DNA of 50,081 bases from a bacterium (GCA_016125385.1 WGLV01000053.1:1-50081); one strand, 5' to 3'. Positions 1-50,081 are shown, counted from the first letter of the stretch. Translations and numbers: made by a program. The notes: generated by a model from the sequence alone, not told the origin.

Positions 1-124
1 CAATAAGGCCAAAGTCATCAGTCATCGTTGCTATGGATTCAGGACGGCGAAAACTTACATCCTGGCTCTATACCATGGACTCGGAAACCTTCCCGAACCA
101 AAACTCGTGCACAAATTCTTGTGA

Positions 125-700
125 GGAGCCAGAAAAGAAGAAGTCAACATCACCCGAGGCGAGTTTCTGCCTCGGATATCTGGACAAGCGGCATGGGGTT
201 TCAACGATCAGGGTGATCCATCGTTTGATAAAGAAGAATGGTCTCTTCGCGCCACCGTTACTATACCTCTATTCGAAGGCGGTCGCCGTATTGTCAAGAT
301 GCGCCGTACTAAAGAACAGGTTTCCGCTGAAGAAGAGCGCTATGAAGACACGATTCGATCGGTGCAAAATTCCGTTGAACAGATTGCGCTATCCCTGCAG
401 GAAGAAAAACGTAACCTTGATATCGCCATAAAAGCTGTCGAAGTAGCCATAGAAAACCATGAACGATTTAAAAATCTATCCCGTGAAGGTCTGGCTGACA
501 GCCTCGACGTCACTCAATCGCTGACAGAACTGGTGGAGGCTCGAACCAGTCTGGTAACAACTCGGTATGGTTATATGTCACTCTACGCTCAAATTCGACA
601 TGTCTTGGGAACAATTCCTCTCGACGAATCCGTTTACTCCAGCATGAACTGGTTGAGTGCGATTGATCTTTCCTCAAATCAAGAGGTCAAGAATCAATGA
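125..700 (+). pseudogene. TolC-family outer membrane efflux protein, 3' fragment
   Basis: The open frame from 125 to the TGA at 698-700 encodes the C-terminal half of a TolC-type outer-membrane channel: a GEFLPRISGQAAWGF strand segment, the IPLFEGGRR turn before the second coiled-coil helix, then a long Glu/Arg/Gln-rich helical stretch ending in LVTTRYGYMSLYAQIRHVLG. TolC proteins are trimeric outer-membrane exit ducts for efflux pumps and type I secretion. The same frame has an in-frame TGA at 122-124, and no clearly TolC-like sequence precedes it in any frame. The gene is therefore either broken by a nonsense or frameshift mutation near 110-125 or truncated by rearrangement; the window edge at base 1 prevents a decision. 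A first ATG inside the fragment at 299 is unlikely to be a real start, because homology begins before it. Confidence 0.65.
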
Positions 701-748
701 CGCCGTAACCCAAATTGCCGTGCTGATCCAAGCCGGATACTGACCTGC

Positions 749-804
749 CCGCGTGTACCCTGCGTGATATTCTCCCTAAAAATGGGTTAAGAGGGGACAC
801 GCGG
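749..804. repeat. imperfect inverted repeat, 13-bp arms
   Basis: The arm CCGCGTGTACCCT (749-761) is complementary at 12 of 13 positions to AGGGGACACGCGG (792-804), with a 30-base spacer. It lies just after the TolC fragment's stop codon. It has no U-tract on either side, so it is not a typical intrinsic terminator. It could be a remnant transposon end or an RNA structure. Confidence 0.5.
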
Positions 805-954
805 CTTATTCGAACTGTTCCGGGCTTCTGTATAGCTCTGCATTGAATGCAGCCGCTTTCGATTGTAAACGCTTTGATGGCACTTGCCAGCGTTGAGTCA
901 TGTTAATTGACGATTTTTAAATTCACTAGAGTATATGAATTGTCTCTCTGCTTT

Positions 955-1081
955 GAACAAGTCTTCGGCTTGTCCGCGGCCAATTGATGAAACGAGTGCG
1001 ATCGTTTCATCAATGGATTCTCAATCATAAGACCACCCCAAAGCTCACACTTCAACTGGATTTAGCACACTGGGTTAGACA
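955..1081 (+). repeat. 127-bp double-hairpin dispersed repeat, copy 1
   Basis: Hairpin A (957-973) has ACAAG paired with CTTGT around a TC(T/C)CGG-type loop. Hairpin B (984-1013) has a perfect 12-bp stem, TTGATGAAACGA with TCGTTTCATCAA, around a 6-base loop. Behind these lie the conserved boxes GGATTC (1015-1020), CATAAG, CACTTCAACTGGAT and GGGTTAGACA (ending at 1081). Hand alignment with the reverse complement of 49942-50069 matches about four positions in five over the full length with a single one-base gap. A stem position changed from T-A here to G-C in the other copy keeps pairing. The copy ends about 145 bases before the VirD4-like gene. It may be a repetitive palindromic element, a small mobile element or a structured RNA. 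Confidence 0.75.
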
Positions 1082-1130
1082 GTCCCGTGGCTTTCGGATT
1101 TTGGCTCCTGCATAAGAGGCGTGGGACGCG

Positions 1131-1148
1131 AAATGATCACGATCATTT
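1131..1148. promoter_or_regulatory. hyphenated palindrome, possible operator
   Basis: AAATGATC-AC-GATCATTT is a perfect 8+2+8 inverted repeat 78 bases before the start of the VirD4-like gene. Short symmetric sites of this kind often bind dimeric repressors, so it could control the element's transfer genes. No regulator that would bind it is identifiable in the window. Confidence 0.35.
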
Positions 1149-1225
1149 TCCCTCCGTTCTGAAAAGCAATCTTCCACCCGTCCGCTTTCAGTTATAGAAA
1201 CCAAATTGTTTGGCGGAAATAACCG

Positions 1226-3664
1226 ATGTCAGCCGAAGAGATTCTTGTGGCGCGGGCGAGGTCGCACGTGTTCATCAGCCGGATGAACGCGTGGCTCGCC
1301 GATGAAATTATCAAGGGATGCGACTCAACCCTCCACCCTCAGCCGGTGGCGCTGGAACCGCGCTTCGAGCCGATCGGCTCTCTCTCCGGCGAGCTTCGGC
1401 CGGATCACGTGGTTGAATCACCGCCCGCTGAGGCGGAAGTTCGACGTTTCCAAGTCTGGATGTCTCCCCAACAGCCATTCGATTGGAACAACAGCGAACT
1501 CTTTCTGAAACAACTATCCGCAACGAATCGGCGCGTTGGGTTTGAGATCATCGGGAACGCCTCTCAAATCCTCATCCTGCTGCTGTGCTACCCGGAAGAC
1601 CGGGAGATGCTGCGAACCGTGTTCCATGCGAGGTTCGAGCATTGCGAATTGACCGAGTTCGATCCCGGTTCGATTCAGCATAGGGCTGACGCCGACTGGG
1701 CAAGAGTTCGGTTGCTCGACTTTTACCCGCCGCCGCCTTATTCCCGCTTGCTCACCCGGCCCGCCGAGTTTCAACGTTCCCCCTTTGAGACGCTCATCCA
1801 ATCCATGTTCGAGTTATCGCCGAAAGAGCTCGTTTGGCTCCAGGTCTTGTTTCAGCCCGCGCTGCGCCTTCATGAATGGCATCGCAACATCGAAATCCTG
1901 CTCGACCTGGAATATCACGCCCGCCTGCTGAACGATTCGTATTTCCCCCATCGGTTGGCGCAACAACTGCCCTCCGGCGACCTGCGGCGCATGTCGAACG
2001 ACGCGGACGGCAAGGCGCATAATGACAAGCCCATCTTCGCGGTTTCGGTTCGTATGGCGTATCTCGGGAGTGAAACCGAGGCGAATTGTTTGGAGGCGTT
2101 GTCCACCTTCATACGGTTTTTTCAACATGGAGGGCGCCCCCTGCACCATCTCAATGAGACCGATTATCGGCTCGTGCTGACTCCCGCACAAATCCGAGAG
2201 ATGTTCTGGACCGGAATCGCCTATCGTCCCGGCTTTCTCGTCAATTCCCTGGAACTAACCGGTTTGGCGCATCTCCCCGCCTCCGAAGCATGGAGCCGGC
2301 GAAACGCCCCCATCGACGTGTTGGAGACGTTGCCGCCGCGCTCGAACAATCTCTCCAACGGAACGCATATCGGAACCTGCCATTACGCTGATCAAGCCAT
2401 TCCGATCCGCATCCCGCTTCCCATTCGGCTGCGTCATACCCAGCTGATCGGGCGATCCGGAATGGGGAAATCCAGCACGCTGGAACAAATGATCCTCAAC
2501 GACGCCGAGCAGGGATACGGCGTCGCCGTGCTGGATCCTCATGGCGACTTGATCGATCGTCTCCTGCGCTTGATTCCCGCCGAGGAGGTCGACCGCACAA
2601 TCTTTTTCAATCCGGGCGACGCGGACTACGCGCCGCTGTGGAATCCGCTCACGCCCATCGCGGGGCAGGACGTCGGACGGATGGCGGACGACCTGGTCAA
2701 CGCCTTCAAGAACGTGGTCACCGGTTGGGGCGACCGGCTTGAGCACCTGCTTCGTCACGCTCTCTACGCCTTGATCCAACTGCCGGAGACCTCGCTGTTG
2801 GACGTCTCGCGTCTGATGAGCTTCAATTCACCCGAAAGCAAGACGCTGCGCCGGTTGATCAAGAGCGTGGTCCGAAATGAAAGCGCACGGCAGTTCTGGA
2901 GCAATGATTTTGAAAAGTACGGCAAGGAGGATTTCGGTCCTCCCAAGCATAAACTAAGCAAGCTGCTGCTATCCGATACGGTCTCGCTGATGCTCTCGCA
3001 GCCGGAGAATCGGTTTGACTTTCGCCGTTTCATGGATGAGGGAGCAATCGTATTGATCGACCTCTCATCCATCGGTTCCGAGGCGCGGGACGTGCTGGGC
3101 GGCTTTCTGCTGGCGATCTTCCGGTTGACCGCGTTGAGCCGGGCCAATTCGCCCGCCGAAAAAAGGAGAACGTTCCAGCTTTACTGTGACGAAGCGCATC
3201 GCTTCATCTCCGGCGCGATAGAGGACCTCATCGCTGAAACCCGCAAGTTCGGGGTTGGCTTAACCCTGGCGCACCAATATCTCAACCAGTTCAACCATCA
3301 ACAGGCGGATGCTCTCTCCAGCGTTGGCTCGTGCATCATCTTCAACGTCGACGCTCGGGACGCGCGCCTTCTCAGCAAGGATTTGCGGGAAACCCTCGCC
3401 GTGGAGGATTTGATCACTCTCGGCGTGGGGGAAGCGGTCGTCCGCATCGGTACTGAAATCGTCCGTATCCAAACTCCTCCTCCGCGAGCGATTCCAGCCA
3501 GCCACTTCAAGCAACAAATCATCGAACGGTCGCACCGCCTTTATTACAAACCCAAACGCGATGTCCTGGCTCGCATCCATAAAGGATTCGCTTACGCGGG
3601 TACGCCGCAAGAAGAACCGCATCCCTCCTCAGATGAAGAGTTTCAATACGATGAATTCGACTGA
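1226..3664 (+). CDS. VirD4/TraG-like conjugative coupling ATPase
   Basis: This 812-residue P-loop ATPase belongs to the type IV coupling protein/DUF87 group, which pumps or docks DNA at a membrane channel during conjugation. The Walker A motif GRSGMGKSS lies at residues 409-417 (Lys415), followed by AVLDPHGDLIDRLL, a typical feature of VirD4-like ATPases. Walker B with its catalytic acid is LYCDEAH at 652-658, followed by ETRKFGVGLTLAHQY, the sensor region of the family. About 400 N-terminal residues precede the motor domain and match nothing I recognise. No obvious transmembrane helices are seen, so it may be soluble or act with a membrane partner. The last 14 bases overlap the next gene, implying translational coupling. 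Classical VirD4 is about 550-700 residues, so this one is longer at the N-terminus. Confidence 0.75.
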   Translation: MSAEEILVARARSHVFISRMNAWLADEIIKGCDSTLHPQPVALEPRFEPIGSLSGELRPDHVVESPPAEAEVRRFQVWMSPQQPFDWNNSELFLKQLSATNRRVGFEIIGNASQILILLLCYPEDREMLRTVFHARFEHCELTEFDPGSIQHRADADWARVRLLDFYPPPPYSRLLTRPAEFQRSPFETLIQSMFELSPKELVWLQVLFQPALRLHEWHRNIEILLDLEYHARLLNDSYFPHRLAQQLPSGDLRRMSNDADGKAHNDKPIFAVSVRMAYLGSETEANCLEALSTFIRFFQHGGRPLHHLNETDYRLVLTPAQIREMFWTGIAYRPGFLVNSLELTGLAHLPASEAWSRRNAPIDVLETLPPRSNNLSNGTHIGTCHYADQAIPIRIPLPIRLRHTQLIGRSGMGKSSTLEQMILNDAEQGYGVAVLDPHGDLIDRLLRLIPAEEVDRTIFFNPGDADYAPLWNPLTPIAGQDVGRMADDLVNAFKNVVTGWGDRLEHLLRHALYALIQLPETSLLDVSRLMSFNSPESKTLRRLIKSVVRNESARQFWSNDFEKYGKEDFGPPKHKLSKLLLSDTVSLMLSQPENRFDFRRFMDEGAIVLIDLSSIGSEARDVLGGFLLAIFRLTALSRANSPAEKRRTFQLYCDEAHRFISGAIEDLIAETRKFGVGLTLAHQYLNQFNHQQADALSSVGSCIIFNVDARDARLLSKDLRETLAVEDLITLGVGEAVVRIGTEIVRIQTPPPRAIPASHFKQQIIERSHRLYYKPKRDVLARIHKGFAYAGTPQEEPHPSSDEEFQYDEFD

Positions 3665-4268
3665 ATCGGGCGATCCCAACGGAATTCTCTCTCGCTTGCT
3701 TCATATTCTGAGTGAGGAAGAGTTAGGTAAGCGGATCGACGCTCCCATCGACCGGGCGGTGGAGTGCTTTTCTTTCCCAGAGGAACCCGTTATGGCGTAT
3801 TCAGAATTTCTGGGAACCGCCGCCCGATTTATTCATCATATTCACCAGTTCGGCCTGCCCGTGAGGCGGAAACTCTCCATCGTGCGGGCCAAAGGCGAAG
3901 CCTTCGCAATGCTGAGCGAATATCGGGGGCTGCATGGCAATGGAGTTGAGGCCGCCTGGATCGACGCAAGCCTTTCATACAGTGGGGATGTTGAGCCAGT
4001 TCTCTTACAACTGAGAGAGATCGTCAAGATGAACCAGCGGCGGCGGCACGCGCAATGGATATTTACGCAAGAACTGTCCCGGCTGGATTGGCGAGGCCAA
4101 TGCCGGATGGTGAAAGCGCTTATTCAACCCTTGAAAGAGCATCTCCCTCCCGCGCTCTTCCATTGTGAGCCGGAACAACTCGTGGAACAAATTCCTTCGT
4201 TAGTCCAAATGCGAATCAACTCCGCTTCCCAAATCCGGACAATCCTCGCGAATAATTTTCGTTCTTGA
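3651..4268 (+). CDS. hypothetical protein of the integrative element
   Basis: Not recognised. The frame can start at ATG 3633 (MKSFNTM) or ATG 3651 (MNSTESG); both overlap the end of the VirD4-like gene, and the later one is given here. The product is about 205 residues, predicted soluble, mostly helical, with no signal peptide or membrane segment. It is rich in Leu, Arg and Gln, and has an RRRHAQW basic patch in its middle. No catalytic motif is visible. Its overlap with the coupling ATPase and its position before the primase suggest a job in the element's replication or transfer; this is context only. The frame clearly codes: it is open for 700 bases, while the other frames hold only short ORFs. 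Confidence 0.55.
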   Translation: MNSTESGDPNGILSRLLHILSEEELGKRIDAPIDRAVECFSFPEEPVMAYSEFLGTAARFIHHIHQFGLPVRRKLSIVRAKGEAFAMLSEYRGLHGNGVEAAWIDASLSYSGDVEPVLLQLREIVKMNQRRRHAQWIFTQELSRLDWRGQCRMVKALIQPLKEHLPPALFHCEPEQLVEQIPSLVQMRINSASQIRTILANNFRS

Positions 4269-4328
4269 AATCATTTCCGCCTCTCTCCCGCTATCCCAGT
4301 CAAACAGCGTTGAAAGAACCGTATTCCC

Positions 4329-5345
4329 ATGAAAAGAACAAGCCGCTCCCTGCAACGGAAAATCCGATTGTTCCGCAGTTTATTCTCCGGTCTGGACCGG
4401 GCTTATGGAACGTATGATCCATCCTCCGGCGCGGTCCGGATCGTCAAACGAAGAGTGACGGATAACGTGATCTACAATCATTTGAGAGGTATCCAACCCT
4501 ATGGCGTATTCCTCTTGCGAGGTAATCGAATCAGAGCGGCCGTTGTCGATTTCGACGTATTCGATGTGACATGGCCGTTGTCGTTCATCCATCGAGCCGC
4601 GCATTACCGCCTGCCATGCTATGCCGAGCGTAGCAAATCCAAGGGGTATCACGTTTGGATGTTTTTCGAAGGAGACGGAGTCCTTGCGTCCACGGTCCGC
4701 GTTGTGGTCCGCCATGTCCTCAATGAAATCGAGGCCCCTCCCACTGAAATCTTTCCCAAGCAGGACCGGCTTGTTCCCCAAAAACCGTATGGCAATTTCA
4801 TCAACGCGCCTCTGTTCGGGGCGCTGGTTCCAAAAGGGAAGACGGTCTTCGTGGATCCGGAGAACGCGTTTCAGCCGTATCCGGATCAATGGGACGTGTT
4901 GGAAAACGTTCAGCGGATTGCGGAGCGCCAACTCGATGACATCATCGAGATCAACCAAATCCCGCGTGGTGAATCATCGATACACTACCGTGGCGAAGAA
5001 GAGAAAGGCACGACGGGAAACCGCTTCGCTTTGCCGCCTTGCGCCCGCGCCATGTTGGAGCAAGGCGTCACGGAATACCAGCGCGTCGCCTGTTTTCGTT
5101 TGGCCGTGCAGCTGAAGCGCATTGGCTTGCCCCAGGACGCCGCCATCGCCGTAATGCGGGAATGGACGAAGAAGAACCGGCCACATCCCGGCAAGGGGAT
5201 CATCACCAGCGAAGAAATCCTTGGACAAGTGAAATCCGCTTATGACCGCCCGTATCAGAGTTGCGGCTGCGAGGATCCCGCCATCCGGCCGTTTTGTGAT
5301 GCGAGCTGCCCGATTTTCTCCAAAGTCCAAATAGAAAGGAGGTGA
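4329..5345 (+). CDS. TOTE-type archaeo-eukaryotic primase/polymerase
   Basis: This 338-residue protein resembles the archaeo-eukaryotic primase (AEP) domain of TOTE conflict systems. It carries VTDNVIYNHLRG, a metal-binding DFD at 74-76 within AAVVDFD, the ERSKSKGYHVWMFF nucleotide-binding segment (His108), IFPKQDRL (141-148), YGNFINAPLFG and DQWDVLENVQRI, in the family's usual order. The last 100 residues form a helical primase C-terminal region ending in four cysteines (Cys312, Cys314, Cys323, Cys327 in a CxC-x8-C-x3-C pattern) that could hold zinc or an Fe-S cluster. AEPs make RNA or DNA primers or act as polymerases. TOTE primases usually come with a superfamily II helicase and nuclease; none is visible here. 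The likely role is replication of the integrative element or a defence/conflict function. Confidence 0.7.
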   Translation: MKRTSRSLQRKIRLFRSLFSGLDRAYGTYDPSSGAVRIVKRRVTDNVIYNHLRGIQPYGVFLLRGNRIRAAVVDFDVFDVTWPLSFIHRAAHYRLPCYAERSKSKGYHVWMFFEGDGVLASTVRVVVRHVLNEIEAPPTEIFPKQDRLVPQKPYGNFINAPLFGALVPKGKTVFVDPENAFQPYPDQWDVLENVQRIAERQLDDIIEINQIPRGESSIHYRGEEEKGTTGNRFALPPCARAMLEQGVTEYQRVACFRLAVQLKRIGLPQDAAIAVMREWTKKNRPHPGKGIITSEEILGQVKSAYDRPYQSCGCEDPAIRPFCDASCPIFSKVQIERR

Positions 5346-5352
5346 TGGAATT

Positions 5353-5580
5353 ATGAAAGCCGGAATCGAAATCGTCGGCGTCTTCGAACGGCGAAAGGAT
5401 GAACACGGCAATGAACACTTCGCCGGTTCCCTGGACCCCGCCGCGTTCAAAAAAGCGAAGCGCGAGATCAAGCTGATCCTGATGAAAGGCGATCTGCTGC
5501 CAGCATCGTTGGTGGGGAAGTGTCCAGCGTCGTTGGATAGTCTCTATATGTTTTCACGCGACGATTCGGAGGTCGCGTGA
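5353..5580 (+). CDS. small hypothetical protein, 75 residues
   Basis: Preceded by a near-perfect Shine-Dalgarno, AAAGGAGGTGAT at 5335-5346, six bases before ATG 5353; the site overlaps the end of the primase gene. The product (MKAGIEIVGVFERRKDEHGN...) is soluble and charged and contains a KKAKREIKLILMKG basic helix; I do not recognise it. It begins seven bases after the primase stop codon and is followed at once by a strong intrinsic terminator, so it closes the transfer/replication transcript. Its role is probably accessory to the primase, or regulatory. Confidence 0.65.
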   Translation: MKAGIEIVGVFERRKDEHGNEHFAGSLDPAAFKKAKREIKLILMKGDLLPASLVGKCPASLDSLYMFSRDDSEVA

Positions 5581-5591
5581 CCAATCGTATC

Positions 5592-5633
5592 GAGGAGCTT
5601 GAAGGGTTCGCGTTCAAGCTCCTCCATTTTTTT
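5592..5633 (+). terminator. intrinsic terminator, 12-bp stem
   Basis: A perfect 12-bp stem, GAGGAGCTTGAA (5592-5603) with TTCAAGCTCCTC (5613-5624), has a 9-base loop and is followed by CA and seven T residues (5627-5633). It ends the transcript of the 75-residue protein and separates the replication/transfer genes from the excisionase-integrase pair. Confidence 0.85.
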
Positions 5634-5646
5634 AGGATTCCATCTC

Positions 5647-6000
5647 ATGAAACCAATCGATCCCCACGCGATCTACGATCAGAGCGAACTGCGCGAGCTG
5701 CTGCGCGGCGTCGTGAAAATCGAGCGCCTGCGCCGCTATGGGCTGGTCGGGTCGCCCGGTTGCGGGTACTGGGGACGGAACATTATTGACTCGTTGAACG
5801 AATACTGGGATCATTTAGCTCGTCAACGTGGAACGGGCAAGGTGAAAAAGGAGAGTCACCTTGAAGAAAAACCCGAGGTCTTTGAAAACCAGGACGAACA
5901 AATTCAAAACCAATCGATTCACCCTGCTTCAGGAACGGATCGGCCGTTGGAAAGTCAGCGGCAGAGATTCCGAAGGAAACTATCGTCGAATCCGCTTTGA
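5647..6000 (+). CDS. possible excisionase-like small DNA-binding protein
   Basis: The product has 117 residues from ATG 5647 (MKPIDPHAIYDQSELRELL). The N-terminal 65 residues look like a short winged-helix/MerR-like or AlpA-like module (YDQSELRELLRGVVKIERLRRYGL, then GYWGRNIIDSLNEYW), the sort found in recombination directionality factors. The second half is polar and probably disordered. The final ~140 bases overlap the integrase start in another frame, so the true functional end may be the globular part. Its position directly before the integrase fits a factor that steers excision. The family assignment is weak. Confidence 0.45.
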   Translation: MKPIDPHAIYDQSELRELLRGVVKIERLRRYGLVGSPGCGYWGRNIIDSLNEYWDHLARQRGTGKVKKESHLEEKPEVFENQDEQIQNQSIHPASGTDRPLESQRQRFRRKLSSNPL

Positions 6001-7204
6001 TGCGCCGGATTTGAGTGAGGCGATCAAGCAAGCGGAGTTTTTACTTAGCGCATCCGCGATCCCCACCCCGGTTGAGCCAGTTCCAGCACCCACTGAACCG
6101 GAAGCGGCGGAAGACCCTATCAAACTTCAAATCAGCGACGCCTTGTTCCGATCCTGCGCGGATCGGATATGGACGGAGTATAACCGGCGGATGGAATTGT
6201 CGTACTGCGATTACTTCCTGCGTTGGATCGATGAACTGGGATTAACCCATTGGAACGAACTACGCTACGAGCATGTTCTGAAATACCAGAAAAGCCTCGT
6301 CGATCGCGGTCTCGCGTATGACACCATTCGGTTGTACCTGTTGCCGGTTCGCCGGGCGGCGAAGTGGGTTGCTTCCAACTGGCCGCGCCAGTATGTCAAT
6401 ATCTGTCAAAACCTTCGTCTCTCACGGCGTTCTAATCAGCCAATGGAGTATGACGAAGAAGCGGGCAATCCATATTTGTCGATTCCTCAGGTTCTTGATT
6501 TTTTGCATTGGCTTTCGATGAATCCGCGAAATCATCCCTTAATTGTGGGAGTCGCAATGCAAGGACTTGCGGGGCTTCAAATGAAGGAGGCCTTGCGATT
6601 GACCTGGGAAAAAGTCAACTGGTGTGATGAGACCATCACGATCGATGGCGAGGTGAAAAATCGGTATCGCATCAGACGAATCCCTGTTTCTGGGATCGTC
6701 ATGTGGATCTTGAAGAAATACTCGGAGCCTAGAGGACGTTTTGGTTTTGTTATCAAAGAATACGTTGATCACAAAAACTATTCCCACGCTGTGGCCAAAA
6801 ATTTGAAACGCTGGGACGCCTCCTCTCAAATTTCTCCTAAAGATCTTCGCAACACGCTACAGACTGCGGCGATTGATGGCGGTTGGTACAGTTATTACGT
6901 GCAAAGATACGTAGGGCATGCCCCCCAGACGATCGGTGAACGACATTACCACGGAGACAAGGGGAAACGATTAATCCCACTCTTCAGGCAGCAAGTCGTG
7001 GATCACATTGAGGAGGAGGTAAGAAGGTGGAAAGCGCCGATGAATACCCCTATCAGACCGATGACTGATCAGGAGATTTCGGATAAGATTGCACGAAGAT
7101 TGCACGATCCGTGCAATGCGTGCAATTTTGAAGAAGGCAGTCAATCACCTAACTCCAGTAAAATCAATTCGCGCCGGGAGGGACTCGAACCCCCAACCGC
7201 CTGA
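5861..7204 (+). CDS. tyrosine recombinase (integrase) with altered catalytic set
   Basis: The start is TTG 5861 with GGAG at 5850-5853. The 447-residue protein has an N-terminal arm-binding segment, a SAM-like core-binding domain (about 90-190, with LTHWNELRYEHVLKYQKSLVDRGL) and a phage-integrase catalytic domain. Visible motifs are GLAGLQMKEALRLTWEKVNW (box I), SPKDLRNTLQT (box II, a KxxR variant of HxxR), YVGHAPQTIGERHYH with the probable nucleophilic Tyr. In box I the position normally held by the first catalytic Arg (GLR-x-x-E) is Gln, which is unusual. The last ~11 residues (SRREGLEPPTA) are translated from the 3' end of tRNA-Arg, so the natural C-terminus was created by insertion. It catalyses site-specific integration and excision at tRNA-Arg. 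Confidence 0.85.
   Translation: MKKNPRSLKTRTNKFKTNRFTLLQERIGRWKVSGRDSEGNYRRIRFDAPDLSEAIKQAEFLLSASAIPTPVEPVPAPTEPEAAEDPIKLQISDALFRSCADRIWTEYNRRMELSYCDYFLRWIDELGLTHWNELRYEHVLKYQKSLVDRGLAYDTIRLYLLPVRRAAKWVASNWPRQYVNICQNLRLSRRSNQPMEYDEEAGNPYLSIPQVLDFLHWLSMNPRNHPLIVGVAMQGLAGLQMKEALRLTWEKVNWCDETITIDGEVKNRYRIRRIPVSGIVMWILKKYSEPRGRFGFVIKEYVDHKNYSHAVAKNLKRWDASSQISPKDLRNTLQTAAIDGGWYSYYVQRYVGHAPQTIGERHYHGDKGKRLIPLFRQQVVDHIEEEVRRWKAPMNTPIRPMTDQEISDKIARRLHDPCNACNFEEGSQSPNSSKINSRREGLEPPTA
7170..7204. other. probable attachment site (att) in tRNA-Arg 3' end
   Basis: The 3' half of tRNA-Arg (acceptor and T arm) is shared with the integrase reading frame and is the expected crossover region for tRNA-targeting tyrosine recombinases. 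The tRNA is restored by the incoming element, so it stays intact. The matching direct repeat at the other end of the element was not found in this window. Confidence 0.5.
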
Positions 7205-7242
7205 TCCGAAGTCAGGTGCTCTATCCATTGAGCCACCGGCGC
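7170..7242 (-). tRNA. tRNA-Arg (anticodon TCG)
   Basis: On the minus strand the 73 bases fold as a standard cloverleaf. The 7-bp acceptor is GCGCCGG/CCGGCGC with G as discriminator, the D arm has GCTCAATGGATAGAGC, the anticodon stem CCTGA/TCAGG encloses CTTCGGA (anticodon TCG), and the T arm contains GGTTCGAGTCCC. It reads CGA codons as arginine; A34 editing is not needed since position 34 is T/U. CCA is not encoded. Its 3' half overlaps the integrase reading frame, marking it as the integration target. Confidence 0.95.
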
Positions 7243-7401
7243 TTTCAGAAGTTTCTGGCTCATTGCGATGGCGGAGTCTATTGTCGGTGATTCACCCTCG
7301 CCATCAAGCCCTCTCGGGTTGATTTTTTTGAAAGATTCACCCATGAGCGTCGTATACTGTAATAGAAAAAGATATTCATTGCATGAAAAGAGAGGTAGAA
7401 C

Positions 7402-7605
7402 ATGGCTCACGTACTGTTTGAATTGCTCACCCTGCCGATCAAATTCGCACTGGCTTTAATCGAAATGCTGGGCCGCACTCTCGCCCTGATCATCGGGCTG
7501 GGGTTGTTCGGTTTGGGCGCCCTGATGTGCATCATTCCGCCTTTTATCCTGATCGGCGCGCCGTTGTGCCTGCTTTCCGCCATTATCGTGATCAAGGCGC
7601 TGTAG
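7402..7605 (+). CDS. small hydrophobic membrane protein, 67 residues
   Basis: ATG 7402 follows AGAGAGGT. The product is almost entirely hydrophobic, with two or three membrane-spanning stretches (residues ~5-20, 25-45 and 47-65) rich in Leu, Ile and Gly, and no long soluble part. No family is recognised. Its last four codons overlap the end of the convergent GH172-like gene (7592-7605). It could be a small integral membrane protein of unknown role; the opposite frame is also open but would have no start signal of comparable quality. Confidence 0.55.
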   Translation: MAHVLFELLTLPIKFALALIEMLGRTLALIIGLGLFGLGALMCIIPPFILIGAPLCLLSAIIVIKAL

Positions 7606-9634
7606 GCCACATCGCGAACCCTGCCCAGTTGAACGTGCGGTTAAAATAATTCGTCAGCCGGGCGACGATCTCGTTCTCGCCCGGCTTTAGCGTGACCTGA
7701 ACTTTACGCGTCTCAAACCCGTTTAATTGAAGACCTTCGTGATACACCCGCTCGCCGTTCACCCATAACTCCATCGGGTCATCGTGCGTCAGTGCGTATT
7801 CCACCTCGCGTTGTGCGCGTGAATGAATCGTCCTGCGCGCCAGAAAGGCGTGTCCCATTCCGCCCAGTTCGTTTTCAGGGTTGATCTCGATTTCCGGCCG
7901 CCCGATGTAGGTCAGGTTAAGCGAGGGGCCTGTCGTCCACTGTGTTTTCCAGCCCACTGTGGCATGTTGCTCGACCTCGCGGGTGTCAAACTTCCCGCCT
8001 GCGTCCAGCGCTTTTACTGTGGGCAGTCCCGCGTAGAGATCGCCCATTGATGTTCCATCCTCATGCTGTGCTATCGGAACCGGCCCGAATACGTCCCACG
8101 CGACGGATTCATCTCGTGCGCCGTCAGCCAGCGTCCCATCGCAGGGTTCAGCCTGATACCACCAGCATACGCTTTCCGGTGAAAGCCCTGGAAACGCTCC
8201 CCATTCCATGCTGAATGAATGCTGAAACGGGTACGGATTCTCGAAATGGTGTCGGTATCGCCCCTCTTCATTGCTGTGGGCGACCGCGTAGGGGTGATGC
8301 GCTCCTTTGCCGAACCAGGCGAAGGTAAAATAATCCTCGCCGTTGACTCCATGAAGAAATGCGGGACGGGCGCTTTCGCCATCTACCACGGCGAAATCGC
8401 CGCCGCCATGATCGTGCCCGGTGTTATACAGCGTCATCCCCAGAAATTGCCCGCGACCCCGGATATACGCTACCTGGTGCAATCGATGGCCGTCCGTTTG
8501 CTCCGTTCTGGCGTATCGCGCGTGGAGATACCCCCATGAAGGTGAAAATCCGTGAACTCGCTCCACGACCGCCTCGCCATGGATCTCCGCTTCTTCGTTC
8601 CCCTCATTGCGAATCCACAATTCACACGACTCGCGTATCGGCATCGGCAGATAGCAGCTCGCGTCGCCCGGACCGTGCCGGTACAGCGAAGCGCTTTGAA
8701 ACGGGCCGAAAAATCGCTCGATGGGCGCGTCAATGGCGAAACTCTCCTCGCTGTCATAGCACGCCATCAGCCGAAGGTTCGCTCCCGCGCTCCATTGCAG
8801 CCGCAGTTCGCGCGCGATGGCCGGCCCCTCGATTCGCCCCAGCCGTTCCTCCTGCATCGGCGCCAGCCGCAGGGCGGAGAACCGCACCGTTTCCATTTCA
8901 CCTTCGTGAAGTTCGGCCTTTTGCTCGCCCAGCCCGGCATAGGCCACGCGCAATCCGTCGCCATCATGATAACCGTACAACCGAGCGCCTTGCATCGAAT
9001 CGTCTTCCAGCCGGTAATCGATCTGACAGAACCACAACCAGAACGAATCCACACGCTGCACAACATCAATGCGTATGCTCTGATCGAAAGGAATTGGCAG
9101 GAAAAAGTTGAAATCCCGGTTACCGTATGGAACTGAATTGGCGGGCGCGATGGAAATCGGGTAACGTTCCATCGCCTTCCGCAATTCCTCGTCGGTGGCG
9201 GAGAGGCTGGGCGTTTTTTCGCCGTCGATATAAAACTCCCACGTCAAGTTAGGCTCGCCCTCGCCCCGCGTGGTCCAGATATGCCGGATCGATCCCGGCC
9301 CCGTGGCGTCGAGCAGCGTATAGCGAAATCCCTTGCCGGTCCAAGCACCGGGATGCCGTTCCGCGTTTTCAACGAAACTGTTTTTACCGGGGCGATAGTC
9401 TTTCAAAACGAACACGTCGGCCATCGCCCGCGCCCTGATCGCTTCCAGTGATTTTTCTTCATCACGATGTCGCGTCGGGGATGCGATGACAGCCGATGCG
9501 GAATGCGTCTCCACGCTTTGGTTTTCAATCACGGTTGCGGGCTCGCTGATCGTATCTTCTAGCCTTTCCCGATGAGCACATCCAAAACTGTATGTGGCCA
9601 AAAATAATGCGACCAAAATCCTCGAAAATTTCAT
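7592..9634 (-). CDS. DUF2961/GH172-like lipoprotein
   Basis: The 680-residue protein has a lipoprotein signal peptide (MKFSRILVALFLATYSFGCAH, lipobox Cys19). The DUF2961 domain spans roughly residues 70-440 (GPGSIRHIWTT, WEFYIDGEKTPSL, FNFFLPIPFDQSIRIDVVQ). This family includes GH172 difructose-anhydride and arabinofuranan-acting enzymes. The C-terminal ~110 residues (DPMELWVNGERVYHEG...TLKPGENEIVARLTNYFNRTFNWAGFAMWP) form a jelly-roll carbohydrate-binding-like module. The likely role is glycan hydrolysis at the outer membrane or cell surface. The start overlaps the stop of the DUF488 gene by four bases (ATGA), so the two are translationally coupled. The substrate is not predictable. Confidence 0.8.
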   Translation of the reverse strand: MKFSRILVALFLATYSFGCAHRERLEDTISEPATVIENQSVETHSASAVIASPTRHRDEEKSLEAIRARAMADVFVLKDYRPGKNSFVENAERHPGAWTGKGFRYTLLDATGPGSIRHIWTTRGEGEPNLTWEFYIDGEKTPSLSATDEELRKAMERYPISIAPANSVPYGNRDFNFFLPIPFDQSIRIDVVQRVDSFWLWFCQIDYRLEDDSMQGARLYGYHDGDGLRVAYAGLGEQKAELHEGEMETVRFSALRLAPMQEERLGRIEGPAIARELRLQWSAGANLRLMACYDSEESFAIDAPIERFFGPFQSASLYRHGPGDASCYLPMPIRESCELWIRNEGNEEAEIHGEAVVERVHGFSPSWGYLHARYARTEQTDGHRLHQVAYIRGRGQFLGMTLYNTGHDHGGGDFAVVDGESARPAFLHGVNGEDYFTFAWFGKGAHHPYAVAHSNEEGRYRHHFENPYPFQHSFSMEWGAFPGLSPESVCWWYQAEPCDGTLADGARDESVAWDVFGPVPIAQHEDGTSMGDLYAGLPTVKALDAGGKFDTREVEQHATVGWKTQWTTGPSLNLTYIGRPEIEINPENELGGMGHAFLARRTIHSRAQREVEYALTHDDPMELWVNGERVYHEGLQLNGFETRKVQVTLKPGENEIVARLTNYFNRTFNWAGFAMWPTAP

Positions 9635-9987
9635 TCTTCCATCTCCCCAATCGCTTTCGCGATGACAATTGCCTGATTGTGCTCGGCGTCGCGCGCCGAA
9701 TAGAGCAGCACAAGCGTCTTTTTCGACGCCAGTGCGGCCAGACGCGCCAGCTCATCCCCCTGTGCTTCCAGTTCGCGCCGGTATCGCTCCTGAAACTCCT
9801 CCCACCGCGTGGGATCATGCCCAAACCATTTGCGCAGATCGCTGCTCGGGGCGATCTGTTTCAACCATTCATCTAGATTGAGCGATTCTTTCTTCACTCC
9901 GCGAGGCCAGACGCGATCCACCAGAACGCGATACTCGCCGCGCCGCTTGGGATTCAGGTCGTATACTCGTTGGATTTGGATAGCCAC
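9631..9987 (-). CDS. DUF488 (YeaO-like) family protein
   Basis: The 118-residue protein has the hallmark motifs YRVLVDRVWPRGVKKESLNLDEWLKQIAPSSDLRKWFGHD and TLVLLYSARDAEHNQA of the DUF488/YeaO family, which is found as single-domain proteins in many bacteria without an agreed function. It is predicted soluble and cytoplasmic. It is the upstream partner of the GH172-like gene (ATGA overlap), though no functional link between the two is known. Confidence 0.9.
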   Translation of the reverse strand: MAIQIQRVYDLNPKRRGEYRVLVDRVWPRGVKKESLNLDEWLKQIAPSSDLRKWFGHDPTRWEEFQERYRRELEAQGDELARLAALASKKTLVLLYSARDAEHNQAIVIAKAIGEMEE

Positions 9988-10214
9988 CTTTTTCCCCCGA
10001 ACTCCGCTCTGCTGAATTCTAGCAAATCATTTGTCAGCCTTCAAACAAGGTGGAATGTATTGATATTGAAAAACGCGATCACATGAGTTTGTTTGGCCGG
10101 TGAAATTTCCAATGTGATGGAATCACAAACCTATGCAATAAGTCTCATTGGAGTGGTCTTGGTTTCACTTCAATGATTAAATAAGGACACAATTCCCGTT
10201 GGTTTGAACTTGAT

Positions 10215-11009
10215 ATGAACAACATGGCTGATTTCCCCGGTGAGCTGAGCGCTGACTGGTGCAACCGGTTTTTTAACCATTCCGACTATCTCGATATCTA
10301 TCGCGATATGACCGGACCGGATCGTACGGAATCCGAGTTAGGTTTTTGCCATCGCGTGTTTGGATGGAAGCCCGGCGATCTGATCCTCGACGCGCCATGC
10401 GGGGCGGGGCGCCACACCCTGCCTCTTTCCAGAGAAGGCCATCAAGTTATTGGGCTTGATATTTCATCGTACCTGCTTGCCAGCGCAAGCGCGGATAGAG
10501 ATTTTGATGAGTCCAGCCGACAAAACCCTCGATTTGTGCAGGGAGTCATTCAGCGGATCCCGTTTCTCGGCGGCACGTTTCAGTACATCATCAACCTGTT
10601 CAGCAGTTTCGGATACCTCGATACGGAAGAAGACAATCTGGAGGTGATGAAAGAGTATTACCGAGTCTTGAAGCCCGGCGGTATGATTCTGATCGACATC
10701 ATGAATCGTCATTTTATTGTTCCGCGTCTCAATCGGGTGTATGAATCCGTCCAGAATGGCCTGGCGGTCCGTGAAGAACGGGTGATTGTCGATAACGGAC
10801 GCCGCATGCATAACAGGATCACCGTGACCGATTCGAAAGGAAGCATCCGTAAGTACTTATATCGTCCTTGGTTGTATAATGGATGGGAACTTTCATATCT
10901 CGCCGCCAATGCGGGATTCTCCATCAATCAGGTGTATGGAGACTTTAAAGGAAATCCATATCACCTGAAGAGCGAACGTGCCATGCTTGTCGCTACAAAA
11001 ACATCTTAA
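10215..11009 (+). CDS. class I SAM-dependent methyltransferase
   Basis: The 264-residue protein has the Rossmann SAM-binding motif LILDAPCGAGRHTLPLSREGHQVIGLDIS (about residues 55-83), an IINLFSSFGYLD segment like the catalytic strand-4 region, and the YRVLKPGGMILID post-motif. It transfers a methyl group from SAM to an unknown acceptor. ATG 10215 is given; ATG 10224 (MADFPGEL) is an equally good start. It lies 28 bases before the PabB-PabC gene, perhaps in one transcript, but folate synthesis does not require it. Confidence 0.8.
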   Translation: MNNMADFPGELSADWCNRFFNHSDYLDIYRDMTGPDRTESELGFCHRVFGWKPGDLILDAPCGAGRHTLPLSREGHQVIGLDISSYLLASASADRDFDESSRQNPRFVQGVIQRIPFLGGTFQYIINLFSSFGYLDTEEDNLEVMKEYYRVLKPGGMILIDIMNRHFIVPRLNRVYESVQNGLAVREERVIVDNGRRMHNRITVTDSKGSIRKYLYRPWLYNGWELSYLAANAGFSINQVYGDFKGNPYHLKSERAMLVATKTS

Positions 11010-11037
11010 TTCGAGTTTATTAAATATAGAAATATAA

Positions 11038-12816
11038 ATGATTAAAGAAAAATTTCCCGTCGCATGCTTACAGGGCGATGGCTGGGGAAGCGACGCTGAA
11101 ATTCTGATCGATTCCTGGCTGCGCATCATTCGTGCCGATTCGATTGAACAGGTCCTTCCAGCGCTGGAAGAACTTTCCATCCTGCCTGAAAACCACATCG
11201 CGGTTGGATACATCGCCTACGAAGCCGCAGCGGCGTTTCATCTGCCCGTCAAACCACTTGAAGGTAAAGATTTACCTCTCCTGTGTTTCGGTGTTATCCA
11301 ATCTGATTCTATAAGAAGATGCCATTTGGCATCCATCGAATCATCTGAGAATGAATTCATTGAATTTCAGATAAATTCAGATCAGAATGATTATGAAAAA
11401 AGTCTGGATAAAATCAGTAAATACATAGAGTTTGGTTATACATACCAAGTTAATTACACGGTCCGTGAACACCTGAAAAGCAATCATCATCCCTATCGCT
11501 TCTTTCAGCGTTTATATCACAATCAACCAGCTCCATATTCCATATACTTGTCATTTGATGACCTGCAAATTCTTTCAATGTCGCCGGAACTGTTTCTTTA
11601 TCGTCAAGGCAACCTGCTTACCACACGGCCGATGAAAGGAACTCGGCCGCGTGGCCGCTTCACAACGGAAGACCAGGAAATAGAGAACGAGTTGATCTCC
11701 AGCGAAAAAGACTGCGCCGAGAACATCATGATTGTCGACATGGCGCGAAACGACCTGGGTCGAATATGCCACTATGGAAGCGTAAAGGCAATCGACTTGT
11801 TTTCCGTCGAACGATACCACACGGTACATCAAATGACGGGGACAGTACGGGGCGAGCTGCGCGACGAGGTCCGGTTGCCCGAAATTTTCCGCGCGTGTTT
11901 CCCTGCCGCCTCAATCACCGGAGCCCCCAAACATCAGACCATGCGGATCATACGAGACCTTGAAAAGACCCCGCGCGGCCCGTATTGCGGCGCGATTGGG
12001 ATCATCCAATCGAACGGGGACTTCACTTTCAACGTTCCTATTCGGACGCTATGGGGTAGGCATAGAGTTTTTCAGGTTGGATTGGGTGGAGGAATCGTGT
12101 GGGATTCGAAGCCGGATCGGGAGTGGGCCGAACTGCATACGAAATCTCGCTTCATTACCGATACCCAGCCCACATTTTCGCTGATCGAAACCCTGCTTCT
12201 GGACCGCGAACAGCACTATGTGTACGAAACGGAACATTTGGACCGCATGGCGGACTCCTCCGCTTACTGGGGGCGTCTTTTCAATCCAGACTCGGCGCGC
12301 CGAATGTTGCATGAGTATGCGGAATCTGTTCCTTCGCCTCCGGTGGCGGTCCGGCTTGAGTTGAAGCCGGATGGCGAAATCTCCATCACCCATCGCGCCC
12401 TGACACAGGCGCCATCTGAACCTGTTGTGGGAATATCGCCGGTTCCGGTTGATTCACAAAACCGATTTTTATTTCATAAAACAACGGTTCGCGATTTGTA
12501 TAATCAGCAGCGGGATAAAGGGATTCAGCTAGGCTGGTTCGATACGCTGTTCGTTAATGAAAATGGATTTCTTACGGAAGGCGCAATCACAAATATTGTA
12601 TATCAAATTGATAATCAATGGTTTACGCCGTGCCTGAATGACGGTTTGTTGCCGGGCGTCTGGCGAGCGGAGATGATAAAAAATCTCGGCGTGAAAGAGC
12701 GTTCTCTTCGACTCAATGAGTTAAACCGGCTTGATGAGTTCCTGCTAGGAAATTCCGTCATCGGATCGATAAAAATACAAAAAATCGATCACGGTTTTAT
12801 ATCAATCTCGATATAA
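11038..12816 (+). CDS. pabB: fused aminodeoxychorismate synthase component I / lyase
   Basis: This 592-residue PabB-PabC fusion makes p-aminobenzoate for folate. Residues ~1-375 are the chorismate-binding domain (YTYQVNYTVREHL, RPMKGTRPRGR, KDCAENIMIVDMARNDLGRI, PEIFRACFPAASITGAPKHQTMRII, GPYCGAIGII, VGLGGGIVWDS). Residues ~375-592 are an aminotransferase class IV/PabC fold, with the PLP lysine probably Lys481 in FHKTTVRDLY and LTEGAITNIVY. The first part aminates chorismate with ammonia from a glutaminase partner (PabA, not seen here); the second releases pyruvate to give p-aminobenzoate. Fusions of this kind are common in several phyla. No Shine-Dalgarno is evident before ATG 11038. Confidence 0.9.
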   Translation: MIKEKFPVACLQGDGWGSDAEILIDSWLRIIRADSIEQVLPALEELSILPENHIAVGYIAYEAAAAFHLPVKPLEGKDLPLLCFGVIQSDSIRRCHLASIESSENEFIEFQINSDQNDYEKSLDKISKYIEFGYTYQVNYTVREHLKSNHHPYRFFQRLYHNQPAPYSIYLSFDDLQILSMSPELFLYRQGNLLTTRPMKGTRPRGRFTTEDQEIENELISSEKDCAENIMIVDMARNDLGRICHYGSVKAIDLFSVERYHTVHQMTGTVRGELRDEVRLPEIFRACFPAASITGAPKHQTMRIIRDLEKTPRGPYCGAIGIIQSNGDFTFNVPIRTLWGRHRVFQVGLGGGIVWDSKPDREWAELHTKSRFITDTQPTFSLIETLLLDREQHYVYETEHLDRMADSSAYWGRLFNPDSARRMLHEYAESVPSPPVAVRLELKPDGEISITHRALTQAPSEPVVGISPVPVDSQNRFLFHKTTVRDLYNQQRDKGIQLGWFDTLFVNENGFLTEGAITNIVYQIDNQWFTPCLNDGLLPGVWRAEMIKNLGVKERSLRLNELNRLDEFLLGNSVIGSIKIQKIDHGFISISI

Positions 12817-12857
12817 TATGGGTATGAATTAAGCATGATTCAGTTCGAGATGAAGAA

Positions 12858-13037
12858 ATGAGTGAAAAAGCCTATAATCCCCACAAAAAAATCCGCTACA
12901 CGTGGGACCGTGATCCTGAAGAACACGCCCACTCCACCAAAAAGGGCGCCAAGGGTTACGACCGTAATCGTTGGAAAGACGATGTTCGCCGAAAGCTGAA
13001 TGGCGACCTTGAGGAGGATGAAGACGATTCCGATTAA
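12858..13037 (+). CDS. small highly charged protein, 59 residues
   Basis: ATG 12858 follows GAGATGAAG. The 59-residue product (MSEKAYNPHKKIRYTWDRDPEEH...) is rich in Lys, Arg, Asp and Glu and ends in an acidic run (LEEDEDDSD). No membrane segment or signal is present. It resembles no family I recognise. It sits 41 bases behind the PabB-PabC gene on the same strand. Coding is supported by a clean frame with a plausible ribosome site, but the evidence is modest. Confidence 0.45.
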   Translation: MSEKAYNPHKKIRYTWDRDPEEHAHSTKKGAKGYDRNRWKDDVRRKLNGDLEEDEDDSD

Positions 13038-13087
13038 ATCTACGCGTTCGACTCGTATAGAAGATTGCAAACTATTCTAAAAATTGC

Positions 13088-13116
13088 TTGCCTTCTTGCA
13101 GGTTTTTGTGTACTAT
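13088..13116 (+). promoter_or_regulatory. probable sigma-70-type promoter
   Basis: TTGCCT (13088-13093) and TACTAT (13111-13116) are separated by exactly 17 bases. The start of the 52-residue gene follows at 13178, with a terminator after it, so this is the natural promoter of a single-gene transcript. Confidence 0.6.
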
Positions 13117-13177
13117 TCCTGTAAAGTGTTTGACCCATTCATATTTAGCAAACAGCATCCGTGTGAGGTTTGACGCA

Positions 13178-13336
13178 ATGAACGAGGAAGCGCTGGACAG
13201 AGCCATTGAAATTCTTGATGAAGTCACTGAGGACTTCTTCGCCGCCGAAACGGATTTCAATGCGGAGTTGCGCTGTCAGATAAATAAAAGCAAACTCTGC
13301 CCTTGTGAAAATCCCATCTGTGGAAACGATTCCTGA
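13178..13336 (+). CDS. small acidic protein, 52 residues, with Cys cluster
   Basis: ATG 13178 is preceded by GTGAGG. The 52-residue product begins with a charged helix (MNEEALDRAIEILDEVTEDFFAAETDF) and ends in KLCPCENPICGNDS, three cysteines within seven residues that could bind metal. No family is recognised. It is flanked by a clear promoter (13088-13116) and an intrinsic terminator (13382-13412), so it is a separate transcription unit. The transcript might also be a small RNA; the codon pattern favours a real short protein. Confidence 0.5.
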   Translation: MNEEALDRAIEILDEVTEDFFAAETDFNAELRCQINKSKLCPCENPICGNDS

Positions 13337-13381
13337 TTGCCGTCATCCCGTTAAACCGATTTTATTCACGCAACATTCAAG

Positions 13382-13412
13382 ACGCCGGCTTACTCAAGTC
13401 GGCGTTTTTTTT
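13382..13412 (+). terminator. intrinsic terminator
   Basis: ACGCCGGCTT (13382-13391) pairs with AAGTCGGCGT (13396-13405) with one G-T pair, a 4-base loop and an eight-T tract (13405-13412). It ends the 52-residue-protein transcript. Confidence 0.9.
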
Positions 13413-13521
13413 GTTTACGACATCATGCGGCTGATCAGAGTAGGGAATTGGCCTGTTCGCTTGTACACTGAATGAAAAAGACAGTACGGACCAAAAGAAA
13501 AAGTTGGGGTAATAATCAGAC

Positions 13522-14499
13522 GTGTCAATAATAAATCCTTCATTTGATGTCGCAATCGTTGGGGCGGGGCCGATTGGCCTTGCCTGCGCCCTTGAAGCGC
13601 AAAAACGGGGGATGTCTCATATCGTGTTCGACAAGGGATGTCTCTGTCAATCAATTTATAACTACCCGACCTCAATGAAATTCTTTTCAACTCCCGATTT
13701 GATTGAAATCGGGGGTATCCCGTTTCCGTGCCGGGATGAAAAACCAGTTCGCTGGGAGGCGCTTGAATACTTCCGCCGCGTTGCTGAAAGCCAGCGCCTT
13801 AATGTTCGCCTTTATGAAGAGGTGCGGGCGATTGATGGCGAGGAAGGCGGCTTCACCGTTCAAACCGCCAAAGGACCATATAAGGCGTCGAGAGTCATCG
13901 TTGCAACGGGCTTTTTTGAAAAACCGCGTTCTCTCAATGTCCCCGGTGAAGAGTTGCCCAAGGTGACCCATTATTACAAAGAACCACATCCATACGTTTT
14001 TCAGAAAATTCTGGTGGTCGGCAGTGGAAATTCAGCCGCTCAGGTTGCGTTGGAATGCTGGCGTCACAGCGCGGAGGTGACGGTGGCGATTCGCGGCGAT
14101 GGATATAAACCCGGCGTGAAATACTGGATCAAGCCCGATATTGAAAATCGCGTCAAATCGGGCGAGATCGCGGGCTATTTCAACACCACCGTAGTGGAGA
14201 TAAAACCAGAATCCGTTGTTCTGCGCCGAGCCGGCGATGAAACAATCGAGATTGATAATGATTTCGTCCTGGCCATGACTGGGTACGAGCCTGATTTCCG
14301 CTTTCTACATGAAATCGGTGTGGAAATCGGCGACGACCCCATGCAGGTCCCGGCGCACGACCCGGTAACCTATGAGACCAATCGCAAGGGAATCTTCATC
14401 GCGGGCGTCGTCTGCGGTGGAATGGAAACAAACCGCTGGTTTATTGAAAATTCACGCTGCCACGCCGATGTGATTTTTGACGCATTCACTCTCCTCTGA
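13522..14499 (+). CDS. ypdA: YpdA-like bacillithiol disulfide reductase
   Basis: The start is GTG 13522. The 325-residue flavoprotein has an N-terminal FAD motif VGAGPIGLACALE, a second nucleotide motif VVGSGNSAAQVALEC, and the YpdA-type segments SIYNYPTSMKFFSTPDLIEIGGIPFP, VRWEALEYFRRV, GFFEKPRSLNVPGEELPKVTHYYKEPHPY, AMTGYEPDF and GIFIAGVVCGG. YpdA reduces bacillithiol disulfide with NADPH, restoring the reduced low-molecular-weight thiol. It lacks the CxxC pair of thioredoxin reductases, as expected for this family. It is monocistronic here, running into a 166-base gap before rpsF. The match is to the YpdA family, but the thiol this lineage uses is not known from the window. Confidence 0.8.
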   Translation: MSIINPSFDVAIVGAGPIGLACALEAQKRGMSHIVFDKGCLCQSIYNYPTSMKFFSTPDLIEIGGIPFPCRDEKPVRWEALEYFRRVAESQRLNVRLYEEVRAIDGEEGGFTVQTAKGPYKASRVIVATGFFEKPRSLNVPGEELPKVTHYYKEPHPYVFQKILVVGSGNSAAQVALECWRHSAEVTVAIRGDGYKPGVKYWIKPDIENRVKSGEIAGYFNTTVVEIKPESVVLRRAGDETIEIDNDFVLAMTGYEPDFRFLHEIGVEIGDDPMQVPAHDPVTYETNRKGIFIAGVVCGGMETNRWFIENSRCHADVIFDAFTLL

Positions 14500-14665
14500 G
14501 CGTACCAACCGCCGGAATGTCTGATTTACCAACAGGGATCATCCATCCCTTGTGAAAATACACGCCTGAAGGTTTAATATTGGTTTGCTTCACAAACCCG
14601 TGTTATACGCGGGGTTCCTGCTCCCGTCCATCGTGGCGGCAGCCAACAGTCCACAGGAGGAAAGT

Positions 14666-15211
14666 ATGACGAGTCCTGCCAGCAGGCTCTACGAAATGCT
14701 TTACATCATCGACGCCGGAATCGGCGAAACCGATGTAAAGTCCGTAGAGAACGACGTAAAGAAAATCATTTCCGAAACCGGCGGAGAACTGACCAAAGAA
14801 AACATTTGGGGCCGCCGCCAGCTCGCCTTCCCGATCAAGAAGAAAACGGAAGGTTTCTACATCGACCTGGAATTCAAGGCGACGCCCGCAACGCCCAAAG
14901 AGTTGCGCGAGCTTTTCCATACCCGCACCTCGGTCTTGCGTTATATGATCATGCAGGTTCCTAAAGCCAAGCTGATCCAGGAAAAACGCGACGCCGAGCG
15001 CTTGAAGAAGCGCATGGAAGAAGCCGAACGTGAGAAAGCCGCCGCTGCGGCCGCGGCCGCTAAAGCGGCTCAGGAACAGGCGGAGAAAGAAGCCGCTGAA
15101 GCCAAAGCGGCTCAGGAAGCGGAAGCCAGCGCGGAAGAAAGTCAGGCATCAGCCGATACCGCCGCTGTTGAAACCCCCGCTCCGGCTGAAACCACTGAAA
15201 ACGCTGAGTAA
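14666..15211 (+). CDS. rpsF: ribosomal protein bS6
   Basis: ATG 14666 has a perfect AGGAGG site at 14656-14661. The S6 fold covers the first ~105 residues (RLYEMLYIIDAGI, WGRRQLAFPIKKKTEGFYIDLEF, LFHTRTSVLRYMIMQVPK). A C-terminal tail of ~70 residues rich in Ala, Glu and Lys follows, with coiled-coil-like repeats of AAAKAAQEQAEKEAAEAKAA. S6 binds S18 and the 16S rRNA platform. The gene starts the operon rpsF-ssb-rpsR-rpsT (gaps of 18, 34 and 24 bases). The long tail is unlike the ~95-135 residues usual for S6. Confidence 0.95.
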   Translation: MTSPASRLYEMLYIIDAGIGETDVKSVENDVKKIISETGGELTKENIWGRRQLAFPIKKKTEGFYIDLEFKATPATPKELRELFHTRTSVLRYMIMQVPKAKLIQEKRDAERLKKRMEEAEREKAAAAAAAAKAAQEQAEKEAAEAKAAQEAEASAEESQASADTAAVETPAPAETTENAE

Positions 15212-15229
15212 ACCGAAAGCGGTTGATCC

Positions 15230-15661
15230 ATGCTGAATCGAATCATACTCATAGGCCGGTTGGTCGCCGATCCTGAAATCCGTTACACCCAGACGGGCGT
15301 GGCGGTGGTGAATTTCCGTATCGCGGTCGATCGCCCCTATAAAAACGCCAGCGGCGAAAAAGAAACCGATTTCATTAATATCGTCGCCTGGCGAAAGTTG
15401 GCCGAACTCGTAAATCAGTACCTCAACAAGGGGCGGCTGGTCGCGATTGAAGGTTCGTTACAGATGCGCCGTTATCAGACTAAAGAAGGCGATAACCGAA
15501 CCGCGTACGAAGTACAGGCCGACAACATCCAGTTCCTCGACCGCGGCGACCGCTCCGGCGGCGGCGGAGGACGGGGAGACGATGCGCCTCCACCCAATGA
15601 CATGGACGCGCCCCCCGCCGAATACGGCGGACCGAGCGGCGATGACGATCTGCCGTTCTGA
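15230..15661 (+). CDS. ssb: single-stranded DNA-binding protein
   Basis: The 143-residue protein has an OB fold (MLNRIILIGRLVADPEIRYTQTGVAVVNFRIAVDR, DFINIVAWRKLAELVNQYLNKGRLVAIEGSLQ) and a Gly/Asp/Pro-rich linker ending in the acidic tip DDDLPF that docks SSB partner proteins. It protects single-stranded DNA in replication and repair. It lies between rpsF and rpsR, the conserved order in many bacteria. Confidence 0.97.
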   Translation: MLNRIILIGRLVADPEIRYTQTGVAVVNFRIAVDRPYKNASGEKETDFINIVAWRKLAELVNQYLNKGRLVAIEGSLQMRRYQTKEGDNRTAYEVQADNIQFLDRGDRSGGGGGRGDDAPPPNDMDAPPAEYGGPSGDDDLPF

Positions 15662-15695
15662 AACAAACTGAAAATAGAAACCAGGAGAGATTCTC

Positions 15696-16160
15696 ATGAG
15701 TGAAGTTGAAAAATCTGCATCATCAGCGCCTTCACGGCCTTCCGGTCCAAGACCATCCGGTCCTTCATCCAGTGGACCGAGATCTTCCGGTCCATCCTCG
15801 GGAGGCTCCCGTGAGGGAGGCCCCCGTCATCCTCGCGGTGATCGTCCCGATCATCGTGGACCTCGCGGCGCCGACCGTGGTTCGCGTGATGATGATCGCG
15901 GCGGCCGTGGCGGCCGTGGCGGTGGACGCCGCCGTTTCCCCCGGCGCAAAATCAGCCGGTTCACCATTGAAAACACGGCGTACATCGATTACCGCAACTA
16001 TCGCGTCTTGAAGGAATTCCTCACCGAGCGCGGCAAGATCATTCCGCGCCGCATTACGGGTAACAGCGCCAAACATCAGCGCATGTTGACCCGCGCCATT
16101 AAACGCGCCCGCTACATGGCGCTGATTCCGTTTACGTCGAAAGACGGAAAACAGTCCTGA
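15696..16160 (+). CDS. rpsR: ribosomal protein bS18 with extended N-terminus
   Basis: ATG 15696 follows AGGAGA. The S18 core is the last ~75 residues ([63 protein letters not shown]). About 80 residues of low-complexity Ser/Pro/Gly, then Arg/Gly/Asp repeats ([19 protein letters not shown]) precede it. S18 is normally 70-90 residues, so the protein is nearly doubled. It binds S6 in the small subunit platform. The tail is likely disordered and RNA-binding. Confidence 0.95.
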
Positions 16161-16184
16161 AAAGACCGATAGGGAGAACTCAAA

Positions 16185-16457
16185 ATGCCAAATCATAGAT
16201 CGACTGAAAAAAGCCTTCGCAAAAACCAGAAGCGCCGCGATCACAACATCGACGCCATGTCAAAACTGCGGACGCTCGTTAAAAAAGTGCGCGTGGCAAT
16301 CAGTAACAACAATCAGGAAGAAGCCGAAGCCAGTCTGCGCGCCGCTGTTTCCGCGCTCGACACCGCCGCCAAGCGCAACATCATTCATCCCAGAAACGCG
16401 TCGCGGCGCAAATCGCGTCTGATGCACCAGGTCGCCCAGATGGGCCAGCAGCAGTAA
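16185..16457 (+). CDS. rpsT: ribosomal protein bS20
   Basis: ATG 16185 has GGGAG at 16172-16176. The 90-residue basic helical protein (STEKSLRKNQKRRDHNIDAMSKLRTLVKKV, AAKRNIIHPRNASRRKSRLMHQV) matches S20, which binds the 5' domain of 16S rRNA. It closes the operon where rplI (bL9) is usually found; no rplI is present in this window. Confidence 0.95.
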   Translation: MPNHRSTEKSLRKNQKRRDHNIDAMSKLRTLVKKVRVAISNNNQEEAEASLRAAVSALDTAAKRNIIHPRNASRRKSRLMHQVAQMGQQQ

Positions 16458-16480
16458 CCGCTTGAATACGCTTTCATACA

Positions 16481-16507
16481 AAAGGCCCCTGTTACGGGGC
16501 CTTTTTT
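16481..16507 (+). terminator. intrinsic terminator after rpsT
   Basis: AAAGGCCCC (16481-16489) pairs with GGGGCCTTT (16496-16504) around a 6-base loop, followed by T residues to 16507. It ends the rpsF-ssb-rpsR-rpsT operon. Confidence 0.9.
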
Positions 16508-16548
16508 GTTGAATCCGGTATGGAGATTCTCTGAACGACTTCATCTGA

Positions 16549-17295
16549 ATGAAAGAATCAACCATGAACGAACTGAATTTGCCTTCTCCTGCCGCCACCG
16601 TCATCGTCGCGGCGGGCCGAAGCCGCCGCATGGGAGGCGGACGCAACAAGGTGTTGAACCCGATGGCTGGGCGTCCTGTTCTGTCTTATGCGCTGCAAAC
16701 ATTTCAAAATCACGCCGCCGTATCCCATGTCATGATCGTTGGACGCGAAGACGACCGTGAAGAGATCTTGCGGATCGCGGATCGGTATTGCCCCAAGGCG
16801 CATGGACTCTTTACGCCGGGCGGCGCCGAACGATTCGATTCTGTGCGCAACGGACTGCGCGCGCTACGCGAGATCGCTCCCGCCGCCGTCCTGATTCACG
16901 ATGGCGCGCGCCCCTTCATCCAGCCCGATCACATTACCCGGTCGCTCGCCGCCTTGTCGCACGCCGAGGGGTGTGTGATCGGAGTGCCGTTAAAGGATAC
17001 TCTTAAAGAAACCGGAGAAGGATCGAGCGTGATTCAGACCCACGACCGCACCCGGTACTGGCTGGCTCAGACGCCGCAGACTTTTCGCTATGAAACCATC
17101 CTCAATGCGTATGAAGCCATTCAGCCGCCGCCCTATCCCACGGATGACGGCCAGGTGCTTGAACTCGCCGGAAAACCGGTCGTGATGGCCGAAGGATCAT
17201 ACCTCAACATGAAGATCACAACGCCGGAAGACGTCGCTCTCGCGGAAGCGATCCTGTCGATCCAAACCCGCATTGGCGAGTCGTTCAGAGCGTAA
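16549..17295 (+). CDS. ispD: 2-C-methyl-D-erythritol 4-phosphate cytidylyltransferase
   Basis: The product has up to 248 residues; ATG 16549 (MKESTMNEL) or ATG 16564 (MNELNLPS) may be the start, and neither has a clear ribosome site. The CTP-binding motif VIVAAGRSRRMGGGRNKVLNPMAGRPV, the GGAERFDSVRNGL loop, HDGARPFI, GVPLKDTLK and WLAQTPQTFRYETI, and TDDGQVLELAGKPV are all characteristic of IspD. It forms CDP-methylerythritol from MEP and CTP in the MEP isoprenoid pathway. It is directly followed by ispE. Confidence 0.95.
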   Translation: MKESTMNELNLPSPAATVIVAAGRSRRMGGGRNKVLNPMAGRPVLSYALQTFQNHAAVSHVMIVGREDDREEILRIADRYCPKAHGLFTPGGAERFDSVRNGLRALREIAPAAVLIHDGARPFIQPDHITRSLAALSHAEGCVIGVPLKDTLKETGEGSSVIQTHDRTRYWLAQTPQTFRYETILNAYEAIQPPPYPTDDGQVLELAGKPVVMAEGSYLNMKITTPEDVALAEAILSIQTRIGESFRA

Positions 17296-17327
17296 CGATA
17301 GATCGTGACAGTTAAATGGATACTGGA

Positions 17328-18185
17328 ATGAAAATCATCTCTCCTGCGAAAATCAACCTGTTCCTCAGCATCCGTGGTGTGCGTGACGATGGCTATCATC
17401 TGCTGGACATGATCAACGCCAAGGTTTCGCTTCATGATGAAATTCTGATCGATCGGACGGATTCGCCCGGCGTCGTTCTTTCTTGTTCGGATCCAACGGT
17501 TCCTGTGGATGAACGAAACACCGTTCATAAAGCTGCCAGCCGTTTTCTGACGAAAACCAATGCGGACTACGGCGTCTCCATCCATATTGAAAAGCGCATT
17601 CCACATGGGGCCGGGCTGGGAGGCGGCAGCGGAAACGCGGGATCGGTTTTAGCCGCGCTGAATAATTCGGCGCCTGCGCCGCTTGCTCGTGCGGATCTCA
17701 TGCATATTGCTGAGTCCATTGGAGCCGATGTACCGTTTTTTCTCGAGCCGGGTTGTTGCTTTGTCGGTGGAGTGGGGGAAGACGTTCAACCGCTACGTGT
17801 TCCTTCGGAAACCGCCCCGTTGAGCGTGGTGATCGTCAGCCCGGATGAGGCGGTTTCGACCCGTGACGCCTATTCGTTATGGGATCAGTATTCCGATCGC
17901 GAGACCCGCGATCCGGATCCGTTGCTGAACGTATTGCGGGAAGGCCGCCTGGGCGCCGTTGCGCCGTTGCTGTTCAATTCTTTTGAAGCCGTGATATTCC
18001 CGCGCTACGCCATTGTTCAAAAGACGTATCGCGTTTTTTGCGAGCTCTCGCCCACGCCGCCGCGCATGACGGGTTCGGGTTCCAATCTGTTCAGTCTGCA
18101 TGAAAGCGATGATGAAGCTCTTCGCGTGGCTGAGTCTCTCACTGCGCGATCCATCCGCGCACAAGCGCATCGTTTGATCTTATAA
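17328..18185 (+). CDS. ispE: 4-diphosphocytidyl-2-C-methyl-D-erythritol kinase
   Basis: ATG 17328 (MKIISPAKINLFLSIRG) is the usual IspE N-terminus; the frame also opens four codons earlier at ATG 17316. The GHMP kinase features are the AKINLFL lysine, the glycine-rich ATP loop PHGAGLGGGSGNAGSVLAALN, and IGADVPFFLEPGCCFVGGVGE carrying the catalytic Asp; near the end is MTGSGSNLFSL. It phosphorylates CDP-methylerythritol in the MEP pathway. ispD and ispE are adjacent and in the same direction, so they are likely one transcript. Confidence 0.95.
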   Translation: MKIISPAKINLFLSIRGVRDDGYHLLDMINAKVSLHDEILIDRTDSPGVVLSCSDPTVPVDERNTVHKAASRFLTKTNADYGVSIHIEKRIPHGAGLGGGSGNAGSVLAALNNSAPAPLARADLMHIAESIGADVPFFLEPGCCFVGGVGEDVQPLRVPSETAPLSVVIVSPDEAVSTRDAYSLWDQYSDRETRDPDPLLNVLREGRLGAVAPLLFNSFEAVIFPRYAIVQKTYRVFCELSPTPPRMTGSGSNLFSLHESDDEALRVAESLTARSIRAQAHRLIL

Positions 18186-18269
18186 TCGCTCGTTGATGAA
18201 AGTAATTGTCTTTCGGTTTGATTCAGAGTACATTGGCTGTCTTATCGACGATGCGGGGAGCAAGCGTCT

Positions 18270-18905
18270 TTGAACAAACAGTCTCGAATCTTTGTGTATG
18301 GCGCGGGTGGTCACGGCAAGGTGGTGCTTGACATCCTTCTCGCCGGTGGAGCGAATGTCGCTGCTGTATTGGATGACAATGCCGCGAGGGAGGGAGAATC
18401 GATATGGGGCGTTCCCGTCTTGCACGCGCACGCCGCCGCGGAGAGTCTTCCCGCGCAGGGTGTAACCAGCGGTGTGATCGCCATTGGTGACAACCACGCT
18501 CGCGTCCGTGTCGCGGCTCAGTTACGTTTGCAGGGTTTCAACCTGATCGCGGCGATTCATCCACGCGCCAACGTTGCGCCTAGCGCAGTGGTTGGCGAGG
18601 GAACCGTTGTGATGGCGGGCGCGGTAATCAACCCTGACGCCGTGATTGGACCCAACTGCATCATTAATTCCAACGCGACCGTCGAGCATGACAACCGCCT
18701 TGGCGAAGGCGTTCATCTCTCGCCCGGCGTCCAGCTGGGAGGCTGCGTTACGATTGATGCGATGACGCACATCGGTCTGGGCGCGTCGGTCCTTCCCGGT
18801 CTTCATATTGGCGCGAACGTCGTCATCGGCGCGGGCGCTGTCGTTTTGACGGATATTCCCGATAACGTTACGGCGGTTGGCGTCCCCGCGAAATTCATCA
18901 AGTAA
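18270..18905 (+). CDS. NeuD/PglD-like sugar O-acyltransferase
   Basis: The start is TTG 18270 with GGGGAG nine bases before it. The 211-residue protein has an N-terminal Rossmann-like half (IFVYGAGGHGKVVLDIL, VPVLHAH, VIAIGDNHARVRVAAQL) and a left-handed beta-helix made of hexapeptide repeats (NVAPSAVVGEGTVVMAGAVINPDAVIGPNCIIN, NATVEHDNRLGEGVHLSPGVQLGG, TVGIGLGASVLPG-like turns). These features define NeuD/PglD N- or O-acetyltransferases acting on sugars or sugar nucleotides, often for capsule, O-antigen or glycoprotein glycans. Downstream is a long non-coding repeat region; no sugar pathway gene adjoins it. Confidence 0.85.
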   Translation: MNKQSRIFVYGAGGHGKVVLDILLAGGANVAAVLDDNAAREGESIWGVPVLHAHAAAESLPAQGVTSGVIAIGDNHARVRVAAQLRLQGFNLIAAIHPRANVAPSAVVGEGTVVMAGAVINPDAVIGPNCIINSNATVEHDNRLGEGVHLSPGVQLGGCVTIDAMTHIGLGASVLPGLHIGANVVIGAGAVVLTDIPDNVTAVGVPAKFIK

Positions 18906-19156
18906 AAAAATAGCAGCGAGAATTCACCTGGAGCGTTTTCCAAAAGGGTGTTCGGATTCAGACCCCCTTGTGAATTCATTTTCTTTTTTATGCAGCGGCT
19001 GGCAGTTCGCCCTGTCAGGGGCGGGTGTTGGCAAGCCCAGCCTTTCAAGGCTGGCTCCGTCACCAAGCCATTTGATTCACCCAACCCAAAGTTGTGGCCC
19101 CGGCGCCTCGCCGGGGAATTCAGACAAAAAGAGTTCAACTTCCCTCAATCCGCGCC
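18906..19156. other. non-coding stretch with several hairpins
   Basis: No gene is seen between the acyltransferase and the repeat pair. At least three strong hairpins occur: CGCCC/GGGCG around 19009-19023, CCAGCC/GGCTGG around 19037-19052, and CCCCGGCG/CGCCGGGG (8 bp, 3-base loop) at 19098-19116. None is followed by a strong T-tract. The segment is flanked by convergent genes and may act as a bidirectional transcription-stop zone. Confidence 0.5.
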
Positions 19157-19332
19157 ACATCCGGCCCAACGAGGCCGGTCAAAGTCCTGTGGAGAAAACT
19201 CATTCCAAACAGAGACTGACACTCTAAATGTAGAGACATTCCCGTTTGCGTTTCTGGGCCACATCCGGCCCAACGAGGCCGGTCAAAGTACTGTGAAGAA
19301 ATCTCATTTCAAACAGGAACTGACGCTGTCAG
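19157..19332 (-). repeat. two copies of the ~104-111-bp repeat family
   Basis: Two units begin with ACATCCGGCCCAACGAGGCC at 19157 and 19261 (spacing 104 bases). Each contains the hairpin CCGGCC-CAACGA-GGCCGG, a TCAAAGT(C/A)CTGTG box and CTCATTYCAAACAG. The last unit ends in CTGAC-GCT-GTCAG (19320-19332), which runs into the stop codon of the symporter gene (complement of 19329-19331). The same family forms the array at 46022-46474. Read on the minus strand, the units follow directly behind the symporter gene. Confidence 0.75.
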
Positions 19333-21182
19333 TGTTCGGGGGCCTCATCGATGTCCACCGCCGGGCCGAATCCTTCCGGTTCGCGAATTGAGTCGATCAT
19401 GTCCTGGACGGGTTGAGATGGCGGCGCGAATAACGGCGTCAGCGACAGCGTTACCGCGAAGTTGATCGCCATTCCCAGAACGCCGACTCCTTGCGGATTC
19501 AAGCCATTCGTCAACACGCCAAACGTCCACGCGGGCATTTTAAAGAAAACGCAGGCGATGATGTAAAACGCGGTAAAGCTGATTCCACATAACATCCCCG
19601 CGATAGCGGGAACCGTTCCGACTCGCCGGCTGAAAATACCCAGAACGATGACCGGAAAGAAACTGGCCGCCGCCAGCCCAAAAGCGAATGCGACGACCTG
19701 ACTGACGAAGCCCGGTGGATAGATGCCGAAGATGCCGGCGATGATCACCGCGACGCCGATTACTCCGCGTCCAACCAGCAGGCGCTGGCGTTCCGTGGCT
19801 CGTGGATTGATGATCCGGTAATAAAGATCGTGTGCGACGCTTGATGAGATAACCAGTAACAGGCCGCTCGCCGTCGAAAGCGCCGCCGCAAGCCCGCCGG
19901 CGGCCACAAATGCGATGATCCAGTTGGCGAGTTCAGCCATCTCCGGCGCGGCGAGTACGATGATATCGCGGTCGGGGCCCGACAACCCGCGCTCGCGTAA
20001 GTCCAGTCTTCCGTCGGCGCCGGCGCCGCCCGATGAGTCGAGCCATTGCTGATGGGCTCGCAGGACTTCGCCGAGTTCCACGGACGACAGGTTCCCGCTT
20101 CGATAGATTTCGTTATCGTCGCCCGATGAGTATCGAAGAAGTCCATCGCCGTTATCCAGCCATAAAATCAGGCCTGTTTTTCGCCAGTTGACGAACCAGC
20201 CGGGCAGCTCCGCCTCGCTTTTCCCGTTCAGGCTTTCGATCATGTAATACCGCGCGAAAACCGCTGTGGCGGGTGCGGTGAGGTAGAGGCAGGCGATAAA
20301 AAAGAGCGCCCAGAAAGCGCTCCAGCGAGCCGATCGTACGGTACGTACCGTGTAAAACCGCACGATGACGTGAGGGAGCCCGGCGGTTCCTACCATCATC
20401 GCCAGCGTTACGCAGAAAATATTGATCATGTCCCACGATCCGGTGAACGCCTGCGTATACGATTGAAAGCCGAGATCGTGTTGAACCTGGTTCAGTTTGT
20501 CGAGCAGAAATACGTTCTCACCGCCCGCAAGTTCCGGTCTCAGTTCAGCGCCTAATCCCGCCTGCGGAAGCCAGTGTCCGGTGAGTTTAAAACTGATGGC
20601 GATGGCGGGAACCAGGTATGCGGTGATCAGCACCCAGTATTGCGCGACTTGCGTCCAGGTAATGCCCTTCATGCCGCCCAGCGTGGCGTAGATGAACACG
20701 ATTGCCATACCGATGACGACGCCCACGGTGATATCGACTTCAAGAAACCGGCTGAAGACAACGCCGACTCCACGCATCTGTCCCGCTACGTAGGTGAAAC
20801 TGACGAAGATCGCGCATACCACCGCCGCACAACGCGCCAGATTCGACTCGTAGCGGTCGCCGACGAAGTCAGGGACGGTGAAATGACCGAATTTACGCAG
20901 ATACGGCGCCAGCAGCAGCGCCAGCAACACGTAACCGCCGGTCCAGCCGATCAGATAACATCCCCCCGCGAAGCCCATGGTTGAGATCAACCCCGCCATG
21001 GAGATGAATGAAGCAGCGCTCATCCAGTCCGCCGCTGTCGCCATCCCGTTGGCGATGGCGGGCACGCCTCGGCCCGCTACGTAAAATCCTTTCGTGTCAC
21101 GAACGCGGCTGATCCAGGCGATAAACAGATACAGGGCGAAAGTCAGCCCCACGAAGATATACGTCCATCCCATCACGCTCAT
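19329..21182 (-). CDS. VC_2705/ActP-type sodium:solute symporter, large subunit
   Basis: The 617-residue protein has about 13 membrane helices and the SSS-family motifs GRGVPAIANGMATAADWMSAASFISMAG, GGYVLLALLLAPYLRKFGHFTVPDFVGDRYES and GGLAAALSTASGLLLVISSSVAHDLYYR. A ~100-residue hydrophilic insert between helices (about residues 320-420, with WFVNWRKTGLILWLDNGDG and DRDIIVLAAPEMAELANWI) is typical of the VC_2705 subfamily. It probably imports a monocarboxylate such as acetate or lactate with Na+. It is co-transcribed with the DUF4212 gene just upstream (three-base gap). Confidence 0.9.
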   Translation of the reverse strand: MSVMGWTYIFVGLTFALYLFIAWISRVRDTKGFYVAGRGVPAIANGMATAADWMSAASFISMAGLISTMGFAGGCYLIGWTGGYVLLALLLAPYLRKFGHFTVPDFVGDRYESNLARCAAVVCAIFVSFTYVAGQMRGVGVVFSRFLEVDITVGVVIGMAIVFIYATLGGMKGITWTQVAQYWVLITAYLVPAIAISFKLTGHWLPQAGLGAELRPELAGGENVFLLDKLNQVQHDLGFQSYTQAFTGSWDMINIFCVTLAMMVGTAGLPHVIVRFYTVRTVRSARWSAFWALFFIACLYLTAPATAVFARYYMIESLNGKSEAELPGWFVNWRKTGLILWLDNGDGLLRYSSGDDNEIYRSGNLSSVELGEVLRAHQQWLDSSGGAGADGRLDLRERGLSGPDRDIIVLAAPEMAELANWIIAFVAAGGLAAALSTASGLLLVISSSVAHDLYYRIINPRATERQRLLVGRGVIGVAVIIAGIFGIYPPGFVSQVVAFAFGLAAASFFPVIVLGIFSRRVGTVPAIAGMLCGISFTAFYIIACVFFKMPAWTFGVLTNGLNPQGVGVLGMAINFAVTLSLTPLFAPPSQPVQDMIDSIREPEGFGPAVDIDEAPEH

Positions 21183-21185
21183 GGT

Positions 21186-21539
21186 TTACCGGTCCCCTTT
21201 CCGCTTGATCGCTTCCAGTTCGGCGTGATGGCGGGCGTCAAGAATATTCATCCAGACGCAATACACCAGAATCAGCGCCACGAATACCAGAATCGCGCCC
21301 TGATGAGCGAACCAGAATCCGAGTGGGTACCCGGTGTGCAGAAAGTGAAAGCGATTCAAAACGCCGGCCAGAAGGACGCCGCAGCCCAGACCCGCGAGGG
21401 CCCATACGGAAAGAAGAATCGCCATGACCTTCAGGTTGGCTTTCCAATAGCGGTCAAGAACTTCATGAATTTCGTTCCGCGTGTTCGCTTCCGCTGTTGT
21501 TGCAGTTGTTTCTGCATGATTGGAGAATTCGTCGTTCAT
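21186..21539 (-). CDS. DUF4212 small subunit of the sodium:solute symporter
   Basis: The start is ATG (complement of 21537-21539) with GGGGAG before it. The 117-residue protein has two membrane helices and the family pattern YWKANLKVMAILLSVWALAGLGCGVLLAG, YPLGFWFAHQGAILVFVALILVYCVWMNILDA. DUF4212 proteins pair with VC_2705-type symporters. An acidic Thr/Asn/Glu-rich N-terminus of about 25 residues precedes the first helix. It is immediately upstream of the symporter gene. Confidence 0.9.
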   Translation of the reverse strand: MNDEFSNHAETTATTAEANTRNEIHEVLDRYWKANLKVMAILLSVWALAGLGCGVLLAGVLNRFHFLHTGYPLGFWFAHQGAILVFVALILVYCVWMNILDARHHAELEAIKRKGDR

Positions 21540-22119
21540 GATCTCGCTCCCCGATAGATGATAAAAAAACAGAGAATCAAATCCCGCCTCAAAGGCGGAT
21601 TCATCTTGCCTTGCGATGGACGGATGAGGCAACACTATAGGCGGGTAATTCGCGTATGTCGATAGATTTTATTAATTTTATCGTAATATTAAAGTGAAAT
21701 TTATTGGATATATGCTTGTTATGAATAGTGATAATCCTTGCGAGGAACAGGAAGGGGTTCCGCTCGGACGGCTCAAATTGAGTGCATGACAGGCTCGATA
21801 GCAGGAATGTGAGGGTGAAAATAGACTATCAGGGATAAATAACCGGGATTTGAAGACCCAATGAAACATATGAACAGGTCGTATTTCTCTAAATCCTTTT
21901 AAGATTTATATTTAAACAATCATGACGATTTGATCAGGAAATGTTCATAAATTTAACCGTATGCAGGGTGTGTTTTAGCATGATTCGCTTATAATATAGT
22001 ATGAATGTATGTTTTACTGGATGGAGATTTTTTATAGAGTAATCTTTTGTGCTATCTATCTATATTGTATCGATTCTATGTGATCGCGTGAAATATGGGG
22101 CCAGGATCGATCCATATTT
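21540..22119. other. AT-rich divergent intergenic region
   Basis: 580 bases separate the DUF4212 gene (minus strand) from the kinase gene (plus strand). It is clearly more AT-rich than its surroundings and carries no convincing reading frame. TATAAT at 21990-21995 is a candidate -10 for the kinase gene without a good -35. It most likely holds the two divergent promoters. Confidence 0.5.
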
Positions 22120-24081
22120 ATGAATGAAAACCATGAACACCCTTCGTTGATTGACTCATTGCGCTTCCGGGCGCTGGCGGAAACCTGTGCGATTGGCATT
22201 TGGCAGCTGAACCCTCAAGGGTACACCGATTTCATCAACGAATACCTGTGTCAACTGCTGGGATACGAAGGCCCTTCTGATTTTAAAGAACGCCATGTAT
22301 CGCAGTTTTACCCGCCGGATGTCTATCGAACCGTTCTTGAGCCGGAATTGGCGAAGCGTCAAAAAGGGCTCTCGTCACAGTATTCAACCGATCTGCTCCG
22401 CAAAGACGGAACCTTATGCCATGTTCTGATTACCGGCGCCCCGTTGAAAAACGACGCGGGCGAGATAATCGGCTTTCTCGGCCTTTTTACGGATCTGACC
22501 GAACGCCGCCACGCTGAAAAGGCGCTCGCTAAAAGTGAAAAGCGCTATCGCATGCTTCTGGATGCCATGCATGAGGGCGTCTGGACGCTGGACGCGGATG
22601 ACCGCTTGACCTACGGCAATCGCAGCCTGGCCAGAATGCTGGGCTTTGAACCGGAAGAATTAATCGGAAAGTCTGTTTTCGAATTTCTTCCCCAACACCA
22701 GATCGATGAAACCCGAGAGCGTCTTGAGCGCCGCCATAAGGGAATTCCCGAACAGTATGTTTTTACCTTTCATAGCGCGGATGGCAGAGATGTAACCGCT
22801 TTGGTCAACTCGGTTCCATACCTGGATGACGCGGGAAACTATACGGGGCTGCTGGCGGTCGCGGTGGATATCACTGACCGAAAACGGCTTGAACAGGAAA
22901 AAGAAAAACTGCAACTGCAGTTCATGCAGAGCCAGAAACTGGAGGCTTTAGGATCGTTAGCCGCCGGTATCGCGCATGATTTTAATAATCTGATTATGGC
23001 CATCAATGGTTATGCGGAACTGTTGAAACTGCGTCTGGGTGAGAGCGACGCGAACTACGCGGATGTGAATGAAATCCATAAAGCGGGAGAGCGAGCCGCC
23101 GGATTAACGCGCCAGTTGCTGGTGTTCAGCCGGCAGCAACAACTCGAAGCGTCGCTGATTAAGATAAACGATGTAATCGGCGAAATGAGCAACCTGTTGA
23201 AAAGGCTGATCGGCGAGCACATCAAATTTACCGTTTCGCTTGATCCGGGCGCGGGGTGTATTCATGCCGACCAGACGCAACTGGAGCAAATGATCGTCAA
23301 TCTGGCCGTAAACGCCCGCGACGCCATGCCTGGTGGAGGCGCGCTGCACATCGAAACCGCTCGAATCGAATTGGATCAACTGTTTCTCGACCGCTATCCC
23401 AATCTCAAACCGGGTGAATACGTTCGCCTCACCGTTCACGATACGGGGATGGGGATGGATGAATCGGTGATCGAACATATTTTCGAGCCGTTTTTCACGA
23501 CCAAATCGACCGGTATGGGAACCGGGCTTGGTCTATCTATGGTGTATGGATTCGTCAAGCAGTGCGAAGGCGAAATCGATGTGATCAGCGTGAAAGGCGA
23601 AGGGACGAAGTTTTTGGTCTATCTTCCCGCTGAGATCGAAACGATCGGCTCTGATCAAACCGATCAACCAATCTCATCGATTCGCGGCCATGAAACCATC
23701 CTGCTGGTCGAAGATGAAATCCTGGTACGCAACCTGATCGCCCGCCTGCTTCAGAAATGGGGATTTACCGTTCTGACGGCTTCTGATGGAATGGAAGGCG
23801 CCAGGTTTTGCAAAGAATATCAAAGCGGTATCGATCTGATGATAACGGATATGGTGATGCCCCGCATGAGCGGCGTGGAACTGGCTCAACGAGCATTGGC
23901 TTTACGTCCTGACATGCGGCTGATTTTTATGACTGGCTATACGGACAGCGACGTTCTTGAAGATGATCGCAGGCGTTATGCGAATTTGTGGCTGCAAAAA
24001 CCGTTTTCCACTGAAGCGCTCGCTCAAAAAATCAAATGGGCCTTAAGCAATGATGATGCGAAAATCGCCAATATCTTGTAG
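22120..24081 (+). CDS. hybrid sensor histidine kinase, PAS-PAS-HisKA-HATPase-REC
   Basis: The 653-residue cytoplasmic kinase has two PAS domains (about 15-135 and 142-255), a HisKA helix with the phospho-acceptor His286 in AHDFNNLIMAI, a catalytic ATPase domain (NLAVNARDAMPGGG, VHDTGMGM, GTGLGLSMVYG) and a C-terminal receiver whose acceptor is Asp577 (LMITDMVMP). It senses a small molecule, redox state or light through PAS and relays phosphate to its own receiver and on to a partner. No membrane helices are seen. No response regulator with a DNA-binding domain is next to it. Confidence 0.9.
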   Translation: MNENHEHPSLIDSLRFRALAETCAIGIWQLNPQGYTDFINEYLCQLLGYEGPSDFKERHVSQFYPPDVYRTVLEPELAKRQKGLSSQYSTDLLRKDGTLCHVLITGAPLKNDAGEIIGFLGLFTDLTERRHAEKALAKSEKRYRMLLDAMHEGVWTLDADDRLTYGNRSLARMLGFEPEELIGKSVFEFLPQHQIDETRERLERRHKGIPEQYVFTFHSADGRDVTALVNSVPYLDDAGNYTGLLAVAVDITDRKRLEQEKEKLQLQFMQSQKLEALGSLAAGIAHDFNNLIMAINGYAELLKLRLGESDANYADVNEIHKAGERAAGLTRQLLVFSRQQQLEASLIKINDVIGEMSNLLKRLIGEHIKFTVSLDPGAGCIHADQTQLEQMIVNLAVNARDAMPGGGALHIETARIELDQLFLDRYPNLKPGEYVRLTVHDTGMGMDESVIEHIFEPFFTTKSTGMGTGLGLSMVYGFVKQCEGEIDVISVKGEGTKFLVYLPAEIETIGSDQTDQPISSIRGHETILLVEDEILVRNLIARLLQKWGFTVLTASDGMEGARFCKEYQSGIDLMITDMVMPRMSGVELAQRALALRPDMRLIFMTGYTDSDVLEDDRRRYANLWLQKPFSTEALAQKIKWALSNDDAKIANIL

Positions 24082-24146
24082 TATTCGAATGCCGAAATGA
24101 TGAATTGCTTGAAGTCCTGAATTACAACGGAAAGGTATTCAGAAAT

Positions 24147-25649
24147 TTAATGAAAGGTATGATTGTTTATTGAAGTGCGAGAATTTTTAGAAATGAGAAA
24201 AATAGCAAGGAATATTGGAATTGTGTTCGTCAGAACTTGAATGATGGTCGTTCCTAATTCTCTCTCCATGAGCATATACGACACCGGGAAAAGAATATGA
24301 ATATAAATCAGCAGAATATTTTTATTGTTTTTTAAATGGGGCTTGAAGCTGATATAAAAGCAACGTAACGCCTTCCCCAGAAAAAACATTCCCGTCAGAA
24401 CTCCCGCTATACCGAAATTCCAGTAGAGTTCCGCGAAAAAACCGGGCGGAACCCCGCTGGGTATGTCTTCCGAGATTCCATATACCTTTTGCGAAACCAG
24501 AATGCCGATCGTCAGAATGGGCTTGCCAGGCCAAACCGTTCGTGGAATCGGCGCCACCAGCCATAAAAAAAAGGTTTTTCCGTATTCGTAAGGCAACAGG
24601 TCCGGAACGGCGTCGATGATCAGCGATGTTTTGATAATACCGAAAAAGTTTCGATTCCCCACGACGGTGTCGATAAACTTTCCGCGTATCGCGGAGGCGT
24701 CAAACGTCCCGTCGCTCGATATCCCGCTTGAAAGAGCGCTTTGCGGTGATTGGGATTGTCCTTTGCGTAACTGAGCCATGCCAAAAAACAAGACTAAAAA
24801 TACGGCTCCTACGGTTAAAAATATTCTGGGCGGGATGGGCTTCCATGCGTAATGAACGACCATGCACAAATACATCATGAACATGGCGATTTCAAATCGG
24901 CTGCTGTTTAAATAGGGTGGGAATAAAGCGAGAAGCCCCGAGGCGATCGTTAAGCCTCCAAAAGCTGAAAACCATGATTTTCGCGTATGAATCATGTACG
25001 TTAATAAAATCAGAAATGAGGGCCTCGACAACGACATTCCCCAGCGATAATACGCCAGTGGAGTGAATTTTCCATCTTCTACTTTCAGAAACCGCTTGCG
25101 TGATAAGTCCCAGAAATCGTTGATTTGAATGTTCATCGCACGCATGTACAGAGCAATGAATACGAGAGTGATTCCCATAAAAATCACACTCGTGGCGAAA
25201 AGGCGTTTTTCACTCCAGCGGTCAGAAAAGATGCGCCGTAATGGTTTGAGCGATACGCGCGGAGTTCGCGTTGAATATCCGGCCACGAATGCCAATAAAC
25301 CCATGAGGATGATCGTCCCGCCTGTGACGACCACGCTCAACGGGCGGCCGATCAAAATGAACATATTTAAAATCATGTCATCCAGAAGAATCACATAGAA
25401 CGAGCGGAACGTAACGCCAAATAAAGTCGTCAGTATCAAAAATGTCAGTGGTTCAAATAAATCGTATTGTTTTCGAATCAGAATCGGAATAAATAAAATA
25501 GCGGACGCCGACACGCCAATCAGGCAAATCGTTGCCTTCTCGGTTTTTAAAAATAATGTCAATAAAGGGAGCAGGGTGAAAAGCAGAAACACGCCCAATA
25601 GAACGGACAGTTGGAGCATTTTTAACTTATTGAAAGCAGGCAACGTCAT
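24147..25649 (-). CDS. Wzy-like polysaccharide polymerase, membrane protein
   Basis: The product has 500 residues from ATG (complement of 25647-25649); an earlier in-frame ATG at 25751 would add a polar 34-residue N-terminus of poor quality. About 12 hydrophobic helices and a long periplasmic loop are seen. The C-terminal part contains GKTFFLWLVAPIPRTVWPGKPILTIG and PSGVPPGFFAELYWNFGIAG, which is typical of O-antigen/oligosaccharide repeat-unit polymerases. It would join lipid-linked glycan units. It stands alone, without glycosyltransferases nearby. Confidence 0.75.
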   Translation of the reverse strand: MTLPAFNKLKMLQLSVLLGVFLLFTLLPLLTLFLKTEKATICLIGVSASAILFIPILIRKQYDLFEPLTFLILTTLFGVTFRSFYVILLDDMILNMFILIGRPLSVVVTGGTIILMGLLAFVAGYSTRTPRVSLKPLRRIFSDRWSEKRLFATSVIFMGITLVFIALYMRAMNIQINDFWDLSRKRFLKVEDGKFTPLAYYRWGMSLSRPSFLILLTYMIHTRKSWFSAFGGLTIASGLLALFPPYLNSSRFEIAMFMMYLCMVVHYAWKPIPPRIFLTVGAVFLVLFFGMAQLRKGQSQSPQSALSSGISSDGTFDASAIRGKFIDTVVGNRNFFGIIKTSLIIDAVPDLLPYEYGKTFFLWLVAPIPRTVWPGKPILTIGILVSQKVYGISEDIPSGVPPGFFAELYWNFGIAGVLTGMFFLGKALRCFYISFKPHLKNNKNILLIYIHILFPVSYMLMERELGTTIIQVLTNTIPIFLAIFLISKNSRTSINNHTFH

Positions 25650-25801
25650 CTCGGATCGGCATCCCTGTTTTGTATCGTCGATAGACCCCTGTATACTATA
25701 GACGCTTTTGTATGAAACGAACCGGTCTGATCCTGCGTCATGGTACCGCACCTTGATCGTTCATTCTGAAACTTTCTCATATAAAAACGGGAGAAACTAC
25801 G

Positions 25802-26791
25802 ATGAAATCAGATTCAACGACAAGACGAAGTTTTCTCAAACATACCGCTGCGGCGGCGGCTTTATCAAGATTCCATGTCCCTGCCTGGGCGGCTGACGGA
25901 ACGATGCCCACCCGCCGATTTGGACGAACCGATGAAAAGGTCTCTCTCCTCGGCTTGGGAGGCTATCACATCGCCGTCATCAAAGACGATGAAGAGTCGA
26001 TTTCGATGATTCGCGAAGCCATCGATCTGGGGGTGACCTTTCTCGATAACGCATGGGAATATCACAGCGGCCGGTCTGAAGAACTGATGGGGCGCGCCTT
26101 GCAGGATGGATACCGTGAAAAAGTTTTTCTCATGACCAAACATCATGGCCGTGATAAAAAGACGGCGATGCAACATCTTGAAGACAGTCTACGCCGTTTG
26201 AAAACCGACGTCATCGACCTGTGGCAATTTCATGAGATCGTATATGACGACGATCCCGAGATGATATTCTCGGAAGGGGGTGGCATTGAAGCCGCCATAC
26301 GGGCGAAAGAGCAGGGCAAGGTCCGTTACATTGGCTTCACGGGCCATAAAGACCCGAGGCATCATCTCGAGATGCTCTCGCATGATTACGAGTGGGACGC
26401 CGTCCAGATGCCGCTGAATGTGCTTGACGCCCAGTTTCGGAGTTTCGCACACGAGGTGCTGCCCATCCTGCAATTTCGCGGGATCGCGCCGCTCGCCATG
26501 AAAACGATGGGGGGCGGAAACGTGCTCCGATCGAAAACCGCTTCGCCGGAAGAATGCCTTCGATACGCGATGAGCCTGCCGGTTGCGACCGTGATCTCCG
26601 GTATGCAGAATCGGGAACTTCTCCATCAGAACGTCGCGATCGCCAAACAGTTTCAGCCGCTGGGCGAGAATGATAAAGAAATTCTGTTAGCGAAAACCCG
26701 TGAAGCGGCTCTGACGGGCGAATTCGAGCCTTTCAAAACAACGACGGGCTACGATGGGCCTATTGGACGAAAACTGCATGGTATCGGCTGA
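25802..26791 (+). CDS. Tat-exported aldo/keto reductase
   Basis: The 329-residue protein has a twin-arginine signal, TTRRSFLKHTAAAAALS, at residues 6-22 and GGGAG-type spacing of GGGAGA before ATG 25802. The aldo/keto reductase barrel follows: MPTRRFGRTDEKVSLLGLGGYHI, FLDNAWEYHSGRSEELMGRAL, KVFLMTKHHGRDKKTAMQHLEDSLRRLKTDVIDLWQFH, YIGFTGHKDP. The conserved Asp-Tyr-Lys-His set is recognisable as D-Y-K-H. Export of an NAD(P)H-type enzyme by Tat implies that the cofactor is bound in the cytoplasm. It is a single-gene unit closed by a terminator at 26823. Confidence 0.88.
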   Translation: MKSDSTTRRSFLKHTAAAAALSRFHVPAWAADGTMPTRRFGRTDEKVSLLGLGGYHIAVIKDDEESISMIREAIDLGVTFLDNAWEYHSGRSEELMGRALQDGYREKVFLMTKHHGRDKKTAMQHLEDSLRRLKTDVIDLWQFHEIVYDDDPEMIFSEGGGIEAAIRAKEQGKVRYIGFTGHKDPRHHLEMLSHDYEWDAVQMPLNVLDAQFRSFAHEVLPILQFRGIAPLAMKTMGGGNVLRSKTASPEECLRYAMSLPVATVISGMQNRELLHQNVAIAKQFQPLGENDKEILLAKTREAALTGEFEPFKTTTGYDGPIGRKLHGIG

Positions 26792-26822
26792 TTCAGCCGC
26801 CATGACGAGTATTGAAACTACG

Positions 26823-26852
26823 AAACGCTCCTCAACTCGTGGAGCGTTTTTG
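26823..26852 (+). terminator. intrinsic terminator after aldo/keto reductase
   Basis: AAACGCTCC (26823-26831) pairs with GGAGCGTTT (26841-26849) around a 9-base loop, followed by TTTTG. It stops the aldo/keto reductase transcript. Confidence 0.85.
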
Positions 26853-26877
26853 TTTACTGAATTCATCCCGGCGAGCC

Positions 26878-26901
26878 CTGGCGGGTTTGAACTACCGCCA
26901 G
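26878..26901. repeat. 7-bp hairpin in the gap before the ABC-F gene
   Basis: CTGGCGG (26878-26884) pairs with CCGCCAG (26895-26901) around a 10-base loop. There is no T-tract. It lies 63 bases before the ABC-F start and could be part of its leader, though no antibiotic-responsive attenuator is recognisable. Confidence 0.4.
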
Positions 26902-26963
26902 GTTGAATAAAATACCATTGTTTTCATCATCAGAAATCCAAAATCGAATGATGAGTTTAATCC

Positions 26964-28919
26964 ATGCTCTGTTTAACTGGCGCTCAGCTTCGACTGGGCG
27001 GTTCCATCATATTCAGTGAACTTAACTGGCGTATCGATTCCAGCAGCCGCGTCGGGTTGGTTGGCCCCAACGGCTCTGGCAAGTCATCGCTGCTCCGGGT
27101 TCTCGTGGGTGAATATTCGCTCGAACAGGGTTCGCTCGATCGCGCGAAAAATTTCCGTGTTGGATATCTCCCTCAAGACAGCGCCGAACTCCCGCAAAAG
27201 AAGGTCGGCGAAGCGCTCTGGGAGGCCTTTGAGCCGCTCAATGACATGGAGCGCGAAATGAAATCCCTGCTGCATGTCATCGAAGATAGCGCGGCGGCTC
27301 AAGCGGAACGCGACCGCGCGGTGCGCCGCTATGGCGAATTGCAGGACGCGTTCGTTCACAGGGGCGGCTACCAGCGCGAGACCGAAGCTCGAAAGATTCT
27401 GCTGGGCCTTGGTTTTCAACATGAAGACTGGGACCGGCCCGTTGCTGAATTCAGCGGCGGCTGGCGAATGCGCGTCCTTTTGGGGAGACTGTTATTAGAG
27501 AAACCCGATATGTTTCTGCTTGACGAACCCACCAACCATCTCGATCCCGATACCCTCGAATGGCTTGAACAATACCTGAAAGGGCTCGACTCGGGCCTGG
27601 TAATCGTAAGTCACGACCGCTTCTTTCTCGATCGTCTGGCGAATGGAATCGCTGAAATCGATCGCGGCAGGTTCAGAACCTATTCGGGAAATTATTCAAA
27701 ATACCGCCAGCAGAAGGAACTGATGCGCGAACAGCTCATCGCGCAGAAAAAACAGCAGGACAAACAAATCGCCCATCTGGAATCCTTCGTGGAACGCTTT
27801 CGAGCCAAGGCGTCAAAAGCCACCCAGGCTCAATCGCGGATCAAACAACTGGAAAAGATCGAGCGCATCGAACTTGAGGATGACGCGCCCATTGTTTCAA
27901 TCCCCATGCCTCCCACGCCGCGTGGAGGAAAAGAAGCGATTGTGCTGGATGGCGTGGAACATCGTTACGGTGAATTGCAGGCTCTTCATCCAGTCTCAGC
28001 GACCGTGTATCGAGGCGACCGTATCTGTGTCTGGGGGGCGAATGGAGCAGGGAAGAGTACGCTGCTCTCCATTCTGTCGAAGTCGCTCGAACCGTCTGGT
28101 GGATCCGTGTCGTGGGGACACAACGCGCATGTCGCGTATTTTTCACAACAACACGCCGAACTGCAATCTTCCAGCCGCACCATCATTGACGAACTCGCCG
28201 CCGTTGCGCCCCCCGAAATGCAGATGCGTCTGCGTGACGTACTCGCCCCGTTTCTGTTTCGTGGCGACGACGTTTTCAAACCGGTGTCCGTGTTGTCGGG
28301 AGGTGAAAAAAGCCGTGTGGCGTTGGCCAAATTGTTGGTGAAACCGTGCAATATCCTGATTCTCGACGAACCGCTCAATCACCTCGATATGAACACCGTC
28401 GAGACGCTTGAACGCACGCTTCAGGAATTCAGCGGCGCCATCGTCTTCGTCTCGCACGACCGCTTTTTCGCCGATCGTCTCGCACAACAGATTTGGGAAA
28501 TGAAAGCGGGACGCCTTACCGTCTATAAAGGGAACTTTAATGACTATCAGTACGCCAAAAGCCTGATCGCGGAGAAAGACGAGGCGGTTACATCTCCTGT
28601 CAAGCCGGTTGTGGATGACTCCAGCGCCGCGCTCAGCCGAGAGGCGCGCAAAGAACAGAAACGCCGGGAAGCGGAAGAACGCAACAAGCGATCCGCCGCG
28701 CTCAAAGGCAAGCGTGAACGTCAGCAGGCGATTGAAGTGGAGATGGAGGAAATCGACGACGAGGTTGCCGGTCTCGAACAACGCATGGCTTCGGGAGAGC
28801 TGGTCCGCAAACCCGATGAAATGCGCGACGCCAGGCGGCGTTATGATGAATTGCTTGAGAAAAAAGACGTACTCTTCGAAGAATGGTCGGAACTGGTCGA
28901 AGCGATCGATAGCGTGTGA
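26964..28919 (+). CDS. ABC-F family ATPase (Uup/YheS-like)
   Basis: The 651-residue protein has two ABC ATPase domains and no membrane part. Domain 1 has Walker A GPNGSGKSS (Lys40), signature FSGGWRMRVLLGRLLL and Walker B MFLLDEPTNHLD. Domain 2 has Walker A GANGAGKST (about 358-366), signature VLSGGEKSRVALAKLLV and Walker B ILILDEPLNHLD. The linker is charged and helical (MREQLIAQKKQQDKQIAHLESFVERFRAKASKATQAQSRIKQLEK). A C-terminal coiled-coil of ~80 residues fits the Uup/YheS group. ABC-F proteins act on the ribosome, easing stalled translation. Confidence 0.92.
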   Translation: MLCLTGAQLRLGGSIIFSELNWRIDSSSRVGLVGPNGSGKSSLLRVLVGEYSLEQGSLDRAKNFRVGYLPQDSAELPQKKVGEALWEAFEPLNDMEREMKSLLHVIEDSAAAQAERDRAVRRYGELQDAFVHRGGYQRETEARKILLGLGFQHEDWDRPVAEFSGGWRMRVLLGRLLLEKPDMFLLDEPTNHLDPDTLEWLEQYLKGLDSGLVIVSHDRFFLDRLANGIAEIDRGRFRTYSGNYSKYRQQKELMREQLIAQKKQQDKQIAHLESFVERFRAKASKATQAQSRIKQLEKIERIELEDDAPIVSIPMPPTPRGGKEAIVLDGVEHRYGELQALHPVSATVYRGDRICVWGANGAGKSTLLSILSKSLEPSGGSVSWGHNAHVAYFSQQHAELQSSSRTIIDELAAVAPPEMQMRLRDVLAPFLFRGDDVFKPVSVLSGGEKSRVALAKLLVKPCNILILDEPLNHLDMNTVETLERTLQEFSGAIVFVSHDRFFADRLAQQIWEMKAGRLTVYKGNFNDYQYAKSLIAEKDEAVTSPVKPVVDDSSAALSREARKEQKRREAEERNKRSAALKGKRERQQAIEVEMEEIDDEVAGLEQRMASGELVRKPDEMRDARRRYDELLEKKDVLFEEWSELVEAIDSV

Positions 28920-28952
28920 AATAGATGATCAAGCCGTTTTTTGAATAATGGA

Positions 28953-29165
28953 TTACAGATTATCAGGAGTAAGTCCGGTTTTCTTCGCGATGCGTGCCAG
29001 CATTCGAGGACCGATTTCTTCTTGATCATGAAATGAGAAAACATAATCAGGGTATCCGGATCGTTCTAAAATCTTATGAGACCCGGTTGTTCGTTTGATT
29101 GTCCAACCAACGCTCATAAGCGCCTTGAGTAAGCGTGATGCCTTGATACTCGGCCATTCAGTCAT
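28953..29165 (-). CDS. hicA: HicA mRNA interferase toxin
   Basis: The 70-residue protein has the dsRNA-binding-like HicA fold (LLKALMSVGWTIKRTTGSHKILERSGYPDYVFSFHDQEEIGPRMLARIAKKTGLTPDNL) with the catalytic His in TGSHKIL. HicA cleaves mRNA when freed from its antitoxin. Its start overlaps the end of the hicB gene by four bases. The order is antitoxin first, then toxin, in one minus-strand transcript. Confidence 0.9.
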   Translation of the reverse strand: MTEWPSIKASRLLKALMSVGWTIKRTTGSHKILERSGYPDYVFSFHDQEEIGPRMLARIAKKTGLTPDNL

Positions 29166-29368
29166 GCCGCTGCAAACGTAATCTGTATCGGCGTTACTGG
29201 GTGTTCCCCATGCTCGATGCGATCAGCGACGACTCGAAGCGCAAGAACCTCGGCTTGAGCGATCACATCTTCGCGAGTTGCGCCATATGTAAGCACGCCG
29301 GGGAGCTCGATGACTTCCGCGATCCAACGCCCATCGGTTTCTTGTTCTGTTTCAATCGTGAAGTGCAT
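29162..29368 (-). CDS. hicB: HicB antitoxin, minimal form
   Basis: The 68-residue protein has a partial-RNase-H HicB fold (FTIETEQETDGRWIAEVIELPGVLTYGATREDVIAQAEVLALRVVADRIEHGE). It lacks the C-terminal helix-turn-helix or ribbon-helix-helix DNA-binding part seen in longer HicB proteins, so autoregulation would have to occur another way. It neutralises HicA by masking its active site. It starts 51 bases behind the receiver-like gene on the same strand. Confidence 0.88.
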   Translation of the reverse strand: MHFTIETEQETDGRWIAEVIELPGVLTYGATREDVIAQAEVLALRVVADRIEHGEHPVTPIQITFAAA

Positions 29369-29419
29369 CTATTTCTCCATCGTTTTGAGCGGCGTGTGGT
29401 TTTGAGTCCGTCGATTTTT

Positions 29420-30475
29420 TTACCGATTTCGGCTGGTAAACGCCATTCGCTTGCTGTCATCCCTGGCGCTTTTTTTCGCCTTGTCCGGTTTGAAATTCTC
29501 GTAGCCTGTCTCCTCCGGTGGGCGCGTCAGTTCCGGATGCTGCTGATCGACGGCCTCCAGTTTCTTTTGCATCTTCTCGACGCAACGGTCGAAGTCGCGC
29601 GCCGAGGCGTCATGACCCTCTACGCGAAACGCGACGCCCATTGAATGAAACGTGTCCTGTAGTTCTCCGCGCTGCGTCATTTTATTTATTTTCATTAAAA
29701 TTTCGCGTTGTTCGGCCGGGTCGATGGGAGTCAGGTTGGCGTCGTGTTTCAACAGAGTGGGAATCGCGCTGGGCAACAGATCGTCGTTGATGGCGTCTTT
29801 CCAGTATTGCATATAATGCTGCTGCGCTTCATACATGGCGATTTCCCACGGCATCAGTTCATAACTCTCCCAATACTCGATCACTTCATCAGGTCGCGAT
29901 GAAAACGTTTCCGAGACGTTCAGTGCGACGGCGATCAACTGAGATGATGGGTTGTTTCTCCAGTAATCGATCGCCAGGCGGGGCGACCGGTTGTGAATGA
30001 TGCCGAGATTCGCGGTCGTCAGGATTTTCCGTTCCCGAAGCGAGGGAGTGACGCCAACAAACCCAACGAATCCGCGATAGTGAGATATCTTGTCGGATGC
30101 GCCAGAGAGTGTTTCATTGGCTTTTTTGATTGCGGCGTGCAGCCGGGCGTTATCAGCCATGGCGGTTAACACGTCGTTGACGCCTTTGAGGTTCGCCAGA
30201 TGCTTCAGTTGTTCGGCGGAAGGATTTTCAACGATGGGGATCAAAACCGTTCGTTGTTTGATTCGTGAAATCAGGCCATGAATGCGGTCAAACGTCGCGT
30301 CGTCGCTTGAATGGCGAACAAACAGCAGGTTCGGGTGTTGAGATTGAATCACGCGCGCCGCCACGTGAAATTCATTCACGACGTACACATTGGCGTAGGC
30401 GTCCGCCGAAAGAATCTGAATGATCCGTTCGCGCACTGAATCGCTCGGCTCGAAAATCATACAGCGTATCCGCAT
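29420..30475 (-). CDS. receiver-like protein of unknown function
   Basis: ATG (complement of 30475) follows AGGAGCGGG. The 351-residue protein has an N-terminal domain with CheY-like receiver topology (IRCMIFEPSDSVRERIIQILSADAYANVYVV, IPIVENPSAEQLKHLANLKGVNDVLTAM). However, the usual phospho-acceptor Asp is not at the expected place (PNLLFVRHSS). Residues ~140-300 are helical, with SDKISHYRGFVGFVG and a Met/Tyr-rich EIAMYEAQQHYMQYW segment. The last ~50 residues are basic. No output domain is recognised. It may be a pseudo-receiver that signals by binding alone. Confidence 0.6.
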   Translation of the reverse strand: MRIRCMIFEPSDSVRERIIQILSADAYANVYVVNEFHVAARVIQSQHPNLLFVRHSSDDATFDRIHGLISRIKQRTVLIPIVENPSAEQLKHLANLKGVNDVLTAMADNARLHAAIKKANETLSGASDKISHYRGFVGFVGVTPSLRERKILTTANLGIIHNRSPRLAIDYWRNNPSSQLIAVALNVSETFSSRPDEVIEYWESYELMPWEIAMYEAQQHYMQYWKDAINDDLLPSAIPTLLKHDANLTPIDPAEQREILMKINKMTQRGELQDTFHSMGVAFRVEGHDASARDFDRCVEKMQKKLEAVDQQHPELTRPPEETGYENFKPDKAKKSARDDSKRMAFTSRNR

Positions 30476-30503
30476 CCCGCTCCTGCTTTCATATCAGTGA
30501 TAT

Positions 30504-30710
30504 TCATCGTGCTTCAAGACAAGCGCCCACCAGATTGGCGAAAGTGGAAAGGCCGGTGGCGATCGTCAACAGAACCAGGGGGCCGTTGGGTTTGCCAAGA
30601 ATCAGCAAGACGCAACACCCGCCGAAACAGATGGCGTTAAGGGTCATCAACGTGATTCTGAAAGGATATTTTTGCTGGTGATCGTATGATTTGTCTGATG
30701 GTTCACTCAT
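30504..30710 (-). CDS. small two-helix membrane protein
   Basis: The start is ATG (complement of 30708-30710) with GGGAG nine bases before it; an upstream in-frame ATG at 30770 is weaker. The 68-residue protein has a polar N-terminus (MSEPSDKSYDHQQKYPF) and two hydrophobic helices (ITLMTLNAICFGGCCVLLILG and PLVLLTIATGLSTFANLVGAC). No family is recognised. It precedes the receiver-like gene by 28 bases on the same strand, so the two may be co-transcribed. Confidence 0.5.
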   Translation of the reverse strand: MSEPSDKSYDHQQKYPFRITLMTLNAICFGGCCVLLILGKPNGPLVLLTIATGLSTFANLVGACLEAR

Positions 30711-30862
30711 GAGCTGCTTCTCCCGTGCTGGCAATGATCCTGATCCGCAACGCATAATCATCTGATTCAAATAAAATATGACTGTGGTATTCCAGTTTTA
30801 TAGGTATTGTCGTCTTTTACCGGAAAAACTCAATCGGTAATCTTACGGTGAAAATAATAGAT

Positions 30863-30892
30863 AAAAAAAGCCCCCGCCGAATGGCGAGGGCT
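30863..30892 (-). terminator. intrinsic terminator of the 1022-residue protein gene
   Basis: On the minus strand AGCCC...TCGCC pairs with GGCGG...GGGCT with one mismatch (30869-30892, 4-base loop), followed by seven T residues (complement of 30863-30869). It lies 35 bases behind the stop codon of the secreted protein gene. Confidence 0.85.
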
Positions 30893-30926
30893 CTTCATCA
30901 ATCGTTCTCATTTAACTGGAACCGGT

Positions 30927-33900
30927 TCATTTTAAACCGTGCCATAGATCGTCGCTGACGTGAGATGCGCTTGCTTCGCTGAGATCTTTCACGTCGAGGA
31001 AAAATTTCTGCTCAAGAATATGCTCGCCATCAACGATCGCGGCGATGGCGACTTCGGCGCCTTCACTGTTTTCAGGAACCAGCCAGGTGACAAGACCGTT
31101 CTCATCGACGCTCATCCCGTTGGGACCGTTAGTTATCAGGTATTGCACAGACGCATCAATGGGAACAAACAATTGAACCTGATATTGGTACAGATTGGTC
31201 CGGTAGGCCGTATAAAGTGGAAGCGTCAAAAAGTCGTATGAATGCGTTTCAATTCCTGACAGATTGTCGGATGGTAGCACCAGAATGTCGAAATCCTGTC
31301 GATCCGTCATCGGCTCGGCGGGAAAAACGTCCCCGTTTTCATCCGTTCCGGGGAATACGTTTTCCGTTAATTGAATTGAAACATGCTGCAGGCCGACCTG
31401 ATCTTCTGTGGGAGTCCATGCAATAAAACCCGTGTCCGGATCAATGGTTAAGCCGTCGGGGCCATCCAGAATCGACCACTCATAGAGCGCGCGATCCGGC
31501 TCTCTGGCGAACTCCAGCGGGATCAGTTCCGGCGCCGAGATCGCGTCGCCGTCAAAAAACTTGGGCAGATATACGTATGTATATCCAGCCGTGGCGTCGG
31601 GATCAGGCGTGCTTTGAATGCGGGGCGGCGTGTAACCGCGAGACGGGCGGGGAACGACCCGCACCACGTGCAACGGCGCCGAAGTCTGATTTTCGTGATC
31701 GACCGCGACGACGGAGACCAGATAAGGCACGCCGTTTTCAAGACCGTCGATTACGGCGCTATGCTGATTCTTATCGACGGAATAATTGAACTCAAACAAT
31801 CCTGTATCGTCGTTATCCGTCCAGATTACGCTATAGGCGTCTACGTCATCCGAGGGGCTTGCTTCCCATTCAATTTCAAACCCGTGGTTGCGCGCGGTCG
31901 CATGAATCGTGGTGACGGGATCGGGATGGTCGCCATTCGAAATATAGATCGGCTGGTCGTAATAGACGAAATCGGGAGCATTCCGCCCATCGTTGATGCT
32001 GGCCAGAATGTAATACCAGCCGGGTGCGACGTTTAATCCCGTAGTGTCCAGAAGGATGGAATCGTTCGCGTCGTCTTCCGTGGTGGTCGCCAGCAACTGG
32101 CCGTCGAAATGATCGTCATCGGTATCGATGAAGAACGAAACTGTTGCGTTATCGTCCAGATCTTCATCATTCCATTTCACTTCAAACTGACCGGGCGTTT
32201 GCGTCTCGATCACCGACAGGATCGTCAACGTGGGTTCGTTATTCTGCGCCAGTAATTCAGCTGAATATTCGCCCAGATCGCCGGGATTGTTGATCGTGAG
32301 GGTATATCCGCCAGCGGATGGACCGATCAGCATGAAGAACGCTTCCTTCGCTTCGGGGTGAAACCGTCCGTATCCCAACTTTTCCGCGAATCCGCTGGGC
32401 AGCGGACCCGAATTCAGGTTGAGTACGGTTCCGTCTGGCGTCGTCAGGGTTGCATCTACGCCGCTCACGTTCGGATTCTCATACGTGATGCGGAAGATCG
32501 CCGCCGGGACGTTATCCCCGACCGTGAATTGCGTTACGGGCTCGCCCTGAGGCGTCACTCGGAACGCGCTGTTCTGACCCCATGTATTTGCTTTGGCGAT
32601 TCGCTCCCAGTTACCCATGAACTGGTATGCGATCGCATCGCCGTCCGCGGAATACACCTCGTTATAGGCGAGCTCCCACGGGTTATCTTGACCGGCGCGT
32701 TTGGTTGTAAAACTGAATTTTCCATTTGAAAACCTGAAACTCGCCGAGGCTTTCACAGCGGGTACGGCGGGCGTACAGACTTCCGGCGTACAGACCTGCT
32801 TCGAACCGCTGCACCACTTAAACGGCTTCGACCACGTGGGGCACGGGTAGCCATAAGGGACATTGGTGCATTCCTCAGGAACGCATTTTTTCGGAATTTC
32901 AGGCGTGATGGTGATGGAAACGCTTCCACCGAAATCCGTGCCCGAGAGCCAGGCCTGAGCGTTCGCGACCGAATAGCCGCCCACGACCGGAACATCATTC
33001 GGAATCTGCAAATTCCCCGTAGCGCTTCCCGAGACCTGGTTGTTGATAAACGAAGCATTACATTGGGCGGTGAAGACGTCGATAAAATTAACGCCCGCGC
33101 CCACGGTGATGTTGGCTGGCGGCCGGTAGGCGAAATTCGCTGTTCCGGTTGTTACGCCATATAACTTGGCGGTTCCATTAATATCGATCCACGCCTTGGT
33201 CGGCCAGACGGTTCCGGTGGTGTCGACGGCGAACGTATTCGTCCCCGCGACCTCCGGTCCCGCGACGATATCGATCTCGCCGCCGAAAGACAGATTGTTC
33301 GAATCGCTCAGGTTTGTTCCGGAAACACCGATGCCGTCCAGAAACGCTCCCGTATCGCCTAAAGGAATACGCAAACCGGTCGCTGAAATCTGGAACATAT
33401 TGAATTCGCCGTCACGGAATTCAATCGAGGCCGAAATGGCGACCGGCGTTTCGGGATCGCCGCCGATGCCGGGAATGCTGGCTGTCGCCCCGCCTCCCAG
33501 CGTATCATTCGTTGAACTGTATTCGATGTACGCGTCACTGACGCCCACTTTCCCAACCTGAAATGGAGGCAGATCGACCCGGCCTCCCAGCAAATTGACG
33601 CCGGAAGAGTCGATGGAAAATTGCGCCGCGACGGTCAGGTCGATCGGGAAAGCGATCGTCGCCGTGGCGGTGAATTGCTTTGCGTTTACGTCGTAGGAGG
33701 CGTCGTTGATACTGACCTGCAGGCCCGCCATAGTGAACGTACCGCTGTCGAGCGTGATCGATTGAACTCCGCTGGTATCGGCGGTGATGGTGACGTTGTC
33801 GAATTCCAGTGACGCCGCGTTTTTCACCCCGGTAATGCTGATTTTCTGATACGTCCCCACGAGTTGCCCGTTCAGCAGGCTGTCCAGATCGATTGAAACC

Positions 33901-33995
33901 TGCGCCTGGGCTTTCGGTGATCCCAGCATCCCCAGAACTGCGATCGCAGCGATCGTAAACAGACAAAATCCATATCTGAATCCTTTACGATTCAT
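30927..33995 (-). CDS. large secreted protein with fibronectin-type and Ig-like domains
   Basis: ATG (complement of 33993-33995) has GGAGG before it. The 1022-residue protein has a Sec signal peptide (MNRKGFRYGFCLFTIAAIAVLGMLGSPKAQAQ). Residues ~35-390 are beta-rich and repetitive, and a Cys-rich segment follows (ECTNVPYGYPCPTWSKPFKWCSGSKQVCTPEVC, about 370-410). A fibronectin type III domain lies near 680-760 (EIEWEASPSDDVDAYSVIWTD, VDGLENGVPYLVSVVAVD) and Ig-like/He-PIG segments near 800-870 (DGPDGLTIDPDTGFIAWTPTEDQVG). It is presumably exported to the surface or released. No enzymatic motif is seen. Confidence 0.8.
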   Translation of the reverse strand: MNRKGFRYGFCLFTIAAIAVLGMLGSPKAQAQVSIDLDSLLNGQLVGTYQKISITGVKNAASLEFDNVTITADTSGVQSITLDSGTFTMAGLQVSINDASYDVNAKQFTATATIAFPIDLTVAAQFSIDSSGVNLLGGRVDLPPFQVGKVGVSDAYIEYSSTNDTLGGGATASIPGIGGDPETPVAISASIEFRDGEFNMFQISATGLRIPLGDTGAFLDGIGVSGTNLSDSNNLSFGGEIDIVAGPEVAGTNTFAVDTTGTVWPTKAWIDINGTAKLYGVTTGTANFAYRPPANITVGAGVNFIDVFTAQCNASFINNQVSGSATGNLQIPNDVPVVGGYSVANAQAWLSGTDFGGSVSITITPEIPKKCVPEECTNVPYGYPCPTWSKPFKWCSGSKQVCTPEVCTPAVPAVKASASFRFSNGKFSFTTKRAGQDNPWELAYNEVYSADGDAIAYQFMGNWERIAKANTWGQNSAFRVTPQGEPVTQFTVGDNVPAAIFRITYENPNVSGVDATLTTPDGTVLNLNSGPLPSGFAEKLGYGRFHPEAKEAFFMLIGPSAGGYTLTINNPGDLGEYSAELLAQNNEPTLTILSVIETQTPGQFEVKWNDEDLDDNATVSFFIDTDDDHFDGQLLATTTEDDANDSILLDTTGLNVAPGWYYILASINDGRNAPDFVYYDQPIYISNGDHPDPVTTIHATARNHGFEIEWEASPSDDVDAYSVIWTDNDDTGLFEFNYSVDKNQHSAVIDGLENGVPYLVSVVAVDHENQTSAPLHVVRVVPRPSRGYTPPRIQSTPDPDATAGYTYVYLPKFFDGDAISAPELIPLEFAREPDRALYEWSILDGPDGLTIDPDTGFIAWTPTEDQVGLQHVSIQLTENVFPGTDENGDVFPAEPMTDRQDFDILVLPSDNLSGIETHSYDFLTLPLYTAYRTNLYQYQVQLFVPIDASVQYLITNGPNGMSVDENGLVTWLVPENSEGAEVAIAAIVDGEHILEQKFFLDVKDLSEASASHVSDDLWHGLK

Positions 33996-34347
33996 GATAT
34001 ACCCTCCAGAGATTTAATGGCTGTGAAAAGGCTGGGCGGTTCCCAACAGGCGGATTATTTGGACAACACCGGATAACAAAAGATGATTGAAAACCTGATT
34101 CGATGCTGAATTATGCCTTTTTAGTGAATAAAGTCAATAAAAACAATAAAAAAATATGTAAATTGTGGTATTTGTGATAAATATTTGTGGCAAAATAGAG
34201 GGGGTAATATCGCTGGTCATCGGCGTTCATCCTGAGAAAATATTGAATCACAAGTCTGAAAAGGTTGCGCCAACATACCTGGATAAGGCATCATTTTGAT
34301 GTACGGCGATGAGTCTGTAGATACGATTTCACTTGGGAGATTACATC
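33996..34347. other. AT-rich divergent promoter region
   Basis: 352 bases lie between the secreted protein gene (minus) and the DUF5060 gene (plus). The stretch near 34120-34200 is very AT-rich (runs such as ATAAAAACAATAAAAAAATA). No reading frame or strong hairpin is seen. It should hold both promoters. Confidence 0.5.
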
Positions 34348-36174
34348 ATGATGAGTCATAAAAGGGATGGATTGCGATGGATTGGCTTCAGCGTTCTGTT
34401 GTCTATTGTGATTGGCCTCAACGCTTTTGCTTCCGGCCTGAACAGCGAAGGGAATATCGTTGGCGAATTACGTAAATGGCATCGGGTCACTTTGACCTTT
34501 GACGGCCCATCGGCGAGCGAAGATTCCGAGGTGAATCCTTTTCTGGATTACCGGTTAATCGTCACCTTCATCAAGGGCCCTCGCGAGTTTCAGGTCCCCG
34601 GTTTTTTTGCGGCTGACGGCGACGCCGCCAACTCGGGCGCCAAATCTGGCAACAAATGGCGCGTCCGGTTTACGCCCGATGAAGAAGGCTTCTGGCGGTA
34701 TGAAGTCTCTTTCCGCAAAGGCGAACGCATCGCGATCAGCGATGATCCCGACGCGGGCGAACCCGTCGATTTCGATGGCGCTCGCGGCGTGATCCGCATT
34801 GGCGCCTCAGACAAGGGAGGGCGCGATTTCCGGGGCAAGGGATTTCTTCAATACGATGGATCGCGATATCTGCGATTCGCCGAGCATAACGAATATTTTA
34901 TTAAGGGGGGCGCCGACAGCCCTGAAAATTTTCTCGCCTATGCTGATTTCGATGACACATTTCGCTTCGCCCGCCAGTCGCGCGACAGTGAAGCCAAACC
35001 CAATCTGAAAGTCCATGCCTATGAACCTCATCTTGCTGATTGGCGTGAAGGCGATCCCGTATGGAAAGGCGGCAAGGGAAAATCAATCATCGGTGCGTTG
35101 AACTACCTCTCCGATCAGGGGATGAACAGCGTTTATTTCCTCACCATGAACGTACAGGGCGACGGCAACGACGTCTGGCCCTGGACCGCGCACGATGAAC
35201 GCTTCCGCTTTGATTGCAGCAAACTCGATCAATGGGAGATCGTCTTTTCGCACATGGACGCACTCGGACTGATGATGCACGTCATCACTCAGGAAACCGA
35301 GAACGATCAGTTGCTCGATGGCGGAGACCTCGGAGCCGAACGCAAACTGTACTACCGGGAGTTGATCGCCCGCTTCGCTCATCACCCGGCGCTGGTCTGG
35401 AACTTTGGTGAGGAAAACACGAATACCACCGCTCAGCTCAAAGCGTTTGGTGAATATTTCGACTCTCACGATCCATATAAACATCCCCGCGTGGTTCATA
35501 CATTCCCTGGCAAATACGATGAAGTCTATTCACCGTTGTTAGGCTCGGGGGCGGTTCAGGGGTTGTCGCTTCAGATGGGCGACCAGACCAAAACTCATTC
35601 TGAAACGCTGAAGTGGGTTCTTCGCTCCCGTGAAATCGACTCACCCTGGTTCGTTTGCCTTGATGAGATCGGTCCCGCCGATACCGGCGTAAAACCTGAT
35701 GCGGATGATCCCGCTCATGATGGCGTTCGGCGCTATTCCCTCTGGGGAAACCTGATGGCGGGCGGCGACGGTTGCGAATGGTATTTTGGTTATAAATTCG
35801 CCCATAACGATCTCAATTGCGAAGACTGGCGATCACGTCAGGCGATGTGGGATCAGACCCGCATTGCGTTGTGGTTCTTTAATGAATACATCCCGTTCGC
35901 GGAAATGTTACCGGCGGACGATTTATCATCCGATCCCGATGATTACGTCTTCGCCAAAGCTGGGGAAGTGTACGCCCTCTATTCTCCGGCGGCGGGCAAG
36001 CCCTCGCTAAGTCTGGAAGAAGGCGACTATTCCGTGAGCTGGTACAACCCACGCACGGAGGGCGGTCTCCTGCAAGGCGGCGTAAAAACCGTGAGCGGAC
36101 CCGGTGAGCAATCTCTCGGCGAACCTCCCTCCGATCCCGGCAGGGACTGGGTGATTCTCGTCAAAAAACAATGA
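34348..36174 (+). CDS. DUF5060-type secreted glycoside hydrolase-like protein
   Basis: ATG 34348 has GGGAG at 34335-34339; the frame also opens at a TTG 34333. The 608-residue protein has a signal peptide (about residues 1-30: WIGFSVLLSIVIGLNAFA), then a DUF5060 beta-domain (WHRVTLTFDGPSASE, NPFLDYRLIVTFIKGP, FEVPGFFAADGDAANSGAKSGNKWRVRFTPDEEGFWRYEV), then a TIM-barrel-like region (MNSVYFLTMNVQGDGNDVWPW, LVWNFGEENTN, SPWFVCLDEIGPADTG) with Glu residues fitting catalytic acids. A C-terminal immunoglobulin-like domain ends it (YSVSWYNPRTEGG). It is the first gene of a three-gene operon with ThuA-like and BNR genes. Its substrate is unknown, probably a sulfated or uronic-acid glycan. Confidence 0.8.
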   Translation: MMSHKRDGLRWIGFSVLLSIVIGLNAFASGLNSEGNIVGELRKWHRVTLTFDGPSASEDSEVNPFLDYRLIVTFIKGPREFQVPGFFAADGDAANSGAKSGNKWRVRFTPDEEGFWRYEVSFRKGERIAISDDPDAGEPVDFDGARGVIRIGASDKGGRDFRGKGFLQYDGSRYLRFAEHNEYFIKGGADSPENFLAYADFDDTFRFARQSRDSEAKPNLKVHAYEPHLADWREGDPVWKGGKGKSIIGALNYLSDQGMNSVYFLTMNVQGDGNDVWPWTAHDERFRFDCSKLDQWEIVFSHMDALGLMMHVITQETENDQLLDGGDLGAERKLYYRELIARFAHHPALVWNFGEENTNTTAQLKAFGEYFDSHDPYKHPRVVHTFPGKYDEVYSPLLGSGAVQGLSLQMGDQTKTHSETLKWVLRSREIDSPWFVCLDEIGPADTGVKPDADDPAHDGVRRYSLWGNLMAGGDGCEWYFGYKFAHNDLNCEDWRSRQAMWDQTRIALWFFNEYIPFAEMLPADDLSSDPDDYVFAKAGEVYALYSPAAGKPSLSLEEGDYSVSWYNPRTEGGLLQGGVKTVSGPGEQSLGEPPSDPGRDWVILVKKQ

Positions 36175-36226
36175 TGAATAGCTCACTGATTTCAAAACGA
36201 TCTCGTTTGTGAATGGGAGATTTGCG

Positions 36227-37003
36227 ATGTATGCGAAACGTTTCGGTTTGGTTTTGGCTTTATTGACTATGGCCGTGGCGCCCGTTTTCGCGGGCAAGGT
36301 CATGATTGTAGCGGATGAATGGCCGCAGATGGATGTATTCGAAAAATTTCTGAACCAGAACGGCTTCACCGCCGAAAAATACGAGCAGAAAGATATGCCG
36401 AAACAGCTCGGCGCTTATGACGCCTGCATCGAGTTCATTCACGGCGCGATGGCGGATGAAACCGCCGCCGCGCTGATCGATTACGCCAACGGTGGCGGGC
36501 GTCTCGTTGTATTGCATCACGGCGTCTCATCCAAAAAGAAAGCGACGAAGGGCTGGTATCAGTTCCTCGGCATGGATCTCGATCAAAGCAAAGACGCCGA
36601 AAACCCGTATAGCTGGATTCACGGCGTCGATCTGACCTTCGTCAACCTTCAGCCTCATCACTACGTCACGTCGCATAACGTGAAATACGCCGAAACGGTT
36701 GAATACAAATCCTCCGATCAACCCAGTCCCGTTCAAAAACTCCCCGCGATTACGTTTCACGATACCGAGGTGTTTATTAATCACCAATTCACCGATGGCC
36801 GCGAAAAGAACGTTCTTTTCGGCTACATCTTTCACAACAGGGAAACCGGCGAAACCATCATGCAGGACCGCTCCGGCTGGTATAAACCGGCGGGGAAGGG
36901 GTGGCTTTTCTATTTTCAACCGGGGCATTCCGTCACCGATCTGGAGAACCCGAATTATAGCCAGATCGTCCTGAACGCGATCACCTGGAATCCGGGAGAT
37001 TGA
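36227..37003 (+). CDS. secreted ThuA-like protein
   Basis: ATG 36227 has GGGAGA before it. The 258-residue protein has a signal peptide (MYAKRFGLVLALLTMAVAPVFA) and a ThuA fold related to class I glutamine amidotransferases (KVMIVADEWPQMDVFEKFLNQNGFTAEKYEQKD, YDACIEFIHGAMADETAAALIDYANGGGRLVVLHHG, WLFYFQPGHSVTDLENPNYSQIVLNAITW). The catalytic Cys of true amidotransferases is absent, as in other ThuA proteins. The family is common in sugar-utilisation loci. It lies 52 bases behind the DUF5060 gene and two bases before the BNR gene. Confidence 0.85.
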   Translation: MYAKRFGLVLALLTMAVAPVFAGKVMIVADEWPQMDVFEKFLNQNGFTAEKYEQKDMPKQLGAYDACIEFIHGAMADETAAALIDYANGGGRLVVLHHGVSSKKKATKGWYQFLGMDLDQSKDAENPYSWIHGVDLTFVNLQPHHYVTSHNVKYAETVEYKSSDQPSPVQKLPAITFHDTEVFINHQFTDGREKNVLFGYIFHNRETGETIMQDRSGWYKPAGKGWLFYFQPGHSVTDLENPNYSQIVLNAITWNPGD

Positions 37004-37005
37004 GT

Positions 37006-38331
37006 GTGAACAAATTCAAAGCGGTTTCCATCCTGCTGCTCGCCGCGCTCGCTTCGCTTGGCGTCTCTCAGGCTGAGATCATACGAAAAATCCCTCTGGC
37101 GATGGGCCTTGCGTCTCATCCCGTGAACGGTGGGCATTGCCTCGTGTCGGACGGCGAGTTTCAATTCGCCGCCTTTTACGATGCGGATCATCAAATGACC
37201 ATCGCGAAACGAAAACTGGGCGATACCGAGTGGGACTTCGTTAAACTCCCCCAGCGCGTCGGGTGGGATACGCACAACAAGATTCTGATTTTTCTAGACC
37301 GCGAAGGGTATTTGCACGTAACCGGCAACATGCACAATGACCCGTTGGTCTATTTCCGGACCGAAAAACCGGGTGACATCCACACCCTCAAAGACATTGG
37401 CCGCTGGACTGGCGTACACGAAGACCGCGTGACTTACCCCACCTTGCTCAAATTGCGCGATGGCTCGATCCACATGACCCATCGCTACGGCGGCAGCGGA
37501 AATGGCATGCGCCTGCTCAAGCATTACGATGAAAAAACACAAACGTGGAGTGGCCCCGGCGGCCCCTTCATCAATGGCATGGATAACGTCCCCGACGTCA
37601 ACGCCTATCCGTTCGGACCTATCCGTGAAGGACCGGATGGCGTTCTGCATATCGCCTGGTGCTGGCGTGAAACGCCCGACGTCCTTACGAATTTTCATAT
37701 CTGCTACGCCAAAAGCGAAGACGGCGGTTTTACCTGGCTTAAATCGACCGGAGTTCCCTATGACTTGCCGATTACGCCCAAAACCGCGGAAATCGTCGAC
37801 CCGGTTACCCAGCAGAGCGGGCTGATTAACATCGGCTCTCTCTCCATCGGCCGTGACGGCGTTCCCTACATCGGCTATACCCGATTTGACGGCGATGGCC
37901 ACAACCAGATTTTCGTCGCCGCTCATCGTCCCGATTCCGGCTGGACCATCCGGCAGATAACGCACTGGCCGTATCGCTTTGAGTTCAGTGGAGGAGGTAC
38001 GATTCCTGAATACCCGCCGTCCCCTGGCGTCTCGTGTGGAAAAGATGAGCTGATCGTTCATTATTCTTATGGCAAGGCGCAGCCGTCTCGCGGTGTGATC
38101 CGGATCCCGTATGACCTGTTCTTTTCCGATGCGGTGATTGACGTCACACCCGAGCCATCTCGCGTTGAACAGCTCGGCGTTCCAGACGTCATCGCAACCA
38201 ATATCGGTCCATTACCTGATGGCCAGATTCATTACATGCAACAGGAACAGGCGCCGCCTAACCGCGATCGTAAGCCGGATAACCCCAAACAGCCCACGAT
38301 GATTTACATCGTCGAAACCGATGGGAAATAG
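37006..38331 (+). CDS. secreted BNR-repeat protein (BNR_4-like)
   Basis: GTG 37006 with GGGAG seven bases ahead is the preferred start; TTG 37000 also opens the frame. The 441-residue protein has a signal peptide (FKAVSILLLAALASLGVSQAE) and a beta-propeller of BNR_4 type (WDTHNKILIFLDREGYLHVTGNMHND, GVHEDRVTYPTLLKLRDGSIHMTHRYGGSGNGMRLL, YPFGPIREGPDGVLHIAWCWRET, SEDGGFTWLKS). This fold includes polysaccharide lyases (PL24/25, ulvan) and rhamnosidase-like enzymes; its His-rich pocket fits such a role, but the substrate is inferred only from family. Confidence 0.8.
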   Translation: MNKFKAVSILLLAALASLGVSQAEIIRKIPLAMGLASHPVNGGHCLVSDGEFQFAAFYDADHQMTIAKRKLGDTEWDFVKLPQRVGWDTHNKILIFLDREGYLHVTGNMHNDPLVYFRTEKPGDIHTLKDIGRWTGVHEDRVTYPTLLKLRDGSIHMTHRYGGSGNGMRLLKHYDEKTQTWSGPGGPFINGMDNVPDVNAYPFGPIREGPDGVLHIAWCWRETPDVLTNFHICYAKSEDGGFTWLKSTGVPYDLPITPKTAEIVDPVTQQSGLINIGSLSIGRDGVPYIGYTRFDGDGHNQIFVAAHRPDSGWTIRQITHWPYRFEFSGGGTIPEYPPSPGVSCGKDELIVHYSYGKAQPSRGVIRIPYDLFFSDAVIDVTPEPSRVEQLGVPDVIATNIGPLPDGQIHYMQQEQAPPNRDRKPDNPKQPTMIYIVETDGK

Positions 38332-38451
38332 CTGTCATCGGAATGATTTTTTTTATGTTTTTTATCGTCTTAAATGACAAAAATCGTCTTTTTTTTAAGT
38401 TGGGAGGTTTATAATAAATTAAGCTGAAATAATTGATAAAACTGTTGCGTT

Positions 38452-39498
38452 ATGAAAAATATCAAGCGGTATACCGACCAGATCGGCCAGAAATGGCTAT
38501 TAGCGCTTGACGGCGAAGACTTCGTGACCTCCGCCCGGTTAAGAAACCAATCCGGCGGAGCATTAATATTTGAAACCAAAGATTACCTCTCAATGGGCAA
38601 ACGCGTCGTCGCTTGTCCGGTATCGAGCAAATACGCCGAAGATGGTTCGGATATCGCGCTTGACCGTGAAGACGTTCTCAATCACGCCGATCGCATCACC
38701 GGTTTTATCGTTCGTGAAGAAGGCGAACTGATCTATGCCGTTCGTCTCTCGGATGATTCCCTTGACGCCTCTGATCATGCGCCAAGCGTATCGATTTCTG
38801 AAAAAGCGTTCCAATTGACGGTTGAAGTGAGTGGGGCGTTGAACATGGATCGCATGATCCGTGTCTTGAGCCAGATTCGTCAACGATCCCAATCCTGCCT
38901 GCGCCTTCTGATCGACTTTTCAATGGTTCGTGATATCCCGCCAACCGCGATTCCTCTCGTTAAGGATTTCGTGAAACGGATGATTCATCTCCGCCGATTC
39001 GTCGCGTTGATCGGTTGTCAGGAACATTGCGAAAAAATGGCTTCATCCGTTCCTGAAAACAAATACTTCAAGATGTTCGCATCCCGTGAACGCGCCGATT
39101 CGTTCTTCGCTAAAAATCCGATCGACGTGCTTGTAACGGAAGATGAACCGGCCACGTTGGCCTACATCACCGCGTTTCTGGATAAACTGGGGCTTGTTGT
39201 CAATAGCGCGAATACAGCGGAAGAGTGCATCGATCGCGCCCGCGCTAATCCACCCGAACTCATATTGATGGACATTCACCTCCCCGGCATGGATGGAATC
39301 GAGGCGACGCGCATAATTCGCCAGGATTTAACGCTTCATCATCTGCCCATCATCATCCTTACCGGCGACGCCACCACCGAATCGGTACGGGCTGGAAAAG
39401 ACGCCGGCATCACCGGATATTTTCTCAAACCCTTCAACCACGAACGCTTTACCCAATCCATCCTTAAAGCCCTCTCCGACGCCGCGATTCTTGATTGA
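38452..39498 (+). CDS. STAS-like/receiver two-domain protein
   Basis: The 348-residue protein has a C-terminal CheY-like receiver (about 225-345: VTEDEPATLAYITAFLDKLGL, LILMDIHLPGMDGIE with acceptor Asp274, IIILTGD, GYFLKPF). The middle region (about 110-205: FQLTVEVSGALNMDRMIRVL, CLRLLIDFSMVRDIPPTAIPLVKDFV, RRFVALIG) looks like a STAS domain. The N-terminal ~100 residues are unassigned. Such proteins pass signals by phosphorylation and partner binding rather than by DNA binding. It precedes the MotA-like gene by 82 bases and may act on it. No clear ribosome site precedes ATG 38452. Confidence 0.7.
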   Translation: MKNIKRYTDQIGQKWLLALDGEDFVTSARLRNQSGGALIFETKDYLSMGKRVVACPVSSKYAEDGSDIALDREDVLNHADRITGFIVREEGELIYAVRLSDDSLDASDHAPSVSISEKAFQLTVEVSGALNMDRMIRVLSQIRQRSQSCLRLLIDFSMVRDIPPTAIPLVKDFVKRMIHLRRFVALIGCQEHCEKMASSVPENKYFKMFASRERADSFFAKNPIDVLVTEDEPATLAYITAFLDKLGLVVNSANTAEECIDRARANPPELILMDIHLPGMDGIEATRIIRQDLTLHHLPIIILTGDATTESVRAGKDAGITGYFLKPFNHERFTQSILKALSDAAILD

Positions 39499-39580
39499 TG
39501 TTCTGTAAATATTATCCTTTACAAGCCTCCTGAATTTTGGTATAAGAGCCCATCTTCAAATTACGAAACAGGAGCATTCA

Positions 39581-40579
39581 ATGGGTATTGGCGCGTCATG
39601 GATCATGCTGTTGGGCGTCATGGTTGGGCTGGTTTTCACCGGCGGGGCTCGTCTGCTTGATCTCCCCAGCCTGATATCCGTATTTTTCACCTTTCTCGGA
39701 CTGCTGCTGCTCTCTTTTTCATTTCGCGATCTGGCGTCCGCCGTCAGTGCGATTTTTCAGAGCCGCGCATCCAGCGCGCTTGAATTGCGCCGCGCCGCTC
39801 ATTTCTGGAAGACGGCCCTCCGTGCGATGCTCCACGCGGGCGTATTGATGATGCTGGTCGGAACCTGCTCAATGGCGCAGAATATCAGCGATCCCAGCGC
39901 TATTGCGCCATCTTTGGGAATAAGTTTACTCACCGTGTTATACGCGTTGATTTTCGCGCTGTTCGGCCCAATCCCGGCGTATTTTCTTATGTACGCCAAA
40001 CTTCAAACCCTCCCGCTTTCTCCGGCTCCACTCACGGAGAAGTACGCTCGCCCAAACGGGATATCCACCGTGGTTGGCGCGCTTTTTATTCTGATGTGCG
40101 TGAGTTTTGGCGTTCAGCAATTCCTGCGAAACCGTGACGCCGTGTTGAATGTCGGAAGCCTGATTTTGTACGACAGCGTATTAGTGGGCGCCTTCCTCTG
40201 GATGCTGACATTCTCTTCCGCCTCCAGAGTCACTAAAGCCCGATGGATGAACGCGGCCATGTTTTGTGCGATGCTGATCTCCGCGGTGGCGAGTGGCATC
40301 ACATTGATATTGGGAATGAGTACAATGCTTGCATCCAGCGACGGCCGCCTTCAGTCGATTCTGAATTTCAAGACGGCGATTTCCTCCATCAGCCAGAGCA
40401 TGCTATTCGGAATGCTCTTTACTGCTATTTTGACGCTCCCCTGGCAGGATCGCGCTATGCGCGATGACGATTCTCCATCGATATCATCAGACCTCATCGG
40501 TCTGGCGATTCCCGTATTGGCTTTTGTTGTAATGATTACTTGCTTACTGGCGGAGTTCGCAAAAATTTCTGTTATGTGA
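39581..40579 (+). CDS. MotA-like multi-spanning membrane protein
   Basis: ATG 39581 has AGGAG before it. The 332-residue protein has about eight hydrophobic helices. The first 100 residues resemble a MotA N-terminus (MGIGASWIMLLGVMVGLVFTGGARLLDLPSLISVFFTFLGLLLLSFSFRDL), and IAPSLGISLLTVLYALIFALFGPIPAYF resembles the MotA/TolQ/ExbB proton-channel segment. The second half repeats a similar four-helix pattern. MotA proteins form the flagellar stator with MotB; no motB or flagellar gene is visible. The cytoplasmic loop usual in MotA is short here. Confidence 0.55.
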   Translation: MGIGASWIMLLGVMVGLVFTGGARLLDLPSLISVFFTFLGLLLLSFSFRDLASAVSAIFQSRASSALELRRAAHFWKTALRAMLHAGVLMMLVGTCSMAQNISDPSAIAPSLGISLLTVLYALIFALFGPIPAYFLMYAKLQTLPLSPAPLTEKYARPNGISTVVGALFILMCVSFGVQQFLRNRDAVLNVGSLILYDSVLVGAFLWMLTFSSASRVTKARWMNAAMFCAMLISAVASGITLILGMSTMLASSDGRLQSILNFKTAISSISQSMLFGMLFTAILTLPWQDRAMRDDDSPSISSDLIGLAIPVLAFVVMITCLLAEFAKISVM

Positions 40580-40584
40580 ACCCT

Positions 40585-42594
40585 TTATCGCCACGTCCAT
40601 GACTCGTCGTACTGTCTCCAGTCTTCGACTGAAACGGGAATCGGCGTCGGTGTGGGAGTCGGCATGCCCAGCGCTCCATAAACATGCTGCCTGACGTATT
40701 TTGACCGGTTATCGATAAACTGCCCGCCATGATCCGCGGCGGCCTCCCAGGTTGAAATGGACTGGTTCTGGTTCCAGCGTTCCGCTTCGCGCGGAATGAA
40801 AGGTCTGACTTCAGCCAGTATTTCCTGAAAGCGTTCGTGAATATGCTTTTCACTCAAGGTGCTTGAAAGCAATTCTTCCAGCCGCGTTGTAAAATAGCGT
40901 TTGTAATCGTCATTGGTCAGCAGTTTGCTGAAAAGCTGAGATAAAACGCCGCTTGATGATCGTGCGTGATTGAACGTGTTGTTCGAAATCGCCCCGCGAG
41001 GTCCGCCAGCGCCGAACGAATATTCAATATCCCATATCACGCACATCCACTTGGCGTTAGGCGTCCGTTCGCGTACGGCGTAATAATTCTTCATGGGCCA
41101 GTCATCGTTTTGAACCCAGATGTTAAGAATAAAATAATCGGTGAATTCAGGGACGTCGACCATGGCTTGAATGGCCTGATAATCTTCTTCATTACGCAGG
41201 TTGCTGCGTGATACGAACGATTGCAGCCGATTCCATTCGGTGGAATCGCCTTCCTTGATCTCATCGTCCTTCACGACGTCCCAGGCGTCGCCGCCGTAAA
41301 ACGTCTTCAACAGATCGCTCTCAATCCGTTCACAGAGGTTGTAAACGCCCCAGTATTGCCCATCCAGATACAGGTCGGTGTAGGTCCCGCGTGAGTAGGC
41401 CATCCCCATGTCGCCTGACAGGTTGCGTGACAGTTGATCGTATACATAAGTCGCCAGGTCGCGTTCCTGCTGATCCCAATGCACCCAACTGTCGTTATAA
41501 TTCGCGCGTAAAACCAGCTTGTCGAATGGAAGCATCTTCGCCGCCGCATCGGGAATCACCGGCGCGTCCAACTTGCCGGGGCCATACTCGGAGCGGAAAT
41601 ACAGCCGGAACGACTTTTTGTCGGCGCGTTGCCGTGAGGCGCCGCCGTGTATACGGATTCCACAGTTCGCCTCCGCGAAGACATCGCCCGCCGGGTTGAA
41701 AAACTGAACGAAGGCGGGGCGCTCCCAGGCGCGTCCCGTCGAAGTGGCGTGAGTATAGATGCCTGTTCGCGAATCCCATAAATTGTCCGGATCGGTCGTG
41801 ATTGTGATAATGGGGCGGTCGATGGATTCACGAATCACGTAGGAGGCGTCCGCCTCATCGCCGGGCAGGTATCCAGTGCGATACGTCCGGGCGCGCAGGC
41901 TGGCGCTTTCCGCGATTCGAAGAGGCGCGCTGTATCGTGTGCTGCTTTGAGAGGGCTCTGAACCATCCAGCGTGTAATATACGCTTTCCTCTGGCATGGC
42001 GGTGATTGTGACTCGGACCGCCTCATCATACAAACCCGCGTTTACAGAAAGAACCGGCTTGCTCGTGAATCCGGCAACGCCTTGCGTCCCGTTCGCCGCT
42101 CCCGGCGTGGGATTTTCATAAAAGAGCCATTGCTCCGGGTCCGCAGGATCGCGTCCGTATGAGACGTCTTTGCGTTGCGGTGGATAGAGCAACTCATCGA
42201 CGATCGCGACCGATACGTCATATAACGCGAGACGCTCGCCCTCCCGCTTCAAGCGGAAATTGGTGTGATAATCGCCGGGCGTATAGCGGTTATATCCAGT
42301 GGCCCAGATCAATAGATAATTGTTGGCGGGCAGGGTAATGGAAGGCAGAAGCCACTTGCGCGGTCTGAGTGAGTCGTCGCTGAGGCTGTACCCCATCAGA
42401 TTTATTGGCGAACCGGTCGCGTTATACAACTCAATCCATTCCTGCGGCGTCTCCATCGAGTCTTCCTGATCGGTGGAGGTCAGTATCTCGTTGATCCTCA
42501 ACTGGGCGTGTGAAGATGTTGAAAAAACAAGAAAAAAAACAAAAAGCCCGGCGAGCCGGTTTAAAGCCGGATTGGTCTTATTCATCGCAAACAT
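40585..42594 (-). CDS. secreted lamin-tail/CotH kinase protein
   Basis: The start is ATG (complement of 42592-42594) or one at 42604-42606; GGGAG lies just before the latter. The ~669-residue protein has a signal peptide (LAGLFVFFLVFSTSSHAQ), a lamin-tail domain (RINEILTSTDQEDSMETPQEWIELYNATGSPINLMGYSLSDD), a chitobiase C-terminal-like domain (SVYYTLDGSEPSQSSTRYSAPLRI) and a CotH kinase-like domain (about 260-615: NCGIRIHGGASRQRADKKSFRLYFRSEYG, KLVLRANYNDSW, LYLDGQYWGVYNLCERIESDLL, WMCVIWDIEYSFG). CotH kinases phosphorylate spore-coat proteins in Bacillus; here the role is probably surface assembly. The C-terminus has a PTPTPTPIP linker. Confidence 0.85.
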   Translation of the reverse strand: MFAMNKTNPALNRLAGLFVFFLVFSTSSHAQLRINEILTSTDQEDSMETPQEWIELYNATGSPINLMGYSLSDDSLRPRKWLLPSITLPANNYLLIWATGYNRYTPGDYHTNFRLKREGERLALYDVSVAIVDELLYPPQRKDVSYGRDPADPEQWLFYENPTPGAANGTQGVAGFTSKPVLSVNAGLYDEAVRVTITAMPEESVYYTLDGSEPSQSSTRYSAPLRIAESASLRARTYRTGYLPGDEADASYVIRESIDRPIITITTDPDNLWDSRTGIYTHATSTGRAWERPAFVQFFNPAGDVFAEANCGIRIHGGASRQRADKKSFRLYFRSEYGPGKLDAPVIPDAAAKMLPFDKLVLRANYNDSWVHWDQQERDLATYVYDQLSRNLSGDMGMAYSRGTYTDLYLDGQYWGVYNLCERIESDLLKTFYGGDAWDVVKDDEIKEGDSTEWNRLQSFVSRSNLRNEEDYQAIQAMVDVPEFTDYFILNIWVQNDDWPMKNYYAVRERTPNAKWMCVIWDIEYSFGAGGPRGAISNNTFNHARSSSGVLSQLFSKLLTNDDYKRYFTTRLEELLSSTLSEKHIHERFQEILAEVRPFIPREAERWNQNQSISTWEAAADHGGQFIDNRSKYVRQHVYGALGMPTPTPTPIPVSVEDWRQYDESWTWR

Positions 42595-42724
42595 GAAATC
42601 ATTCATCTCCCTGCAAAATAGTTGAATCGAAAAACGCAGTTTGTCCTCATGAAATTCTAACAAAACAATATCACAAAGTGATCCTCTTGACGCCGGTTAC
42701 AGAGGATAAGCGTATAAAAATTAG

Positions 42725-42756
42725 AAAAAAAAGGCCCTCGCGATCGCGAGGGCCTT
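42725..42756 (-). terminator. palindromic intrinsic terminator
   Basis: AAGGCCCTCGCGATCGCGAGGGCCTT (42731-42756) is a perfect 26-base palindrome, followed on the minus strand by a run of T residues (complement of 42725-42732). It ends the gene of the two-domain secreted protein. The plus-strand side also has T residues, so it works in both directions in principle. Confidence 0.85.
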
Positions 42757-42790
42757 TTGTGCGCTTATGATTGGTTTGTTCAGAATTGTG

Positions 42791-43906
42791 TTAGAAGATT
42801 GACCAGTTCGATACGTCGGATACCACCGGCACCGCGACGCGGAAATTATCGACGAATACGAATTTCCCGCCGTCGTTCGCTCCATTGTTGGTGGAAATAT
42901 GCACCGCGATCCAGCCCGCCGGATCCATCAGATTCGCTTGATGCGGGGTGATATCGAACGAGAACAGCAGTTCTCGCCAATCGCTGGTCGCGCCTGAATA
43001 GCCCAGTTCCTTCGTCTCCGTCCAGACTTCCGAGTCGGTATTGTCGGTAATGCCCGATTGCACGGCGATACGCGATTGAATCCAGCCATCCGACATGGCT
43101 TCTGGAATGAAGACATCGAACAGAATTTCCTGAACTTCCGCCCAGCGATCGAAAGCGTTGATCGCGTCGCTGGTTTGTACGTTCCAGGCGTAACTGCTGT
43201 TCGCGGCGAATACCATGTAATTGCTGCCTTCTTTCGGCGTGGTTTCGCCAAGGCCGAGTTCTGCTATCTGGCCTTCATTGGTTTGCCAGCCCACCGGGAA
43301 ACCGGTATCCGGATCGGCTTCGTTAAAGCCGTAGACCAGCTTTTCTTCGACTTCAACCGTATCGGCGGGGCGCACCGCGTAAATATTATCGACATACACT
43401 TCGCCGTGGTTGGTTCCGGTTTCAGGGCAGATAAAACCGCCTACCCAGCCGACCGTCTTGATAAATTCGCTGTTAGCCAGCTTCCGGTCGATAGGAAAAA
43501 CCAGTTCCTGCCATTCCCCTTTAGCGGAGGCGTAAGCCATGCCGAGTATGTTGCCGTCAGCCAGGTCGAGGCGCATGCTCAGGTCGCCTTCGCATTCTTC
43601 TGAAAAGTAAACCCAGACGTGAATTTCACGCATCCCTGTCAGATCGACGCTCCCTGTGGGGAACGTCATGCTTGAGTATTTCCATGTTCCACCCAGGTTG
43701 TCGTAATTTACCGTCATCGCCCAATCGCCGTCGATCGGTTGAATGCCGGCGGGCATTTCTTCCACCAGCGTGAACTGGACGTTTCCGCCGGTCCACTGCC
43801 AGTCTTCGCCGTTTTCAAAACTGGTGATCGGAACGATTTGATCCTGGGCGGCCGCCATCATCAGCGGCAGAGTCATGAGGCAGAGCAGTATAAAACGTTT
43901 TTTCAT
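42791..43906 (-). CDS. secreted two-domain carbohydrate-binding-like protein
   Basis: The start is ATG (complement of 43904-43906) with GGGGAAG before it. The 371-residue protein has a signal peptide (MKKRFILLCLMTLPLMMAAAQ) and two jelly-roll-like domains of ~160 residues each, separated near residue 180 (SFENGEDWQWTGGNVQFTLVEEMP, REIHVWVYFSEECEGDLSMRLDLADG, GEVYVDNIYAVRP; then YGFNEADPDTGFPVGWQTNEG, QEILFDVFIPEAM, FVFVDNFRVAVP). The pattern of Asp/Asn-rich strands fits carbohydrate-binding modules. No catalytic domain is present. Confidence 0.65.
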   Translation of the reverse strand: MKKRFILLCLMTLPLMMAAAQDQIVPITSFENGEDWQWTGGNVQFTLVEEMPAGIQPIDGDWAMTVNYDNLGGTWKYSSMTFPTGSVDLTGMREIHVWVYFSEECEGDLSMRLDLADGNILGMAYASAKGEWQELVFPIDRKLANSEFIKTVGWVGGFICPETGTNHGEVYVDNIYAVRPADTVEVEEKLVYGFNEADPDTGFPVGWQTNEGQIAELGLGETTPKEGSNYMVFAANSSYAWNVQTSDAINAFDRWAEVQEILFDVFIPEAMSDGWIQSRIAVQSGITDNTDSEVWTETKELGYSGATSDWRELLFSFDITPHQANLMDPAGWIAVHISTNNGANDGGKFVFVDNFRVAVPVVSDVSNWSIF

Positions 43907-44220
43907 GTTTCTTCCCCTTTTTGATTGGAATGGCAACACAATCACAAGCGCAATTCTTACAAAAAAATCATAGAATAGATCGAACGAAAAGTCATCGGGA
44001 ATGTTGTAACTTTTTTATTTTCAATCTATTCATAAACCAAAGCGTTAACGAAATAAAGATGACTGACTGGTGAGACATCCGGGATGGTGCTACGCTTTTG
44101 GTCGGTCATGGTGCATCAAAACTTGCGGCTGACCGATACCTTCGGTGTGTGTAAACAGGCTGATTCTCAAAAGAAACGGTTCTTTGTGCTTTTGTTGAAA
44201 CTGCGGAAGGAGATTTTCCT
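43907..44220. other. non-coding divergent region
   Basis: 314 bases without a reading frame or strong hairpin, between the secreted protein gene (minus) and the quinone-oxidoreductase gene (plus). AT-rich near 43950-44020. It probably holds two divergent promoters. Confidence 0.45.
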
Positions 44221-45183
44221 ATGAAAGCCATTCGCGTTCATGAATTCGGCGATCCTCAGGTAATGAAATTTGAAGAAGTGGACGATTTGCATCCGGCTGC
44301 TGGGCAGTTGACGGTTCAGGTGAAAGCGGCGGGTATCAATCCGGTCGACACCTACATTCGATCAGGCGCCTACGTTCTCAAACCGCCATTGCCATACACG
44401 CCCGGTATGGACGCGGCGGGCGAGATTCTTGAAATCGGCGATGGCGTGACTCGATTTAAACCCGGTGACCGGGTGTATGTCGCGGGCAATCTGACCGGAG
44501 CGTATGCCGAGCAGTTGATATGCGGGGAGAATCAGGCTCAACCGCTCCCTGAAAACGTTACATTCGAACAAGGCGCCTGCGTTTACATTCCTTACGCGAC
44601 CGCGTTTCGAGCGCTGTTTCACAAGGCGAAAGCACGGCCGGGAGAAACTCTGTTGATCCACGGCGCCAGTGGCGGCGTGGGCGTAGCCGCCACCCAGATC
44701 GCCCGTGCGGCGGGCATGCGCGTCATAGGAACCGCCAGCACGGATAAAGGGAAACAACTGGTTCTTGACCAGGGCGCCCATCTTGTCGTCGATCACTCTC
44801 AGGATGGATATGAAAACGAAATTCTCGAATGGACCGGCGGACGCGGCGTCCATGTCGTGCTGGAAATGCTCGCCAATGTCAATCTCAAGCGTGACCTCCA
44901 ACTCATTGCTTTGCGTGGCCGCATTGTGGTGATCGGAAGCCGCGGCGCCATCGAATTTGAACCCCGTGCGATTATGGGCAAGGAAGCGAACATAGTGGGA
45001 ATGGTGATCATGACCACGCCTGAAAACGAGATGGCTGAAATTCATGCTGGTCTGGTGGCGGGGCTGGCGAATGGAACCCTGCGCCCCATCGTGGGGAAAA
45101 CTTTCCCGCTTGCGGAAGCCTTCAAAGGCCATTCCGCTGTCATGGAACGCGGCGCCTATGGCAACATCGTCCTCACCGCGTGA
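44221..45183 (+). CDS. quinone oxidoreductase-like MDR enzyme
   Basis: ATG 44221 has GGAAGGAG at 44203-44210. The 320-residue protein belongs to the medium-chain dehydrogenase family without zinc: MKAIRVHEFGDPQVMKFEEVDDL, AGINPVDTYIRSGAY, PYTPGMDAAGEILEIGDGVTRFKPGDRVY, then the NADP-binding segment LLIHGASGGVGVAATQIARAAGMRVIGTAST and GAHLVVDHSQDGYENEI. These are hallmarks of NADPH:quinone oxidoreductase/zeta-crystallin-type enzymes. It stands alone and is closed by a terminator. Confidence 0.92.
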   Translation: MKAIRVHEFGDPQVMKFEEVDDLHPAAGQLTVQVKAAGINPVDTYIRSGAYVLKPPLPYTPGMDAAGEILEIGDGVTRFKPGDRVYVAGNLTGAYAEQLICGENQAQPLPENVTFEQGACVYIPYATAFRALFHKAKARPGETLLIHGASGGVGVAATQIARAAGMRVIGTASTDKGKQLVLDQGAHLVVDHSQDGYENEILEWTGGRGVHVVLEMLANVNLKRDLQLIALRGRIVVIGSRGAIEFEPRAIMGKEANIVGMVIMTTPENEMAEIHAGLVAGLANGTLRPIVGKTFPLAEAFKGHSAVMERGAYGNIVLTA

Positions 45184-45209
45184 TCGAATCCGAGTTTATA
45201 AAAACAAGA

Positions 45210-45242
45210 AAAACTCCCTGTATATTCAAGGAGTTTTTTTTT
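45210..45242 (+). terminator. intrinsic terminator after the oxidoreductase
   Basis: AAAACTCC (45210-45217) pairs with GGAGTTTT (45230-45237) around a 12-base loop, followed by a T-tract to 45242. Confidence 0.85.
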
Positions 45243-45300
45243 GTTCTTCATACTGAGGCATTCTTGTATAGTAAGTCATTCACTACGCTGGAGGTGATGA

Positions 45301-45921
45301 GTGGCGAATCGCAAGGGTTTCACATTAATCGAACTCCTGATCGTGGTTGCGATCATAGGAATTCTGGCTGCGATCGCGGTCCCCAACTTCCTCAATGCTC
45401 AGGTTCGAGCCAAGGTATCGCGGGCGCTCGCTGATTTACGCTCCATCCGAACAGCGCTGGGAATGTACCAGATCGATAACAACCGCTATATCAATGATCC
45501 CTCCGAATGGGCCGCCGCGGGGATCTACCAACGCGGTTTTCAGGTCTGGTCTCCGTTGACGACGCCAACGGCGTATCTGAATGGCGGCGCCTTTTTCGAT
45601 CCTTTCGTCCCGCAGGATAACGAAATCTCTGGCGCCGCGTGGGAAGCGGTGATGGATGGCGTCTATCACTGGCGCAACATCGACGTCATGAGGCGCGATA
45701 ACTTGCAGGGCGGCGCGCAGAATTCTCATCCCACCGCCGCGTACGTCGCGCGCAGCCCCGGCCCCGACCGCTGGTACATCCAGTCGCCTCAACGCCTGAT
45801 GAACTGGATGGCGTATGACTCAACCAACGGCCTTATCAGTATCGGAGACATCATGACGACCGATGGCGGAATATTGGGACAAGGCTTTCAGGGACAGGAT
45901 GGAACGCCGGGTAATTTCTGA
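45301..45921 (+). CDS. type II secretion/type IV pilin-like pseudopilin
   Basis: GTG 45301 has GGAGGTGATGA just before it. The 206-residue protein has the prepilin leader MANRKG and the cleavage and helix motif FTLIELLIVVAIIGILAAIAVPNFLNAQVRAK, then a beta-rich C-terminal part with SRALADLRSIRTALGMYQIDNNRYINDP and PGPDRWYIQSP. It is processed by prepilin peptidase and built into a pseudopilus or surface filament. Many copies of this type occur in genomes of related uncultured bacteria as secreted-protein carriers. No secretion genes adjoin it. Confidence 0.9.
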   Translation: MANRKGFTLIELLIVVAIIGILAAIAVPNFLNAQVRAKVSRALADLRSIRTALGMYQIDNNRYINDPSEWAAAGIYQRGFQVWSPLTTPTAYLNGGAFFDPFVPQDNEISGAAWEAVMDGVYHWRNIDVMRRDNLQGGAQNSHPTAAYVARSPGPDRWYIQSPQRLMNWMAYDSTNGLISIGDIMTTDGGILGQGFQGQDGTPGNF

Positions 45922-46021
45922 GAAAACTCAAACCATTAATACTGATTCGCATACTCGACCACTCATGCCTCAGCGACCAACGGGAACGCTTGGTGCTCGG
46001 AATCCCAAATACCAGAAGGTC
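45922..46021. other. short gap before the repeat array
   Basis: 100 bases between the pseudopilin stop codon and the first array unit. No gene, hairpin or T-tract is seen. With the array that follows it makes up a 553-base stretch without genes between convergent genes. Confidence 0.4.
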
Positions 46022-46474
46022 GGCACTGCCAGAAAGGATTTCAAGATTCGCAAAGTTGATTTCGCCCCGCGAGCATCCGGCCCAACGAGGCCGCTGGATG
46101 CTGTAGTGGAGCCTCATTTCAAACAGGGGACTGGCACTGCCGGAAGTCTTTCAAGATTCATGAAATTGAATTTCTTCTGAGAACATCCGGCCCAACGAGG
46201 CCGCTGGATTCTGTAGTGGATTCTCATTTCAAACAGGCGGATGGCACTGCCGGAAGTCTTTCAAGATTCGTAAAATTGATTTCGCCCCGCGATCATCCGG
46301 CCTAACGAGGCCGCTGGATTCTGTAGTGGATTCTCATTTCAAACAGGGGACTGGCACTGCCAGGAAGTATTTCAAGATTCGTAAAATTGATTTCGCCCCG
46401 CGATCATCCGGCCCAACGAGGCCGCTGGATACTGTAGTGGATCCTTATTTCAAACAGGGGACTGGCACTGCCAG
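46022..46474 (-). repeat. tandem array of four ~110-bp repeats
   Basis: GGCACTGCC recurs at 46022, 46133, 46243, 46353 and 46464, giving four units of 111, 110, 110 and 111 bases. Each unit carries TTTCAAGATTC, GATTTCGCCCCGCGA, CATCCGGCCCAACGAGGCCG (hairpin CGGCC-CAACGA-GGCCG), CTGTAGTGGA and CTCATTTCAAACAG. The last unit ends in the palindrome CTGGCA-C-TGCCAG (46462-46474), which abuts the stop codon of the next gene (46475-46477). The same family forms the pair at 19157-19332. The units are nearly identical, so they expanded recently by tandem duplication. The length and lack of spacers exclude CRISPR. Confidence 0.9.
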
Positions 46475-46918
46475 CTAGAAGCCGACGCCGACCGTGCTGG
46501 CGGGTGGAACGACGTTCACCATCGCGTCCGCGCTGGAAGTGTTCCCTTTTGAGTCCGTAGCGGTGAGATGGTAGGTGTGCAGACCATATTCCGTAACGCC
46601 GTCGTATTCCTTTTCGAATGTTTTACTGTCGCCCTCGAACGGCGTCTTCACTTCTTTGCCGTCAACAATGAATTTTACGCTTTTCAATCCGTCGGGATCG
46701 TCGGCAAATAGATACAGCTTGTATGGATCGTTCCCGGTGAGTTGTTTTCGTTGTGCGAAGATTTTCGAGGCGGCGTAGATGATGGGATTTTGACGGCCTT
46801 TTTGCGTGGTGGAGCCCAGGTATTGTACGCTGGTATAGGGTTTGTTCGTCCAGAACGCGAGCCCACCGATGATGGCGCCGATGATCACAACCCAAACTAT
46901 CACTTTTTTCATCTTCAT
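46475..46918 (-). CDS. membrane-anchored protein with Ig-like domain
   Basis: The 147-residue protein has an N-terminal membrane anchor (MKMKKVIVWVVIIGAIIGGLAFW) and an Ig-like/cadherin-like beta domain (DPYKLYLFADDPDGLKSVKFIVDGKEV, VTEYGLHTYHLTATDSKGNTSSADAMVNVVPP). It looks like a surface-exposed or periplasmic adhesive module. The stop codon is followed at once by the tandem repeat array. No partner gene is adjacent on its strand. Confidence 0.6.
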   Translation of the reverse strand: MKMKKVIVWVVIIGAIIGGLAFWTNKPYTSVQYLGSTTQKGRQNPIIYAASKIFAQRKQLTGNDPYKLYLFADDPDGLKSVKFIVDGKEVKTPFEGDSKTFEKEYDGVTEYGLHTYHLTATDSKGNTSSADAMVNVVPPASTVGVGF

Positions 46919-47150
46919 TGGATTGTCTCCCGTTCGGTCGCTATCGAAGTTGTCAGTGTTTCTTGTTGTATTGGCCTCTGATGAAATCGCCGATTTTCAA
47001 TAGGAAATGAAAATTTCGGCGCGATTGGTCAAAATGTCGATTTGGCGACTCGTCTAGCTTGTCATAACTGAACGACTCCCGCAATCGCAAATTGTAAAAA
47101 GTTGTATTTTGAGTGGAAGTAAGATGAAATAAGCGGAATAGCCGCCTGAC

Positions 47151-48350
47151 TTATCCTTTTACGACCGCAATCGGTTCCAGCCGATACAAAGGCTCAACCA
47201 GATGTTGTTGTTTTTGCATTACGTCTTCTATGTCTTTGTATGCGGCGGGGGCTTCATCAATGATGTTGTTCATCTTGGGGGTTGCGACGATCACGTTGCC
47301 GATCTGCCGATGAAAGTCATCTCTGGAGATTTCCCGTTTCGCCTGCAATCGTCCCATACATCGTCCCGCTCCGTGTGAGCAGGAGGTGAATGAATCCGCG
47401 AATCCTTTGCCGCGGCCGATGTAACTGCACGTTCCCATGGAACCGGGAATCGTGACCGTTTCGCCATCCAGCGCTCTCACCGCGCCTTTGCGATGGACCA
47501 GAACGCGCTCGCCGAAGTGCGTTTCCCACGCGGCGTAATTGTGATGAGTGCGCACTTCCATCGTTTTCCGCACGGGACGCGAAAACACCGCCTCCATGAT
47601 CTCAAACACGCGCTCCAGCATGTGCAACCGGTTCTGCATGGCGAAATCCATCGCCCACTGCATCTCATCCAGATACCGTTGCGCCTCCGGCAGGTCCAGC
47701 GGGAGATAGGCGTAATCGCCAGGAAACGATGAGCCGTGAGATTGACAGTATTCCTTCGCGAGTTTGTGATAATGATTGGCGATGGTGTAGCCGATGTTGC
47801 GCGATCCGGAGTGCAGCATCACCCACAGCCGCCCGTCCTGATCGCTTTGAAACTCGATGAAGTGATTCCCCCCGCCCAAGGTTCCCAGCTGGTAAGGAAC
47901 CTCGTCCGCGTGTTCGGCGGCGATCGGCATGCGCTGTTTCAGCGCCGCCTTGCGCTTTCCTTTCGCCTGAACGCGTTCGACCACTTCGTCTTCTTGTGGC
48001 TCTTTGTGCCATTCAAACCCGACCGGAATCGAGTGCAGAATCGTCTCCGCCAGCAATTCAAATTCGCTCCGTACATCGTGACGCGTAATGTCGGTTTGCG
48101 CGGCCACCATCCCGCAGCCGATATCGACGCCGACCGCGTTGGGCATCACGGCGCCTTTCAGCGCCATGACGCCGCCCACCGGCATCGCATAGCCCTGGTG
48201 GGCGTCCGGCATCAGGGCGATGTGATGAAAGGCGTGCGGCAGCTTCGCGCACCATTCCGCCTGCTCGCGTGCGCCGCTCTCCACCTCATCCAGATAGAAC
48301 TGAATGGGGATGCCTTCGGTAGGATGGAACTCGCGTTCTCTCGTCGTCAT
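47151..48350 (-). CDS. rtcB: RNA 3'-phosphate/5'-hydroxyl ligase RtcB
   Basis: The 399-residue protein has the RtcB signature: MPDAHQGYAMPVGGVMALKGAVMPNAVGVDIGCGM (metal ligands include Asp76 and Cys79), GTLGGGNHFIEF, MLHSGSRNIGY, GSMGTCSYIGRGKGFADSFTSCSHGAGRCM with the guanylylated His. It joins RNA ends with a 2',3'-cyclic phosphate or 3'-phosphate and a 5'-OH using GTP and Mn2+. It is typical of RNA repair and stress operons; here it lacks rtcA and rtcR neighbours. Confidence 0.95.
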   Translation of the reverse strand: MTTREREFHPTEGIPIQFYLDEVESGAREQAEWCAKLPHAFHHIALMPDAHQGYAMPVGGVMALKGAVMPNAVGVDIGCGMVAAQTDITRHDVRSEFELLAETILHSIPVGFEWHKEPQEDEVVERVQAKGKRKAALKQRMPIAAEHADEVPYQLGTLGGGNHFIEFQSDQDGRLWVMLHSGSRNIGYTIANHYHKLAKEYCQSHGSSFPGDYAYLPLDLPEAQRYLDEMQWAMDFAMQNRLHMLERVFEIMEAVFSRPVRKTMEVRTHHNYAAWETHFGERVLVHRKGAVRALDGETVTIPGSMGTCSYIGRGKGFADSFTSCSHGAGRCMGRLQAKREISRDDFHRQIGNVIVATPKMNNIIDEAPAAYKDIEDVMQKQQHLVEPLYRLEPIAVVKG

Positions 48351-48371
48351 TCAATCCGCCCAGAAAAATCA

Positions 48372-48402
48372 AACGTCTCATTCCTTGGTGAAATGAGACG
48401 TT
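48372..48402 (-). terminator. hairpin terminator between the DedA-like gene and rtcB
   Basis: AACGTCTCATT (48372-48382) pairs with AATGAGACGTT (48392-48402), an 11-bp perfect stem with a 9-base loop. On the minus strand it is followed by TGATTTTTC, a modest T-run. It lies behind the DedA-like gene and 22 bases before the rtcB start. Confidence 0.7.
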
Positions 48403-48451
48403 GGTGTGAGTGAATTCAGTGTACCGCAAATCAAATATCGTGAAATGGAGT

Positions 48452-49078
48452 TCAACTTTCGTCATGGTGGGGCTTGATCCAGCGGATCGCCACGAAACCT
48501 AGAATACCCAGAATCAGCATGACGCCAAGAAAAATATCCATGCGTCCCAGCAGCGGTTTCGCCGATTCGCCGAAGAAATACAAAACCGTTCCTACCAGAA
48601 AAAAACGTCCGCCACGGCCTAAAACCGAAACCATCATGAATCGGGCGAAGTGGATCTTGCAGACCCCTCCGGTGATGGTGAATACTTTATAGGGCAGGGG
48701 AGTGAACGCCGCCGCCAGCACGATCCAGTAGTCGTACTTGTTGTACAGCGCTTCCACTTTCTCAAACTTCTCCTCGGTGAACAGCCAGCTCGTCCATCCT
48801 GAATTCGCCAGCCACTTCACCAATGGACGCCCGCCCAGCAGGCCGATCCAGTAGCCAGCCGCCGCGCCCAGAACCGACGCAACCGTCATGATCGCCGCCA
48901 GCGTGTACGCCGTCTTGGGAAAGGTAACCCCCATCACGATAAAAGGGATATCGGGTGGAATCGGAAAAAACGAAGACTCCGCGAATGAGATAGCCGCCAG
49001 CGACCACAGCGCGTGGTCGGTGAACTGGCCGTTTTGAATGACGAGCGAGATCGTCCAGTCTTTCAGTTCCGTGAACAA
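48452..49078 (-). CDS. DedA/VTT-family membrane protein (YqaA-like)
   Basis: TTG (complement of 49076-49078) has AGGAG nine bases ahead. The 208-residue protein has about five membrane helices and the VTT/DedA pattern SFAESSFFPIPPDIPFIVMGV, GAAAGYWIGLLGGRPLVKWL, AAFTPLPYKVFTITGGVCKIHFARFMMVSVLGRGGRFFLVG. DedA proteins are thought to transport or flip lipids and affect membrane stress. Together with surE upstream it forms a minus-strand pair that is common in many bacteria. Confidence 0.9.
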   Translation of the reverse strand: MFTELKDWTISLVIQNGQFTDHALWSLAAISFAESSFFPIPPDIPFIVMGVTFPKTAYTLAAIMTVASVLGAAAGYWIGLLGGRPLVKWLANSGWTSWLFTEEKFEKVEALYNKYDYWIVLAAAFTPLPYKVFTITGGVCKIHFARFMMVSVLGRGGRFFLVGTVLYFFGESAKPLLGRMDIFLGVMLILGILGFVAIRWIKPHHDES

Positions 49079-49142
49079 GGATTTGGCTCCTGATGAAAAA
49101 TGCGGCCTCGCGAGAGGCGGGAAGGGGTATGTAACCCCAAAT

Positions 49143-49913
49143 TCACGGTAAATTCAAATCCCAGCGGTCCAGTTCGGGGATGGCGTGATGCTGGGTGAAA
49201 TCCTGTCCCAGCGGCGTGATCGAAATCTTGTTCTGTTCCAGCGCGTGAAAATCGTCGCCTTCCGCCTTGACCCAGGTAGGCGCCTCGCCGCCGATCCAGA
49301 AATATTCCTTCCCTTGGGGATCGACCCGCCGGATGATGGTGTCGCGATAGATGCGTTGCCCCAGCCGCGTCGCTACGGCGCCCCGCATTTCCTCGTAGGG
49401 GACGTTTGGAATGTTCACGTTCAGAAACGTTCCGGCGGGCGTCGTTTTCTCCATCATCATCTTCACCACCGCCTTCGCCGCGCGCGCCGCGTCAGCGAAG
49501 TGCATGACTTCGCCTGGCTTGGTCAGGTTGAGCGAAAACGCCGCCGAGGGCAGTCCGCACAGATGCCCTTCATGCGCCGCCGCCACCGTGCCCGAGTACA
49601 CCGTGTCGATGCCCAGATTGGGGCCGCGGTTGATGCCCGAGACGACGAAGTCCGGCTTATGTTCGAGATAGCCCCGCGCGCCGAACATCACGCAATCCGC
49701 CGGAGTCCCGTCGATCATGTACACCCGTTCGCGCAGGTGATGCGCGCGAATCGGATGGTTCATGGTGAATGAGTGCGACACCGCGCTGCGCTCGCGGTCG
49801 GGCGCGATGATCCACACTTCGCCGAGTTCCTCCAGCGCGTCCGCCAGCGCCTGAATCCCCGGCGAATGAATGCCGTCGTCGTTGGTGACCAGTATTCGTT
49901 TCCGTTCGCTCAT
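49143..49913 (-). CDS. surE: 5'/3'-nucleotidase SurE
   Basis: The start is taken as ATG 49913 (MSERKRILVTNDDG); an ATG four codons upstream is also possible. The 256-residue protein has the metal-binding VTNDDGIHSPGI (Asp12 and Asp13), DRERSAVSHSFTMNHPIR, GTPADCVMFGARGYL and VVSGINRGPNLGIDTVYSGTVAAAHEG. SurE removes phosphate from nucleoside monophosphates and polyphosphate and is involved in stationary-phase survival. The double-hairpin repeat (49942-50069) lies directly in front of it on the same strand. Confidence 0.95.
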   Translation of the reverse strand: MSERKRILVTNDDGIHSPGIQALADALEELGEVWIIAPDRERSAVSHSFTMNHPIRAHHLRERVYMIDGTPADCVMFGARGYLEHKPDFVVSGINRGPNLGIDTVYSGTVAAAHEGHLCGLPSAAFSLNLTKPGEVMHFADAARAAKAVVKMMMEKTTPAGTFLNVNIPNVPYEEMRGAVATRLGQRIYRDTIIRRVDPQGKEYFWIGGEAPTWVKAEGDDFHALEQNKISITPLGQDFTQHHAIPELDRWDLNLP

Positions 49914-49941
49914 GTCTTTTCTCATAGATTGGACGTGTCTG

Positions 49942-50069
49942 TGTCTAGCCCCGTTTTTTTGATCCAGTTGAAGTGAGAGTTTTTGCGTTGTTCTTATGCT
50001 TGTGAATCCTGTGAGGAAACGAGCGCGCTCGTTTCCTCAAGCGGCTGTGGACAAACCGGAGGCTTGTCC
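49942..50069 (-). repeat. 127-bp double-hairpin dispersed repeat, copy 2
   Basis: Read on the minus strand, hairpin A (50048-50070) has TGGACAA/TTGTCCA flanking a short loop. Hairpin B (50012-50039) is a perfect 28-base palindrome, TGAGGAAACGAGCG|CGCTCGTTTCCTCA. The conserved boxes GGATTC, CATAAG, CACTTCAACTGGAT and GGGGCTAGACA follow, ending at 49942. Copy 1 lies at 955-1081 on the other strand. The last conserved base is about 28 bases before the surE start used here, so the element could lie in the surE leader. Confidence 0.75.
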
Positions 50070-50081
50070 AAGGGACTCGTG

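What the first reader, a model, noticed from the sequence alone, without database searches (positions are those of the whole stretch)
1226..7204. Integrative element pairing a VirD4-like ATPase with a TOTE-type primase
The coupling-type ATPase, an unknown protein and an archaeo-eukaryotic primase are tightly packed and end in a terminator, with an excisionase-like gene and an integrase next to a tRNA. TOTE primases are known from conflict systems with helicase and nuclease partners; here neither is visible. The set could be a self-replicating, mobilisable element or a defence island whose mechanism differs from known TOTE systems.
Basis: partly seen in the sequence, partly recalled or inferred. 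Interest (0 to 1): 0.68.

Follow-up and report, generated by a model that had tools for sequence, protein, structure and literature searches.

The report
End of a large tRNA-integrated mobile element
The flagged genes are one end of a large, apparently undescribed family of bacterial mobile DNA elements that sit in tRNA genes and share a conserved gene block with DNA-pumping motors and an archaeal-type primase, but show no recognisable conjugation machinery.

Summary
In detail: a TrwB/HerA-type ATPase, a helical protein, a stand-alone AEP-TOTE-domain primase, a terminator, a possible excisionase and a tyrosine integrase end in a tRNA-Arg gene. It is not a 6-kb element; it is the right end of a large one. 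A 53-bp copy of the tRNA 3' half, with the same integrase-arm-like repeats, lies on contig C77, so the element has at least 36 kb more there. A third contig (C64) probably carries the middle. ATPase–helical protein–primase recurs in the same order at 12 loci in 10 genomes from at least three phyla. It ends a conserved operon (second HerA-like ATPase, WD40, Ser/Thr kinase, sigma-like protein, Lon-fold/helical fusion, tandem helical proteins), often beside an integrase and a tRNA. One relative is a complete 85-kb element between att repeats. VirB4-type secretion genes were absent from all ten genomes tested, and no relaxase was found. The primase groups apart from true TOTE primase-helicase fusions. 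Best reading: a new family of integrative elements with its own replication primase and soluble DNA pumps; whether and how it transfers is unknown. Some relatives add Orc1/Cdc6, or E1/E2/JAB proteins of ubiquitin type. Defence remains an open rival.

The parts
2..124 (+). C-terminal end of an IS transposase where the contig breaks
   Evidence: Frame-2 peptide CYGFRTAKTYILALYHGLGNLPEPKLVHKF*; an 85%-identical copy lies on contig C77 of the same genome. Transposase assignment is by eye.
125..697 (+). Truncated outer-membrane efflux (TolC-like) gene, probable cargo
   Evidence: PF02321 1.3e-10; a complete relative carries RND efflux and OEP-like genes as cargo
1226..3664 (+). TrwB/VirD4/HerA-superfamily ATPase (812 aa), core gene; conserved C-terminal YDEF motif
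   Evidence: PF10412 3.8e-13, PF01935 2.2e-6; model matches TrwB (1e9s, TM 0.64), HerA and VirB4; 34-48% identical homologues in other elements
3651..4268 (+). Helical protein (205-211 aa) of a multi-copy family with no solved relative; overlaps the ATPase stop codon
   Evidence: Family A5 of 23 sequences; AlphaFold2 pLDDT 91, all-helical; no PDB or viral structural match
4329..5345 (+). Stand-alone archaeo-eukaryotic primase (338 aa)
   Evidence: PF22548 1.5e-31; catalytic D74, D76, H108, D146 conserved; best solved relative 7nqd 2.9e-42
5353..5580 (+). Conserved 75-aa protein, function unknown
   Evidence: 57% and 45% identical homologues in G004 and G005 elements
5592..5633 (+). Intrinsic terminator
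   Evidence: 12-pair hairpin followed by a T-run; z = -3.3
5647..6000 (+). Candidate excisionase (117 aa)
   Evidence: 56% identical homologues beside related integrases in G009 and G004; no profile match
5861..7204 (+). Tyrosine integrase whose last codons lie in the tRNA
   Evidence: PF00589 1.8e-8; TTG start after an AAGGAG Shine-Dalgarno-like sequence; homologues at tRNA 3' ends
7089..7125 (.). Four TTGCACG repeats, candidate integrase arm-binding sites
   Evidence: Two direct plus two inverted copies; the direct pair recurs at the same 11-bp spacing inside the C77 att site
7161..7213 (.). attR core; identical 53-bp copy at C77:36163-36215 (minus strand) is the candidate attL
7170..7242 (-). 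tRNA-Arg(TCG), target gene

Best explanation
The genes are the right (integrase) end of a large mobile element integrated in the 3' end of tRNA-Arg. The integrase, probably with the small upstream protein as excisionase, recombines 53-bp tRNA-derived att sites to insert or excise the element. The primase most likely primes replication of the excised element. The ATPase is a soluble DNA translocase that belongs to a conserved core operon and probably moves the element's DNA, during transfer or segregation, without a recognisable type IV secretion system. Well supported here: element structure, att sites, conserved operon, absence of VirB4. Inferred: that C64 and C77 belong to the same copy, excision, primase role, DNA pumping. 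Unknown: the transfer route.
For: att core and arm-like repeats at both ends in the correct orientation. ATPase–helical protein–primase in the same order at 12 loci in 10 genomes. Integrase next to tRNA Arg, Pro, Asp, Glu or Met in seven of them. Complete 85,039-bp element in G056 with a 64-bp, 94% att repeat at tRNA-Met. C77 shares a HerA ATPase (E 2e-71) and a Replic_Relax protein (E 1e-51) with the G415 element. Replication-type neighbours in relatives: a gene after the primase with a Walker-A-like motif, ParA-type ATPase, Orc1/Cdc6 in 5 of 11 element genomes and 0 of 12 others.
Against: No replication or transfer was measured. The left part is on separate contigs of a draft genome, so joining C77, C64 and C66 is inferred. 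The operon contains kinase, WD40 and, in some relatives, ubiquitin-type genes that a simple replication or transfer module would not need. Orc1/Cdc6 was not found in this genome. Replication helicase and partition genes are not in the window.
Confidence: 0.62

Rival explanations
1. The conserved operon is a multi-protein anti-invader (conflict) system carried by an integrative element: HerA-type pumps capture foreign DNA, signalled through the kinase, WD40 and ubiquitin-type proteins, and the primase is accessory.
For: PADLOC matches of both ATPases to mad8 (1.5e-15 and 5.5e-16) and of the kinase to mad6 (3.3e-54, mostly the generic kinase domain). HerA/FtsK capture systems that include Orc/Cdc6 are described in PMC10853773. 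Type III Cas genes and a CRISPR array lie on C64.
Against: No nuclease, methylase or toxin is conserved in the operon. In seven of the 12 loci the block lies beside an integrase and a tRNA, as an element core would. ArdC-like anti-restriction proteins are present in two relatives.
Confidence: 0.25
2. An ordinary conjugative element whose relaxase and type IV secretion operon lie beyond the window.
For: TrwB-like ATPase; a NikA-like mobilisation protein (8e-7) and Replic_Relax protein on C77.
Against: No PF03432 relaxase in this genome; no VirB4 in 10 element-bearing genomes; no such family seen in the complete 85-kb relative.
Confidence: 0.07
3. A degraded island: a domesticated remnant that no longer moves.
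For: IS truncation of the efflux gene at the left; the IS-truncated response regulator on C77.
Against: Core genes in the window are open and keep catalytic motifs; both att ends are intact and identical over 53 bp.
Confidence: 0.15

Closest known systems
Cryptic integrated mobile elements carrying AEP primases (Kazlauskas et al. 2018, PMC5862659)
   Same: AEP primase inside an element bounded by tRNA att repeats, with no conjugation or phage genes
   Different: Those are defined by primase families with variable content (HerA and VirD4 do not occur in that text); here a long conserved operon with two HerA-superfamily ATPases, kinase, WD40 and tandem helical proteins
Actinomycete integrative and conjugative elements (AICEs, e.g. 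pSAM2; from own knowledge)
   Same: tRNA integration, Int and Xis, Prim-Pol-type replication protein, DNA-translocating ATPase without a type IV secretion system
   Different: AICEs use an FtsK/SpoIIIE-type TraB and live in Actinobacteria; the hosts here are other phyla and the pump is TrwB/HerA-like
Clade-1 HerA/FtsK mobile operons and capture systems (PMC10853773, section 22)
   Same: HerA-superfamily ATPase, Xis-type protein, tyrosine recombinase; other capture systems include Orc/Cdc6
   Different: No D5-HerA fusion or restriction nuclease; AEP primase and the kinase/WD40/helical operon are not described as part of those
TOTE conflict systems
   Same: Same Pfam AEP-TOTE domain
   Different: No fused or adjacent SF1/SF2 helicase, no nuclease, separate clade
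CRISPR-associated primase-polymerase (PDB 7nqd/7nqf; Marinitoga by own knowledge)
   Same: Closest solved AEP domain (2.9e-42)
   Different: Here in a mobile element operon, not fused to or directly beside Cas1 or Cas2; NCBIfam match far below its cut-off

Membership tests
TOTE conflict system | AEP-TOTE primase domain with intact catalytic residues | tested here: met
   PF22548 1.5e-31; motifs conserved
TOTE conflict system | Fused or linked SF1/SF2 helicase | tested here: not met
   Primase is 338 aa; five plasmid TOTE proteins are 732-817 aa annotated DEAD/DEAH helicase fusions; no such helicase in the window operon
TOTE conflict system | Associated endonuclease | tested here: not met
   No nuclease in the conserved operon; a PD-(D/E)XK gene lies well upstream in G415 only
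Type IV coupling protein (VirD4/TrwB) | TrwB-type P-loop DNA-binding domain | tested here: met
   PF10412 3.8e-13; structural match to 1e9s, TM 0.64; HerA and VirB4 match similarly
Type IV coupling protein (VirD4/TrwB) | N-terminal membrane anchor | tested here: not met
   Hydropathy maximum 1.64 in the window protein, below 1.7 in most of the family; simple threshold only
Integrative and conjugative element | Integrase and flanking att sites | tested here: met
   complete example
Integrative and conjugative element | Relaxase | tested here: not met
   PF03432 absent from this genome; none seen among 46 Pfam-scanned ORFs of the G056 element; other relaxase families not searched genome-wide
Integrative and conjugative element | Type IV secretion system | tested here: not met
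   VirB4 family PF03135 absent from 10 element-bearing genomes, control positive
AICE | tRNA integration with tyrosine integrase | tested here: met
AICE | Prim-Pol-type replication protein | tested here: inconclusive
   AEP domain present; activity and origin untested
AICE | FtsK/SpoIIIE-type TraB translocase | tested here: not met
   ATPase matches TrwB and HerA, not FtsK, in Pfam
Cryptic integrated MGE with AEP primase | AEP inside att-bounded element without conjugation or phage genes | tested here: met
HerA/FtsK capture defence system | HerA/FtsK with nuclease effector | tested here: not met
   No nuclease conserved with the operon
MADS defence system | mad6 and mad8 matches together with the other MADS genes | tested here: inconclusive
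   Matches driven by shared kinase and HerA domains; other MADS genes gave no match among the proteins scanned

The most novel reading that the evidence does not exclude
This is a new class of self-propagating integrative element: it replicates with an archaeal-type module (AEP primase, in some members Orc1/Cdc6) and moves DNA with paired soluble HerA-superfamily pumps under kinase and ubiquitin-type control, through a transfer route unlike type IV secretion.
Probability: 0.25. Interest if true: 0.87.

Novelty: new variant of a known kind. Interest (0 to 1): 0.68.

Why it matters
AEP primases in bacteria usually sit in integrated elements whose biology is unknown. Here a family is delimited by a conserved operon and, in one case, by both ends, across several poorly studied phyla. 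It carries adaptive cargo (nitrate, nitrosative-stress, efflux, CRISPR and restriction genes), so it is a plausible vehicle for gene transfer in these phyla. Two DNA pumps with no recognised secretion channel make the question of how it moves directly testable. It also corrects the naming: an AEP-TOTE Pfam match does not by itself mean a TOTE conflict system.

Tried and rejected
Left boundary inside the window: no direct repeat of the att core there. TOTE membership: rejected. Relatives in viral contigs: none. Phage or plasmid homologues of the ATPase: only the P-loop half, at most 32% identity in the best-listed records. att sites of the G415, G254, G067 and G012 elements were not found in the stretches fetched. 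CRISPR spacers of C64 and C77 match nothing fetched. GC content does not separate element from host. Literature searches for the combination found nothing, but the library is open-access only. No structural relative for the helical family, the sigma-like protein or the gene after the primase in relatives. The 'sigma-like' and 'SF3-like' labels are from reading the sequences, not from a profile match. The Lon-fold domain seems to lack the catalytic lysine (by eye), so a protease role was not assumed.

Full report
Observation. The window is the whole of contig C66 of a 77-contig draft genome (5.53 Mb, 95.8% complete). The ATPase (1226-3664) matches TrwB_AAD_bind and HerA; the primase (4329-5345) matches AEP-TOTE; the integrase (5861-7204) matches Phage_integrase and its last codons lie inside a tRNA-Arg(TCG) gene on the other strand. 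The helical protein (3651-4268) overlaps the ATPase stop codon. A 75-aa protein and a strong terminator follow the primase. The candidate excisionase has homologues beside related integrases but no profile match.

Boundaries. The left end is not in the window. Bases 2-124 encode the end of an IS transposase (by eye) and the contig stops there. The 53-bp sequence at 7161-7213 (3' half of the tRNA plus flank) has one identical copy in the genome, at C77:36163-36215, minus strand. That copy lacks the 5' half of the tRNA, as an attL should. On the element side of both copies lie TTGCACG repeats; a direct pair with 11-bp spacing occurs at both, and none lies within 250 bp on the chromosomal sides. 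This heptamer occurs 0.2 times per kb in the window. C77 is therefore the best candidate for the other end, adding at least 36 kb. Its contents include Rrf2, globin, cytochrome, nitrite and nitrate assimilation genes (identified by eye except Rrf2), a HerA-type ATPase, a Replic_Relax protein, a second integrase, a NikA-like protein and a CRISPR array.

The rest of the operon. The helical protein belongs to a multi-copy family. In the own genome three more copies lie on contig C64, in a row of co-directional genes: a 1010-aa HerA-like ATPase, WD40, Ser/Thr kinase, a sigma-like protein, a 193-aa protein, a Lon-fold domain fused to the helical domain, and two helical proteins. In other genomes this row runs directly into the ATPase-helical protein-primase set of the window. 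The order HERA1-WD40-STK-SIG-P193-LonUNK-UNK-UNK-ATPase-UNK-primase is complete in G415, G057, G061 and G067 and partial in the others. C64 and C66 are therefore inferred to be halves of one system; C77 and the G415 element also share HerA (2e-71) and Replic_Relax (1e-51) proteins. If all three contigs belong together the element is about 70 kb or more. This is inference from synteny, not assembly.

Distribution. Named relatives are a Desulfobacteraceae MAG, a Hydrogenedentes MAG and a MAG labelled Omnitrophota. At E below 1e-70, 7 of 68 genomes in the Hydrogenedentes phylum and 8 of 395 sampled in the Desulfobacteraceae phylum have matches; about three of the latter are full length. ATPase, helical protein and primase are adjacent at 12 loci in 10 genomes: G000, G012, G015 (two), G057, G067, G061, G415, G254 (two), G056, G036. 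Seven of these end with an integrase beside tRNA Arg, Pro, Asp, Asp, Glu, Met or Met. Integrase identity is profile-confirmed for G000, G415 and very probably G056, by homology for G012, and by reading for the others.

A complete relative. In G056 the tRNA-Met att sequence is repeated 85,039 bp upstream (64 bp, 94%, E 2.5e-22). The element begins with Rrf2-, NrfHA-, Hcp- and efflux-like genes (by eye), the same sort of cargo as in C77 and at the left of the window. It contains a ParA-type ATPase, several tyrosine recombinases, Orc1/Cdc6 (1.7e-22), an ArdC-like protein and then the core operon, here without HERA1, WD40 and kinase. Of its 91 ORFs, 46 were scanned with Pfam; no relaxase, secretion or phage structural family appeared (five weak families were not displayed).

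Transfer genes. The relaxase family PF03432 is absent from this genome and the VirB4 family PF03135 from ten element-bearing genomes. Core proteins have few or no predicted membrane helices except the kinase of this genome. A conventional type IV secretion system is therefore unlikely, at least in the sequence available.

Replication genes. The primase keeps its catalytic residues and its nearest solved relative is 7nqd (2.9e-42). In a tree it groups with the other element primases and with a G005 primase (support 84/96), apart from TOTE primase-helicase fusions (100/100) and phage primases (100/100); G012's primase groups with two stand-alone primases of G001 instead, so primases can be exchanged. 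Several long branches make deep nodes unsure. In G015, G057 and G067 a gene with P-loop-like motifs lies after the primase; it has no profile or structural match. Orc1/Cdc6 occurs in 5 of 11 element-bearing genomes and 0 of 12 others, on the element's contig in G415, G056, G061 and G067. It was not found in this genome.

Ubiquitin-type genes. In G415 a ThiF/E1 protein (1.8e-33), an E2-like (0.0023) and a JAB-like protein (0.0037, with a JAMM-like motif by eye) precede HERA1; similar genes are seen in G057 and G061. They were not found on C64.

Helical protein and ATPase. The helical protein model is confident (pLDDT 91) but matches no solved or viral structure. The ATPase model (pLDDT 72) matches TrwB, HerA and VirB4; much of its first 380 residues is uncertain.

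Interpretation. The most economical reading is an integrative element whose conserved operon serves its own maintenance or spread, with the primase for replication and the ATPases for DNA movement. The parallel with AICEs is functional, not a claim of membership. The rival, that the operon is a defence system, rests on HerA and kinase similarities and on the neighbourhood of CRISPR genes; nothing here excludes it. The description as a new family rests on open-access literature and the collections searched.

Noticed in passing
G000:C77:18000-36000 (L014): Apparent nitrate/nitrite assimilation and nitrosative-stress cargo next to the candidate attL; a similar kind of cargo opens the complete G056 element.
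   Followed up: partly
G000:C64:1-800 (L073), G000:C77:1-340 (L013), G000:C64:21500-26249 (L080): Two different CRISPR arrays at contig ends and type III (Cas10/Cmr2, RAMP) genes on the same contig as the operon.
   Followed up: partly
L114:15142-18411 (G415), L105 (G057), L111/L112 (G061): JAB-like, E2-like and ThiF/E1 genes directly upstream of the HerA-like ATPase in several elements.
   Followed up: partly
L115:12459-13688, L118:16793-18055: Archaeal-type Orc1/Cdc6 genes in bacterial elements, found only in genomes that carry this element family among the 23 tested.
   Followed up: partly
window:3630-3664 and relatives: The ATPase ends in a conserved acidic motif (YDEF or YDVF) in most members; purpose unknown.
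   Followed up: no
L118:3224-6562 (G056): Three tyrosine recombinase-like genes in a row inside the 85-kb element.
   Followed up: no
L047, L046, L015, L016 (G004, G009, G005, G001): Related integrases or primases, several at tRNA genes, without the full operon, including a primase remnant in G004.
   Followed up: no
L073:2158-3831: The Lon-like domain fused to the helical domain appears to lack the catalytic lysine (IPEK or LSEK in place of LKEK).
   Followed up: no
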